IMG/VR virus record: IMGVR_UViG_3300010391_000107
Location: 1-39,860 of that record
Source of the DNA: a virus
DNA: 39,860 bases
Direction: 5' to 3' (one strand)
Every line of letters begins with the position of its first letter. Within the stretch, counting starts at the first letter, position 1. Both the position numbers and the translations under genes were made by a program. A model generated the notes under the pieces. The model had not been told where the DNA came from. It made no database searches and saw nothing but the letters and a program-made list of their open reading frames with translations. Shown here in pieces: positions 1-39,860 of the stretch.

Positions 1-169
1 AAATATTTTTCATTTTGTTATTTTTTGCCGCAGGCATTTCCGATTTGACTAAAAAATGCACAAGATGCACAGTGGCACTAATAAGTCAAATTCTCAAGCT
101 ATTGATTTATAGTAAGTTCCATAATGAGAATTGCTGCTAAATGGCGTGAGAAGAATAAACAGAAATCCG

Positions 170-370
170 ATGATTAACATGACAAACAGACAAAAAGAAT
201 TTATAAAAAAGCTGGCCGATCTATGTGAAGTATATCAAGCAGAATTTTTCTACACGATCAATGATGATGGTATCCATATCAATGTTGATCGGGAGGAAAT
301 ATTTATTGGGTTTATGCACGATGGCTGCGACGAATTAAAAGCAGCCAGGGACAATATAACCGTTAAATAA
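170..370 (+). CDS. small hypothetical phage protein
   Basis: This 66-residue acidic protein begins MINMTNRQKEFI and has an N-terminal amphipathic helix followed by a short mixed segment (FFYTINDDGIHINV). I do not recognise a named family. Starts at 170 or 179 (ATG) are both possible; a TTG at 131 would add 13 residues but has no better ribosome site. It is convergent with the Mor-like gene: the two stop codons abut at 370/371. It lies in the accessory gap between terminase and the gpW-like gene of the circular map. Confidence 0.55.
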   Translation: MINMTNRQKEFIKKLADLCEVYQAEFFYTINDDGIHINVDREEIFIGFMHDGCDELKAARDNITVK

Positions 371-649
371 TTATTTTATGATCCGGTACAAATGGCTGAG
401 GCTAATATCGTACTGCTGGCACACTTCAGCGTGGTTGCGGCCGTTGAATGTTGATCGGATAGCCTGATTGCGTATGGCGGTATCGCGGGCAGGGATATAA
501 ATATCCTTGCCGCCCCAGTTGGATTGCAGACGTCTGAATACATCGCCTGCAATCACTTTTGCAGATCCCGCTTCCGTACATAATGATTCTTCAATCGCGG
601 TTTGAATGTCGCCTTGTAACAGTTCGGCGATTTTATCGGTAATGCTCAT
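371..649 (-). CDS. Mor-like transcription activator family protein
   Basis: The 92-residue protein has the C-terminal signature of the Mu Mor/C activator family: GGKDIYIPA, then RNQAIRSTFNGRNHAEVCQQYDIS and a terminal recognition helix (LSHLYRIIK). Mor-family proteins activate middle or late phage promoters as dimers. I chose the ATG at 649 because it overlaps the terminase stop as ATGA and has GGAG nine bases upstream; an ATG at 664 would add MEFKI. Lying directly behind terminase is unusual for a timing regulator. Family assignment is fairly sure; which promoter it acts on is unknown. Confidence 0.75.
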   Translation of the reverse strand: MSITDKIAELLQGDIQTAIEESLCTEAGSAKVIAGDVFRRLQSNWGGKDIYIPARDTAIRNQAIRSTFNGRNHAEVCQQYDISLSHLYRIIK

Positions 650-2616
650 AATCTTGAACTCCATGTGTCTGAGGCCAGCGGGGTGGCAGGTTTTGGTTTG
701 GGTGGTTGCGGTGCGAACTGCTGCGCGGGTGTGTCGATAATGATGGCTTCCGGCGCTTTTAACCGGCTGAATTGATCGGCCGTTATTTCGCCGTATTGTG
801 CAAGCAGATCATTCCATTTCGCCTGGGTGTGCAGGTGCAATCTAAGCTCCTGATGGTGCGCGGCGGCGTAGGAATAAACCCATGTATCCAGCGGCTCGTT
901 TCTTGCGCCGCGTTTTTTTACGAAGCGGTTGCTGCGCGGGTCGTAGGTTTCGGAGGTTATGCCGGTGAAGTATTCGCTGGGCAAGTCTTCGCTGAAATGC
1001 ACGAGGCGGTTTGTCATGTCTTTGTCGCCGTCGGTGGCCAGGCGTCCGAACAGTACGTTTTTAACCGCCACGGTGCCGACGTGCTGGATATGCACGCCGC
1101 ACTTGTTGTAGTTGCCTCGCCAGTTGACGTCCTGCGCTTTGGCTTTCGACAATACCGGCGCATTGTTTGGCACAGCGCCGAATATCACCATCGGGCGGCG
1201 GATTAAGCGGCGGCGCACATAGTCTTTGACGGCTTCAGTTCTGTGTCCGCCGGCATCGATGGCGGTCGCCATGACCGGTATTAGCTGGCCGTTGATATGC
1301 TGGATCGGCGTGTTAAGCAATTCTGTCAGCGCCACCCAGACCGCTTCATCGGCAGGATCGCCCATCAATTCGACATAATCCAGCGTCCAGGAGGCCATGC
1401 CTTTACCCCAGCCGGTTATATGCACAGCCAGACGATTATCCTGGGTATCGACGCCTGCTGTTATCGCGGCCACGCCTAACGGAGCCACGCGCAGCCGGTA
1501 GGCTTCGGCGCGGTCGGCAATGACATTGAATTTGACCGCGCGCATGGTCGGATCTTCCCATGCTTCCGCCAGGCGGCTGTTCAAAAAGGTTTTCAACCGG
1601 GCCGGGTCGTTATAGGCTTGCAGCCACATATCAACCAGCGTCGCCCAGCGCGGGCCTAGTCCGATTTGATAATACAGGGCGTTGATCTGGTAGCCCCTTA
1701 ATACCGGGCCGGGATTAAGGGCAATCCAGCGGCCGTTTTTGATCATGTCGGTTTTGTAGTGCTCTTCAATCTCACAGGCGCATTCCGGGCAGACATAACG
1801 CACATCCTGTCCGCCTGGGCTCCAATGCAGGCCGGCCCATTCAAATATGATCAGTTCATCGCAGTGCGGGCAAGGCATGTGGTATTTGCGCTGGTCCGAT
1901 TTCAGGTAAAGCTCGTGCGTCCGGCAAACGCCTATAATGCCGGGACTGGATATGTATAGACGCTTGTAGGTTGCCGGGAATGCCGAGGTGCGGTCTTCCA
2001 GCATCATCAATGGATCGTCGCCGGAGTTCAGGTTGCCGGCGAACTCGGTCAACTCGTCAACGATCAGGTATTTAACCGTGGTGGACTTGAGCCTGGCAGG
2101 GCTCCCGGCGTGTTCGATATAGAGCTGGCCGCCGATGAAGTCCTTGAAATCTTTGGTGTTCGAGCTGTTGCGACTATTGCTGGTGATCAAGGTTTTTTGT
2201 ACGGCAGGCGTTTCCTCGATCATCGGGTTTAATTTCTGGTTGATCCATTTGCTTTGTGAGACTTCGCCGGGTAGGCAGACCATCACCGGGCCTTGACTGT
2301 GATCCATGATGTAGCCGAGGGCATTGACAGCTACTTCAGTCTTGCCGAACTGGATCGGGAACATCAAGACGACATCATGCACGGTCGAACGTGCGGACAG
2401 GCAATCCATCGGCTCACGCAGCGGCGGGTTGCGATCGGTGCGCCACGGCCCCGGCTCGGCGCTGCCTTTTTTCGACAAGCGCCGCTCGTTGTCGGCCCAT
2501 TCACTCACGGTTAGCGTCTTGCGCGGGGCGAAGGCTTTCGCGCGGGTGGCGTTGATGAGGTGGGCGGCGTTTAGATGTGCCACTTCGTTGATGACGGGTT
2601 GGGTCAATGACTTCAT
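646..2616 (-). CDS. terminase large subunit, GpA family
   Basis: The 656-residue packaging motor and nuclease threads the genome into proheads and cuts concatemers. The ATPase part shows a variant Walker A (PIQFGKTE, about 87-94) and Walker B with catalytic acid (LIVDEL, about 184-189). A zinc knuckle follows (CPHC 249-252, CPEC 276-279), as in many GpA-type terminases. The nuclease part shows acidic motifs AGVDTQDN (D390) and IDAGGHRTE (D454). Length and domain order match lambda gpA. It overlaps the small subunit gene by ATGA. GpA-family phages generally cut at cos sites, so cohesive ends are expected. Confidence 0.95.
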   Translation of the reverse strand: MKSLTQPVINEVAHLNAAHLINATRAKAFAPRKTLTVSEWADNERRLSKKGSAEPGPWRTDRNPPLREPMDCLSARSTVHDVVLMFPIQFGKTEVAVNALGYIMDHSQGPVMVCLPGEVSQSKWINQKLNPMIEETPAVQKTLITSNSRNSSNTKDFKDFIGGQLYIEHAGSPARLKSTTVKYLIVDELTEFAGNLNSGDDPLMMLEDRTSAFPATYKRLYISSPGIIGVCRTHELYLKSDQRKYHMPCPHCDELIIFEWAGLHWSPGGQDVRYVCPECACEIEEHYKTDMIKNGRWIALNPGPVLRGYQINALYYQIGLGPRWATLVDMWLQAYNDPARLKTFLNSRLAEAWEDPTMRAVKFNVIADRAEAYRLRVAPLGVAAITAGVDTQDNRLAVHITGWGKGMASWTLDYVELMGDPADEAVWVALTELLNTPIQHINGQLIPVMATAIDAGGHRTEAVKDYVRRRLIRRPMVIFGAVPNNAPVLSKAKAQDVNWRGNYNKCGVHIQHVGTVAVKNVLFGRLATDGDKDMTNRLVHFSEDLPSEYFTGITSETYDPRSNRFVKKRGARNEPLDTWVYSYAAAHHQELRLHLHTQAKWNDLLAQYGEITADQFSRLKAPEAIIIDTPAQQFAPQPPKPKPATPLASDTWSSRL

Positions 2617-3137
2617 GATTTTGTCATTGTGTGAAAGCTCCGCGACAATTCACCGAGCAGGTATTCAATCTGATCCATCAGCAGCGCCCTGATCTTCTGC
2701 TCGTCGCTGATCTCGGCCAGCTGCGGGGCCAGCATATCGGGCAGGGATTCCAGGCGGTTACGGATAATGGCATCGCCGTCGGCCACGGCCATCCTGACTT
2801 CATCGGCCACCAGCAATATGCCCTGCTTTTGTTTTACTTCCATATCCAGTAACTGGTTTTTGGATTTTTCATTCATCGCCCTGTAATGCTGATAAATGCT
2901 GCCTTCCATGGTGATATCCAATGCTTGTCCAGTCTGTTTTTGTTCGCGCTCTTTTTCATGGCGTTCAGCTACACCGGCCTTTCCGGGATCATGAGTATCG
3001 GCTATTAATTTAACCGAAGCTTCAGCATCAACCATGCGCCCTTGCATCACCAGGCGGCCTGCTGTTTTAAGCTGTGTTATGTAGCCGGGTGTGGCGCCGA
3101 TGTGCCTGGCGAAATCGGCCTGGTTCATTAGAGCCAT
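2613..3137 (-). CDS. terminase small subunit, Nu1-like
   Basis: The 174-residue DNA-recognition subunit has an N-terminal winged helix-turn-helix (MNQADFARHIGATPGYITQLKTAGRL) followed by a charged linker and an alpha-helical C-terminus, like lambda Nu1 and DUF1441 proteins. It would bind the packaging initiation site and recruit the large subunit, whose gene it overlaps by 4 bp. The start at 3137 has GAGGA six bases upstream; an ATG at 3128 forms TAATG with the upstream stop and is the alternative. The repeat field at 3.5-3.8 kb lies one gene upstream, where a cosB-type binding site could lie. Confidence 0.88.
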   Translation of the reverse strand: MALMNQADFARHIGATPGYITQLKTAGRLVMQGRMVDAEASVKLIADTHDPGKAGVAERHEKEREQKQTGQALDITMEGSIYQHYRAMNEKSKNQLLDMEVKQKQGILLVADEVRMAVADGDAIIRNRLESLPDMLAPQLAEISDEQKIRALLMDQIEYLLGELSRSFHTMTKS

Positions 3138-3475
3138 ACTGATTCCTCAAACTTATTGCAAGCTGGAATACCCGGCCATTTGACCTGTGTTGGCTTGATG
3201 TTCAGCAGGCATTGCCCGATGCCAGTGCCATCGCCCAGGGTATCGCGTTGCCATTGGCCGCAGTCTTCACAGGTTTTTTCTACTTCCCGGGTTGTTGATG
3301 GTTCGATGATCTCTTGCTCTTCAATCAGTCCTGTTTCCAGTGTAGCGCCGCGTAGGCCTGAAATCATGCCGGAGGTATAGAGTTGCCTTGCCAGGGTGTA
3401 AAAATCAGGCGTAGCGGCCTTTAATTCGCCCCGGAACGTTTCTGCATTGTCTTTCCCACAAACAATCTTCTTCAT
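3128..3475 (-). CDS. hypothetical protein with four-cysteine putative zinc site
   Basis: The 115-residue protein starts MKKIVCGKDNAETF. Its C-terminal half holds CEDCGQWQ, a GxGIGQC turn and PACNKFEE, giving a C-x2-C...C...C set that could bind zinc. An N-terminal helical part (FYTLARQLYTSG) precedes it. The open frame continues upstream to 3805, but that part only translates the noncoding repeat field, so I place the start at the ATG at 3475 even though no good ribosome site is visible. It sits between the replication gene and terminase. Function unknown. Confidence 0.65.
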   Translation of the reverse strand: MKKIVCGKDNAETFRGELKAATPDFYTLARQLYTSGMISGLRGATLETGLIEEQEIIEPSTTREVEKTCEDCGQWQRDTLGDGTGIGQCLLNIKPTQVKWPGIPACNKFEESVWL

Positions 3476-3496
3476 ATTTTTTAATAAAAAGTGTAA

Positions 3497-3769
3497 TAGT
3501 GCAGGGTGTGCAGAGTGTGCGAAATGACCCTGCACAGTTGTAGAGTACGAATGACGCTGGCTGTGCAGGGTGTGCAGGGTGTGCAGTGGGGGTATCGTGC
3601 GAGGAAGTTTTGTAAAAATAAGGGAAATAGAAAATAGCCTACGCGCGCACCCGTGTATGTAGCGCCTGCACACCCTGCACAAAAGTTCGCAAGCCTTGAC
3701 ACACGCGGCCTGTGGCTGTGCAGGGTGGGTTTTTTTGACCCTGCACACACCCTGCACACCCTGCACAGG
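3497..3769. repeat. iteron-like field of GTGCAGGG / CCCTGCAC repeats
   Basis: The 8-mer GTGCAGGG or its complement occurs nine times exactly (starting at 3499, 3528, 3563, 3572, 3673, 3718, 3739, 3750, 3759), with further near copies at 3508, 3581 and 3665. Copies cluster as direct repeats with a 9-11 bp period and as inverted pairs that can fold, one pair around a T7 loop at 3718-3746. The 316 bp gap (3476-3791) holds no convincing gene. It follows the primase-helicase gene and precedes terminase by one gene, so a replication origin or a packaging (cosB-like) binding field are the two main readings. Confidence 0.75.
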
Positions 3770-3791
3770 ATTATTTGCTATCAGGCAACAA

Positions 3792-6194
3792 TCAATCATA
3801 AGCACCGCCCTTGTAATAATGGACGGCGTTGCGGAAATCCTCGACGCATTGCCCGAGCCAGCCGGTTTCGCTATTACCCGGGTTCATTTCCAGACATTGC
3901 GGCGGATATAGAAACGTTTTCGGGTTGCTGTGTTTGGCGCCGTTCAGGTAGCGCTTGCGTTCCTTGCTGACGCCGGGACGTTTGGCCAGATGGTCGATGG
4001 TACGGTTCAGCGGCGAGGGTTTTACGCCCTGCCGTCCGCACCAGTGCTTATAGAGATCGTAAATATCTTCCGTCAATACCGGGATGTTGGGCACGCCATC
4101 CATTTCACCGGCCAGCCAGTCATCGTAAAATCTGAGAATGCTGTCCTTGCTGAGATTGAGCAGTTCTTCCTTGGCGGTAGTCATCGGCGGCTGTGAGTGT
4201 TCGTTAAAATCGCCGAGATCGATATTAAGCAGCCAGTCATGCAGCGCCTCGATGCCGCCGTTTTTTATTTCATTGGAAACAATTTTGTAATAATCGCCGT
4301 CTTTTTTAGGCGGTGTCCAGATTACATAATGGCGGCGGTCATCTTCTTCAATGACCACCGGCATGCGTTCGTTGGATAAAAACACGATGTTGACGTGGTT
4401 TTTTTCCTCATAAGCGGCGATATTTTTCGGGTTGATCCGGATCCATTCGCCGGTAATAAAGCATTTCAGCTTGTTTTTGACGTGGTAGAGGTCTGACCTG
4501 GCTACCACCTCGTCGGCGATCATGAATAGTTTGGAGCTTGCCCAGTCATTGAATTTATCTTCGATGGCCGACTGATCGATGATGCGGCCATAACGGCCGT
4601 ATATGATCATGATGCATTCAAAAAACAGATTTTTGCCGGTGCCCTGCGGACCGTGCACGACAATGGTGGTGCGCATTTTGGCGCCGGGATGCTGGAGCGG
4701 ATAGGCCAGCCATTTGATGACCCATTTCGCCGCGTCCATCGAATTGTTTTCGCCGCTGCACATGTGATAGAGCAGACCGATCAGGGCGTCGCAATTGCCG
4801 GCCTTGGGCGTGGTCGGCCAGCCTGACCACAGATTGCAGGTGATGTTTTTATCGTCGCCGGCCGGATCGAAACCGACATTCTCGGCGCGAACGATGCTGC
4901 GTTGCGGTGATTCCTGCCAGCGCCTGTGCGTTTCCCGCGACATGCAGGCATCGCGCATATCGGACAACGCCAGCAGCTGGTGTTCGCTGTGGTCGAATAC
5001 AGTACCACCCTTGCCGTAAATCAGGCTGAAGCGTTCGAGCAATTCGTCGGTGGTGTCGATGGGTTTTAGCTTCTTTGTTTCCCCGCCCCCCTGCTGTATT
5101 TCGTCCCGCGCCTTTGCGGTAGCAAGCCAGCCAAACTGGAGCAAAGCAGATTCAATTTGAGTCCTTACCGTGTGCAGGCTATCGGTCAAATGCAGGTCGT
5201 TAAAATCGGTGAGCTTGCCTTGATTGCGGCAATAATGATCGAAACGCGCTTCGGGATCTGCAAATCGCGGGGAAATGACGCGGCCGTTGACGGCGAGCGC
5301 GGCCAGTTCTGCGAACTCAGCTCCGGCATTGCGTTTGCCGTGGGGTTCATTGCAGGCCGGACAGGTTGCCGATAGGTTAATGTTTACTGGTTGTTGACAA
5401 TGCTTGCAGTGGCTTAAGGCATCATCATCGGCACAGATTAGAATGTTCGCGTGCGGATAGCGCTTTTTTAGATTCTTGGCTACCTCTGCTAAGTTGCCGG
5501 CATCGAACGCCATCGCAGACGGATAGCCAGTGGCTTCATGCAAGCTTGAGAATGTGGCATATCCTTCAGAGAGAAGTATTAAATTAGTCGGGCTTCCGAT
5601 TAAATGAAAATGGCCTTTTTTGACAACACCTGCAGGCCAGAATTGTTTGTCGCGGCCGTTGTGTTTTTCGATCAGCTCTTTTTGCCTGGTCTTATCGAGA
5701 ATGAATTGTAGTCCGTGAATTCGTCCGGAGATATCCAGCATCGGCACTGCCAATGCGCCTTTTGATGTGAATCTTACGCCATGGGCGGCGATGCCTTTGC
5801 GGTGCAGATAATCACAATCGCCATCTGTTTGCAGATTGCGCCAGGCTTTGTCGGCCCGTAACGCAGATTGTTCAGCGCGTTTTTTTTGCTCCCAATCCGC
5901 GCGTTTTTTATCATCGGCTATGCGCTGCTTGATGGCGGCTTTCTGCTCATTACTGAGTTCGATCTTGGTAAGCTCGATCTTTTGAGCATTGGCTTCGGCT
6001 CCCTGCCATATTCCATAAGAGCCAACCAGAACGGTATCGCCACCTGATAGCGTGATCTCATGAATAATATACCAGCCGCGTTTTTCTCGATCTGATTCAA
6101 TCCGGCAGCGAACCATCCGACCAACATCCAGACGCCCGACCTGGAGACCGAATCCTGTCAGTTGCGCCAGTACATCCTCATAATTAGCAGCCAT
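3792..6194 (-). CDS. toprim primase / DUF5906-type helicase
   Basis: The 800-residue replication protein combines a toprim-like primase half (acidic motif LLSEGYAT with E210, then ILICADDDA with D256 and D258) and a C-terminal superfamily 3-like helicase half with Walker A GPQGTGKN (515-522) and Walker B-like LFMIADEV (556-563). A Cys4 knuckle (CKHC 263-266, CPAC 278-281) is inserted directly after the toprim acids. The C-terminal part resembles DUF5906 primase-helicases of phages and plasmids. It probably melts the origin and primes phage DNA replication. No phage polymerase gene is visible, so a host polymerase would be used. The start has only a weak ribosome site. Confidence 0.9.
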   Translation of the reverse strand: MAANYEDVLAQLTGFGLQVGRLDVGRMVRCRIESDREKRGWYIIHEITLSGGDTVLVGSYGIWQGAEANAQKIELTKIELSNEQKAAIKQRIADDKKRADWEQKKRAEQSALRADKAWRNLQTDGDCDYLHRKGIAAHGVRFTSKGALAVPMLDISGRIHGLQFILDKTRQKELIEKHNGRDKQFWPAGVVKKGHFHLIGSPTNLILLSEGYATFSSLHEATGYPSAMAFDAGNLAEVAKNLKKRYPHANILICADDDALSHCKHCQQPVNINLSATCPACNEPHGKRNAGAEFAELAALAVNGRVISPRFADPEARFDHYCRNQGKLTDFNDLHLTDSLHTVRTQIESALLQFGWLATAKARDEIQQGGGETKKLKPIDTTDELLERFSLIYGKGGTVFDHSEHQLLALSDMRDACMSRETHRRWQESPQRSIVRAENVGFDPAGDDKNITCNLWSGWPTTPKAGNCDALIGLLYHMCSGENNSMDAAKWVIKWLAYPLQHPGAKMRTTIVVHGPQGTGKNLFFECIMIIYGRYGRIIDQSAIEDKFNDWASSKLFMIADEVVARSDLYHVKNKLKCFITGEWIRINPKNIAAYEEKNHVNIVFLSNERMPVVIEEDDRRHYVIWTPPKKDGDYYKIVSNEIKNGGIEALHDWLLNIDLGDFNEHSQPPMTTAKEELLNLSKDSILRFYDDWLAGEMDGVPNIPVLTEDIYDLYKHWCGRQGVKPSPLNRTIDHLAKRPGVSKERKRYLNGAKHSNPKTFLYPPQCLEMNPGNSETGWLGQCVEDFRNAVHYYKGGAYD

Positions 6195-6366
6195 GTTTAG
6201 TAACTTACGCCTGCACTAACTACATAAATATCGAGAGCATTTGTATCCGCATGTGGTGATGTCCAGAGGGACCCATAAGCTGGCAAGGGGTTGTTATTTG
6301 CTGATAAAAAAGATGATTTTACTAAATCAAAAATTGATTTAAATAATAAGGGGAGGCGGGGAATAA
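6195..6366. other. AT-rich intergenic gap with a palindrome
   Basis: This 172 bp gap upstream of the primase-helicase gene contains an AT-rich stretch and an inverted repeat AAATCAA-AAA-TTGATTT around 6325-6341. No gene is supported here. It may hold a regulator or promoter site for the replication gene, but no clear promoter could be assigned. Confidence 0.35.
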
Positions 6367-6570
6367 TCATAGGTTTGCGCCCTTATCCAGTGAATTAAAT
6401 AGACAGCGCATGACGGTATAACTTGCGCCTTTCATGCCTGGCAATTGCAATGTATCGGCTGCTTTTTCATGAGACTGCATCAACGAGAATGCTTGCTCGG
6501 CTGTGCCTGATATACGCTCGCCGTATGTATTGAAATAATCAATACGGTATTGTCCTGTTGGCGTTCTCAT
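6367..6570 (-). CDS. small hypothetical protein
   Basis: The 67-residue protein (MRTPTGQYRIDYFNTYGERISG...) has no recognised family. Its first part looks like a short beta hairpin (QYRIDYFNTYGERISGTAEQAF), the rest helical. The start overlaps the stop of the upstream dNMP kinase gene by ATGA, which argues for a real, translationally coupled gene in the early leftward operon. Confidence 0.6.
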   Translation of the reverse strand: MRTPTGQYRIDYFNTYGERISGTAEQAFSLMQSHEKAADTLQLPGMKGASYTVMRCLFNSLDKGANL

Positions 6571-7118
6571 GTGTGGATATGTCCGGCTACTACTATCGAA
6601 ACGTCCAGTAGAAAATCAGCAAGCGAATGATCATTGTCAACAAATGCATCATCGGGGTGGTCTGATATACCCGCCTCGCTGGCATGTAAATCGCTCACCA
6701 AGTCGCCCCGGTCGATATGAATAATCAATCCGCCAAGATCACGAATCATAGCGGCTTCATTTTCAAACCTGACATCATCGAAAACAATATAATCGGCTTC
6801 CGAGGCTTCAATTTTCAGTCGTGCAGCCAACACCCACAATTCGGAATTAATACAAACACGCCCCCATTCCGTCCCTAACGTTTGCAGCAAATGCCGGGCT
6901 GATTTGCCAATAGGATCAATAATCTTTTCCTTATCTGCCGATAGCATCGTTTGGATATCCGTGTGCAGATAGCCGCAATCGATCAGCAATGCCGACAACA
7001 TCTCGCGAATGGGATCGGCAAACGACAGGCGCACAAACCCGGATTTTTCCAGTTTGATAGCTGCCGATGTTTTGCCGGACTGTTTACGTCCGGCCAGGCC
7101 AATAATAGGTTTAGTCAT
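6567..7118 (-). CDS. deoxynucleoside monophosphate kinase
   Basis: The 183-residue P-loop kinase begins MTKPIIGLAGRKQSGKTSAA, with Walker A GRKQSGKT at the N-terminus, then FVRLSFADPIREML, the signature of phage T4/T5-type dNMP kinases that phosphorylate dNMPs to dNDPs to feed phage DNA synthesis. A further conserved part is IVFDDVRFENEAAMI (acid pair and nucleotide-binding loop). I chose the ATG at 7118: it forms TGATG with the upstream stop and has AAGGG six bases upstream, whereas an ATG at 7124 would touch its own ribosome site. It is in the same operon as the primase-helicase. Confidence 0.87.
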   Translation of the reverse strand: MTKPIIGLAGRKQSGKTSAAIKLEKSGFVRLSFADPIREMLSALLIDCGYLHTDIQTMLSADKEKIIDPIGKSARHLLQTLGTEWGRVCINSELWVLAARLKIEASEADYIVFDDVRFENEAAMIRDLGGLIIHIDRGDLVSDLHASEAGISDHPDDAFVDNDHSLADFLLDVSIVVAGHIHT

Positions 7119-7279
7119 CACCATCCCTTCAATAAACCTTCAAACAGCCAATTAACCAGGCGCTGGAGATAGCCCAGTCCAACATCAAAACATGACACCA
7201 GGAAGTGCCAGAGCCACATAGAAAGCCAACGCAATACAGCCACAGTCAGCCAAAAAACACCGCGCAAAATATTAACCAT
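7118..7279 (-). CDS. small tryptophan-rich membrane protein
   Basis: The 53-residue hydrophobic protein (MVNILRGVFWLTVAVLRWLS...) is almost entirely membrane-like, rich in Trp and Leu, and may form two membrane helices. The start ATG at 7279 has AGGGGG just upstream, and the stop overlaps the kinase start (TGATG), so it is tightly coupled in the operon. Function unknown; a membrane-anchoring or host-takeover role is possible but unproven. Confidence 0.6.
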   Translation of the reverse strand: MVNILRGVFWLTVAVLRWLSMWLWHFLVSCFDVGLGYLQRLVNWLFEGLLKGW

Positions 7280-7643
7280 CGATCCCCCTGATTCTAGACC
7301 TGACAGACATATGTCCTGCCGACTTCGGCCGTCCGACACGAATAGCCTGATCATCAAGCCCCGCTGTAGACAGCATCAACCACAAACATAGCGCAGTCGT
7401 TGACAACTGCACCATGCCCCGCGCTACAGCATTGCCAATCGTAGCGCAGCGCACATTAATGGAAGCCTGGCGCACCTGCAATTTTAAATAGATATGCTCG
7501 CAGTGAGCAGAAACCGTTTTAATGCTAATCGCCAGTTTCCGAGCGATGACCTTGTCCGGGGCCGCTTCACAGATCAGCGCCAGAATCTCGCTTTCCCGGT
7601 CGGTCAAATCCCGCTTATCAATCACTTTGGCATAAATATTCAT
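7272..7643 (-). CDS. LuxR/GerE-type helix-turn-helix protein
   Basis: The 123-residue protein has a complete LuxR-type DNA-binding domain at residues about 10-60: LTDRESEILALICEAAPDKVIARKL..., then SIKTVSAHCEHIYLKL. No receiver or ligand domain precedes it, so this is a stand-alone HTH regulator. The C-terminal 50 residues contain a hydrophobic stretch (TTALCLWLMLSTAG) of unknown role. Its place as a first protein gene after the tRNA and terminator in the leftward operon suits an early or delayed-early regulator, as Q or Cox-like genes would be; that role is inference. Confidence 0.75.
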   Translation of the reverse strand: MNIYAKVIDKRDLTDRESEILALICEAAPDKVIARKLAISIKTVSAHCEHIYLKLQVRQASINVRCATIGNAVARGMVQLSTTALCLWLMLSTAGLDDQAIRVGRPKSAGHMSVRSRIRGIDG

Positions 7644-7708
7644 TACACATGACCCTGGGAATTATCCCGATTGTTGACACTGACGAAATCACCCATCATT
7701 AACCCCGG

Positions 7709-7731
7709 CAAAAAAGACCCGCCGGAGCGGG
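7709..7731 (-). terminator. rho-independent terminator after the tRNA
   Basis: Read on the minus strand the sequence is CCCGC-TCCG-GCGGG followed by TCTTTTTT, a GC stem with a tetraloop and U-run. It lies between the tRNA gene and the LuxR-type gene, so it would end or attenuate the leftward early transcript just downstream of the tRNA. Confidence 0.75.
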
Positions 7732-7764
7732 ACAGAGTTGACACCAGGAGAGGTATGAGGTGTT

Positions 7765-7840
7765 TGGTGGCGGAGGCAGGACTTGAACCTGTGACCTTCG
7801 GCTTATGAGACCGACGAGCTGCCAACTGCTCTACTCCGCG
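7765..7840 (-). tRNA. initiator-type tRNA-Met (CAT)
   Basis: A 76-base cloverleaf with encoded CCA is read on the minus strand. The anticodon loop is CTCATAA (CAT). Initiator features visible are an unpaired first base (C1 opposite C72), A11-T24 in the D stem (GAGC/GCTC) and an anticodon stem TCGGT/GCCGA that keeps two of the three usual G-C pairs; the third is T31-G39. The T loop is TTCAAGT, and the T stem has an A49-C65 mismatch. The closest familiar tRNA is bacterial tRNA-fMet rather than elongator Met. It lies inside phage early genes. Confidence 0.9.
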
Positions 7841-7912
7841 ATTAAAAGTGCCATACCATCACCCGCCATAAATATCTTAGTAGGAGACACTGACAGTTGG
7901 GTGGTGGTGTGA

Positions 7913-8200
7913 TTATTCATTTTGAGCATGCCGGTCGGTTGATCGCCTTGCATAAGGCTTTGGTATTACTTCAGCAGGTTTGAGCACCGGAAGCAGATCG
8001 TCTTTAGTAACTTTCCCGCCAACCGCAGCAGAAATTAATTCGGCATAATTGGTTTCGCCGCTGTATTCGGTGCGTGGTGGTCTGCCGGCAATGGCCCACT
8101 TCATAACAGCCTTACCTGAAACGCCGCACAGTTTTCCGATCTTGGCATGACTGCCCAAGATGTCCTTAGCTTCTAATAATTTTTCAGAGTATATATTCAT
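7913..8200 (-). CDS. Cro/YdaS-like antirepressor, first gene of leftward operon
   Basis: The 95-residue protein has an N-terminal helix-turn-helix (LGSHAKIGKLCGVSGKAVMKWAIAGRPPRTEY) and the trailing GGKVTKDDLLP segment seen in YdaS/Cro-type proteins, where it follows the HTH (GG.VT..DL.P). It is divergent from the repressor gene and starts two or three bases after the predicted transcription start, so its mRNA would be nearly leaderless; no ribosome site precedes the ATG. It should bind the shared operator and favour lytic growth. Confidence 0.82.
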   Translation of the reverse strand: MNIYSEKLLEAKDILGSHAKIGKLCGVSGKAVMKWAIAGRPPRTEYSGETNYAELISAAVGGKVTKDDLLPVLKPAEVIPKPYARRSTDRHAQNE

Positions 8201-8208
8201 GATTCAAA

Positions 8209-8242
8209 ACTATAGAACCGAAAGTCCTTATTGTCAAGAACT
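8209..8242 (-). promoter_or_regulatory. leftward early promoter with repressor operator (PR-like)
   Basis: On the minus strand TTGACA (8232-8237), a 17 bp spacer and TATAGT (8209-8214) form a near-consensus sigma70 promoter driving the Cro-like gene. A 20 bp imperfect palindrome AGTTCTTGACAATAAGGACT (8223-8242) overlaps the -35 box, with a third half-site GGTTCT (8214-8219) beside the -10. The same arrangement recurs at 9935-9968, which identifies it as the operator of the phage repressor. Confidence 0.85.
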
Positions 8243-8247
8243 GATAA

Positions 8248-8253
8248 TACAAT
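8248..8253 (+). promoter_or_regulatory. possible repressor maintenance promoter -10 (PRM-like)
   Basis: TACAAT matches the -10 consensus at five of six bases and would start a transcript about 8 bases before the repressor ATG at 8268. The -35 position has no consensus match and falls within the operator, as expected for a promoter that needs repressor activation. This is inference from spacing only. Confidence 0.4.
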
Positions 8254-8267
8254 CATTTGCGCGTAAC

Positions 8268-8978
8268 ATGGAACTTATGGTTACTAATAGCAACGACAAG
8301 CAGGAATTTTCAGACAGATTAAACGCGGTGCTTGATGCAGCGGGCGTTGTTAAAATTGGCGAGGGACGTCAAGGTGTGCTTAAGAATCTGTTTAAAGTTA
8401 GTGATAAAGGAGCTCGTAAATGGATACAAGGCGAATCCATCCCCCGCTACGAAAAACTTCTTAAAATTGTTGAAAAATTTAAACAAACCGGTGTCACCGC
8501 GGAATGGCTACTATCCGGAAATCCTGATTTATCACCATTCCACGTTAAAGTTTCAGAACATGCCAGCCATTACGCCAACAAAACCATGGAAATGCCCGCA
8601 TGGAAAGTGCCGGTTATCAATTGGGTAAAGGCGGGTGAATTTACTGAATGTATAGACAATTATTCGATAGACCAGGCAGAAGAATGGATCGGCACTACTA
8701 CAAAACCCAAGACCAACACCTTCGCTTTGCGGGTAATTGGTGATTCCATGGAGCCCTTATTTACCGAAGGGATGCTGATTATTGTTGAACCCGAGCTGGA
8801 GGCTTTACCGGGGGATTATATTATTGCAAAAAACGGCAATGAAGCCACATTCAAGCAGTTAATAAAAGATGGTGCTGATTATTACCTGAAGCCAATGAAT
8901 AACCGATACCCCATAAAGCCATTGGGAGAATCGTATATAATCGGCGTGGTAAGAGAAGCTGTTATCAAATTCAGATAA
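8268..8978 (+). CDS. LexA-like cleavable phage repressor (CI type)
   Basis: The 236-residue protein has an N-terminal DNA-binding region (SDRLNAVLDAAG...LFKVSDKGARKWIQGESIPRYE) and a C-terminal peptidase S24 domain. Visible S24 elements are the Ala-Gly cleavage site in WVKAGEF, the nucleophile serine in GDSMEPLF and the general-base lysine in ATFKQL, so RecA-induced self-cleavage is expected. I start at the ATG at 8268; the frame runs back to 8160 but that part overlaps the operator and the Cro-like gene. It keeps both operator-promoter units silent in the lysogen. Confidence 0.9.
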   Translation: MELMVTNSNDKQEFSDRLNAVLDAAGVVKIGEGRQGVLKNLFKVSDKGARKWIQGESIPRYEKLLKIVEKFKQTGVTAEWLLSGNPDLSPFHVKVSEHASHYANKTMEMPAWKVPVINWVKAGEFTECIDNYSIDQAEEWIGTTTKPKTNTFALRVIGDSMEPLFTEGMLIIVEPELEALPGDYIIAKNGNEATFKQLIKDGADYYLKPMNNRYPIKPLGESYIIGVVREAVIKFR

Positions 8979-8988
8979 TGGAGCTGTT

Positions 8989-9666
8989 ATGATTTGCCCA
9001 AAATGCGGATACCAAAGAACTATCGCAGATGACCCTTTAATACCTGATTATCAATGCCCAGCTTGTGGAATCATCTATTTAAAATACCAACAGCAATTAT
9101 CTAATTATCCTAAACCAAGCACTGATAATCCGATTCGGCCCACGAATATCAATGATAATCGAATTATTCAACATCCTAAACTAATTAAAATATTTTGTGC
9201 TTTATTAATGATAACAGTGCTATATAAATGCAATGATGACTATAAAGAATATCGAAAAAAATTAGATCGTGAACAAGCTGCTATCGAATATAAACAACAT
9301 ATCAAGGAACTAACCAAACAAACCCGACATATTGAATACGAAAAAGCATTACAAGTACATGCAGCACAATGCAAGCTAGACGCCACCTGCACAGGGAAAA
9401 ACCTGATCATATCAATAGGTTTAAATTGTCAAAAAAGTATTGAACATTTATCAAAATATATCTTTAAATGGACTGATGGCTGGCTTGAAAGCAAATTTAA
9501 TATATTCTCATGGAAAGATGCTTCAAAACAATCCATTGTTGCATTTGGCGATAAAATTGAATTACAAAATGGATTTGGTGCCTGGCAAAATCATATTTAT
9601 GCCTGTGAAATACGGGTATCTGATGGTATCGTTTTAAATGTTGGAGCAAATCCAGGCCGACTTTAA
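8989..9666 (+). CDS. zinc-ribbon membrane protein, lysogenic-conversion candidate
   Basis: The 225-residue protein starts with a zinc ribbon (CPKCGYQR...YQCPACGIIYLKY), then a polar linker, one membrane helix (about 68-81, KIFCALLMITVLY), a charged coiled-coil-like segment and a C-terminal domain with paired cysteines (CKLDATC) and a WTDGWLESKF...GDKIELQNGFGAW pattern. This ribbon-linker-helix-domain plan is common in uncharacterised gammaproteobacterial proteins. The ATG has GGAG five bases upstream and follows the repressor stop by 10 bp, so it is probably co-expressed with the repressor in the lysogen. A strong terminator follows. Function unknown. Confidence 0.7.
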   Translation: MICPKCGYQRTIADDPLIPDYQCPACGIIYLKYQQQLSNYPKPSTDNPIRPTNINDNRIIQHPKLIKIFCALLMITVLYKCNDDYKEYRKKLDREQAAIEYKQHIKELTKQTRHIEYEKALQVHAAQCKLDATCTGKNLIISIGLNCQKSIEHLSKYIFKWTDGWLESKFNIFSWKDASKQSIVAFGDKIELQNGFGAWQNHIYACEIRVSDGIVLNVGANPGRL

Positions 9667-9679
9667 TAAAATTAATCAA

Positions 9680-9707
9680 TAAAAAACCCGCTTCGGCGGG
9701 TTTTTTA
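9680..9707. terminator. bidirectional rho-independent terminator
   Basis: AAAAAACCCGC-TTCG-GCGGGTTTTTT is a perfect stem with a TTCG tetraloop and T-runs on both strands. It ends the repressor/zinc-ribbon operon on the plus strand and the small secreted-peptide gene on the minus strand. Confidence 0.92.
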
Positions 9708-9751
9708 TTGCCTATGAAAAAGAAACTATACCCTTTTTTGCTCTGGCACTT

Positions 9752-9883
9752 TCAATGACAATGCCGGATTCCGGTTTTTCTATCCATATGACAACCATTT
9801 TTATCGGTCCGTCCCGAATGCGCATCAGCGCCCGCAATCCATAGCGCCACACATAACCATAAAATAACTTTTCCCCACTTCAT
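9752..9883 (-). CDS. tiny secreted His/Cys peptide (YHYH-like)
   Basis: The 43-residue precursor starts MKWGKVILWLCVALWIAGADA, a signal peptide, leaving a mature peptide HSGRTDKNGCHMDRKTGIRHCH of about 22 residues. The mature part matches the H-x-GRTD-x-NGCH-x-DRK-x-G-x-x-HCH pattern of small YHYH-type secreted proteins. An excellent ribosome site (GGAGG, five bases before ATG) fixes the start at 9883. It is transcribed away from the rightward promoter and ends at the shared terminator. Role unknown; metal binding is suggested by four His and two Cys. Confidence 0.7.
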   Translation of the reverse strand: MKWGKVILWLCVALWIAGADAHSGRTDKNGCHMDRKTGIRHCH

Positions 9884-9934
9884 AAACACCTCCACGAATA
9901 AAAATATAAGCTTAGTGCATAAAAAATGACTATC

Positions 9935-9968
9935 AGTTCTTGACATTAAGGACTATTGGTTCTAGTCT
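9935..9968 (+). promoter_or_regulatory. rightward promoter with second copy of repressor operator (PL-like)
   Basis: The palindrome AGTTCTTGACATTAAGGACT (9935-9954) differs from the 8223-8242 operator at one base and again carries a -35 TTGACA (9940-9945), a 17 bp spacer and a -10-like TAGTCT (9963-9968), plus a third half-site GGTTCT (9958-9963). It points into the small-gene operon starting at 10058. Two operators flanking the repressor gene make a lambda-like two-promoter switch. Confidence 0.85.
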
Positions 9969-9997
9969 TATATCTAACAAGCAGCCCCTCCACTAAA

Positions 9998-10019
9998 GAC
10001 CGTCTCGGCGGTCACTTTT
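9998..10019 (+). terminator. leader hairpin between promoter and first gene
   Basis: GACCGT-CTCG-GCGGTC (six pairs including one T-G) followed by ACTTTTT lies about 25 bases after the predicted transcription start and before the first gene. It could attenuate the operon unless antitermination occurs. The stem is short, so the call is moderate. Confidence 0.5.
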
Positions 10020-10057
10020 TGGAATATCACCGGTTAATAGATAACCAGGAGTAGCAC

Positions 10058-10240
10058 ATGGAACAATTAAATATTTCGTTGGATGAAAAACATGCCTGGG
10101 CATTGGCACAATTTTTAAAACGCGTTGGTTTTTCAGATATCAGGAACTGTGCAAAATCAGACGATGAGGCCTATTTAATACAAACGAGCTTCTCAGAAAT
10201 TAGAGAGGCACTTAATGATATTGGCATAAATCCACGCTAA
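10058..10240 (+). CDS. small hypothetical protein
   Basis: The 60-residue protein (MEQLNISLDEKHAWALAQFLKRVGFSDIRN...) has a good ribosome site (AGGAG six bases upstream). It is predicted helical, ending EIREALNDIGINPR, and resembles small phage proteins seen next to early genes, without a recognised function. First gene of the rightward operon. Confidence 0.68.
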   Translation: MEQLNISLDEKHAWALAQFLKRVGFSDIRNCAKSDDEAYLIQTSFSEIREALNDIGINPR

Positions 10241-10267
10241 ATCTAACATTAACTCCAAGGTGATGCC

Positions 10268-10477
10268 GTGAAAACAATACCAGAACAACACGAACTCCGC
10301 GCCGCCCATGTCGCCGCCCACATCTACTACCTGGCCATAGACATTAATATCACCAGGCAGGAAATAGGCGCCATCATCAACATAGCCCTGATGATGCTAG
10401 ATAATGGCCACAGCGGTGCAACTGCCTACGAAACCGGCGCCAACTATGTCCGATCAATCTCAACCCATCCGCATTAA
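10268..10477 (+). CDS. small hypothetical protein
   Basis: The 69-residue helical protein begins at a GTG (MKTIPEQHELRAAHVAAHIYYLAIDINIT...) preceded by AAGG. It carries a repeated Ala/His-rich helix and no recognised domain. It lies in series with the other small genes of the operon. Confidence 0.6.
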   Translation: MKTIPEQHELRAAHVAAHIYYLAIDINITRQEIGAIINIALMMLDNGHSGATAYETGANYVRSISTHPH

Positions 10478-10480
10478 GAA

Positions 10481-10594
10481 ATGAAGACACCAAACAAAGA
10501 AATAAACGAATTCAGAGGCTGCCTGCCGATCGGTATCGTAGGCATACTCTGCTGGATAGTAGTAGTAATCCTGATCGTCGTACATAACAGCTAA
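10481..10594 (+). CDS. single-helix membrane micropeptide
   Basis: A 37-residue frame starts MKTPNKEINEFRGCLPIGIV and continues as one membrane helix (GILCWIVVVILIVVHNS). It starts three bases after the preceding stop, with only a weak AAGAA upstream. It has the size of a small phage membrane protein or holin accessory, but function is unknown. Confidence 0.5.
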   Translation: MKTPNKEINEFRGCLPIGIVGILCWIVVVILIVVHNS

Positions 10595-10635
10595 AGCAAT
10601 TTAGAAATTTAAACTGACCCAAGAAAAACAACTAT

Positions 10636-10977
10636 ATGAAATCCACCCATGAACAACCTCTTAATAAAATTGATGTACGGCATAGAGAATGGATAAGTGT
10701 TGAAGAAGAGCTTCCGAATGGAAATTGTCTTGCATTTTATAAAAACTCGCATGGTAAAGAACGTATCGTTAAAGCTTTTTATGCAAAACATTATGAAATC
10801 GAACAAAACATAGATAGTGAATATTATGAATATAATGATACCGATGATAGATGTTATCTGCCAGAAGGTTGGCACGAATGCATTGACAATTGGGAGGAAT
10901 ATTCTTCAGTGGCGATACATGAAGGAATCGTAACACATTGGATACCATTACCTGAATATCCAGATCAAAATACATAA
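10636..10977 (+). CDS. DUF551 domain protein
   Basis: The 113-residue protein shows the DUF551 frame: REWISVEEELPNGNCLAFY at the N-terminus and VTHWIPLPEYP at the C-terminus, separated by an acidic middle (EYYEYNDTDD). DUF551 proteins are frequent in phages and prophages; their role is not known to me. The region is visibly more AT-rich than its neighbours, hinting at separate acquisition. Confidence 0.8.
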   Translation: MKSTHEQPLNKIDVRHREWISVEEELPNGNCLAFYKNSHGKERIVKAFYAKHYEIEQNIDSEYYEYNDTDDRCYLPEGWHECIDNWEEYSSVAIHEGIVTHWIPLPEYPDQNT

Positions 10978-10991
10978 CCCGGGAGAAAAAA

Positions 10992-11198
10992 ATGTATAAC
11001 GAACCTGCAACCATGAACCCGCAACCGCGTATGGCCGCCTTCAAAACCGATCTATTCGATGAAATAAACGACCTAAGCGCAGAGCTGGAAGCGGCAAAAA
11101 TACAGAGAATACTCTTAACCGCCACGGCGATTGTGCTGGGTGTGTTGTGCCTGTATCTGGGAATCGTGCTGTATTTTTCCGGATTGATAACCCAATGA
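10992..11198 (+). CDS. small membrane protein, possible holin or spanin partner
   Basis: The 68-residue protein has a polar N-terminus with a coiled stretch (DLFDEINDLSAELEAAKIQ) and one C-terminal membrane helix (about 41-63). Its stop overlaps the endolysin start by ATGA, which suggests a lysis role such as a holin. No family is recognised. A second holin candidate lies at 32325-32507. Confidence 0.6.
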   Translation: MYNEPATMNPQPRMAAFKTDLFDEINDLSAELEAAKIQRILLTATAIVLGVLCLYLGIVLYFSGLITQ

Positions 11199-11731
11199 AC
11201 ATTAACAAACTACTCGACAACGTGCTCGAGCACGAGGGCGGCTTTGTCGATCACCCGAACGACAAGGGCGGCCCGACCAATTACGGCATCACTTTGGCCG
11301 CGCTCAATGAATACACCGGCCTGCGCAACAGCAAACTGGATATAAAGATGCTGTCAGAACACACTGCAAGGGCCATCTATCAGGAAAATTATTACCGCAA
11401 GCCCGGCATCAACAGGCTACCGGAAGCCATGCAGCCACTCTTATTCGATATGGCCGTTAATCATGGCTGTAAAACCGGTGTGCAGCTGCTGCAATCCCAG
11501 CTGCTCGCCGATGGCTACGAGTGCGGCCTGGTTGATGGCTATATCGGCCGCAGCACTATTGCCGCTGCGATCAAAGCACTGGCTGATTTAGGGCAGGTAT
11601 TTATCAACAACCTGGTTAACCGGCGCATAGCACGCTATCGCTCCATCATCAAACATGATCCCACCCAGGCGGTTTTCGAAAAAGGCTGGATTGCCAGGGC
11701 GGAAACCTTCAGACCGGAGGCTATCGCATGA
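11195..11731 (+). CDS. GH108 endolysin
   Basis: The 178-residue muramidase of the GH108 family (N-acetylmuramidase plus C-terminal peptidoglycan-binding part) shows the catalytic glutamate in LEHEGGFVDHPNDKGGPTNYGIT (E14) and a C-terminal region GYIGRSTIAAAIKALADLG typical of PG_binding_3. It would cut the glycan backbone for lysis. The ATG at 11195 overlaps the upstream stop (ATGA). No signal peptide is seen, so release needs a holin. It lies in the repressor-controlled rightward operon rather than in the late operon. Confidence 0.93.
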   Translation: MNINKLLDNVLEHEGGFVDHPNDKGGPTNYGITLAALNEYTGLRNSKLDIKMLSEHTARAIYQENYYRKPGINRLPEAMQPLLFDMAVNHGCKTGVQLLQSQLLADGYECGLVDGYIGRSTIAAAIKALADLGQVFINNLVNRRIARYRSIIKHDPTQAVFEKGWIARAETFRPEAIA

Positions 11732-12117
11732 CAAAGCCCATGCCAAAGCCTGGCAATATCGAGACGGTTACCCGAAAAGACATCATGGCGATGACTGGTT
11801 TAAGCCATAACAAAGTAATCACACTTACTTTGGTACGTGAATGTAATTTTCCAAAGCCGGTATGTAAACTCGCACATGGAGAATTGATCTATAACAAAGC
11901 CGAAATTCTGACTTGGTTACAGCAATATGATTTGCCCGCTATGAAAAAAATCGCCCAACAATATAACAGAGGCGAAAACGCCAGGGCTGCATGTACGACA
12001 CCCAAAATAAAATCAGACAACAAAAAGCCGCAATCTTTCGATAATGAAATCGCACTTACCTTCATTACCGGCAAATTTGCAAAGCCTATAAATTTTACGA
12101 ACAGGATACAAACATGA
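11728..12117 (+). CDS. AlpA-like helix-turn-helix protein
   Basis: The 129-residue protein has an N-terminal HTH of the AlpA/excisionase type: VTRKDIMAMTGLSHNKVITLTLVREC, then a wing FPKPVCKLAHGELIYNKAEILTWLQQYD. The rest is basic and probably disordered (KIKSDNKKPQS). AlpA proteins regulate excision or phage genes. It overlaps the endolysin stop by ATGA, so it is coupled to lysis gene expression. Confidence 0.75.
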   Translation: MTKPMPKPGNIETVTRKDIMAMTGLSHNKVITLTLVRECNFPKPVCKLAHGELIYNKAEILTWLQQYDLPAMKKIAQQYNRGENARAACTTPKIKSDNKKPQSFDNEIALTFITGKFAKPINFTNRIQT

Positions 12118-12323
12118 AAGCAAAACTATTGTTTATTACCATCATGCTGGCCAATCTGGCTGTAATCCTGTTATCCATCCATAATGCCCATGCGAAATAC
12201 AATCGCCACAGCGGCCATATTTACAGCTGCAACGAAATCAATGCCGACATAAAGATGGCAAAAACAGAAGCCGAAAAATTGAAGTTTAAAGCTGAATATA
12301 AAAAATATTGCAAAGGGCACTAG
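12114..12323 (+). CDS. small secreted protein
   Basis: The 69-residue precursor has an N-terminal signal peptide (MKAKLLFITIMLANLAVILL...NAHA) and a short mature part with two Cys (YSCNEI, KKYCKGH) separated by a charged helix, giving a possible disulfide hairpin in the periplasm. It overlaps the AlpA-like gene by ATGA. It could be a spanin-type or lysis accessory protein but has no lipobox, so this is a guess. Confidence 0.62.
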   Translation: MKAKLLFITIMLANLAVILLSIHNAHAKYNRHSGHIYSCNEINADIKMAKTEAEKLKFKAEYKKYCKGH

Positions 12324-12324
12324 A

Positions 12325-12519
12325 ATGGATCACCCGACACTCAAACCCTGTCCGTTTTGCGGCAGTGCTAATGTTGGCAGATCATTCGACAAACACCCGA
12401 TAGGGCATGAAATCATTGTCTGTATTGATTGCGGCTCACAAGGCCCGGCAAATTATAAAATTGACATTGATCTCGCCGATGCCTGGAATAAAAGACCTGC
12501 TGAAGGTGAAAAGTTATGA
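12325..12519 (+). CDS. Lar-like restriction-alleviation family protein
   Basis: The 64-residue protein matches the Lar pattern: LKPCPFCGSANVG, then IVCIDCGSQGP and a terminal ADAWNKRP. Known members (Rac prophage Lar/RalR) moderate type I restriction by shifting the balance toward modification. Its 3' end lies in the first copy of an 88 bp tandem duplication, and the reading frame is intact. Confidence 0.85.
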   Translation: MDHPTLKPCPFCGSANVGRSFDKHPIGHEIIVCIDCGSQGPANYKIDIDLADAWNKRPAEGEKL

Positions 12520-12647
12520 TAGAAGATTTGAGATCGGCTTTATTTTCAATGGGTTGCATCTCGCCGATGCCTGGAATAAAAGACCTGCTGAAGGTGAAAA
12601 GTTATGATAGAAGATTTGAGATCGGCTTTATTTTCAATGGGTTGCAT
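12472..12647 (+). repeat. 88 bp perfect tandem duplication
   Basis: Bases 12472-12559 are repeated without mismatch at 12560-12647, and CTCGCC begins a third partial copy. The unit covers the last 16 codons of the Lar-like gene and the first 15 codons of the next gene. As 88 is not a multiple of three, both flanking genes keep intact reading frames, and the first copy leaves a 47-codon relic frame starting at 12516 that ends after 12647. Confidence 0.97.
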
Positions 12648-12861
12648 CTCGCCATCTGAGCTTGGTGCGGAAGCGGTTTTTGATACGGCAATAATGGATT
12701 GTATGGTTGAGTATCCACGGCGCAGGACGGAACAGGAAGATTTTGACGGCTTTGGCGTACTTTATTGCGAATCCTGCAGCTATTGTAAACATGCCACTAT
12801 TTATAAGGGTAAGTGTGCTTTTTGCGGTAAATCTGAAACAGAATTAGAGACAAAATCATGA
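12604..12861 (+). CDS. small zinc-ribbon protein
   Basis: The 85-residue protein carries a C-terminal zinc ribbon (YCESCSYCKHA...KCAFCGK) and an acidic N-terminus. The ATG at 12604 lies in the second copy of the 88 bp duplication with GAAGGTGAAAAG upstream. It overlaps the next gene by ATGA. I do not recognise a family. Confidence 0.65.
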   Translation: MIEDLRSALFSMGCISPSELGAEAVFDTAIMDCMVEYPRRRTEQEDFDGFGVLYCESCSYCKHATIYKGKCAFCGKSETELETKS

Positions 12862-13139
12862 CCGATATATTAACCGCCGAAGAAGCCGCCGAAATGTTCC
12901 GTGTTTCCACGCCGTATATACGCGGCATGGCTAATACCGGCGAAATACCCGCCACCAAAATGGGCGATGACTGGCGTTTCGTCCGGCAAGACCTTATCGA
13001 TTACCTGCGCGAACGCAGCAAACGCGAACAGATGTCCCGCAAATTTCAGCAGGAACAACTCAAGCAACAGGCGCAATCAATTACGCCAGGCAAACGCGGC
13101 AGGCCGCGCAAACATGATGTGTCGGATACTTTGCAATAA
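12858..13139 (+). CDS. excisionase-family HTH protein with AT-hook-like tail
   Basis: The 93-residue protein begins with a MerR/excisionase HTH_17 domain (LTAEEAAEMFRVSTPYIRG, MANTGEIPATKMGDDWRF, VRQDLIDYLRER) and ends in a basic tail GKRGRPRK that resembles an AT-hook. It is the best excisionase candidate on the map: small, basic, and in an operon that runs convergently toward the integrase gene. The alternative is a plain transcription regulator. It overlaps the previous gene by ATGA. Confidence 0.75.
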   Translation: MTDILTAEEAAEMFRVSTPYIRGMANTGEIPATKMGDDWRFVRQDLIDYLRERSKREQMSRKFQQEQLKQQAQSITPGKRGRPRKHDVSDTLQ

Positions 13140-13149
13140 GGAGGTAATA

Positions 13150-13419
13150 ATGAATGATGTTTTAGATGCCGAAGATTATCATAATTTGCGACATATGCTG
13201 GGTGCCTCTGAAGGCAAACCCAAAAATAAATGGGGATTTAGAAACTATTTTGCGGCCGGTATCGGAAGGCAAACAGAACAAATGGAAAAACTATTAAATC
13301 TTGGATTTGTTGAAAAAGGCACAACAAAAGGCGATATAACCATGTATTTTGCTACTGAAAGTGGATGCAAGAAAATTGGCTTTAACAAAGCGGCTATTAC
13401 TAGAGCCTTAGAGAAATAA
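13150..13419 (+). CDS. small hypothetical protein
   Basis: The 89-residue protein (MNDVLDAEDYHNLRHMLG...) has a strong ribosome site (AGGAGG) ahead of the ATG at 13150. It appears to be a winged-helix-like fold: helix pair EQMEKLLNLGFVEKG followed by a strand-turn (DITMYFATESG). No named family is recognised; the pattern resembles small phage DNA-binding or resolution-type proteins. Confidence 0.65.
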   Translation: MNDVLDAEDYHNLRHMLGASEGKPKNKWGFRNYFAAGIGRQTEQMEKLLNLGFVEKGTTKGDITMYFATESGCKKIGFNKAAITRALEK

Positions 13420-13420
13420 T

Positions 13421-13487
13421 GCATAGTGCAAAATTTAAAAAATGAAATCGATTTATAACCGCGCTCCGATTGAGCGCACTGTTAAAC
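13421..13487 (+). repeat. truncated attC-like element I
   Basis: GCATAGTGC, an AT-rich stretch, then GCGCTCCGATTGAGCGC and GTTAAAC. It is an imperfect direct repeat of 13715-13776 but lacks the left arm of the fold. It ends 12 bases before the next small gene's ATG. Confidence 0.6.
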
Positions 13488-13499
13488 TGAGGACAGAAT

Positions 13500-13694
13500 A
13501 TGTCTAATCATTGTTTGCATTGCAACAAAGAATTTCCTGAATACAACAGGATTCCATTATTTTGTAATCGTAATTGTAGTTACAATTATTATTTATCTAA
13601 GCCAGTAGTGTCAAAACAGAATAAACCAAAGCAATCAAACTGCAAAAACATAAATGAGAAACAAATAGATTTATTTGTGGTTTGTGACGCTTAA
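13500..13694 (+). CDS. small zinc-finger protein
   Basis: The 64-residue protein has an N-terminal zinc-finger-like pair HCLHCNKEFP...FCNRNCSYNYY (C-x2-C...C-x3-C) and a basic linker. GAGGA precedes the ATG at 13500 by six bases. Its TAA stop lies inside the GCTTAAC box of the attC-like element. Function unknown. Confidence 0.7.
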   Translation: MSNHCLHCNKEFPEYNRIPLFCNRNCSYNYYLSKPVVSKQNKPKQSNCKNINEKQIDLFVVCDA

Positions 13695-13776
13695 CGCAGA
13701 GCTAACCGGGCGCGGCACAGTGCCTGAAATTTAAACATAGATTGAATCCGCGCTCCGGTTGAGCGCCGGGTTATAC
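13689..13776 (+). repeat. attC-like recombination-site fold II
   Basis: The element runs GCTTAAC (fits RYYYAAC) ... GTTATAC (one base off GTTRRRY). Between them GAGCTAACCGGGCGCGG (13699-13715) pairs with CCGCGCTCCGGTTGAGCGC (13748-13766), leaving two extrahelical bases on one arm and an apical loop of about 32 bases. The upstream gene's stop codon lies in the first box. These are features of integron attC sites; no integron integrase is present in the window. Confidence 0.55.
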
Positions 13777-13792
13777 ATTTTTTGGAGATACT

Positions 13793-14077
13793 ATGAATAT
13801 AAACGAAATAGCACAAAAACAGTTCGATTGGGTTGAACGCATGGGCTGGCATAACAAAACAGCTCTTGAGTCCCTGGCGCTTATTGCAAGCGAAGTAGGC
13901 GAGGCGGTGAACGAATGTCGCGGGGACGTGCCGACACCAGAATTCGGGACAGAACTGGCAGATATTATTTTACGGGTTGCAGACCTGGCGCATTGGCACG
14001 GGATTGATTTAGCCGAAAAGATTGCCGTGAAGATGGCGATCAACGAAGCGCGCGGAACAAGAGGGCGCAAGGTTTGA
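13793..14077 (+). CDS. MazG-like nucleotide pyrophosphohydrolase
   Basis: The 94-residue protein shows the MazG all-alpha fold metal-binding pattern: ALIASEVGEAVNECRG (E-x2-E) and TELADIILRVADLAHWHG (E-x2-D). Phage MazG-type enzymes hydrolyse dNTPs or alarmones. Length is right for a stand-alone single-domain form. GGAG lies five bases upstream of the ATG. Last gene of the rightward operon, convergent with the integrase gene. Confidence 0.85.
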   Translation: MNINEIAQKQFDWVERMGWHNKTALESLALIASEVGEAVNECRGDVPTPEFGTELADIILRVADLAHWHGIDLAEKIAVKMAINEARGTRGRKV

Positions 14078-14090
14078 TGTATAACGCGTA

Positions 14091-14110
14091 ATAGACACCT
14101 TTTAGGTGTA
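14091..14110. repeat. AGACACCT palindrome, copy 1 (intergenic)
   Basis: ATAGACACCT-TT-TAGGTGTAT is an inverted repeat between the convergent mazG-like and integrase genes. It shares its core (AGACACCT...AGGTGT) with elements at 38065-38083 and 39745-39768. A bidirectional terminator role is possible, although the T-runs are weak. Confidence 0.6.
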
Positions 14111-14119
14111 TAAAACAAA

Positions 14120-15229
14120 TTACCATAACATCTCCGCCAAATCAGACCCCCGCAAATTACTGTAACGCTTAAGCATTCTCAAATCCTTATGCCCGGTAAT
14201 GCGGGCAATCTGCACATCACCCAAACGGGTGCGCTCATACAACCGGCATACTGCTTCATGCCGAAGATCGTGAAAGCGCAAATCCTCACAGCCCGCCAGC
14301 ATGGCAATGGTCGACCATTTCCGGCTCAACATGGCCGTAACCTTTATCAACGCCTCCGGCTTGCCGTTCCACCAGGGGAAAATCAGGCAATCCCCACCAG
14401 ACTTCAAACGATCATTAGATGATATCCATTCATCCAATGCGGACAAAGCTACTGAAGACAACGGCACCTGGCGCTTGTCGCCGTTCTTGGTCTTGTCCAG
14501 AAACACCGTTTTCTTGGATAAATCCACCTGCTGAACAGTCAGGGTATACATTTCCCGCAAGCGCATACCCGTCTCAATTGCCAGGGTAAACAGCAAGCAC
14601 ATTGCCAGACGGTCAGCCATGGCAATACCGCGCTGCCTATCCGAAGGAAAGTTGCCGTCCAGCACCCACAAAATCCGCTCATGCTCCCCAGGCAACAACC
14701 GCCTATCGCGCTCGACATCAATGCGCTTTTTGCCATCTGCAGGCGTATAACTGGCGTAACGCTTGGGCAACATCCGCAACGGGTTGACTATTAGCCAGTC
14801 ATTCCGCAAACACCAATCCAGCAACCTGGCCACAGCGCCTACTTTATGCCGTATCGAACTCGGCGCCAGCTGGTCTCGCTGTTTCATCAAAATAACCCAG
14901 CCCTGAACCCATTGCATATTGATCGACGATACCGGCCAACCTTTCAATATATCGAACATTGCATTAAGCAGAACGCGATCAGAAGAGGAAATAGCTACCT
15001 GCTGCAAATACACCCGCGCCCAATCCAACACAGTTTCAGCCGACGGCAAGGCATCCTCCATCAGCTCAACCGGCATAATCCCCTGATCCAATTGCCCTTC
15101 AATGTGCCTGGCATAAGCCACAGCATCCGCTTCGGTGTCAGCCGTAGCATAATGCGCCCTCGGCAAAATCCCCTTGCGCCTGATCACAATTTCCCAACTT
15201 CCAGAACCCCTTTTCCTGATCGTCGCCAC
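14120..15229 (-). CDS. int: tyrosine recombinase integrase
   Basis: The 369-residue site-specific recombinase has an N-terminal arm-binding part (MATIRKRGSGSWEIVIRRKG), a core-binding SAM-like domain and the catalytic domain. Visible catalytic residues are Arg in ETGMRLRE, Lys in TKNGDKRQVP, His/Arg in FHDLRHEAVCR, His in GHKDLRMLKRY and the nucleophile Tyr at the end of that motif. I start at the GTG at 15229 because AGGAGG lies nine bases upstream and the MATIRKR start is typical; a GTG at 15274 would add 15 residues without such a site. It is next to the attachment site in a tRNA-Cys fragment. Confidence 0.93.
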   Translation of the reverse strand: MATIRKRGSGSWEIVIRRKGILPRAHYATADTEADAVAYARHIEGQLDQGIMPVELMEDALPSAETVLDWARVYLQQVAISSSDRVLLNAMFDILKGWPVSSINMQWVQGWVILMKQRDQLAPSSIRHKVGAVARLLDWCLRNDWLIVNPLRMLPKRYASYTPADGKKRIDVERDRRLLPGEHERILWVLDGNFPSDRQRGIAMADRLAMCLLFTLAIETGMRLREMYTLTVQQVDLSKKTVFLDKTKNGDKRQVPLSSVALSALDEWISSNDRLKSGGDCLIFPWWNGKPEALIKVTAMLSRKWSTIAMLAGCEDLRFHDLRHEAVCRLYERTRLGDVQIARITGHKDLRMLKRYSNLRGSDLAEMLW

Positions 15230-15343
15230 TCGTGTAAACCTCCTGCCAAGCCGAAGCAGAGTGGTTTTAACCACTTTTTAAAGTATTTTTAGGTTATTTT
15301 ATGCCATATTTTTACTATTTATGCCAATAAAAAATAACACGCA

Positions 15344-15369
15344 CAAAAAAGCCGCTGTTGTAAGCGGCT
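15344..15369 (-). terminator. rho-independent terminator between attP and integrase
   Basis: On the minus strand AGCCGCT-TACAAC-AGCGGCT is followed by TTTTTTG. It would stop late transcripts from reading into the integrase gene. After integration it would also lie directly behind the rebuilt tRNA-Cys gene, supplying its terminator. Confidence 0.8.
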
Positions 15370-15387
15370 GATTCTATTTATTTATAC

Positions 15388-15433
15388 TGGAGGCTGCGGC
15401 CGGAATCGAACCGGCGTAGATGGCTTTGCAGGG
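15388..15433 (-). other. attP: attP core: 3' fragment of a tRNA-Cys gene
   Basis: On the minus strand the sequence is the 3' part of tRNA-Cys(GCA): anticodon loop CTGCAAA, stem half GCCAT, T arm CGCCGG-TTCGATT-CCGGC, acceptor CGCAGCC and TCCA. Upstream of the loop the stem half does not pair (ACGCC against GCCAT), so identity to a tRNA gene ends there and the rest of the tRNA is missing. This is the hallmark of an attachment site used by tyrosine integrases that rebuild the target tRNA. Confidence 0.88.
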
Positions 15434-15500
15434 CGTTTAAATTAATTTATATTCAATTGCTTGTAAAATTGGACACTCATATAACCACGCTTGATAGATT

Positions 15501-15534
15501 GTGATGGATTACGCTATCGCTAATCCACCCCACG
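15501..15534. repeat. TGGATTA palindrome (REP-like)
   Basis: TGGATTA-CGCTATCG-CTAATCCA is a palindromic unit of a type repeated in many gammaproteobacterial genomes. It lies just downstream of the last late gene and may act as its terminator. The 15230-15551 gap holds only the integrase terminator, attP and this element. Confidence 0.65.
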
Positions 15535-15551
15535 AGCTACGAGCTATATTT

Positions 15552-17357
15552 TTAAGGAGGTCCGTCTGGCATAAGTGCCCAGTCATTGGGAACATTAATT
15601 ATACCAAAATCTTGACCTGATAATTGTGTTTCACTTGTTGATATATCAGCAGGCGGCATATTGGGCGCTATAGCCTGCCCTATTGAATATAAAATACCGA
15701 ATGCTTGACTATAATTGGAGTTTTGAGGTGTAAAAGTTTCAGAATAGACAATATAATCCAATTGCCACATATTATTTGGAGCTTTATAATTTATTGTGCC
15801 ATTGATAAAATTTCTGGTTTTAATAATAGTAATCGTAACGCCACCAGTCCCTGTCGCCGTTGCTGTTTGGTTATTGTTGGTTATTGAACTGTTTTCAATG
15901 CTTTCCGTTGTGGTTATGTCGTATGAATTAAGGCCAATATCGCTAACATACGAAATATGATCTAGCACCACTTTTATATCATGTCTATTTATAGTGTCAG
16001 TTTGTGATATTACAATTTCATCACTGCCCTCCATTAAATGATCAATAGAAATTGTAGTCGTTTTATTAATTGCCCAGGTAAGTGATAATGCCGGGCCAAT
16101 GGGAAATGTAAACAAATGATTTGCAATTATCGTTCTATTTACAGTTTGTGAAGTTGGGGTTCCATCATTAATTGCTATATTACTATTGCCATTAACTATA
16201 TAAACCAAATAAGGCAATTCAGGAATGCTATTATTCAGGCGATAATATCTGATTAATGTTCCTGATCCGGAATTTATAGAACTCAGGTGAAATTGATACC
16301 ACCATTGAGTATTACCAATAGTCTGATAAACAGCAGTTTTAATTTCATTGGCAAATAATGTGGGTACACTAAGTGTTAATGGGATATTGTAAAAAGTAGA
16401 TGCGGTTGTCCAAGGCGGAGTTGGCGCAGTTGGACACTGTCTGGGATTTTCATAAAAACCTACCACAGTCGGCACACCCACGCCCAAATGCAAATCAACA
16501 ATAACCCTGTCGCCGACTTCAAAGGCTTCCGCATTGCAGGTCATATACACGATATTTGCATCGATATAATTAATCTGTTGCGCGCCGTTAACGTCAAATT
16601 TCGGCACTATCGGCTTGTCATCTATCAGTTGGGTTGTGTGTTCATGAATATTGTAATAGCCGTCAAAGGATAGATTACAGGTATTGGCCGGTTTATTCAG
16701 GCTGGTGATAGTTGCGATACGATAGTGGCCCTTGTCTTTTTGTAAGGCCGGATACATGGCCAGATTAAACCAGTTTGCATGTACGCCTGATGCCATCGGG
16801 TGCTGTAATTGGGAGTCAGGAGCCTCGGCTGTTGCAGGCAACCAGAATCCGGTGTCATTCCTGATTTGATTTGTGATGACATCGCGCTCCAGCAGATAAT
16901 CACATTCTATGGTTTTGATGATGCCGCTTAAATTCTCCTTGAATGCTACACACCAGGCAAACGCTTCGAAATCTTTCGGGCAATATTTTGATAAATACAG
17001 CTTGTCCTTTTCAATGCCGGTTTTTTTCAGCTTTTCCCGGCGCTCTTGACCCAAAATCACATCATAGGCTAGTCTTGATTTATAAAGTTCTGCGGTCAGG
17101 GCGTTCATGGGTTGCGGGTTGTTTTGATATTCCTCAAACGTCGTATTATTCAAATAAAAATTCAGGGCGGCACTGTCGGCATTGAACTGATCTTTCGCCG
17201 CCTGCTTTTGGGTTGCCAACTCTGCCAGTTTTGTTGTCAGTTCGGTAATTTGTTGATCGATAATCGTTAGCCTGGCTTCGACCTTGGCATTTTCAAACTC
17301 AACTCTGATCCGGTAATGTCCGGAGCCCAAACTTTGCAGAATGGTCGCCTTGCCCAT
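15552..17357 (-). CDS. large tail/appendage protein, last late gene
   Basis: The 601-residue protein begins with a beta segment, then a coiled coil (about 27-60, LTIIDQQITELTTKLAELATQKQAAK), followed by a long Asn/Thr-rich beta structure ending in GPP. No family recognised. Its ATG forms TAATG with the stop of the LamG-domain gene, and GGAGG lies near its own 3' end. Position at the end of the tail operon and low-complexity beta composition suggest a tail-tip or fibre component. Confidence 0.65.
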   Translation of the reverse strand: MGKATILQSLGSGHYRIRVEFENAKVEARLTIIDQQITELTTKLAELATQKQAAKDQFNADSAALNFYLNNTTFEEYQNNPQPMNALTAELYKSRLAYDVILGQERREKLKKTGIEKDKLYLSKYCPKDFEAFAWCVAFKENLSGIIKTIECDYLLERDVITNQIRNDTGFWLPATAEAPDSQLQHPMASGVHANWFNLAMYPALQKDKGHYRIATITSLNKPANTCNLSFDGYYNIHEHTTQLIDDKPIVPKFDVNGAQQINYIDANIVYMTCNAEAFEVGDRVIVDLHLGVGVPTVVGFYENPRQCPTAPTPPWTTASTFYNIPLTLSVPTLFANEIKTAVYQTIGNTQWWYQFHLSSINSGSGTLIRYYRLNNSIPELPYLVYIVNGNSNIAINDGTPTSQTVNRTIIANHLFTFPIGPALSLTWAINKTTTISIDHLMEGSDEIVISQTDTINRHDIKVVLDHISYVSDIGLNSYDITTTESIENSSITNNNQTATATGTGGVTITIIKTRNFINGTINYKAPNNMWQLDYIVYSETFTPQNSNYSQAFGILYSIGQAIAPNMPPADISTSETQLSGQDFGIINVPNDWALMPDGPP

Positions 17358-19009
17358 TACAATTTTTCCTTGACTTCCATAATCGCGGTTTTGATATCGA
17401 CTATATGGAGCAAACTTTCAATCACAAAAGTTTCGCCATTAATAATAACGGTATCATAGGGACGCAAACGCGGATCAGTCCGGCACCGATAGCGGATACC
17501 GCCATTATCCGAGCTGCGCGTAATAGGATCAAACAACTTAAATGTCCTCGGCGTAGAGATGGGTTTTTCTTCTGATCCTGATAATATGCCAGTGATGCCA
17601 GACTTTCCGCCCTGATTTGTTGATAACGCATCGAATGGTATATTGACCATTCGATGCGAACTAAAAGAACCGTCCTGATAATTATAAATGCGATTAATTT
17701 GGAGGCGACCATTTGGTCTGGCATTAATTGCGTCGATATAGCTATCAATACCCGGAATAATAATGGATAAATAAGCGCTGTAAATTGGCGTAGCCTGCCT
17801 ACGAATTTGAAATGATGAAATGGGCAATATTAATTTTTTTCTGCCATCCTGCCAGCCACTTAAACGGCAACTATAATGGGTGGAAATCCATTGTTCTGCA
17901 ATCGAAAAAACATAGGAAGCGCGCGGTGCATAATCACCATCAGGGTCAATATCAAAACCAAGCCATTCGCCGGGCTGTAAGCCATCAAATTCAATTTGTC
18001 CGGCCGATGGAATACCCAAAAAAGTAAAATTTGAATGTTTGGGTTGCAGGCCGATAATATCGGTTTCGCCCATTAACGGCACTGCGCTCCAGCCGTGCGC
18101 CAGTGCAGGAATTGCGCCGATTACCTGAGCTGATCCGATTGCGGGTGTTATGGCATTGCCTATGGCAATGGCCAGAGTTTGCCCGGTTAATGCCAGATTA
18201 CCGATGTCGGGAGGCGATTTTAATCGGGGTATAAATCCAGTGATGGCAAGTTGCCCGATGCCTGGCATTACGGCATTGCCTATGGCAATGGCCGGGGTTT
18301 GCCCGGTTAATGTCAAGTTTCCGATAATGGGGATCAGTAGCACCGGTCCGCTGTCTGGATGTGCTACTGTGTGTGGAGTGAAATTTGATGTATAACGGGC
18401 AACGCCTTTGGTGACTCTTATATCATCTAAATTTCCAACTAAGGGGCCATCAGTTAAGGTTGTTCCGTCCATACCAAAACATGGCCTGTTTGTTCCATTG
18501 AGCCATGAGGTACTATTAGTTAGGGTAGTGCCGACCTGTGTTCCGTCCACAAACAACCTAAGTGACGTTCCAGATCTGCATAGGGCGACATGCGTCCATG
18601 TATTTAGCGTGATTGCACCCACACTATCAAAAATATTTACAGAATTATCTACTACAATCAGACTGCCATAATATGCGAATATACGAACATAGTGGCCATC
18701 CGTACTTGTTGGTCTACTATCATATAAACTTCTGATATTACTATTGCTTGTCTGTCTTAACCAAAACTCTATGGTGAAATCACCTGTCCCAAAAGCGAAG
18801 TCTGCAGAACCATCTAATGTGAGATAATCGCCAGAGCCATCAAATAAAGCACTAGCGCCGCCGAATTTGCTCTGCGCAGTGCTGATTTGCGCATTGCCTC
18901 CAGCCGTTACTGTTTTCGGACTAGATGAATTATCCGTGAAGGTTGTCGAACCATCGCTGCCATCGCAATGCAGCAACAACGCGACATTGGCATAATTACT
19001 ATCAGGCAT
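17357..19009 (-). CDS. tail protein with LamG/ConA-like lectin domain
   Basis: The 550-residue protein starts with a LamG-like jelly roll (about 8-220): LLLHCDGSDGSTTFTD, ASALFDGSGDYLTL, FAFGTGDFTIEFWLR, LRLFVDGTQVG, LDDIRVTKGVARYT. A middle region repeats an IGNLTLTGQTPAIAIGNAVMPGIG unit, also visible as a DNA repeat at about 18136-18200 and 18262-18325. The C-terminal 250 residues look like a baseplate or tail-tip domain (RPYDTVIINGETFVIESL). A LamG domain on a tail protein suggests sugar binding at the host surface. Confidence 0.75.
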   Translation of the reverse strand: MPDSNYANVALLLHCDGSDGSTTFTDNSSSPKTVTAGGNAQISTAQSKFGGASALFDGSGDYLTLDGSADFAFGTGDFTIEFWLRQTSNSNIRSLYDSRPTSTDGHYVRIFAYYGSLIVVDNSVNIFDSVGAITLNTWTHVALCRSGTSLRLFVDGTQVGTTLTNSTSWLNGTNRPCFGMDGTTLTDGPLVGNLDDIRVTKGVARYTSNFTPHTVAHPDSGPVLLIPIIGNLTLTGQTPAIAIGNAVMPGIGQLAITGFIPRLKSPPDIGNLALTGQTLAIAIGNAITPAIGSAQVIGAIPALAHGWSAVPLMGETDIIGLQPKHSNFTFLGIPSAGQIEFDGLQPGEWLGFDIDPDGDYAPRASYVFSIAEQWISTHYSCRLSGWQDGRKKLILPISSFQIRRQATPIYSAYLSIIIPGIDSYIDAINARPNGRLQINRIYNYQDGSFSSHRMVNIPFDALSTNQGGKSGITGILSGSEEKPISTPRTFKLFDPITRSSDNGGIRYRCRTDPRLRPYDTVIINGETFVIESLLHIVDIKTAIMEVKEKL

Positions 19010-19012
19010 GGC

Positions 19013-19477
19013 CTAAACCGTTTTAAACCAGCCATTATTCGGTGCATACACGACAAAATCTGAGGCGGTTGAACTTACTTCGGCGCTGCTACTGGTGGTA
19101 TCCAGATCAACATAGAACAACAGCTTGCCGGTCGTGGCACTGAAAGTGCCGGCCGTTACCGGTTGCACGGCAATCAGATATTTTGCCAGGATAGTGACCG
19201 CTGCACCGAAGTTGGCATCATCGCTGTCATAGTAGGTCGTGCCAGGCGTTGTGGTGTTGTTAATGGCGGGGGTAGTCGCCGCAATCGGGGCGCCATCGCC
19301 GGATGTGATCAGATCAGTCAGGTCGGCGGTTTCATCATGCGTGGCAGCCGGCGTGTATGCATTGCCGCACAGGCAAAACATGATGTTGCCGGCTGTCGCA
19401 TCGTTCCATTGTCTGTTGGCCGTATCGAACAGCGCTTTTTCCAGTGAATTGTATTTTGTGACTGTGCCTAATGACAT
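19013..19477 (-). CDS. virion/tail-associated protein
   Basis: The 154-residue beta-rich protein (MSLGTVTKYNSLEKALFDTANRQWNDATAGNIMF...) resembles small phage structural proteins that carry predicted Thr/Ala-rich strands. A GTAGGGGC element lies just upstream of its start. No specific family is recognised. Confidence 0.65.
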   Translation of the reverse strand: MSLGTVTKYNSLEKALFDTANRQWNDATAGNIMFCLCGNAYTPAATHDETADLTDLITSGDGAPIAATTPAINNTTTPGTTYYDSDDANFGAAVTILAKYLIAVQPVTAGTFSATTGKLLFYVDLDTTSSSAEVSSTASDFVVYAPNNGWFKTV

Positions 19478-19492
19478 GATTTTGTTCCTTTG

Positions 19493-19568
19493 GTAGGGGC
19501 AATCCCTTGTGGTTGCCCGTGATTAATTGTGATTAATTAAAGGGGTGCCCATAAAGGAACACCCCTAC
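19493..19568. repeat. GTAGGGGC/GCCCCTAC palindromic element, copy 1
   Basis: Starts GTAGGGGCAATCCCTTGTGG and ends AAGGAACACCCCTAC with a 76 bp span; each arm is itself partly palindromic. It lies between the genes ending at 19565 and starting at 19477, and the stop codon of the upstream gene (TAG, 19565-19567) is formed by its own end sequence. Confidence 0.85.
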
Positions 19569-19918
19569 GTGTTTAATTGTTGGTTAACTAAAAATCGGAT
19601 TTTCATTTTGTCCTTGTCATCCAATGTTTCCACAACGCCGGAAAAGATGTTTTCCTTGACCGAAACAATAATTGCGCTGTGGCGCTGAATCATCGCCATT
19701 AGCGCGATCCGGGTAGGATTATCGATATCCCGTATTACGATGGTAAAAGTGGCATCGCTGGCTGAATAGCCGTTATCGACGATAATGGAACCGCCGTCCA
19801 GCGTGGCGGTGCGGGAGACGCGGCGGGAAATATGCGACAAGTCCGAGTCTAGCTCTTCGATGCTGATTAAAAAATCCCCGGCGTAATCGAATAGCTGGGC
19901 ACAAATTGAAATGATCAA
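19565..19918 (-). CDS. hypothetical tail protein
   Basis: The 117-residue protein (MIISICAQLFDYAGDFLISIEELDSD...) has alternating strands (ATFTIVIRDID, AIIVSVKENIFSGVVETL) like a small tail-tip or minor tail beta protein. It lies directly after the tape measure gene, where distal tail proteins are expected, but no family match is claimed. Its stop codon is inside the repeat element. Confidence 0.6.
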   Translation of the reverse strand: MIISICAQLFDYAGDFLISIEELDSDLSHISRRVSRTATLDGGSIIVDNGYSASDATFTIVIRDIDNPTRIALMAMIQRHSAIIVSVKENIFSGVVETLDDKDKMKIRFLVNQQLNT

Positions 19919-19942
19919 TCAAGACTCCTTGTTTTTACAATT

Positions 19943-19990
19943 GCCACAGATCCACAGATTATGGATAAGTCTAATCTATGGATCTGTGGC
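19943..19990. repeat. GCCACAGAT palindromic element, copy 1
   Basis: GCCACAGATCCACAGATTA... pairs with TAATCTATGGATCTGTGGC across a short spacer. It sits directly downstream of the tape measure gene and matches the element at 33285-33333. Confidence 0.8.
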
Positions 19991-20009
19991 GGTGTATTGC
20001 TGGCTATCA

Positions 20010-22829
20010 TCATAAGCCCACCAGTAATGACAGGCCTTGTTGCGTGGCTTTGACTTGCGTGTATTTGAGTATTTTGTCGAAGACCAGTTCAAGCTCGGGG
20101 GCCAGTTCGCGTGCATCGATGCTGATCAGCGGCTCGCCGGATTCCAGTCTTATTGATTCGGCATGTAACTTTTCGACAAGGGCATCGGTCATTTCGCGCT
20201 TTATGGCCAGTTCTTCATCTAATCTATTCTCCATGCGGAATGCGGCTTCTTTAATATCGGATTTGTCCCAGTAATTGGCGCCGGAAAATGTGGACCACAA
20301 ATCGGTTGTCGATGTCGTTAATGCGGTTATGCTCTCTGAAGTAGCCTGAAATGCGGCGGTTATGCGCTGGGTGTCGGCCTCTATTTCGGCTATTTTCAGA
20401 TCGACATTCGCTTTGACATCGATCTCGTATTTCTTGGCGGCCAGTTCGCCCAGCTTGATGGTGAAATCATCGGCCTGTTTCTGAGTATTCAGCAAAACAT
20501 CCTGCACACGCTTCCATTCTTCGGAGCCTTGCTGCCCTGCCTTTGCCGCTTCCTTGGTGGCTTTGGCAAGTTCGTCGGTGGATTTTGCGGCCTCTTCCGA
20601 ACCGGCTTTTATGGTATATAAGCCATCCACAAACTCAATTGTGGCATTACCGGCGCCGGACATATTCTCGGTAAAAAATTGCTCCGCTTCTGCCAGGGTT
20701 TTGAAGGTGCCGATAACATTGTCAACAGCCGGATTTATCCCAACGATGTTTTTTGATATGTCATTAACTGCATCGGCAAACCATGAACTGCTTTTTGTTG
20801 CATCATCGACCTTGACGCCATATTCCTTGACTCCGGCGGCGGTCAGGGAATACGCGCCGGTGGTTTTGTCCATAGTAATCAGATTATTATCCATGGCTTT
20901 GTTGAGATCGGCGACGCTGGTAATTGTTACCCCCGTGGCATTGCTTATTTCTTGTAGTTTATCCTTGATCTTGGATTGACTGTCGGCCAGATTGGCTGTA
21001 GAGGATGCAACGGTATCCTGCCGGTCCTTGTATTCCTGCCAGGCGTCAACGTTTTCTTTTATCGCAAAGGCACCCGCTGCCAGATCGGCGACAATAACCG
21101 CTGCAAGCGGAGATGCCGCCGCAATTACGCCGATCTCCCTAACTGCCAATGCAACAATAGCCAAAACCGCAGCTGAAGCAGCGCCGACGATTACGGCGGC
21201 TACCGTGCCAACTGCTTGGACGCCCGGTAAATTGGCGATATCCGACATGGCCTTGCCAACGCCATCCAGTAAACTTGTGCTGCCATCCAATACGCCTTTC
21301 AGTGCTTCAAATACCTGTGCCAGGCCGGTAACCTGTCCGATTGTTTTCTTAGTGGAATCATCCAGGTCATTGAATACATCAATACCGTCAAAAAAGCCTC
21401 TAACAACAGGGCCCCAGACATCAACAATGCCGGAAACAACGCGCGTCAACGATTCAAACGAATCAACCACAAACTGGATGGCATCAGCCAGACCCCTGGG
21501 TGTGGTTAAATCGACTCCGACGAAGATATCGCCGAGTTCAAAACCCAGATCCTTGAACGAGGCAATCAACCCGGCAAAATCAACTTGGCCCAAGGCTTCC
21601 GGCAGATTCTCGCCGATCTTTTTCAGCAAAGCGGCGATATCTCCGCCAAAGGCATCGAAGGCAGTGAAGACCGGATCGAAGGCACCTGCCTCGATGGATA
21701 CCGAGAAGCCCGACATCATCTTTGATAGACTGTCCAGAATGCCGGCCCAGCCATCCTGCAACGGCTCGCCGACCTTTTGCAGCAATATAGTGGCCTGATT
21801 AATCAGTTGCTGATTTGAATCCGCCACACCGCCAACCATATTCTTATAGTTGGTATTAAAAACCTGTACATTGCCATCCATTGCCTTCAGCGTATTGTCA
21901 AATTTACCCGCGCTGTCATTGGCTAGAATCATCGCGCCTTTGGCGGCTTCGGAACTGTTGAACAGCTCAAAGAGTTTTTCGGCGCTGCCGCCGGTAGAAT
22001 TTTTCAGGGCATCCAGCACAGCCGGAAGGCCATCAGTTGTAATTGATAGCCCGTTTAATGCCTTGGCAAGGTCATCGGAAGGATTCAATAATTCTTTGAA
22101 CAGAGAATTAAGCAACGTCATTGACTGGTCTGCATTGACGCCTGCGCCCGTCAATGCGGCAATCGCTGCGCCCACCACTTCAATGGGAACACCGGCCGCG
22201 CTAGCTGTGGAAGCTACTTTACCGAGATTATCGGACAGACCCTGCATGTTAATATCGCCGTTTTGCACGGTGGTAAACATGGCGGCCATTACCCGTTCGG
22301 CATTGGCTGTATTGGTGGCGCTATCATTAGTCACCAGGCCATACGCATTCATGGTCCGTGTCAGCAGCGCCGTTGCTGTCTCAATATCGGTCGCGCCGAC
22401 CTGTGCCCCTTTTTCTGCAACTGTCAGCACATCCATGGCCTTGGCTGTACTGCCAAGGTTTGATACGGCGATATACATCGCCTTGTTAATCTCATCGAAA
22501 CCGCTGACGGATTTGGCGGCAAAATCCTGTATCGATCCTTTTAATGCTTCAAACTCTGCAGGCGTGGCATTAACCAATGAGCCGATCTCTTCAACTTTCT
22601 CGCCGAATTTGGATGCTTCATTGACGGCAATAGTTAAAAATGTCGCGCCCAGCGCCAGCACGGCCGTTTCTGCTTTTAAGGCAAAATCGGCGACTTTTGA
22701 CAGCGGCTCGGTTATATTTGAAACATCATTAATCGCGCTGTCAAGGCTGCTGGTAACGCTCGATAGCCCGCTGCCGGTGTTGTCTACTGCACCGAAGATG
22801 ATCTCAACGGTTTTTTGAATATCGGCCAT
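20010..22829 (-). CDS. tape measure protein
   Basis: The 939-residue protein sets tail length and is ejected with the DNA. It starts with a helical TP901-type region (QKTVEIIFGAVDNTGSGLSSV...LGATFLTIAVNEASKFGEKVEEI), with typical AMYIAVSNLGSTAKAM and NADQSMTLLNSLFKELL motifs, and contains a hydrophobic membrane-like segment (about 548-590, AVGTVAAVIVGAASAAVLAIVAL). A coiled C-terminal part follows. Being the longest gene and lying after the tail chaperone genes fits the standard order. The length would correspond to a siphovirus tail of ordinary length. Confidence 0.93.
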   Translation of the reverse strand: MADIQKTVEIIFGAVDNTGSGLSSVTSSLDSAINDVSNITEPLSKVADFALKAETAVLALGATFLTIAVNEASKFGEKVEEIGSLVNATPAEFEALKGSIQDFAAKSVSGFDEINKAMYIAVSNLGSTAKAMDVLTVAEKGAQVGATDIETATALLTRTMNAYGLVTNDSATNTANAERVMAAMFTTVQNGDINMQGLSDNLGKVASTASAAGVPIEVVGAAIAALTGAGVNADQSMTLLNSLFKELLNPSDDLAKALNGLSITTDGLPAVLDALKNSTGGSAEKLFELFNSSEAAKGAMILANDSAGKFDNTLKAMDGNVQVFNTNYKNMVGGVADSNQQLINQATILLQKVGEPLQDGWAGILDSLSKMMSGFSVSIEAGAFDPVFTAFDAFGGDIAALLKKIGENLPEALGQVDFAGLIASFKDLGFELGDIFVGVDLTTPRGLADAIQFVVDSFESLTRVVSGIVDVWGPVVRGFFDGIDVFNDLDDSTKKTIGQVTGLAQVFEALKGVLDGSTSLLDGVGKAMSDIANLPGVQAVGTVAAVIVGAASAAVLAIVALAVREIGVIAAASPLAAVIVADLAAGAFAIKENVDAWQEYKDRQDTVASSTANLADSQSKIKDKLQEISNATGVTITSVADLNKAMDNNLITMDKTTGAYSLTAAGVKEYGVKVDDATKSSSWFADAVNDISKNIVGINPAVDNVIGTFKTLAEAEQFFTENMSGAGNATIEFVDGLYTIKAGSEEAAKSTDELAKATKEAAKAGQQGSEEWKRVQDVLLNTQKQADDFTIKLGELAAKKYEIDVKANVDLKIAEIEADTQRITAAFQATSESITALTTSTTDLWSTFSGANYWDKSDIKEAAFRMENRLDEELAIKREMTDALVEKLHAESIRLESGEPLISIDARELAPELELVFDKILKYTQVKATQQGLSLLVGL

Positions 22830-22861
22830 TTAAACCCCTGAATTTACAATAAATTTATAAC

Positions 22862-22877
22862 GTCCGCAGCTGCGGAC
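22862..22877. repeat. GTCCGCAGCTGCGGAC palindrome
   Basis: A perfect 16 bp palindrome between the micropeptide gene and the tape measure gene. It may be a weak transcription barrier or a protein site; no T-run on the minus strand follows. Confidence 0.5.
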
Positions 22878-22891
22878 TTTGTGCCATAATT

Positions 22892-23014
22892 TCAGCAATA
22901 AAATTTACACAGCAACCATGATATGAAGGCGACAAGTACAACCAATACCCCTAAAAAAACCATAACACAATGCCTGTCGCAAAAACTTTCCTGTTCATTG
23001 ATGGATTTCTTCAT
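22892..23014 (-). CDS. membrane micropeptide
   Basis: A 40-residue frame starts MKKSINEQESFCDRHCVMVF and continues as one membrane helix ending CKFYC. The ATG has GGAG five bases upstream, a strong reason to accept it. It holds four cysteines. Small membrane proteins between chaperone and tape measure genes are seen in some phages; the function here is unknown. Confidence 0.6.
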   Translation of the reverse strand: MKKSINEQESFCDRHCVMVFLGVLVVLVAFISWLLCKFYC

Positions 23015-23086
23015 TTGCTCTCCAGTGCTTCCGTTAATCCGTTTAAAAAATAAACTCTTCTAATTTAATGGTTCTTTGATCCGACT

Positions 23087-23266
23087 TTACGTTATCACTT
23101 CAATATAGGGAACGTTGAACGACCAGTCTCCCGTCATGAACGACAACCACGCGCGAGCCTGCTCAACGCTCTTGAACGGAAGTTTTTTAATATCGATGGA
23201 ACTGGTGAGGGATGCTCCAAACGATGCCTGGTGACTGAATATTACAGCTTTTTGAAGAGTGCTCAT
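23087..23266 (-). CDS. small hypothetical protein
   Basis: The 59-residue protein starts MSTLQKAVIFSHQASFGASL at an ATG with AAGGA upstream. An upstream start (23311) adds 15 residues of poor quality. It has a Trp-rich C-terminus (AWLSFMTGDWSFNVPYIEV). No family recognised. Confidence 0.58.
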   Translation of the reverse strand: MSTLQKAVIFSHQASFGASLTSSIDIKKLPFKSVEQARAWLSFMTGDWSFNVPYIEVIT

Positions 23267-23338
23267 GTGAAATTCCTTAAGGTGCGTGAAAGTAAAGTGT
23301 GCATGGCACACCCTACAAACCTGTTAATCCGGTAAAAC

Positions 23339-23467
23339 TCAGCGCTTGTTCTTTTCATGATAGTACAGCTCCCAAAGTACCTGCTCGGTGCCGGTGATCT
23401 CGCCGCCAGGAAACAGGCTTTGTTTATGCTGATACAAATAGCCGCCGCGCAGATCCAGCAATGCCAT
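23339..23467 (-). CDS. tail assembly chaperone extension (GT-like, -1 frame)
   Basis: This 42-codon frame (MALLDLRGGYLYQHKQSLFP...ELYYHEKNKR) begins at a TGATG overlap with the chaperone stop. It is also reached by a -1 shift at AAAAAAG (23506-23512), which gives a continuous fusion of about 197 residues (142 from the first gene, 55 from the -1 frame). It corresponds to the T part of lambda-type G/GT pairs, though shorter, and should help load tail tube protein onto the tape measure. Confidence 0.75.
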   Translation of the reverse strand: MALLDLRGGYLYQHKQSLFPGGEITGTEQVLWELYYHEKNKR

Positions 23468-23931
23468 CAAGCCCCTGACTTCGTCATTTCGCCAGAGGCT
23501 TTCGGCTTTTTTATGTCCATACCGAGACCGGTCAGCCGCAGGATTTCATTGGTGATCGTGTAAAACTCTATCGGACGCGTTTCACCCAGCTTGACAGCTA
23601 TATCCAGAGTAATAACAGGCTCAATGCTGCACTGGACAAGCTGCTCAAGGCGTTTTATGATCTCTCCTGGTGTGTCTTTTTCAACGCCGATGGCTTTTTT
23701 AAGTTCATTAACCTGATCCTGATTGGCGGCAATGGCCTTGATAATGGCATCGATATTCTTGTGCTTGGCTCCGGCATCCATCGCTATCGCTATTTCGTTG
23801 GCGGTTTGCCCGCGAATCACCCAGACCGGCGGATCGTCTTCGTCAAACCAGTTGGACAGTCCCGGCACATCAATTCGGGCCGTTCTTGGCTCGAATTGCG
23901 CGGCCATAAATTTCTTGCTGTCGAATCCCAT
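23467..23931 (-). CDS. tail assembly chaperone (G-like)
   Basis: The 154-residue protein (MGFDSKKFMAAQFEPRTARIDVPG...) lies between the tail tube and tape measure genes, the canonical site for the tail chaperone. Its predicted helical middle (AAKHKNIDAIIKAIAANQDQVNELKK-type) and acidic region fit. Near its 3' end the codons ATA AAA AAG contain the heptamer A-AAA-AAG, the strongest -1 slippery sequence known in E. coli. The main product ends at 23467. Confidence 0.82.
   Translation of the reverse strand: MGFDSKKFMAAQFEPRTARIDVPGLSNWFDEDDPPVWVIRGQTANEIAIAMDAGAKHKNIDAIIKAIAANQDQVNELKKAIGVEKDTPGEIIKRLEQLVQCSIEPVITLDIAVKLGETRPIEFYTITNEILRLTGLGMDIKKPKASGEMTKSGA
23506..23512 (-). promoter_or_regulatory. 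-1 ribosomal frameshift slippery site A-AAA-AAG
   Basis: The heptamer is in phase with the chaperone frame (codons ATA AAA AAG). After a -1 slip the frame GCC GAA AGC CTC TGG continues open to the stop at 23339 with no break. Confidence 0.8.
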
Positions 23932-23949
23932 AACAACCCTTTTAAAATT

Positions 23950-24023
23950 GTAGGGGCAATCCCTTGTGGTTGCCCTTTGTTGTCCTGATTAACACCCAGG
24001 GCAGGCACAAGGCCTGCCCCTAC
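23950..24023. repeat. GTAGGGGC/GCCCCTAC palindromic element, copy 2
   Basis: GTAGGGGCAATCCCTTGTGG at one end and CCTGCCCCTAC at the other, 74 bp, between the tail tube and chaperone genes. Confidence 0.85.
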
Positions 24024-24030
24024 ACAAATA

Positions 24031-25017
24031 TTAGGCGTTGACTTCAACCGATGCGGTTGCAGCGGAGATGGTACACGCCGCCTGGATATTATCGCCGGCA
24101 GGAAAGGTCCGGGTAATGCCGAGCTTGCCCTGGGTGAGCATATACGGGGTTTTGTAACGGTCCGGGAAAAATTTGAACCAGAGGATTTGGTTCTTTAATC
24201 CTACCAACGCATCGCCGATGCCATCATTCAGGAAGGCCGTAAACTTGCCCTGTCCAAGTGAACTTGAGCTGCTGCCCAATGTGGTGCCGTAAATTTGCTT
24301 GGAGCTGACGCTGTTGGAGGTTTCAGCCGGCGTAAAATCGGACGCCAACTGGATGTCGGCGAAGATCGCATCGGCATAACTGGCGTAGACTTTTTTGGGC
24401 ACAGCGCCGGTATGGATCAGCGGCAAGGCTGAGGCAAAATGCACGTTAGCATCGGCATAATTGATCTCAAAAATCGGGTAGTCGTAGCGCTCCTGGTGCA
24501 AACCGACGACCCAGAATATTTCTGCCGCCGTCACCGCTGCCGCTGTATTGCCGGTATAACGTACCTGCGCGATTTCGATTGAACCAACCGGAATCAATGG
24601 CGGGCCACCAACTGCGGCGCGGGTTTCCGAAAGGGCGCTGGTAGTGCCGTCGGCACCAGCTACCACAGCAATCGCGCCCGAGCTATTGACAGTAATCGAA
24701 TTGATCTTGCTGACATTGGTTGCGGCCCTGGCACAGGTTTGGTCAACGGCGGCGGCCACTGCGGTTTTGACGCCTGCCAGGTAGCAGCTCAATGCCGCCA
24801 CATCGACAGTATTATTCGCGACCACTACCGCCGGAGTGACAGCACCGCCGGTAATCAGGCCATTCGGGCGCACATCCGGCGCATAACCTGCCTTCTTGGA
24901 AAACAGCACTGCCAGTGATTCGTAAATCGTGGCGGCCGCATCGGTGATAAGCGCCGACATTGCATAAGCTTGCTGTCCGGCCTCATATTGTAGTTTTGCA
25001 TTCTCTGCTGATGACAT
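24031..25017 (-). CDS. major tail tube protein (probable)
   Basis: The 328-residue Ala/Thr/Ser-rich beta protein lies immediately before the chaperone pair, the usual place of the tail tube gene. It has an N-terminal helical part (LQYEAGQQAYAMSALITDAAATIYESL) and strands such as GSIEIAQVRYTG, NILWF-type LWFKFFPDRYKTPY. The sequence is not specific enough for a firm family name, so the call rests on length, composition and position. Confidence 0.7.
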   Translation of the reverse strand: MSSAENAKLQYEAGQQAYAMSALITDAAATIYESLAVLFSKKAGYAPDVRPNGLITGGAVTPAVVVANNTVDVAALSCYLAGVKTAVAAAVDQTCARAATNVSKINSITVNSSGAIAVVAGADGTTSALSETRAAVGGPPLIPVGSIEIAQVRYTGNTAAAVTAAEIFWVVGLHQERYDYPIFEINYADANVHFASALPLIHTGAVPKKVYASYADAIFADIQLASDFTPAETSNSVSSKQIYGTTLGSSSSSLGQGKFTAFLNDGIGDALVGLKNQILWFKFFPDRYKTPYMLTQGKLGITRTFPAGDNIQAACTISAATASVEVNA

Positions 25018-25032
25018 GGTAGTGCTCCTGAT

Positions 25033-25458
25033 TTAGGGTGTTATCTGGGTAAAAGGGTCACCCAGAACAGTTTCATAGGTGATGTTGAAAATAACAGTTA
25101 TTGAGGTGTAATTGCCGCCGTCCTGCGGGTAGCCTGGGGAAGCAACGGCCAGTTCGTTTTTAAGCCATTGCCCGGTAAAGATACGGTCCAGAAACAGTGC
25201 GACAATTTCGCCGATAATGGCATTGGCTTCAATACTGTGCTCGGTGGTTTTTTTGATGCACTCGATTGCAATCGGAAACTGCATGCGCTGTTTTCCATAT
25301 TGCACGGTTTGCGCCCGGTCTTCACCGTCCCAGATCGAGACAAAACGCTCATCGGTTTCACCGATGGAGCGCTGCGCACGCTCGACAGGTAAATTGGATA
25401 ATGCCGCCGCGCGGGTCGTCCAGGCGGCAATGATCTTTTCACGGACGGTATCAACCAT
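25033..25458 (-). CDS. minor tail / tail terminator-like protein (gpU-like)
   Basis: The 141-residue protein (MVDTVREKIIAAWTTRAAALSN...) has the layout of small tail-completion proteins: helix, strand segment RFVSIWDGED, PIAIECIKKT, and a C-terminal strand pair SITVIFNITYETVLGDPFT. Position between gpZ-like and tail tube genes fits a tail terminator. Its start overlaps the gpZ-like gene by 8 bp. Confidence 0.7.
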   Translation of the reverse strand: MVDTVREKIIAAWTTRAAALSNLPVERAQRSIGETDERFVSIWDGEDRAQTVQYGKQRMQFPIAIECIKKTTEHSIEANAIIGEIVALFLDRIFTGQWLKNELAVASPGYPQDGGNYTSITVIFNITYETVLGDPFTQITP

Positions 25459-26041
25459 TGGCGGCTAGTCCCAGCAAATAATCGGTTTGTGTGGCGAGCT
25501 CCCTGAGCAGTCGGTCGGCTGAAGTTTGCTCAATTTCAGCACCCAAGCCTGGCGTATTCTGGTATATCGACGCCAGGCTTGGGCCTTTCATTTCTTCAAT
25601 CGGGAGCCGTTTTAAACCTTTGCGCTCGAATAAACCAATGTAACCGCCAGGCATTTGCGCAAAAAAGGCGTGACGGAAGCGTACGGGCGATTTAGTGTTG
25701 AATACCTTGACCGATACGCCGTTGCCCTGGTTGTTAATTTGCATATTGGCAGCGGTTGGATTGGTGGTAAATGCGGCCAGCGGCATACGTTCGCTTTTCA
25801 TGCGAAGGGCAGCGCCTAATGCGTAATTCGTTGCCCTTTCCCTGGTAATATTGTCTTTGATCATGGCGGCTTTCAGGGTTACAGTTTCGCCGATGCGCTT
25901 GGCGGTCAAGGCAACGGCGCCGTCCAGCGTGCGGTTGAGCGAAGTGCGGATGGCCCGTTCAGCGCCGCCCTGGATGTTCGCCAGCAGGGCGTAAACTTCG
26001 TCCAGCTGCTGCTGATTGATCTGGATTGTTATGCCAGTCAT
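25451..26041 (-). CDS. minor tail protein Z-like
   Basis: The 196-residue protein resembles lambda gpZ/GPZ family: an N-terminal IQGGAERAIRTSLNRTLDGAVA helix, then IGETVTLKAAMIKDNI and a Gly/aromatic loop (FFAQMPGGYIGLFERKG). gpZ joins tail to the connector at a late step. It overlaps the head-tail joiner gene by ATGA. Confidence 0.82.
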   Translation of the reverse strand: MTGITIQINQQQLDEVYALLANIQGGAERAIRTSLNRTLDGAVALTAKRIGETVTLKAAMIKDNITRERATNYALGAALRMKSERMPLAAFTTNPTAANMQINNQGNGVSVKVFNTKSPVRFRHAFFAQMPGGYIGLFERKGLKRLPIEEMKGPSLASIYQNTPGLGAEIEQTSADRLLRELATQTDYLLGLAANG

Positions 26042-26334
26042 GAGCGAAGCACCAGCGTGATAAAATGTCCATCATTTGCAATAATGTCATCAACAAGGTA
26101 TTTTTTCCCGGCGTAGGTGAATTTCGATTCCTTTTTAATTCCGGGTACATCGGCCATTGCTACATTCATCTGTTTGCGCTTTTCTGATAAATGCGCTTCA
26201 CCCGAAAAGACCGGTTCTATAAAATCACTAACCATAGCTTTTATGGCAACAGGTCCAGTTTTAGCATGATAGGTCATATCGTCGCCGAGCGTGTCGGTCA
26301 ATATTTTATCGGGAATCAGGTCGGCGAAGTTCAT
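26038..26334 (-). CDS. head-tail joining protein (FII-like)
   Basis: The 98-residue protein starts MNFADLIPDKILTDTLGDDM at the ATG at 26334, which overlaps the previous stop as ATGA. It shows the strand pattern of FII/Gifsy-type connector proteins (FTYAGKKYLVDDIIANDGHFITLVL). It would form the connector ring where the tail docks. Confidence 0.75.
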   Translation of the reverse strand: MNFADLIPDKILTDTLGDDMTYHAKTGPVAIKAMVSDFIEPVFSGEAHLSEKRKQMNVAMADVPGIKKESKFTYAGKKYLVDDIIANDGHFITLVLRS

Positions 26335-26630
26335 AACTGCATCCAAGGCAAGCCAGTTTTGACTACTACCCGTTTTTTATAGGCAGTCAATTCAGCATCA
26401 GCGCTTTCCTCTATACCGGCTTGATTCTCCCTTTTAATCCAACCAATTATTTTATCCTCCAATAGATCAGCAAACGCCACGGGTGTTACCGGATTATTCC
26501 TGAATGCGATATGATAATCATGAGTAAAATTGTCTACGCCATCAAAAACTGTGACCTGGAAACTGGCAGCAACAATAATGTCGTTATCATCCCGTTGTAG
26601 TTCAGTTACTTTATAGCTATAAGTATTCAT
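26331..26630 (-). CDS. small hypothetical structural-region protein
   Basis: The 99-residue protein (MNTYSYKVTELQRDDNDIIVAASFQVTVFDGVDNF) is mixed alpha/beta. The ATG at 26630 forms TGATG with the upstream stop. No family recognised; its position between fibre-like genes and the head-tail joiner suggests a virion or assembly role. Confidence 0.62.
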   Translation of the reverse strand: MNTYSYKVTELQRDDNDIIVAASFQVTVFDGVDNFTHDYHIAFRNNPVTPVAFADLLEDKIIGWIKRENQAGIEESADAELTAYKKRVVVKTGLPWMQL

Positions 26631-27658
26631 CAATTTGTCACCATAAAGTTAACTCGTGTTGCCGACGTCGGAGCTGCATCGGGAAAAATCGTAAAACTGC
26701 CAGCGGCTGCTACCGCCGCTACTGATTTCATCGTTGCGTCATTAGTGCCAACCGTGCAGATAATGATACTAGTTGTCGCTACCAGATTATTGGTTACTAC
26801 AAGTGAAGTGGCTGCGGCTGCAAAATTGACTGTTCCCGTGGTTTTATTTATGGTTTGTGCTCCATTTGTACCCACTGCGGTAATGGTTTTGCTATATTGC
26901 ATGTCGCCGGCAAAATAATTGGCAGCAGTACCAAAGGCAAAGAAATTCCAGACTCCTGTGCCGGCGGCCAGAGCACTTCTAAAACCGAGATTGTTTGTTG
27001 CTCCAGTTAAGCTGGCTGCTGCATTAAACCCGAATTGGTATGTTACGGTAGAGCCTGCACCAATAGTTTCCTGTGCAACATTAAAATGACGAAGTTCTGG
27101 TAGAGTAAATGCGGTCGCTTGTGTAGATAGTGAGGTAGCATAGCCATAACCACCTGTAGTTGCATCGGATTGTATTGCTGCATTCAAATACATTCCATAA
27201 CTGATAGCAGCCCCAGCTATATTTTTTTTATTTTCAAAAGATATTCCTGCTGATGCTGCACTTGCGCCGATTGAAATAGAACTATTAAAAATCAAATTTT
27301 TTGCATTAAATACAAGATTACCATTTCCCGCACTGGAAATGCCGCCACCGGCTATGATGCGCGAATCATAATCAATGGTGTTTGCACTGGAATGAAAATC
27401 AATAAGTGGTGAATTAGCTGTATTGGAACCTAGTTCCAGGCTTACATTAGCTGAATTAGCTGTTATATTTCCTGTAAATATAGGGGATGCTATAGAAGCC
27501 TTCAAAGCTAGGTCCGTATCATCAGCAATAATGCCGTTTCTATTCTGGAAAGTGCAGATTCTGGCAGCTGTTAACGCGCTCGCATCAATCGTCAATCGAT
27601 TAATTTTAAAGGTATTTTTCAGCGTCCCGATTAGACGCGAGAGCGTCAAGTCAGTCAT
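26630..27658 (-). CDS. appendage/fibre-like protein
   Basis: The 342-residue Ser/Ala/Asn-rich protein has an N-terminal segment like tail-fibre N-domains (DTDLALKASIASPIFTGNITANS), followed by a low-complexity region with GISSAGNGNLVF repeats. No enzymatic motif. Part of a run of appendage-type genes. Confidence 0.65.
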   Translation of the reverse strand: MTDLTLSRLIGTLKNTFKINRLTIDASALTAARICTFQNRNGIIADDTDLALKASIASPIFTGNITANSANVSLELGSNTANSPLIDFHSSANTIDYDSRIIAGGGISSAGNGNLVFNAKNLIFNSSISIGASAASAGISFENKKNIAGAAISYGMYLNAAIQSDATTGGYGYATSLSTQATAFTLPELRHFNVAQETIGAGSTVTYQFGFNAAASLTGATNNLGFRSALAAGTGVWNFFAFGTAANYFAGDMQYSKTITAVGTNGAQTINKTTGTVNFAAAATSLVVTNNLVATTSIIICTVGTNDATMKSVAAVAAAGSFTIFPDAAPTSATRVNFMVTN

Positions 27659-27661
27659 GTT

Positions 27662-28342
27662 TTATGCCGGAGTTGCGTAGTAAACCTGCATTCTCGCAGC
27701 CCCTGCCGAGCTTGAATCGGCAACATAGGTCGCGATCAATGCCTCCGCACCTTGGGCAACAAGCCCAGGATGTATCTGGTAAACACCCACGGTTTTCAGA
27801 TCGACATCTGTGGTTGCCGAATATTTGCTGGTCGTTCCGGATATTCCGATAGACAGCGTTGGTGCAGCACCGTTGAATGCTGTATCGACGATAACTTCAA
27901 CGGTATTGATTACATCGGCGGCACCGGTGGTAAACATCGTTACCGGTGAGCCGGTGCCAAACGCCAGCGAAGTAGTATCAATCTTGTCGCACAAGGCAGT
28001 ATTAGCCGCCGAGGCAAAGGATAAAACACCGGCACCATCTGTAGACAAAACCTGTCCTGCGGTGCCATCGTCAATGGGCAGGGTAAGCGTTATATCGGCG
28101 GTCATGCCGGCAACAGGCCGTTGCAAAGTGATTTTCCAGTCAGCCGCTGCACCCGCGCTATCACTATTGAGCACCAGGGCTTCGCCGGAAACATTGACCT
28201 TGGATGCTGTCACTTCCGCATCGGCACTATCGCCAGTATTCCTGACCAGCAAATTGCCGGAGCTGTTCTTTAAGCGAACTCCGGTAATTCCCAGTTTGAA
28301 ATAAGCTTTCGAGGTGCCCAATAAATCACTAAAAATTCCCAT
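27662..28342 (-). CDS. appendage/fibre-like protein
   Basis: The 226-residue protein (MGIFSDLLGTSKAYFKLGITGVRLKNSSGNLLVRN...) contains an N-terminal attachment-like part with RNTGDSADAEVTASKV and a Thr/Asp-rich C-terminal part with TLTLPIDDGTAGQVLSTDGAG. These patterns are typical of phage fibre shafts. Its stop and the next gene's start are separated by a few bases only. Confidence 0.65.
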   Translation of the reverse strand: MGIFSDLLGTSKAYFKLGITGVRLKNSSGNLLVRNTGDSADAEVTASKVNVSGEALVLNSDSAGAAADWKITLQRPVAGMTADITLTLPIDDGTAGQVLSTDGAGVLSFASAANTALCDKIDTTSLAFGTGSPVTMFTTGAADVINTVEVIVDTAFNGAAPTLSIGISGTTSKYSATTDVDLKTVGVYQIHPGLVAQGAEALIATYVADSSSAGAARMQVYYATPA

Positions 28343-28346
28343 TTTT

Positions 28347-28883
28347 TTATTCCTGGATGAAAAGTAGAATTAGGCCGTTGCCCGAAGATACGCCGCCGCC
28401 CAATGCCAAATAAAGATTTATAGCGGTAATGCCGGAATAACTATGCGCCGGGTTTGTTTGATAGGTGCCGGCCGTAGTCAGATCGATATCATCGGCACCG
28501 AATAATCTCGCATTATTCGAGCTATCACCAATCGTTAAAACCGATGCAACATCAAAAGGCGCGAGGATTACAACATCAACCCTAAACACCGTTTTTCCGG
28601 ATGGCACATCAACAATGTTTGCCGGTGTCGCATCACCCCATGCGAACGCATAAGCAATCTGTACCCCCGTACCGGAAGCCCCCTGTATGCCTTCCGGACC
28701 CTGTCCGCCTGCTGCGATAACAGCAAGTGTCGGCTGGGTAGCCAAAACAGCAAGCATTTGGGGTGTGGCAACAACCGCATAATCCGGCCCTTGTCCGCTC
28801 GCCGCGATAACAGCAATTATTGGCTGCGTCGCTAAAACAGCAAGTATTTGAGGTGTGGCAGCGATTGCATAATTATCCGACAT
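28347..28883 (-). CDS. appendage protein with tandem repeat and collagen-like stretch
   Basis: The 178-residue protein opens with two near-identical units (YAIAATPQILAVLATQP and YAVVATPQMLAVLATQP, about 30 residues apart), followed by a short G-X-X stretch (GPEGIQGASGTG). A beta C-terminal domain resembles the neighbouring gene (FGADDIDLTTAGTYQ versus VDLKTVGVYQ). It is probably part of a tail or head fibre. The repeats also show at DNA level. Confidence 0.68.
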   Translation of the reverse strand: MSDNYAIAATPQILAVLATQPIIAVIAASGQGPDYAVVATPQMLAVLATQPTLAVIAAGGQGPEGIQGASGTGVQIAYAFAWGDATPANIVDVPSGKTVFRVDVVILAPFDVASVLTIGDSSNNARLFGADDIDLTTAGTYQTNPAHSYSGITAINLYLALGGGVSSGNGLILLFIQE

Positions 28884-29296
28884 TACCGGGTGGTCTCGGC
28901 ATCCGGGATCAAAGACCCTTTTATAAACGGCAAAACTTTTCCGCTTGGGCTAATCAATTCTACCTCGAATTCAGCGCCAACCCAGACAATGGCGGCCGTG
29001 ACGGTAGCGGAAACATGAATCTGCACACCATAAGCATCGATAATAGTCACGCCATCCTCTGGCGAAAAAGTGCCGGTAACAATAGTCAAGCCGCCGTTTT
29101 CTGTGGTCAGATCAAACCCGGTTAATACCGCAACCGCATCAGCTGTTAATCGGGCCTGCATCCGTGCGGTCCAGCCGGTCAGGTTGATGACGGAAAAATC
29201 AGGCGCATAATAATAAAAAATCGGGTCAAAGGTTTTGCCTTTGTCAAACTTGATAATTATTCTGGGCGCTCTTAAATCCAGTATTTTGTCAGCCAT
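28883..29296 (-). CDS. small appendage/BppU-like protein
   Basis: The 137-residue protein shows the N-terminal pattern of small fibre-base proteins (KFDKGKTFDPIFYYYAPDFSVINLTGWTARMQAR). It shares its start with the stop of the neighbouring gene (TAATG). No further match claimed. Confidence 0.6.
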   Translation of the reverse strand: MADKILDLRAPRIIIKFDKGKTFDPIFYYYAPDFSVINLTGWTARMQARLTADAVAVLTGFDLTTENGGLTIVTGTFSPEDGVTIIDAYGVQIHVSATVTAAIVWVGAEFEVELISPSGKVLPFIKGSLIPDAETTR

Positions 29297-29342
29297 TATA
29301 GTCTTTGCATCATGATGTTATTGGGGATTAGGGCGGCGAAGT

Positions 29343-30638
29343 TCATACAACAGCGAAAGGTACTTTACGAAGCACGGCTGAATGTATAATCAGATCCACT
29401 GAAGCCGAAACTACGCCAGTATCATATCTGGCCGAAATAAATGCCCGCAATGAAGTTGCTGACGCAGCAATAGTATAAATTGGACTCCGCAATACATAGC
29501 GCCCAACAGGTATAACGCCAAGTAGTCCTGCATCTGCCGAGGTCTGATGGCCCTCTGTGTATAAATTTACTGCTGTGCCGGCAACAACGATATAACCATA
29601 GATTGATTTTAATGCTACTGGTGTCCCGGTTATTTCAATTTCGATTTCAAAATAAATTTTATCGCCCGTTGCGTAGCCTGTTGAGATTGTAGAGCCATAT
29701 AAATCACAAGAATCCCCGGATGACCACCCAGCTCCAGAATAGACTGCCGATAATTTTTGTGAATTTTTTGTATCATCCGCAACTTTTGATGCCACTACAG
29801 AATGACCTGTCCCCAAAGCCCTGGCGTTCCACGAATCTGCCACAGAACCGCTTGAATTTGTGCCATTTGTGCCGGCAGTTCCGCCCATGCACGGGTTTGG
29901 GATAACTGGAAGTAAGGCATTACCATCCATTTTCCCACGTACTCTATGTGCGCCAACTTGGAATAATTTTCCAGTCTGATTGTAGATAGATTTCCCAAGT
30001 AACATATTCCCCTTGTGGGTAGGATGTACCGTTGCATCGGTATACGTTGTTAATGGTTGTGGATAAGTATTTTTGGTGTCAATATAGGCTGATAAATCAA
30101 CCGGGATTGCTCCTCCCTGAACAGCACATTCGCTGAATATTAAATCATTAAGTTGAGCCCAATAATCCCGGTGTGCGGTTGTGGTAAATGATAATGATGG
30201 CAGGCAGGTAAATACGACGGGGATTGCATCATAGTTTTTGCAGGTAATTATTGCAGTTTTAAGGTTGGCATAGCTTTCGGCCAATGTGATACCAAGGATG
30301 TCATTCTCGAATAAATGTAAAAATACGATATCTGGTCTATATGCAGCTAAACATTCGTGTAAATACGGAATCATTGTGTTTGAATGCGCGCCAGAATAGC
30401 CCCACACTCCTTGGGTGAGTGGTTTTGTCCCTATTGTTGAGTCACCTGTATCATCAAATATTAATGTGTGTTGAAGAAAAGCATTAAATAATGAAATAGC
30501 TGAAGCCCCGCCAGCAAATCGGGGAGATGCGCTATCAGTTACATAAATTGATTGATTTGCTACGCTATTACCAAAAACCATCGCCCGTGTTTGTGGAAAA
30601 AATGATAATGTTTTATTAGGAATTGTGAAACCGCTCAT
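29343..30638 (-). CDS. SGNH/GDSL hydrolase, virion-associated
   Basis: The 431-residue protein has an N-terminal SGNH hydrolase: block I FGNSVAN (Ser25), block III HLFENDI (Asn112) and block V DATVHPTHKG (Asp201, His205). The C-terminal half is a beta-rich binding domain. Such enzymes deacetylate host surface polysaccharides. It lies in the fibre gene block, so it probably sits on the particle and modifies capsule or LPS acyl groups. The GDS serine motif is GNS here, as in many SGNH variants. Confidence 0.85.
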   Translation of the reverse strand: MSGFTIPNKTLSFFPQTRAMVFGNSVANQSIYVTDSASPRFAGGASAISLFNAFLQHTLIFDDTGDSTIGTKPLTQGVWGYSGAHSNTMIPYLHECLAAYRPDIVFLHLFENDILGITLAESYANLKTAIITCKNYDAIPVVFTCLPSLSFTTTAHRDYWAQLNDLIFSECAVQGGAIPVDLSAYIDTKNTYPQPLTTYTDATVHPTHKGNMLLGKSIYNQTGKLFQVGAHRVRGKMDGNALLPVIPNPCMGGTAGTNGTNSSGSVADSWNARALGTGHSVVASKVADDTKNSQKLSAVYSGAGWSSGDSCDLYGSTISTGYATGDKIYFEIEIEITGTPVALKSIYGYIVVAGTAVNLYTEGHQTSADAGLLGVIPVGRYVLRSPIYTIAASATSLRAFISARYDTGVVSASVDLIIHSAVLRKVPFAVV

Positions 30639-30640
30639 GA

Positions 30641-31024
30641 TTAACCCTCAACGATGAACAAGGTTGCGCCCGCTGTTGCCGATGCCGCGTGAATCGCAGT
30701 GTTGGGCACAGCCACATCCAGAATTATCATGCCGCCTGCTGGAATCGTGATGCCCACCAGCCCGCTTGAGTAGGCTATTGCGCCAAGCAGATTCAGAGTT
30801 ACGCTCGCCGAAACAGAGGTGTTCTGAATCATCAGAAACTTTCTCGTTAAATTGGCTGCCAGAACTGTGTAATCGGTATTTGCCAAGGTCAGTGTGCCAA
30901 TACCGCTGCCCGCTGTCGGGGTGAAGGTGGCACCCGCTACGATCAGATTACCATTGTCGTCACAACGCGCTAACCGATTACTCAGTCCGGTAGGAACTTT
31001 AATTGTGCTGGCTTCTAATGTCAT
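30641..31024 (-). CDS. small virion beta protein
   Basis: The 127-residue protein consists of predicted strands (YTVLAANLTRKFLMIQNTS, SASVTLNLLGAIAYSSG, GMIILDVAVPNTAIHAASATAG). It is consistent with a capsid or fibre accessory beta-sandwich. No specific family recognised; lies directly upstream of the SGNH hydrolase in the operon. Confidence 0.6.
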   Translation of the reverse strand: MTLEASTIKVPTGLSNRLARCDDNGNLIVAGATFTPTAGSGIGTLTLANTDYTVLAANLTRKFLMIQNTSVSASVTLNLLGAIAYSSGLVGITIPAGGMIILDVAVPNTAIHAASATAGATLFIVEG

Positions 31025-31050
31025 GGCTTTGTCCGCTGCTTATGATTTGA

Positions 31051-31413
31051 TTAATTTACCGGAATTTCTTCACTGATTGTTGCCGATCCCGAAGGTGCCT
31101 GTTCAAATTCCAGCACTGCCAGGCGCATCATTTCCAGCCGGTCCTTCAGCTCGGCTATAGCTGACTCCTGCGCTATTTGCTGGACTCGCTCAGGATAGCT
31201 GTGATCTATCAAGTCTTCTACATGCTCTATTGCCCGGGTAATTCGTGTAAAATGCTCATTCGACCATTGCAAAGCATCAAAAACCTCGGCTCTGGTATCG
31301 TCGCTGAGCAGGCTTGGCGACATGGCCAGAATTTCGTCATAACCGTGCATCCTGATCCGCTCGAATGCTTCGGCTTCGGTAAGTTCGGCGTGTAATTGCT
31401 CTATCAGATTCAT
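31051..31413 (-). CDS. hypothetical helical protein
   Basis: The 120-residue protein (MNLIEQLHAELTEAEAFERIRMHG...) is almost fully alpha helical, with several charged helices. No recognised domain. It follows a GTAGGGGC element and could be a chaperone of the fibre genes. Confidence 0.6.
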   Translation of the reverse strand: MNLIEQLHAELTEAEAFERIRMHGYDEILAMSPSLLSDDTRAEVFDALQWSNEHFTRITRAIEHVEDLIDHSYPERVQQIAQESAIAELKDRLEMMRLAVLEFEQAPSGSATISEEIPVN

Positions 31414-31452
31414 TGTCTTCTCGGTTCATCCCCACGAGTGTGGGAAACATTT

Positions 31453-31514
31453 GTAGGGGCACCCTTTATGGGTGCCCTAAATAGTTAAAGGGCACCCATA
31501 AAGGATGCCCCTAC
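31453..31514. repeat. GTAGGGGC/GCCCCTAC palindromic element, copy 3
   Basis: GTAGGGGCACCCTTTATGGG pairs with its complement ending GGATGCCCCTAC over 62 bp. Confidence 0.87.
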
Positions 31515-31520
31515 AATTTA

Positions 31521-31844
31521 TTACGCGGCGACTTCTTCGCCGATTGTTACCGTACCGGCGACAGCACCCAATGGAGCCACAAAATCGAAGGTTTCGGTGA
31601 TGACTACCGGGAATACGCCGGTACCCAGGTCGCCATCGGCAGTGATCGTCAACACTGCACCATTGCCGCTGCCTGCCCACGCCAATTCTGCTGACAGGCC
31701 GTCTTCAGCCACTGTCAGCACGGATGTTTCAGGCGGTGTAACAGACCAAACAGGTGCGCCTTCAATCTCGCCGGGTGTGCCATCGGCTTTGGTGTATTGG
31801 GGAGTGATAATTCTTTTGAAGCCTTGATGAATTTCAAACGACAT
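31521..31844 (-). CDS. Ig-like decoration protein
   Basis: The 107-residue protein has the pattern of a single bacterial Ig-like (Big) domain: TPGEIEGAPVWSVTPPETSVLTVAEDGLSAELAWAG...GAVLTITADGDLG. Phages display such domains on capsid or tail surfaces to bind host polysaccharide. Position near the cement protein favours capsid decoration. Confidence 0.7.
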   Translation of the reverse strand: MSFEIHQGFKRIITPQYTKADGTPGEIEGAPVWSVTPPETSVLTVAEDGLSAELAWAGSGNGAVLTITADGDLGTGVFPVVITETFDFVAPLGAVAGTVTIGEEVAA

Positions 31845-31895
31845 TGTATTTACCTTTTATAACTATTTACGGCCTTCTAATAGAGGGCAGGCCGA

Positions 31896-32093
31896 TTACC
31901 CTGATTTCTTATGCCTTTCTTTTAACCACTCAAAAAATAGTTTTTCGTTGATATACAGGCTGTGAAATTTGCGCCTGATTGCTCCTGATTCCTCCAGTCC
32001 GTTGGTGGTCCGGTTAAACACCAGACGATTGATTCTGTTTTTCTCAAAGGCCGGATGACGTTCGCAAAACTCTTTTATCGATGAATGCCGCAT
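31896..32093 (-). CDS. small HTH-like protein
   Basis: The 65-residue basic protein (MRHSSIKEFCERHPAF...) resembles small phage HTH proteins: an SIKEFCERHPAFEKNRINRLVF helix pair with a following ESGAIRRKFHSLYINEKLFFEWL segment. A GTG start at 32117 would add eight residues and overlap the next gene. Regulatory or assembly role unknown. Confidence 0.58.
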   Translation of the reverse strand: MRHSSIKEFCERHPAFEKNRINRLVFNRTTNGLEESGAIRRKFHSLYINEKLFFEWLKERHKKSG

Positions 32094-32104
32094 AAACCGG
32101 AATA

Positions 32105-32296
32105 TCAATCGATACACTGGATGATATGATCTCTGTGTACTTTTAGCTTGACTTCAAGCTGATTAAGCCTTTGTTGTAGCTCTCCCAATCCGCAATTTTG
32201 CGCATTGATCAACTTTTGCTGCATATAAAGCATTTCGAATACTTCATCCATTTCGGCGATTAAATTTTTAATTTCAGGTAAGTCCAGTTTTTTCAT
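32105..32296 (-). CDS. small coiled-coil protein
   Basis: The 63-residue protein (MKKLDLPEIKNLIAEMDEVFEML...) is a predicted coiled coil (LQQRLNQLEVKLKVH). No family recognised. It lies between the holin-like and HTH-like genes. Confidence 0.58.
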   Translation of the reverse strand: MKKLDLPEIKNLIAEMDEVFEMLYMQQKLINAQNCGLGELQQRLNQLEVKLKVHRDHIIQCID

Positions 32297-32324
32297 TGGC
32301 TAACAATAAAACCCGTCATGAACT

Positions 32325-32507
32325 TTATTTGATCTCTTCTTTAACTGCCACACCTATGCCACCTGATACAGCTGCCGAAATAGTCAGAACCGCCATGGCT
32401 TTATCAATACTTGAAAAGATCAAAAACAGTAATGCAATAACACCACCTGTCAACATGCACGCCCCACGGAGTGTTGACGGTTGCTCCCAATCGACCTCAA
32501 CTTTCAT
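32325..32507 (-). CDS. holin-like membrane protein
   Basis: The 60-residue protein has a short polar N-terminus (MKVEVDWEQPSTLRG) and two likely membrane helices (CMLTGGVIALLFLIFSSI and AVLTISAAVSGGIGVAV), ending with a charged tail. The WEQPSTLRG start resembles phage holins that begin W-x-x-PST-x-RG. It overlaps the upstream gene by ATGA. Being far from the endolysin gene is unusual. Confidence 0.68.
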   Translation of the reverse strand: MKVEVDWEQPSTLRGACMLTGGVIALLFLIFSSIDKAMAVLTISAAVSGGIGVAVKEEIK

Positions 32508-33100
32508 TTTTTTACTTTGCCTTTTTTTGATAACTGTATAACTTTCAAACTTTCCATAAATTCGATATCCCTGGCTATTTCGTCAATCTGGTCATCCTGC
32601 TGCCGAATTTTTTCATTTTGTTGCTGGATAGTTTCGTTTTGTTGGTTAATACGTTCACGCGAATCATTTACTAAATTCAGCTGCTGTCTTGAGGCATCAA
32701 TTACTTTCTCAAGGCCTGGCAATACAACGGCCTGTTCATGGACGGTATCGCGAAGATCGGCAATCAAACTGTAACCATAAATGCCAATGCCTATAAAAAT
32801 ACCCTGTACGAATGAAAATATCCCTGCAATCCATTTCCAGGTAGTCTGGCCGGAAATAACAATTTTTTCATGTTCAAGAACAATCTTCTCCTGTGTTTTC
32901 AGTATAGCTTGATGCTCTTCAAGCTTCAGGTTATTTTTACGCTCGGTCTCTTCCAGTACACGGGTTATATGATTATTGAATGACGTCAGATTATGCAGGA
33001 CCAAAAGAACATTGCGTTTTTCAGCATCATTCTCCAATCGAATCATTTCACCTATCTGGCCCAGATTCATATCAGTTTCTCTCATATGAAAATCCGCCAT
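32504..33100 (-). CDS. membrane-anchored coiled-coil protein
   Basis: The 198-residue protein has an N-terminal charged helical part (about 1-85), one membrane helix (about 90-112, IAGIFSFVQGIFIGIGIYGYSLIA) and a long C-terminal coiled coil with NQQNETIQQQNEKIRQQDDQI. This topology suits a spanin-like, lysis or superinfection protein, but no family is recognised. Confidence 0.6.
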   Translation of the reverse strand: MADFHMRETDMNLGQIGEMIRLENDAEKRNVLLVLHNLTSFNNHITRVLEETERKNNLKLEEHQAILKTQEKIVLEHEKIVISGQTTWKWIAGIFSFVQGIFIGIGIYGYSLIADLRDTVHEQAVVLPGLEKVIDASRQQLNLVNDSRERINQQNETIQQQNEKIRQQDDQIDEIARDIEFMESLKVIQLSKKGKVKK

Positions 33101-33265
33101 TTAAAGACTGCTAAACTTTTTGCAACGGCTATGATGTTTATTGCTGCCAAAACACCGGCTGTAATCGCCGTTTGTTGATGATTGTGCGGGTGTTGTAAAG
33201 TAATAAACCCATATAAATGCATAGATCATTACAATTAAAATAACCGCTATTCGAATTTTAGTCAT
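33101..33265 (-). CDS. small single-helix membrane protein
   Basis: The 54-residue protein starts MTKIRIAVILIVMIYAFIWV with one N-terminal membrane helix; GGGA precedes the ATG. The remaining part is Ser/Lys-rich (SSTNGDYSRCFGSNKHHSRCKK). Coupled to the next gene (TAA directly before ATG). Possibly a lysis accessory gene. Confidence 0.55.
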   Translation of the reverse strand: MTKIRIAVILIVMIYAFIWVYYFTTPAQSSTNGDYSRCFGSNKHHSRCKKFSSL

Positions 33266-33284
33266 CGAATCCCATCCTGCTGAT

Positions 33285-33333
33285 GCCACAGATTCACAGA
33301 TATAAAGTTAAGTCTAATCTGTGAATCAGTGGC
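33285..33333. repeat. GCCACAGAT palindromic element, copy 2
   Basis: GCCACAGATTCACAGAT pairs with AATCTGTGAATCAGTGGC. It resembles copy 1 at 19943-19990 and lies directly downstream of the cement protein gene. Confidence 0.82.
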
Positions 33334-33339
33334 TGATCA

Positions 33340-34008
33340 TTATGCAATTGTTGAATGCATCAGGTTCCAGGCGGCTCCGGTCGAAACGAACTGCGCCAGA
33401 TCGTTGTTGGCGTCCTGCGTTGCAAAGGTTGCGCCGCCGGCGATTAGTTCGCTGCCGGCCGGATCAAGGGTGATGGCTGCCGCTGTGGCGTCGGTTTTTT
33501 TCACGAACAGCTTGGAGCCTGCCGAAATATCCGCCACGCTGGGCAGATTGACGGTTTGCCCTGCGGTGTTGGGTGCGAATACAACTAAATCCTTGCCGCC
33601 GAAATCGCCCAGATTCAAGGTTTGCGCGCCGGTTGCCGCCAGCGTTAATACACGCGGGCCTTCCTCAGCGAACTCTTCAAGATCAACCAGCACAGTGGTG
33701 TCTGATGATGCCTGCGCCTGATCGGCGAAACCAATAAAATAAGTGTTGATTGTCGCTGCGTTGTCAACTTTGCTGGTTGATGCATTCCAGAAAAGCCGCT
33801 GGCCTTGCACCATTGCCTGGCTGGTGTTTTTCGACAGCTGGAATACGCCTTTTTTAGCGACTGATCCGGTGACAGTGCTGGCTATATTTGCCAGCGCAAT
33901 ACCCATTTGTTGTTTGCCGATAGCTACCGGCTGGCCGCTGACGACCGCTGAACCGGTGCCGTTTACCCAGTCGATTACATCGCCCGGTTTGATATATTTG
34001 TTTGTCAT
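33340..34008 (-). CDS. capsid cement/decoration protein (DUF2190-like)
   Basis: The 222-residue protein has an N-terminal DUF2190-type domain (KYIKPGDVIDWVNGTGSAVVSGQPVAIGKQQMGIALANI...), found in phage decoration proteins that stabilise the expanded capsid. The C-terminal 110 residues form an extra beta-rich domain (GARVLTLAATGAQTLNLGDFGG-type), maybe exposed on the particle. It directly follows the protease-capsid gene. Confidence 0.8.
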   Translation of the reverse strand: MTNKYIKPGDVIDWVNGTGSAVVSGQPVAIGKQQMGIALANIASTVTGSVAKKGVFQLSKNTSQAMVQGQRLFWNASTSKVDNAATINTYFIGFADQAQASSDTTVLVDLEEFAEEGPRVLTLAATGAQTLNLGDFGGKDLVVFAPNTAGQTVNLPSVADISAGSKLFVKKTDATAAAITLDPAGSELIAGGATFATQDANNDLAQFVSTGAAWNLMHSTIA

Positions 34009-34034
34009 GATTTTTCCTAAAATTTGTTGTTTAT

Positions 34035-34097
34035 GTAGGGGCGGGCTTTATGCCTGCCATATTACATATAAAGGGCGGGCATAAAGCCCGCCCCTAC
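34035..34097. repeat. GTAGGGGC/GCCCCTAC palindromic element, copy 4
   Basis: GTAGGGGCGGGCTTTATGCC... pairs with GGGCATAAAGCCCGCCCCTAC over 63 bp, between the capsid fusion and cement protein genes. Near-perfect pairing makes this the best-preserved copy. Confidence 0.9.
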
Positions 34098-34101
34098 GTT
34101 A

Positions 34102-36165
34102 TTACGCTCCGGCGTTTTTGTAGGCGCCTTCGTAGCCGATGGCACCGACACCGAACGGAAGCTCTACGCGGTAGCTGATGCCGCCGGTGGTGAAATTTTC
34201 TTCCATGGCGACAATCGGCTCGGATTGGCCGTCAAGGAATACGACTTCGATAACGGGTGCAATGGTAGGGTCTGCAAACAGATACCAATCGGTGCCGGTA
34301 ATGCGCGGCGTATCGACTATGTTTTGCACGAGGCCGTTGACTTTATTGGGGCGTTGCAGTTTGTTGGCGGTATCGGGGTCATATTGAGCGCCGACAATAA
34401 CGCGCACATCACCGCCTTTGCCGAGTGGACCCAGCCAGATATTCGGGCGTATATCAAGATATTCATTGCGGCCGATATCCATTTGCTTGCCCATTGCCAC
34501 ACGCGCAGCATCCAGACTGTCAACAGACGGCACGGCACCGGTGCCCTGATAGTTATTGTGGTCGGTTGAAAACAGCGCAAAACCATCTTTCATTGTCGGA
34601 TTGGCTGCAATCAAGGCAAAAACCTTATTTTCGATGGTGCGTTTTGCAGCACGGCCGAAATTGGTGGTCAATGATGCAATAAAACCGATATCGTCATTGA
34701 TGATGACTTCAGGCGTGATACTGATAATGTTGCCGCGGCGCGTGGCAATGATGCCTTCTTTAGCTGCGTCGGGAATCGCTTTTTGCTTGTATTCGCCGGC
34801 TTCATTGACGGCTTCAATATCTCCGATGGAACCAACGCGAAGACGCTGCCATTCGCGGAAATCGGATACCGAACCGATAACACAGAATAACGACCAGGTG
34901 TCAGGCGTCGCCTTGAAGGCGGTCAATACCTGGCGGTGCATGACGTTTTCCATGAGAACAGGAAAATCGCTGGTAGTTTGTCCGAAACCGGCTGCTGCCG
35001 GACGCATAGCCAAAGCGGCTTTGACAATCGACAAGCGGTCCATGCCTTTAACGCTGCGGCCTGAACGCTCGAGTGATGCACGGGCAATGTCTTCCAGGCG
35101 CAAATGTCTAAATTCATTAGCCGGGTCATACTTATCCTTGCCGCTGCGGGCCATAATGCCCTGCGTTACACCACGCGCGAATTTCTCATTATCGGATTCG
35201 CCGGTTTCAACACGGTGCGCGAAATGCCCGGCGGTAGGCTCCAGCCCCTCGCCTAATTTCAAATGCAGTTTGTCGACAGCGGCCTGGACATTTACATTGC
35301 TGTCATCTACACATTGCGCCATCAGATCGGCCACGCCGTTCATTTTGGCAAACGGCGTGAATTTAGCGCGGATGTCGCTGCGGCGCTGGTTTTCTGCAGC
35401 CAGCACTTGGGTCTTGATTTCGGCAGCGCTGGGTTGCGTGGCTTCGACAAGCGGTGTTGGTGCAACGGTTGGGTGTTGTTGGGCGGGTTGAGGTGCAGCC
35501 GCCTGTGGTGTTGCCTGTTTTTCTGGCATGTTAAGCCCCTTATTTTGAGGTTGGGTAAATATTCCGGCGGCTGCCGGAACGGATTTGTAGCGGTTTAAAT
35601 CGAAATGGGCGGAAACCGGCACGGCGGCGGTGACTTTGTTCACCAGATTTTCAGCGGCGGCTTCAGCGGCGGTAAACCAGTGGTCGATGCCGTCAGTTAG
35701 CCAGGCCATTACAGCCTCAGTAGTTTTACCGGTTTTGTCGGCATAGCTGCTGCTCATCGCGCTGGCAAATTTATCCAGCGTATCGGCCATGTCGCGCATG
35801 TCCTTTGAATTGCCGACCGCGCCGCCCCAGGGGGCATGGATCATCATCAGGGCGTTGTCGGCCATTTCCACACTGTCACCGGCCATGGCTATCAATGAAG
35901 CGATGCTGACCGCTACGCCGTCAATGGCGACGGTGGTTTGTGCCTTGTGGCGCTTGATAGCGTTATAGATGGCAATGCCGTCGGATACAGAGCCGCCGTA
36001 ACTGTTTATACGGACTGTCAAAAAATCTACATCGAGCGCGGCCAAATCCTGAACAAACCGCTTGGCAGTTATGGAATCGTCCCACCAGCTTTCGCCGATG
36101 TCGCCATAGATATTGATTTCAGCCGACTTATTGCCTTTCGCTTTGATTTGATACCAGTTAGGCAT
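34102..36165 (-). CDS. ClpP-like prohead protease / major capsid protein fusion
   Basis: The 687-residue fusion has an N-terminal ClpP/S49-type prohead protease (INSYGGSVSDG, nucleophile Ser87 in GVAVSIAS, His110 in MMIHAPWGG), a Gln/Pro/Ala-rich linker (about 205-245) that likely acts as scaffold, and a C-terminal Mu gpT-like capsid protein (FGRAAKRTIENKVFALIAANPTM, DGFALFSTDHNN, WLGPLGKG). Fusions of this kind are known in phages; the protease presumably cuts the capsid part free. I place the start at the ATG at 36165 with GGGA upstream; the earlier ATG at 36225 lies inside a repeat element. Confidence 0.92.
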   Translation of the reverse strand: MPNWYQIKAKGNKSAEINIYGDIGESWWDDSITAKRFVQDLAALDVDFLTVRINSYGGSVSDGIAIYNAIKRHKAQTTVAIDGVAVSIASLIAMAGDSVEMADNALMMIHAPWGGAVGNSKDMRDMADTLDKFASAMSSSYADKTGKTTEAVMAWLTDGIDHWFTAAEAAAENLVNKVTAAVPVSAHFDLNRYKSVPAAAGIFTQPQNKGLNMPEKQATPQAAAPQPAQQHPTVAPTPLVEATQPSAAEIKTQVLAAENQRRSDIRAKFTPFAKMNGVADLMAQCVDDSNVNVQAAVDKLHLKLGEGLEPTAGHFAHRVETGESDNEKFARGVTQGIMARSGKDKYDPANEFRHLRLEDIARASLERSGRSVKGMDRLSIVKAALAMRPAAAGFGQTTSDFPVLMENVMHRQVLTAFKATPDTWSLFCVIGSVSDFREWQRLRVGSIGDIEAVNEAGEYKQKAIPDAAKEGIIATRRGNIISITPEVIINDDIGFIASLTTNFGRAAKRTIENKVFALIAANPTMKDGFALFSTDHNNYQGTGAVPSVDSLDAARVAMGKQMDIGRNEYLDIRPNIWLGPLGKGGDVRVIVGAQYDPDTANKLQRPNKVNGLVQNIVDTPRITGTDWYLFADPTIAPVIEVVFLDGQSEPIVAMEENFTTGGISYRVELPFGVGAIGYEGAYKNAGA

Positions 36166-36176
36166 AATTATTTCCC

Positions 36177-36245
36177 GTAGGGGCATCCCTTTATGGGCGC
36201 CCTCGCTAATTTCATCAATGGGCACCCATAAAGGGATGCCCCTAC
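36177..36245. repeat. GTAGGGGC/GCCCCTAC palindromic element, copy 5
   Basis: GTAGGGGCATCCCTTTATGG pairs with CCATAAAGGGATGCCCCTAC; 69 bp between the portal stop and the capsid start. Confidence 0.9.
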
Positions 36246-36246
36246 A

Positions 36247-37731
36247 TTAATTATTTGAAACCTGATTAACATTTTGCGTTTTATCATTAGCCGGATCGCT
36301 GGTGCTGATCAAGCCCGCTTTTGTTAATTGTCTGCGCCAGCGGGATTCCTGCTCGAGCACGTCGCGCGGGTTGCCGCCGCGTTTGCGGATGATTTCCGGA
36401 CCGGCGATATAACCGGCCCGCTCGCCTTCAGCATTGCCCTTGATTTCCTTTAACGGATCGATCCACGGCATTGACGGGCCGATAAACAGCGCATCATCCA
36501 GCGACAGTGGATCAATATCGGCAGGCACTTTTACCAGGCCGTCGAGGATCGCCATTTTTACAAAAGTTTCCCAGGTCGGCTGCGCGATTTTGCCGACAAA
36601 TTCAGAAGTCAAAACCTGATAATTCGCCCAGCCCTCAACCAGCTCCTGGCGCTGGCTGGAATAGCTGCCGTCGTAATCGCGGGCGATTGTCGAATAATTG
36701 ACGCCGGTGCCGGCGGCAATCGCGCGTAACTGGCCCTTGCGGAATTCGACCAGTTGCGGGTTCGGGCGGCTGGAATCGATCATGCCGATTTCCTCGCCCG
36801 GCATCAGATCATCAAAAACCATGCCGGGCGAAAAGCGCAAGGAGCGTGATGTGCCGTCGCCGTTGGGCTCGTACATATCCGGCTGGCCTTTCTTGATGAA
36901 AGCGGCCATCGATGCGGCGATTTTTGCCGCAATGCGTTCGGATTCTTCATAGTCCTTGATGTCATCTAGCCGGGTCATCACCGAAGTGAATACCGAGATG
37001 CCGCGCAGCTGCATGATGCGCTCGCGAATCGCCAGATGGTTGATGCGGTCGGCGCTGACCGGCGTCAGGTTAAGCGCGATAGAATTAAAAACATTAATGT
37101 CACCGGGATGCTGGCGATACAGATAATAATTGATCGGCTTGCCCCAGCCGTTGCGCTGGATACCCTGGACAATACGCTGCGCCGGATCGTCGTAAATCAG
37201 CGGGCACATGTCCGCTTCCAGCATTTCCAATGTGTACTTGACTTCGGTGCCGTGATCCAGAAAAGGCACGATGCCGGTCAGATTCTTGGTGAAGACTTCG
37301 CCGTCGCGCATCCAGGACCGGCACAGCAGGCGTTGAACCGAAGCCCAGTCGGAAGTGAACGTGCATTCCGGTTTTTTGGCCCAGTTTTTCCAGAGCCGCA
37401 ACAAGGAATCGGCCAGGTCATCGTGAATTTCGCCGCCGAAGGTGCGCGGCTGCGGTTCGATGCCGATGCCGGAAGCGCCGACGGTATTGTTGACCAGCGC
37501 GTTTAAAACGCCCTTGGATAAATCATGGTTGCCGTCAAGGAAGCGTGCCTGGTTGCGCAGATTCGGCCCGGCTTGCGATACCCAGCGGTCGCCGCTGCCG
37601 GAATCGCGGCTTTGCTTGCGCAATACGGTAGGCTTGGCGGCCTCATAAGCCGCCAGAATGTTGCGGGCTTGCGCTCTGCGGACAGCTTTTTCGGGGGCAA
37701 TGGAGGCAATCACGGAATCAAGCCAGTGCAT
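36247..37731 (-). CDS. portal protein, lambda gpB family
   Basis: The 494-residue portal protein belongs to the lambda portal family: RARNILAAYEAAKPT near the N-terminus, WVSQAGPNLRNQARFLDGNHDLSKGVLNALVNNTVG, then GIVPFLDHGTEVKYTLEMLEADMCPL, and FSPGMVFDDLMPGEEI and NPQLVEFRKGQLRAIAAGTGVNYSTIARDYDGSYSSQR in the C-terminal half. It forms the ring through which DNA enters. Its start overlaps the gpW-like stop by TAATG. Confidence 0.94.
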   Translation of the reverse strand: MHWLDSVIASIAPEKAVRRAQARNILAAYEAAKPTVLRKQSRDSGSGDRWVSQAGPNLRNQARFLDGNHDLSKGVLNALVNNTVGASGIGIEPQPRTFGGEIHDDLADSLLRLWKNWAKKPECTFTSDWASVQRLLCRSWMRDGEVFTKNLTGIVPFLDHGTEVKYTLEMLEADMCPLIYDDPAQRIVQGIQRNGWGKPINYYLYRQHPGDINVFNSIALNLTPVSADRINHLAIRERIMQLRGISVFTSVMTRLDDIKDYEESERIAAKIAASMAAFIKKGQPDMYEPNGDGTSRSLRFSPGMVFDDLMPGEEIGMIDSSRPNPQLVEFRKGQLRAIAAGTGVNYSTIARDYDGSYSSQRQELVEGWANYQVLTSEFVGKIAQPTWETFVKMAILDGLVKVPADIDPLSLDDALFIGPSMPWIDPLKEIKGNAEGERAGYIAGPEIIRKRGGNPRDVLEQESRWRRQLTKAGLISTSDPANDKTQNVNQVSNN

Positions 37732-37946
37732 TAACTAAAATCCGGGGTTTGGTAGCGCGGCGAGGTGCCGCCTGCGGCTATGCGGGTTTCGGCATTAACG
37801 CGGCGCTCCCAGTCTTTGCGGCCGTTTTGTACTTCGATGAGATTAGCGCGGGTTAGCCAGCGCTCGCCAAAACGAACCTGTTGGCCGTCCAGAATGGCGG
37901 CTTCGGCGGTAATGTATTTTGCGAGCATGTCGGTTGCTGTAGTCAT
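37731..37946 (-). CDS. head-tail joining protein, gpW-like
   Basis: The 71-residue protein (MTTATDMLAKYITAEAAILDGQQVRFGERWLTRANLIEVQNG...) has the size and helical-strand-helical plan of lambda gpW and related DUF6148 joiners. It lies directly upstream of portal, as in lambda. On the circular map it should follow terminase; here about 2 kb of accessory genes lie between. Confidence 0.8.
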   Translation of the reverse strand: MTTATDMLAKYITAEAAILDGQQVRFGERWLTRANLIEVQNGRKDWERRVNAETRIAAGGTSPRYQTPDFS

Positions 37947-37969
37947 GGGGGATGATTACAGCATATTTT

Positions 37970-38041
37970 TATTCTCATTTTTAGGGGAAAAATGAGAAAA
38001 TTTTTATGGTGGGAGCAATGTGCTATTTTTGCACATTGCTT
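37970..38041. repeat. two tandem hairpins upstream of gpW
   Basis: TTCTCATTTTT-AGGGG-AAAAATGAGAA is followed by AGCAATGTGC-TATTTTT-GCACATTGCT (as read across 38013-38041). Both stems are at least ten pairs. They may terminate accessory transcription ahead of the late head genes or act as attenuators. Confidence 0.6.
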
Positions 38042-38064
38042 TTATGAGATGTATTTGTTGAGAT

Positions 38065-38083
38065 AGACGCCTGGCAGGTGTCT
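38065..38083. repeat. AGACACCT palindrome, copy 2
   Basis: AGACGCCT-GGC-AGGTGTCT, close to the elements at 14091-14110 and 39745-39768; here it follows the RHH-like gene. Confidence 0.6.
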
Positions 38084-38091
38084 AATTAGCA

Positions 38092-38268
38092 TTATACCGC
38101 ACTGTTTAGCGTCTTAACTATCCATTCTGTGAGTTTCAAGTTTTCCGATTGCGCCGCTTTTACCCAGGCGGCTTTGTCACCCGGTTTGCATCGAGCATGA
38201 AGAAACGATGCGGATTTATCGTCTTCCGACTTAGCCGCATTCTTATTGCCTATATAATTATTTTTCAT
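38092..38268 (-). CDS. small RHH/DUF1778-like DNA-binding protein
   Basis: A 58-residue frame MKNNYIGNKNAAKSEDDKSA...RCKPGDKAAWVKAAQSENLKLTEWIVKTLN. The last 35 residues match small ribbon-helix-helix antitoxin-type proteins (KAAWVKAAQ...KLTEWV). It overlaps the upstream 143-residue gene by 11 bp. It may autoregulate or pair with that gene, but a toxin-antitoxin role is only a guess. Confidence 0.62.
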   Translation of the reverse strand: MKNNYIGNKNAAKSEDDKSASFLHARCKPGDKAAWVKAAQSENLKLTEWIVKTLNSAV

Positions 38269-38689
38269 TTAACCAGTTATTTGCCAATTCGATCAAATGA
38301 TCGCTAGTGATATTATCGAAGTCTCTAGCGAGTTTTGCGTTTTGATGAAAACTAATCGCTATTTGTTCGGCAATCATAGCATCGCCCTGCTTGTCATCAC
38401 GTGTCGCAATTTGATATTGAAGCGCGTCGCACATTAGCGACAAATCACAGAAAACATCGTCAGGATATTGTTTTACCGCCTCCAGGTGCGATTTTTTATA
38501 GCCTTCCCATAATTTATAAATGTGCATATCGGGCAGGTTAAACAAAAATCGGTGAAAAGCTAAAAAAGTTGTGCGCTGCCCAAGCATTGATTTTTCGTGC
38601 TGCTCAGGCATTAAGGCGAGATAAACGGGGTTAAAAATAGCTACTTTGCCATCAATTATTAATTTTTTTGTTTTTTCTATGTGATTCAT
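38258..38689 (-). CDS. hypothetical accessory protein
   Basis: The 143-residue helical protein (MNHIEKTKKLIIDGKVAIFNPVYLALMPEQHEKSM...) has AAGGG ahead of its ATG at 38689. No family recognised. It lies in the accessory block between terminase and gpW on the circular map, where moron-type genes are common. Confidence 0.6.
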   Translation of the reverse strand: MNHIEKTKKLIIDGKVAIFNPVYLALMPEQHEKSMLGQRTTFLAFHRFLFNLPDMHIYKLWEGYKKSHLEAVKQYPDDVFCDLSLMCDALQYQIATRDDKQGDAMIAEQIAISFHQNAKLARDFDNITSDHLIELANNWLNEK

Positions 38690-38693
38690 AGCA

Positions 38694-39002
38694 TTACCCT
38701 TTTAAAGTGTTTAAATAGGCCACTTTGTAGTCATCAATGTTGTTTCTGTTTTTTATGCTATTAAACGCTATGTCACATACCTCTATCACTAATTCTCTCG
38801 ATTCAATATCTAAATAGCATGATAACGGCTGTGCGTACACACAGTTGGCTACTTCTAAATCACTGTTACTACTAAAATACACTCTTCGGCCTTTTTTCGT
38901 CCAAAGAATGCCACCTTTGGACTGTATCATTCGCCCAAGTTTTTCAAGATCGGATTCAGGATTAGTGAAGCTGTATTTTATTTCCAGTCTCTCTGCTTTC
39001 AT
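38694..39002 (-). CDS. hypothetical accessory protein
   Basis: The 102-residue protein (MKAERLEIKYSFTNPESDLEKLGRMIQSKGG...) has a good GGAG ribosome site. It combines a beta start with a helical second half. No family recognised. Its upstream leader follows an attC-like element. Confidence 0.6.
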   Translation of the reverse strand: MKAERLEIKYSFTNPESDLEKLGRMIQSKGGILWTKKGRRVYFSSNSDLEVANCVYAQPLSCYLDIESRELVIEVCDIAFNSIKNRNNIDDYKVAYLNTLKG

Positions 39003-39109
39003 GATAATTCTCCAATTAGGTTCCCGGTGCCGCCGGGTCGGTTGGCTTTCTTAAAAAGTTGGCATATTATTTCATGTTTATTTTGTTTTGTCAACACAAT
39101 GCAATAAAA

Positions 39110-39179
39110 GTATAACACAACGCTCGTGTGGGACTTCGCGCGATAAAGCCGCGCTCAGCCCCACAGCTAAGCGTTAGGC
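39110..39179 (-). repeat. attC-like recombination-site fold III
   Basis: On the minus strand GCCTAAC (39173-39179, RYYYAAC) ... GTTATAC (39110-39116). The arms AACGCT-TAG-CTGTGGGG and CCCACACG-AGCGTT pair with two small bulges, with a further inner GCGCGG/CGCGCG stem and a short loop. The TAG stop of the small gene read on the minus strand falls just inside the element. Same outer boxes as the element at 13689-13776. Confidence 0.55.
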
Positions 39180-39343
39180 ACAAAAACCTTAGCTCGCTTA
39201 AGTCGATTCAATATCTCTTGAAATCCTCTATCTTTTAATCCCTTTAAACCAAACATCATCAACATGGACATATCAGTGTCTAACTGTGCATTTAACGCAG
39301 ACCCGCCGACCTGTGGTGGTTGTAAAACTTCTTGGGTACTCAT
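39167..39343 (-). CDS. small hypothetical protein ending in attC-like site
   Basis: A 58-residue frame begins MSTQEVLQPPQVGGSALNAQ and ends KRAKVFVPNA; its last codons and stop are the first bases of the attC-like fold. The ATG overlaps the upstream stop as ATGA. It resembles small uncharacterised phage proteins (QLDTDMSMLMMFGLKGLKDRGFQEIL). Confidence 0.58.
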   Translation of the reverse strand: MSTQEVLQPPQVGGSALNAQLDTDMSMLMMFGLKGLKDRGFQEILNRLKRAKVFVPNA

Positions 39344-39591
39344 AATTTATTACTTTGTTTAGGTTTCGTGTCCGGCGGGCTGGTTAATGCGGCGTTAGGC
39401 ACTTCTCTTGTAAGGCAGTCGTCGCAAAGAAACTTCCGTTCCCTGTTGTCTCTCGGGTCGTCTCTGTGCGGGCCGCAGTTCATCGTGCAAACCTTGGTTC
39501 TTGAATCAAACTTCGCTAGTTGTGCTGGGTCTGCCCGATGAAATTCAATTGGCTTTGATGCCGCCGGTGATCGGTTAATTTTCTGTTTCAC
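39340..39591 (-). CDS. small zinc-finger-like protein
   Basis: The 83-residue protein starts at a GTG with GGAG eight bases upstream. It carries a Cys pattern CTMNCGPHRDD...FLCDDC that may bind zinc, and ends with SPPDTKPKQSNKL. Near its C-terminus GTGCCTAACGC is again found (EVPNAA). It begins 16 bases after a GTTAGGC box. Confidence 0.58.
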   Translation of the reverse strand: MKQKINRSPAASKPIEFHRADPAQLAKFDSRTKVCTMNCGPHRDDPRDNRERKFLCDDCLTREVPNAALTSPPDTKPKQSNKL

Positions 39592-39605
39592 TTCTCAATC
39601 TCCAG

Positions 39606-39681
39606 CGCCTAACCCGTCGCTCAACCAGTTCTGTCGGGCATGCTGTTTATGCCCGACATTAATTCGCGCAAGATGTTGGGC
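39606..39681 (-). repeat. degenerate attC-like element with inner hairpin
   Basis: On the minus strand GCCCAAC (39675-39681) ... GTTAGGC (39607-39613) fit both attC core boxes. The central GTCGGGCAT-AAACAGC-ATGCCCGAC hairpin is strong, but the outer arms pair poorly. The right part GGTTGAGCGACGGGTTAGGC is very similar to GGTTGAGCGCCGGGTTATAC at 13757-13776. Confidence 0.4.
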
Positions 39682-39706
39682 AACGAAAAGCTGTTGCCCA
39701 ATCTTG
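39669..39706. repeat. long hairpin
   Basis: CAAGATGTTGGGCAAC pairs with GTTGCCCAATCTTG through a short AAAAGC-type loop. It lies in the 39592-39860 gap, which holds no supported gene, and may end a transcript coming from the right end. Confidence 0.6.
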
Positions 39707-39744
39707 TAATCATAAAATTAATATTGTTAATCCTGTCTAAAGAA

Positions 39745-39768
39745 ATAGACACCTATTTAGGTGTCTAT
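39745..39768. repeat. AGACACCT palindrome, copy 3
   Basis: ATAGACACCTA-TT-TAGGTGTCTAT is a perfect 11 bp inverted repeat; the best-preserved member of the three. Confidence 0.75.
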
Positions 39769-39860
39769 TGTTTGCAAAGTATGCCAGAATGCGGCCAGAC
39801 AGGCTAAATGGCCGGCAATTATAATTATGGAATATACAATAAAATCAATATGGTGGAAAT

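Follow-up and report, generated by a model that had tools for sequence, protein, structure and literature searches.

Inverted integron cassettes of a putatively phage-specific type in an uncultured temperate phage with a likely methanotroph host

Integrons are gene-capture platforms of bacteria, and attC sites in phages have hitherto been seen as the result of occasional capture. The locus described here, in which attC-like folds separate small genes beside the integrase gene of a phage, raises the question of whether these folds are integron sites at all, and if so how their genes are arranged and by which recombinase they are moved. The analysis covers a 39,860-nt stretch (positions 1 to 39,860 of IMG/VR record IMGVR_UViG_3300010391_000107), hereafter the window, which belongs to a temperate, tailed phage as judged by a gpA terminase, a lambda-type portal, a protease-capsid fusion, a tape measure and an integrase. 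With a probability of roughly three in four, we consider the window to carry two small integron cassette arrays of an inverted, phage-specific type, the units of which are moved by the integron integrase (IntI) of the host.

The one complete site of the first cluster, attC 1b (Table 1), has the outer boxes GCTTAAC on the left and GTTATAC on the right with the spacers GCAGA and GCCGG, and while the left box fits RYYYAAC, the right one departs from GTTRRRY at a single position. Its 15-bp stem has an extrahelical T and an extrahelical G, both in the right arm, and is closed by a large loop, so that sequence and fold agree with the boxes, paired arms, extrahelical bases and loop that the first-pass annotation had described. 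The upstream stop codon is likewise where it had been placed, since the TAA of the 64-aa ORF sits inside the GCTTAAC box. The single-strand fold is modest by itself (z -2.4, with three of 200 shuffles equally good), and it is because homologues support the fold that the site can be identified as attC: our own covariance model, built solely from 49 chromosomal attC sites that are nearly all from Methylococcaceae, accepts it clearly, which was the check that had been proposed. On these grounds attC 1b appears to be a real integron attC site.

The left-truncated homologue reported upstream, attC 1a, is real but weak, and its homology to the attC family begins at about position 13436. From the right boxes of the two sites to the next ATG the gaps are 12 and 16 nt, within the 12 to 20 bases claimed. 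The recurrence of GTATAAC after the mazG-like gene fared less evenly, for the box is indeed present directly after the TGA, but no attC was found there by the model (9.4 bits, E 3) and it is thus a core box without a hairpin.

Table 1. Coordinates of the cassette clusters and associated features in the window
Feature	Position	Strand	Basis or remark
attC 1a, 5'-truncated; right arm and GTTAAAC box retained	13421-13487	+	covariance model, 16.3 bits, E 0.02
Possible leader ORF MKSIYNRAPIERTVKLRTEYV	13442-13507	+	translation
64-aa cysteine-containing ORF, cassette 1	13500-13694	+	weak PHROG match, unknown function
attC 1b, complete	13689-13776	+	covariance model, 75.4 bits, E 7.9e-21; both bulges in right arm of fold
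MazG-like pyrophosphatase gene, 94 aa, cassette 2	13793-14077	+	PHROG pyrophosphatase, E 3e-19
Closing core box GTATAAC	14079-14085	+	exact complement of the cassette's opening GTTATAC
Phage tyrosine integrase, not integron integrase (context)	14120-15274	-	profile matches
102-aa ORF behind attC 2c	38694-39002	-	ORF list
attC 2c, GCCTAAC ... GTTATAC	39110-39179	-	22.2 bits, E 2.9e-4; fold z -4.4
58-aa ORF	39167-39343	-	ATG in attC 2b loop; end adjoins attC 2c box
attC 2b, GCCTAAC ... GTTAGAC	39278-39400	-	sequence, fold z -3.0; no separate model report
83-aa ORF, GTG start behind Shine-Dalgarno (SD) sequence; cluster 2 cassette	39340-39591	-	ORF list
attC 2a, degenerate, GCCCAAC ... GGTTGAGCGACGGGTTAGGC	39607-39681	-	sequence and fold; full-length model match not significant
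GTAGGGGC...GCCCCTAC palindromes	31451-31516, 34035-34106, 36166-36256, 19493-19518, 23950-23975

A second cassette cluster, on the minus strand at 39110-39681, was exposed by the covariance-model search and comprises three sites in 0.6 kb, one of them model-supported, as compared to the one complete and one truncated site of cluster 1. The window accordingly has the composition of a CALIN, a term for arrays of two or more attC sites spaced no further than about 4 kb apart and lacking intI. The far end of the cassette of the 102-aa ORF behind attC 2c was looked for and not found. Similar AATAGACACCT...AGGTGT hairpins, possibly terminators or cluster borders, flank both clusters at 39745-39775 and 14090-14120. 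Elsewhere in the window, an exact tandem duplication of 88 nt (12470-12645) covers the end of a Lar-like gene together with the beginning of the ORF behind it and is either a recent event or an assembly artefact, and the repeated palindromes listed last in Table 1 form REP-like hairpins between late genes.

In an integron cassette the first bases (TTRRRY) pair with the cassette's own last box (RYYYAA), and the units of both clusters have such complementary ends. In the mazG-like unit the opening GTTATAC and the closing GTATAAC are reverse complements at seven of seven positions, the predicted crossover in the closing box lying between 14084 and 14085, while the boxes of the 64-aa unit are complementary at six of seven positions and those of the cluster 2 units at seven of seven (2a with 2b) and six of seven. 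The exact complement of a site's own box is found downstream in 124 of 177 viral sites, against a mean of 38 and a maximum of 55 when boxes were shuffled between sites (300 shuffles), and the rule holds in chromosomal sites too. By this comparison the ends of the units follow the rule for circular cassettes.

As to the origin of the sites, the exact right-end pattern of attC 1b recurs in 20 viral stretches and a looser version in 71, some of which are chance coding matches, and bacterial genomes yielded 88 stretches, nearly all from Methylococcaceae and often in arrays of up to nine sites in 8 kb. The left half of the site, which was absent from the search pattern, is nearly identical in Methylococcaceae genomes (AGCTAACCGGGCGCGG), the sites entering this alignment having had to contain the short core AGCTAA or GGCTAA. 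IntI scored above the NCBIfam cut-off in 14 of the 16 genomes carrying the attC pattern, in several of them on the same contig and within a few kb. Of 201 Methylococcales genomes, 44 have a two-armed attC pattern, hardly any members of the family turn up among 398 sampled genomes of Pseudomonadota and 369 of Gammaproteobacteria when the query genome G001 is set aside, and two attC queries of the family gave no match among 50,697 isolate phage records. The sites of the window are members of the attC family that is found in chromosomal integrons of Methylococcales. An attP-like stretch at about 15388-15435, upstream of int, furthermore resembles half a tRNA gene and matches a tRNA-like locus of Methylococcales genomes at up to 96% over 45 nt, a match that is consistent with Methylococcales but not decisive as to the host, since tRNA genes are conserved. 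Overall a methanotroph is the likely host of the phage.

The first-pass annotation had recognised the architecture of gene cassettes, and integron cassettes in a phage are indeed what we find, but the polarity implied by that comparison does not stand, since the genes are back to front relative to class 1 cassettes, Tetrasphaera phage TJE1 and the chromosomal cassettes of Methylobacter. The usual cassette gene ends at the R'' side of attC, whereas here the gene starts at that side. When the sites are read along the direction of the gene, attC 1b as well as L290 and L315, two further viral loci, have their extrahelical bases in the right arm, and class 1 sites, TJE1 and Methylobacter chromosomal sites have them in the left arm. 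Which strand is recombined by the integron integrase is established for class 1 attC and for the V. cholerae repeat, and because the extrahelical bases lie in the right arm, the coding strand of the window, at attC 1b the plus strand, would by analogy correspond to the canonical bottom strand, the one that IntI normally recombines.

The inversion is general among viruses with this attC family. The model detected 200 sites in 96 viral loci, and there the gene was called outward 148 times and inward five times, the rest being undetermined, by a codon-usage score that ignores ORF length at sites searched for without regard to genes. The right-hand neighbour of 53 regular-expression sites in viral loci was coding outward in 45 cases and inward in none. 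Chromosomal sites of the same attC family, mostly of one attC subtype, were by contrast outward in nine cases and inward in 68 (Fisher p 9e-25 against the 53 viral regular-expression sites), and such p-values are overstated, though the ratio is not, since sites within one contig or family are dependent and the viral sites are interrelated. A simple longest-ORF caller, which was noisier and was replaced, gave outward to inward ratios of 31 to 21 for viral and 11 to 92 for chromosomal sites, and a dynamic-programming caller gave 38 to 13 versus 7 to 96. The viral records with sites span several phage types, with portals of two families among them. In the window itself, both clusters follow local transcription, one on the plus strand and the other on the minus strand.

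A further property of these sites is that the right arm of the attC is open in the frame CCG GTT GAG CGN. The loop contains an SD sequence and an ATG, with the frame open past the site, at 36 of 188 viral sites, as compared to three of 103 chromosomal sites and four of 193 on the opposite strand, and 13 of the 36 ORFs starting in this way terminate at the cassette's own closing box. The proteins often begin M...RAPVERxV..., that is, the attC arm encodes the start of the protein. The window has two examples, namely the 58-aa ORF starting in attC 2b and the possible leader ORF, which starts in the loop of attC 1a behind a weak SD only, continues across its right arm and extends over the start codon that comes next, with its stop 8 nt inside the next gene. 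We infer from these frames that translation may start from the attC loop.

Units of this kind are common to unlike viral contigs and occur in a host integron as well. L290 and L315 have 350 nt in common at 99.1% identity, corresponding to one unit between unrelated flanks, and the identity begins at the AAC of the left box and stops in the region of the right box. Another viral locus, L078, has five sites in a row, the last unit being a MazG-like gene whose protein is 85% identical to that of the window and whose neighbours differ, and a further L078 unit is found in L261 at 93% with a different attC. On the host side, phage-type inverted units are present in the integron contig of a Methylobacter genome (G008), one of them directly upstream of intI, and a Methylococcales chromosome (G937; L376 and L377) has two 99% identical 3.9-kb copies of phage-type genes with inverted attC. 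These duplicate segments lie among transposase genes. The closest relatives of the window by integrase have other genes in the slot (L076) or none (L077), which shows that the slot is variable and nothing more. With respect to the refuting outcome that had been named in advance, related phages show gene turnover at the sites and not conserved hairpins without it.

The claim that the phage is without an integron integrase is confirmed, as TIGR02249 hits only the phage's own integrase in the window, which scores 23 bits where the cut-off is 265, and the locus is therefore not a complete phage-borne integron of intI and array. An IntI of their own is found in three of 45 related viral records, the virus status of most contigs being the IMG/VR assignment and a few (L002 and G398, the contig of L043) including host integron sequence. 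A full integron integrase adjoins inverted cassettes at L332 and L333 (viral records G398 and G411), where G398 resembles a prophage beside a host integron and in G411 at least three inverted cassettes adjoin intI and a phage integrase. Since the window has no IntI and only these few viral records do, the recombinase of the units is probably the IntI of the host.

That the units are instead moved, in their inverted form, by the phage integrase or XerCD would agree with the missing IntI and with the position of cluster 1 next to the phage integrase gene, but the attP-like stretch matching a tRNA gene lies on the other side of int and is unlike attC, sites with the same features are found in IntI arrays, and three viral records have their own IntI, so that we regard another recombinase as unlikely. 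Segments of integron arrays acquired once by illegitimate recombination and now immobile would leave just such remnants as the truncated 1a, the degenerate 2a and the lone closing box, and for the window's own clusters this may be true; as a general account it is nevertheless quite improbable in view of the 99.1% identical unit in two contexts and the many intact arrays in other viruses, and it leaves the inversion unexplained. Least credible of all is a purely regulatory role, in which the hairpins, as terminators, mRNA stabilisers or leaders for translation, would have spread along with the genes without recombining. Although the sites lie directly before genes and some hold an SD and ATG, they retain the outer boxes, spacers and extrahelical bases of attC, the boxes of a unit agree far more often than expected by chance, and unrelated contigs can have one unit alone in common.

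The view of the first-pass annotation, that ordinary cassettes of normal polarity were picked up from a host integron, is in agreement with the attC family being that of host integrons, and the TAA in the first box and the start codon soon after the last are likewise reminiscent of class 1 cassettes. It is made very improbable by the extrahelical bases in the right arm and by the opposite ratios in viral and chromosomal sites. Furthermore, a search of 201 Methylococcales genomes for the MazG-like gene came back empty (at E 1e-20, which is strict, and with no positive control), which suggests that the cargo consists of phage genes and not of host integron cargo. Normal cassette polarity as such is ruled out by the polarity of the fold together with the orientation of the neighbouring genes.

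In each of the inverted units an attC is followed by a ribosome-binding site and gene and these by a crossover box, with exchange predicted at RYYYAA|C on the coding strand and G|TTRRRY on the other. IntI in the host cell would excise and insert such units in phage, prophage and host arrays, and phages would thereby gain a pool of small exchangeable genes. The reason we prefer for the inversion is that an upstream attC loop can hold an SD and ATG, so that the hairpin would provide the 5' leader or the N-terminus. A captured gene would then need only the promoter of the phage operon and could work in any such operon. However, this cannot be the whole reason, since only about a fifth of the viral sites have a start in the loop, and it is also possible that the coding strand would be exposed in single-stranded form by transcription or co-directional replication. 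The existence of two clusters on opposite strands, each following local transcription, fits both reasons. Given the truncated and degenerate copies, part of the window's array may be dead. We lean, with some reserve, towards a distinct economy of inverted cassettes, in which the hairpin acts as leader or N-terminus, the coding strand is recombinogenic, and host IntI lets phages and host integrons exchange small phage genes.

Among known systems, TJE1 (HQ225832) is like the window in having an attC array with small genes and no IntI and in following the box rule, but it has normal polarity. The sedentary chromosomal integrons of Methylococcaceae (Methylobacter) have the attC sequence family and the positions of extrahelical bases in common with the window, whereas their genes mostly point the opposite way relative to attC and start codons in the loop are rare. 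Class 1 cassettes (aadA1, ant(2'')-Ia, aadA5) likewise have R''/R' boxes, spacers, two extrahelical bases 6 nt apart and a stop codon in or near the R'' box, but in them attC stands behind its own gene and the recombinogenic strand is not the coding one. Qi et al. 2023 (PMC9892861) describe phage CALINs, of which TJE1 is an example, as attC arrays without an integrase and show that some attC sites of phages are usable by IntI1. A term search of that paper and searches of the literature, in which subscription journals are thinly covered, brought up no account of inverted cassettes, and their novelty is provisional.

One attC family is thus common in uncultured viruses and nearly always inverted there, a pattern that is not accounted for by random capture of cassettes from hosts. 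This suggests that phages use the integron integrase of the host as a module-exchange system of their own, with expression independent of the integron promoter, and the rules of cassette orientation, including extrahelical bases, strand choice and exposure by replication or transcription, would become testable in nature.
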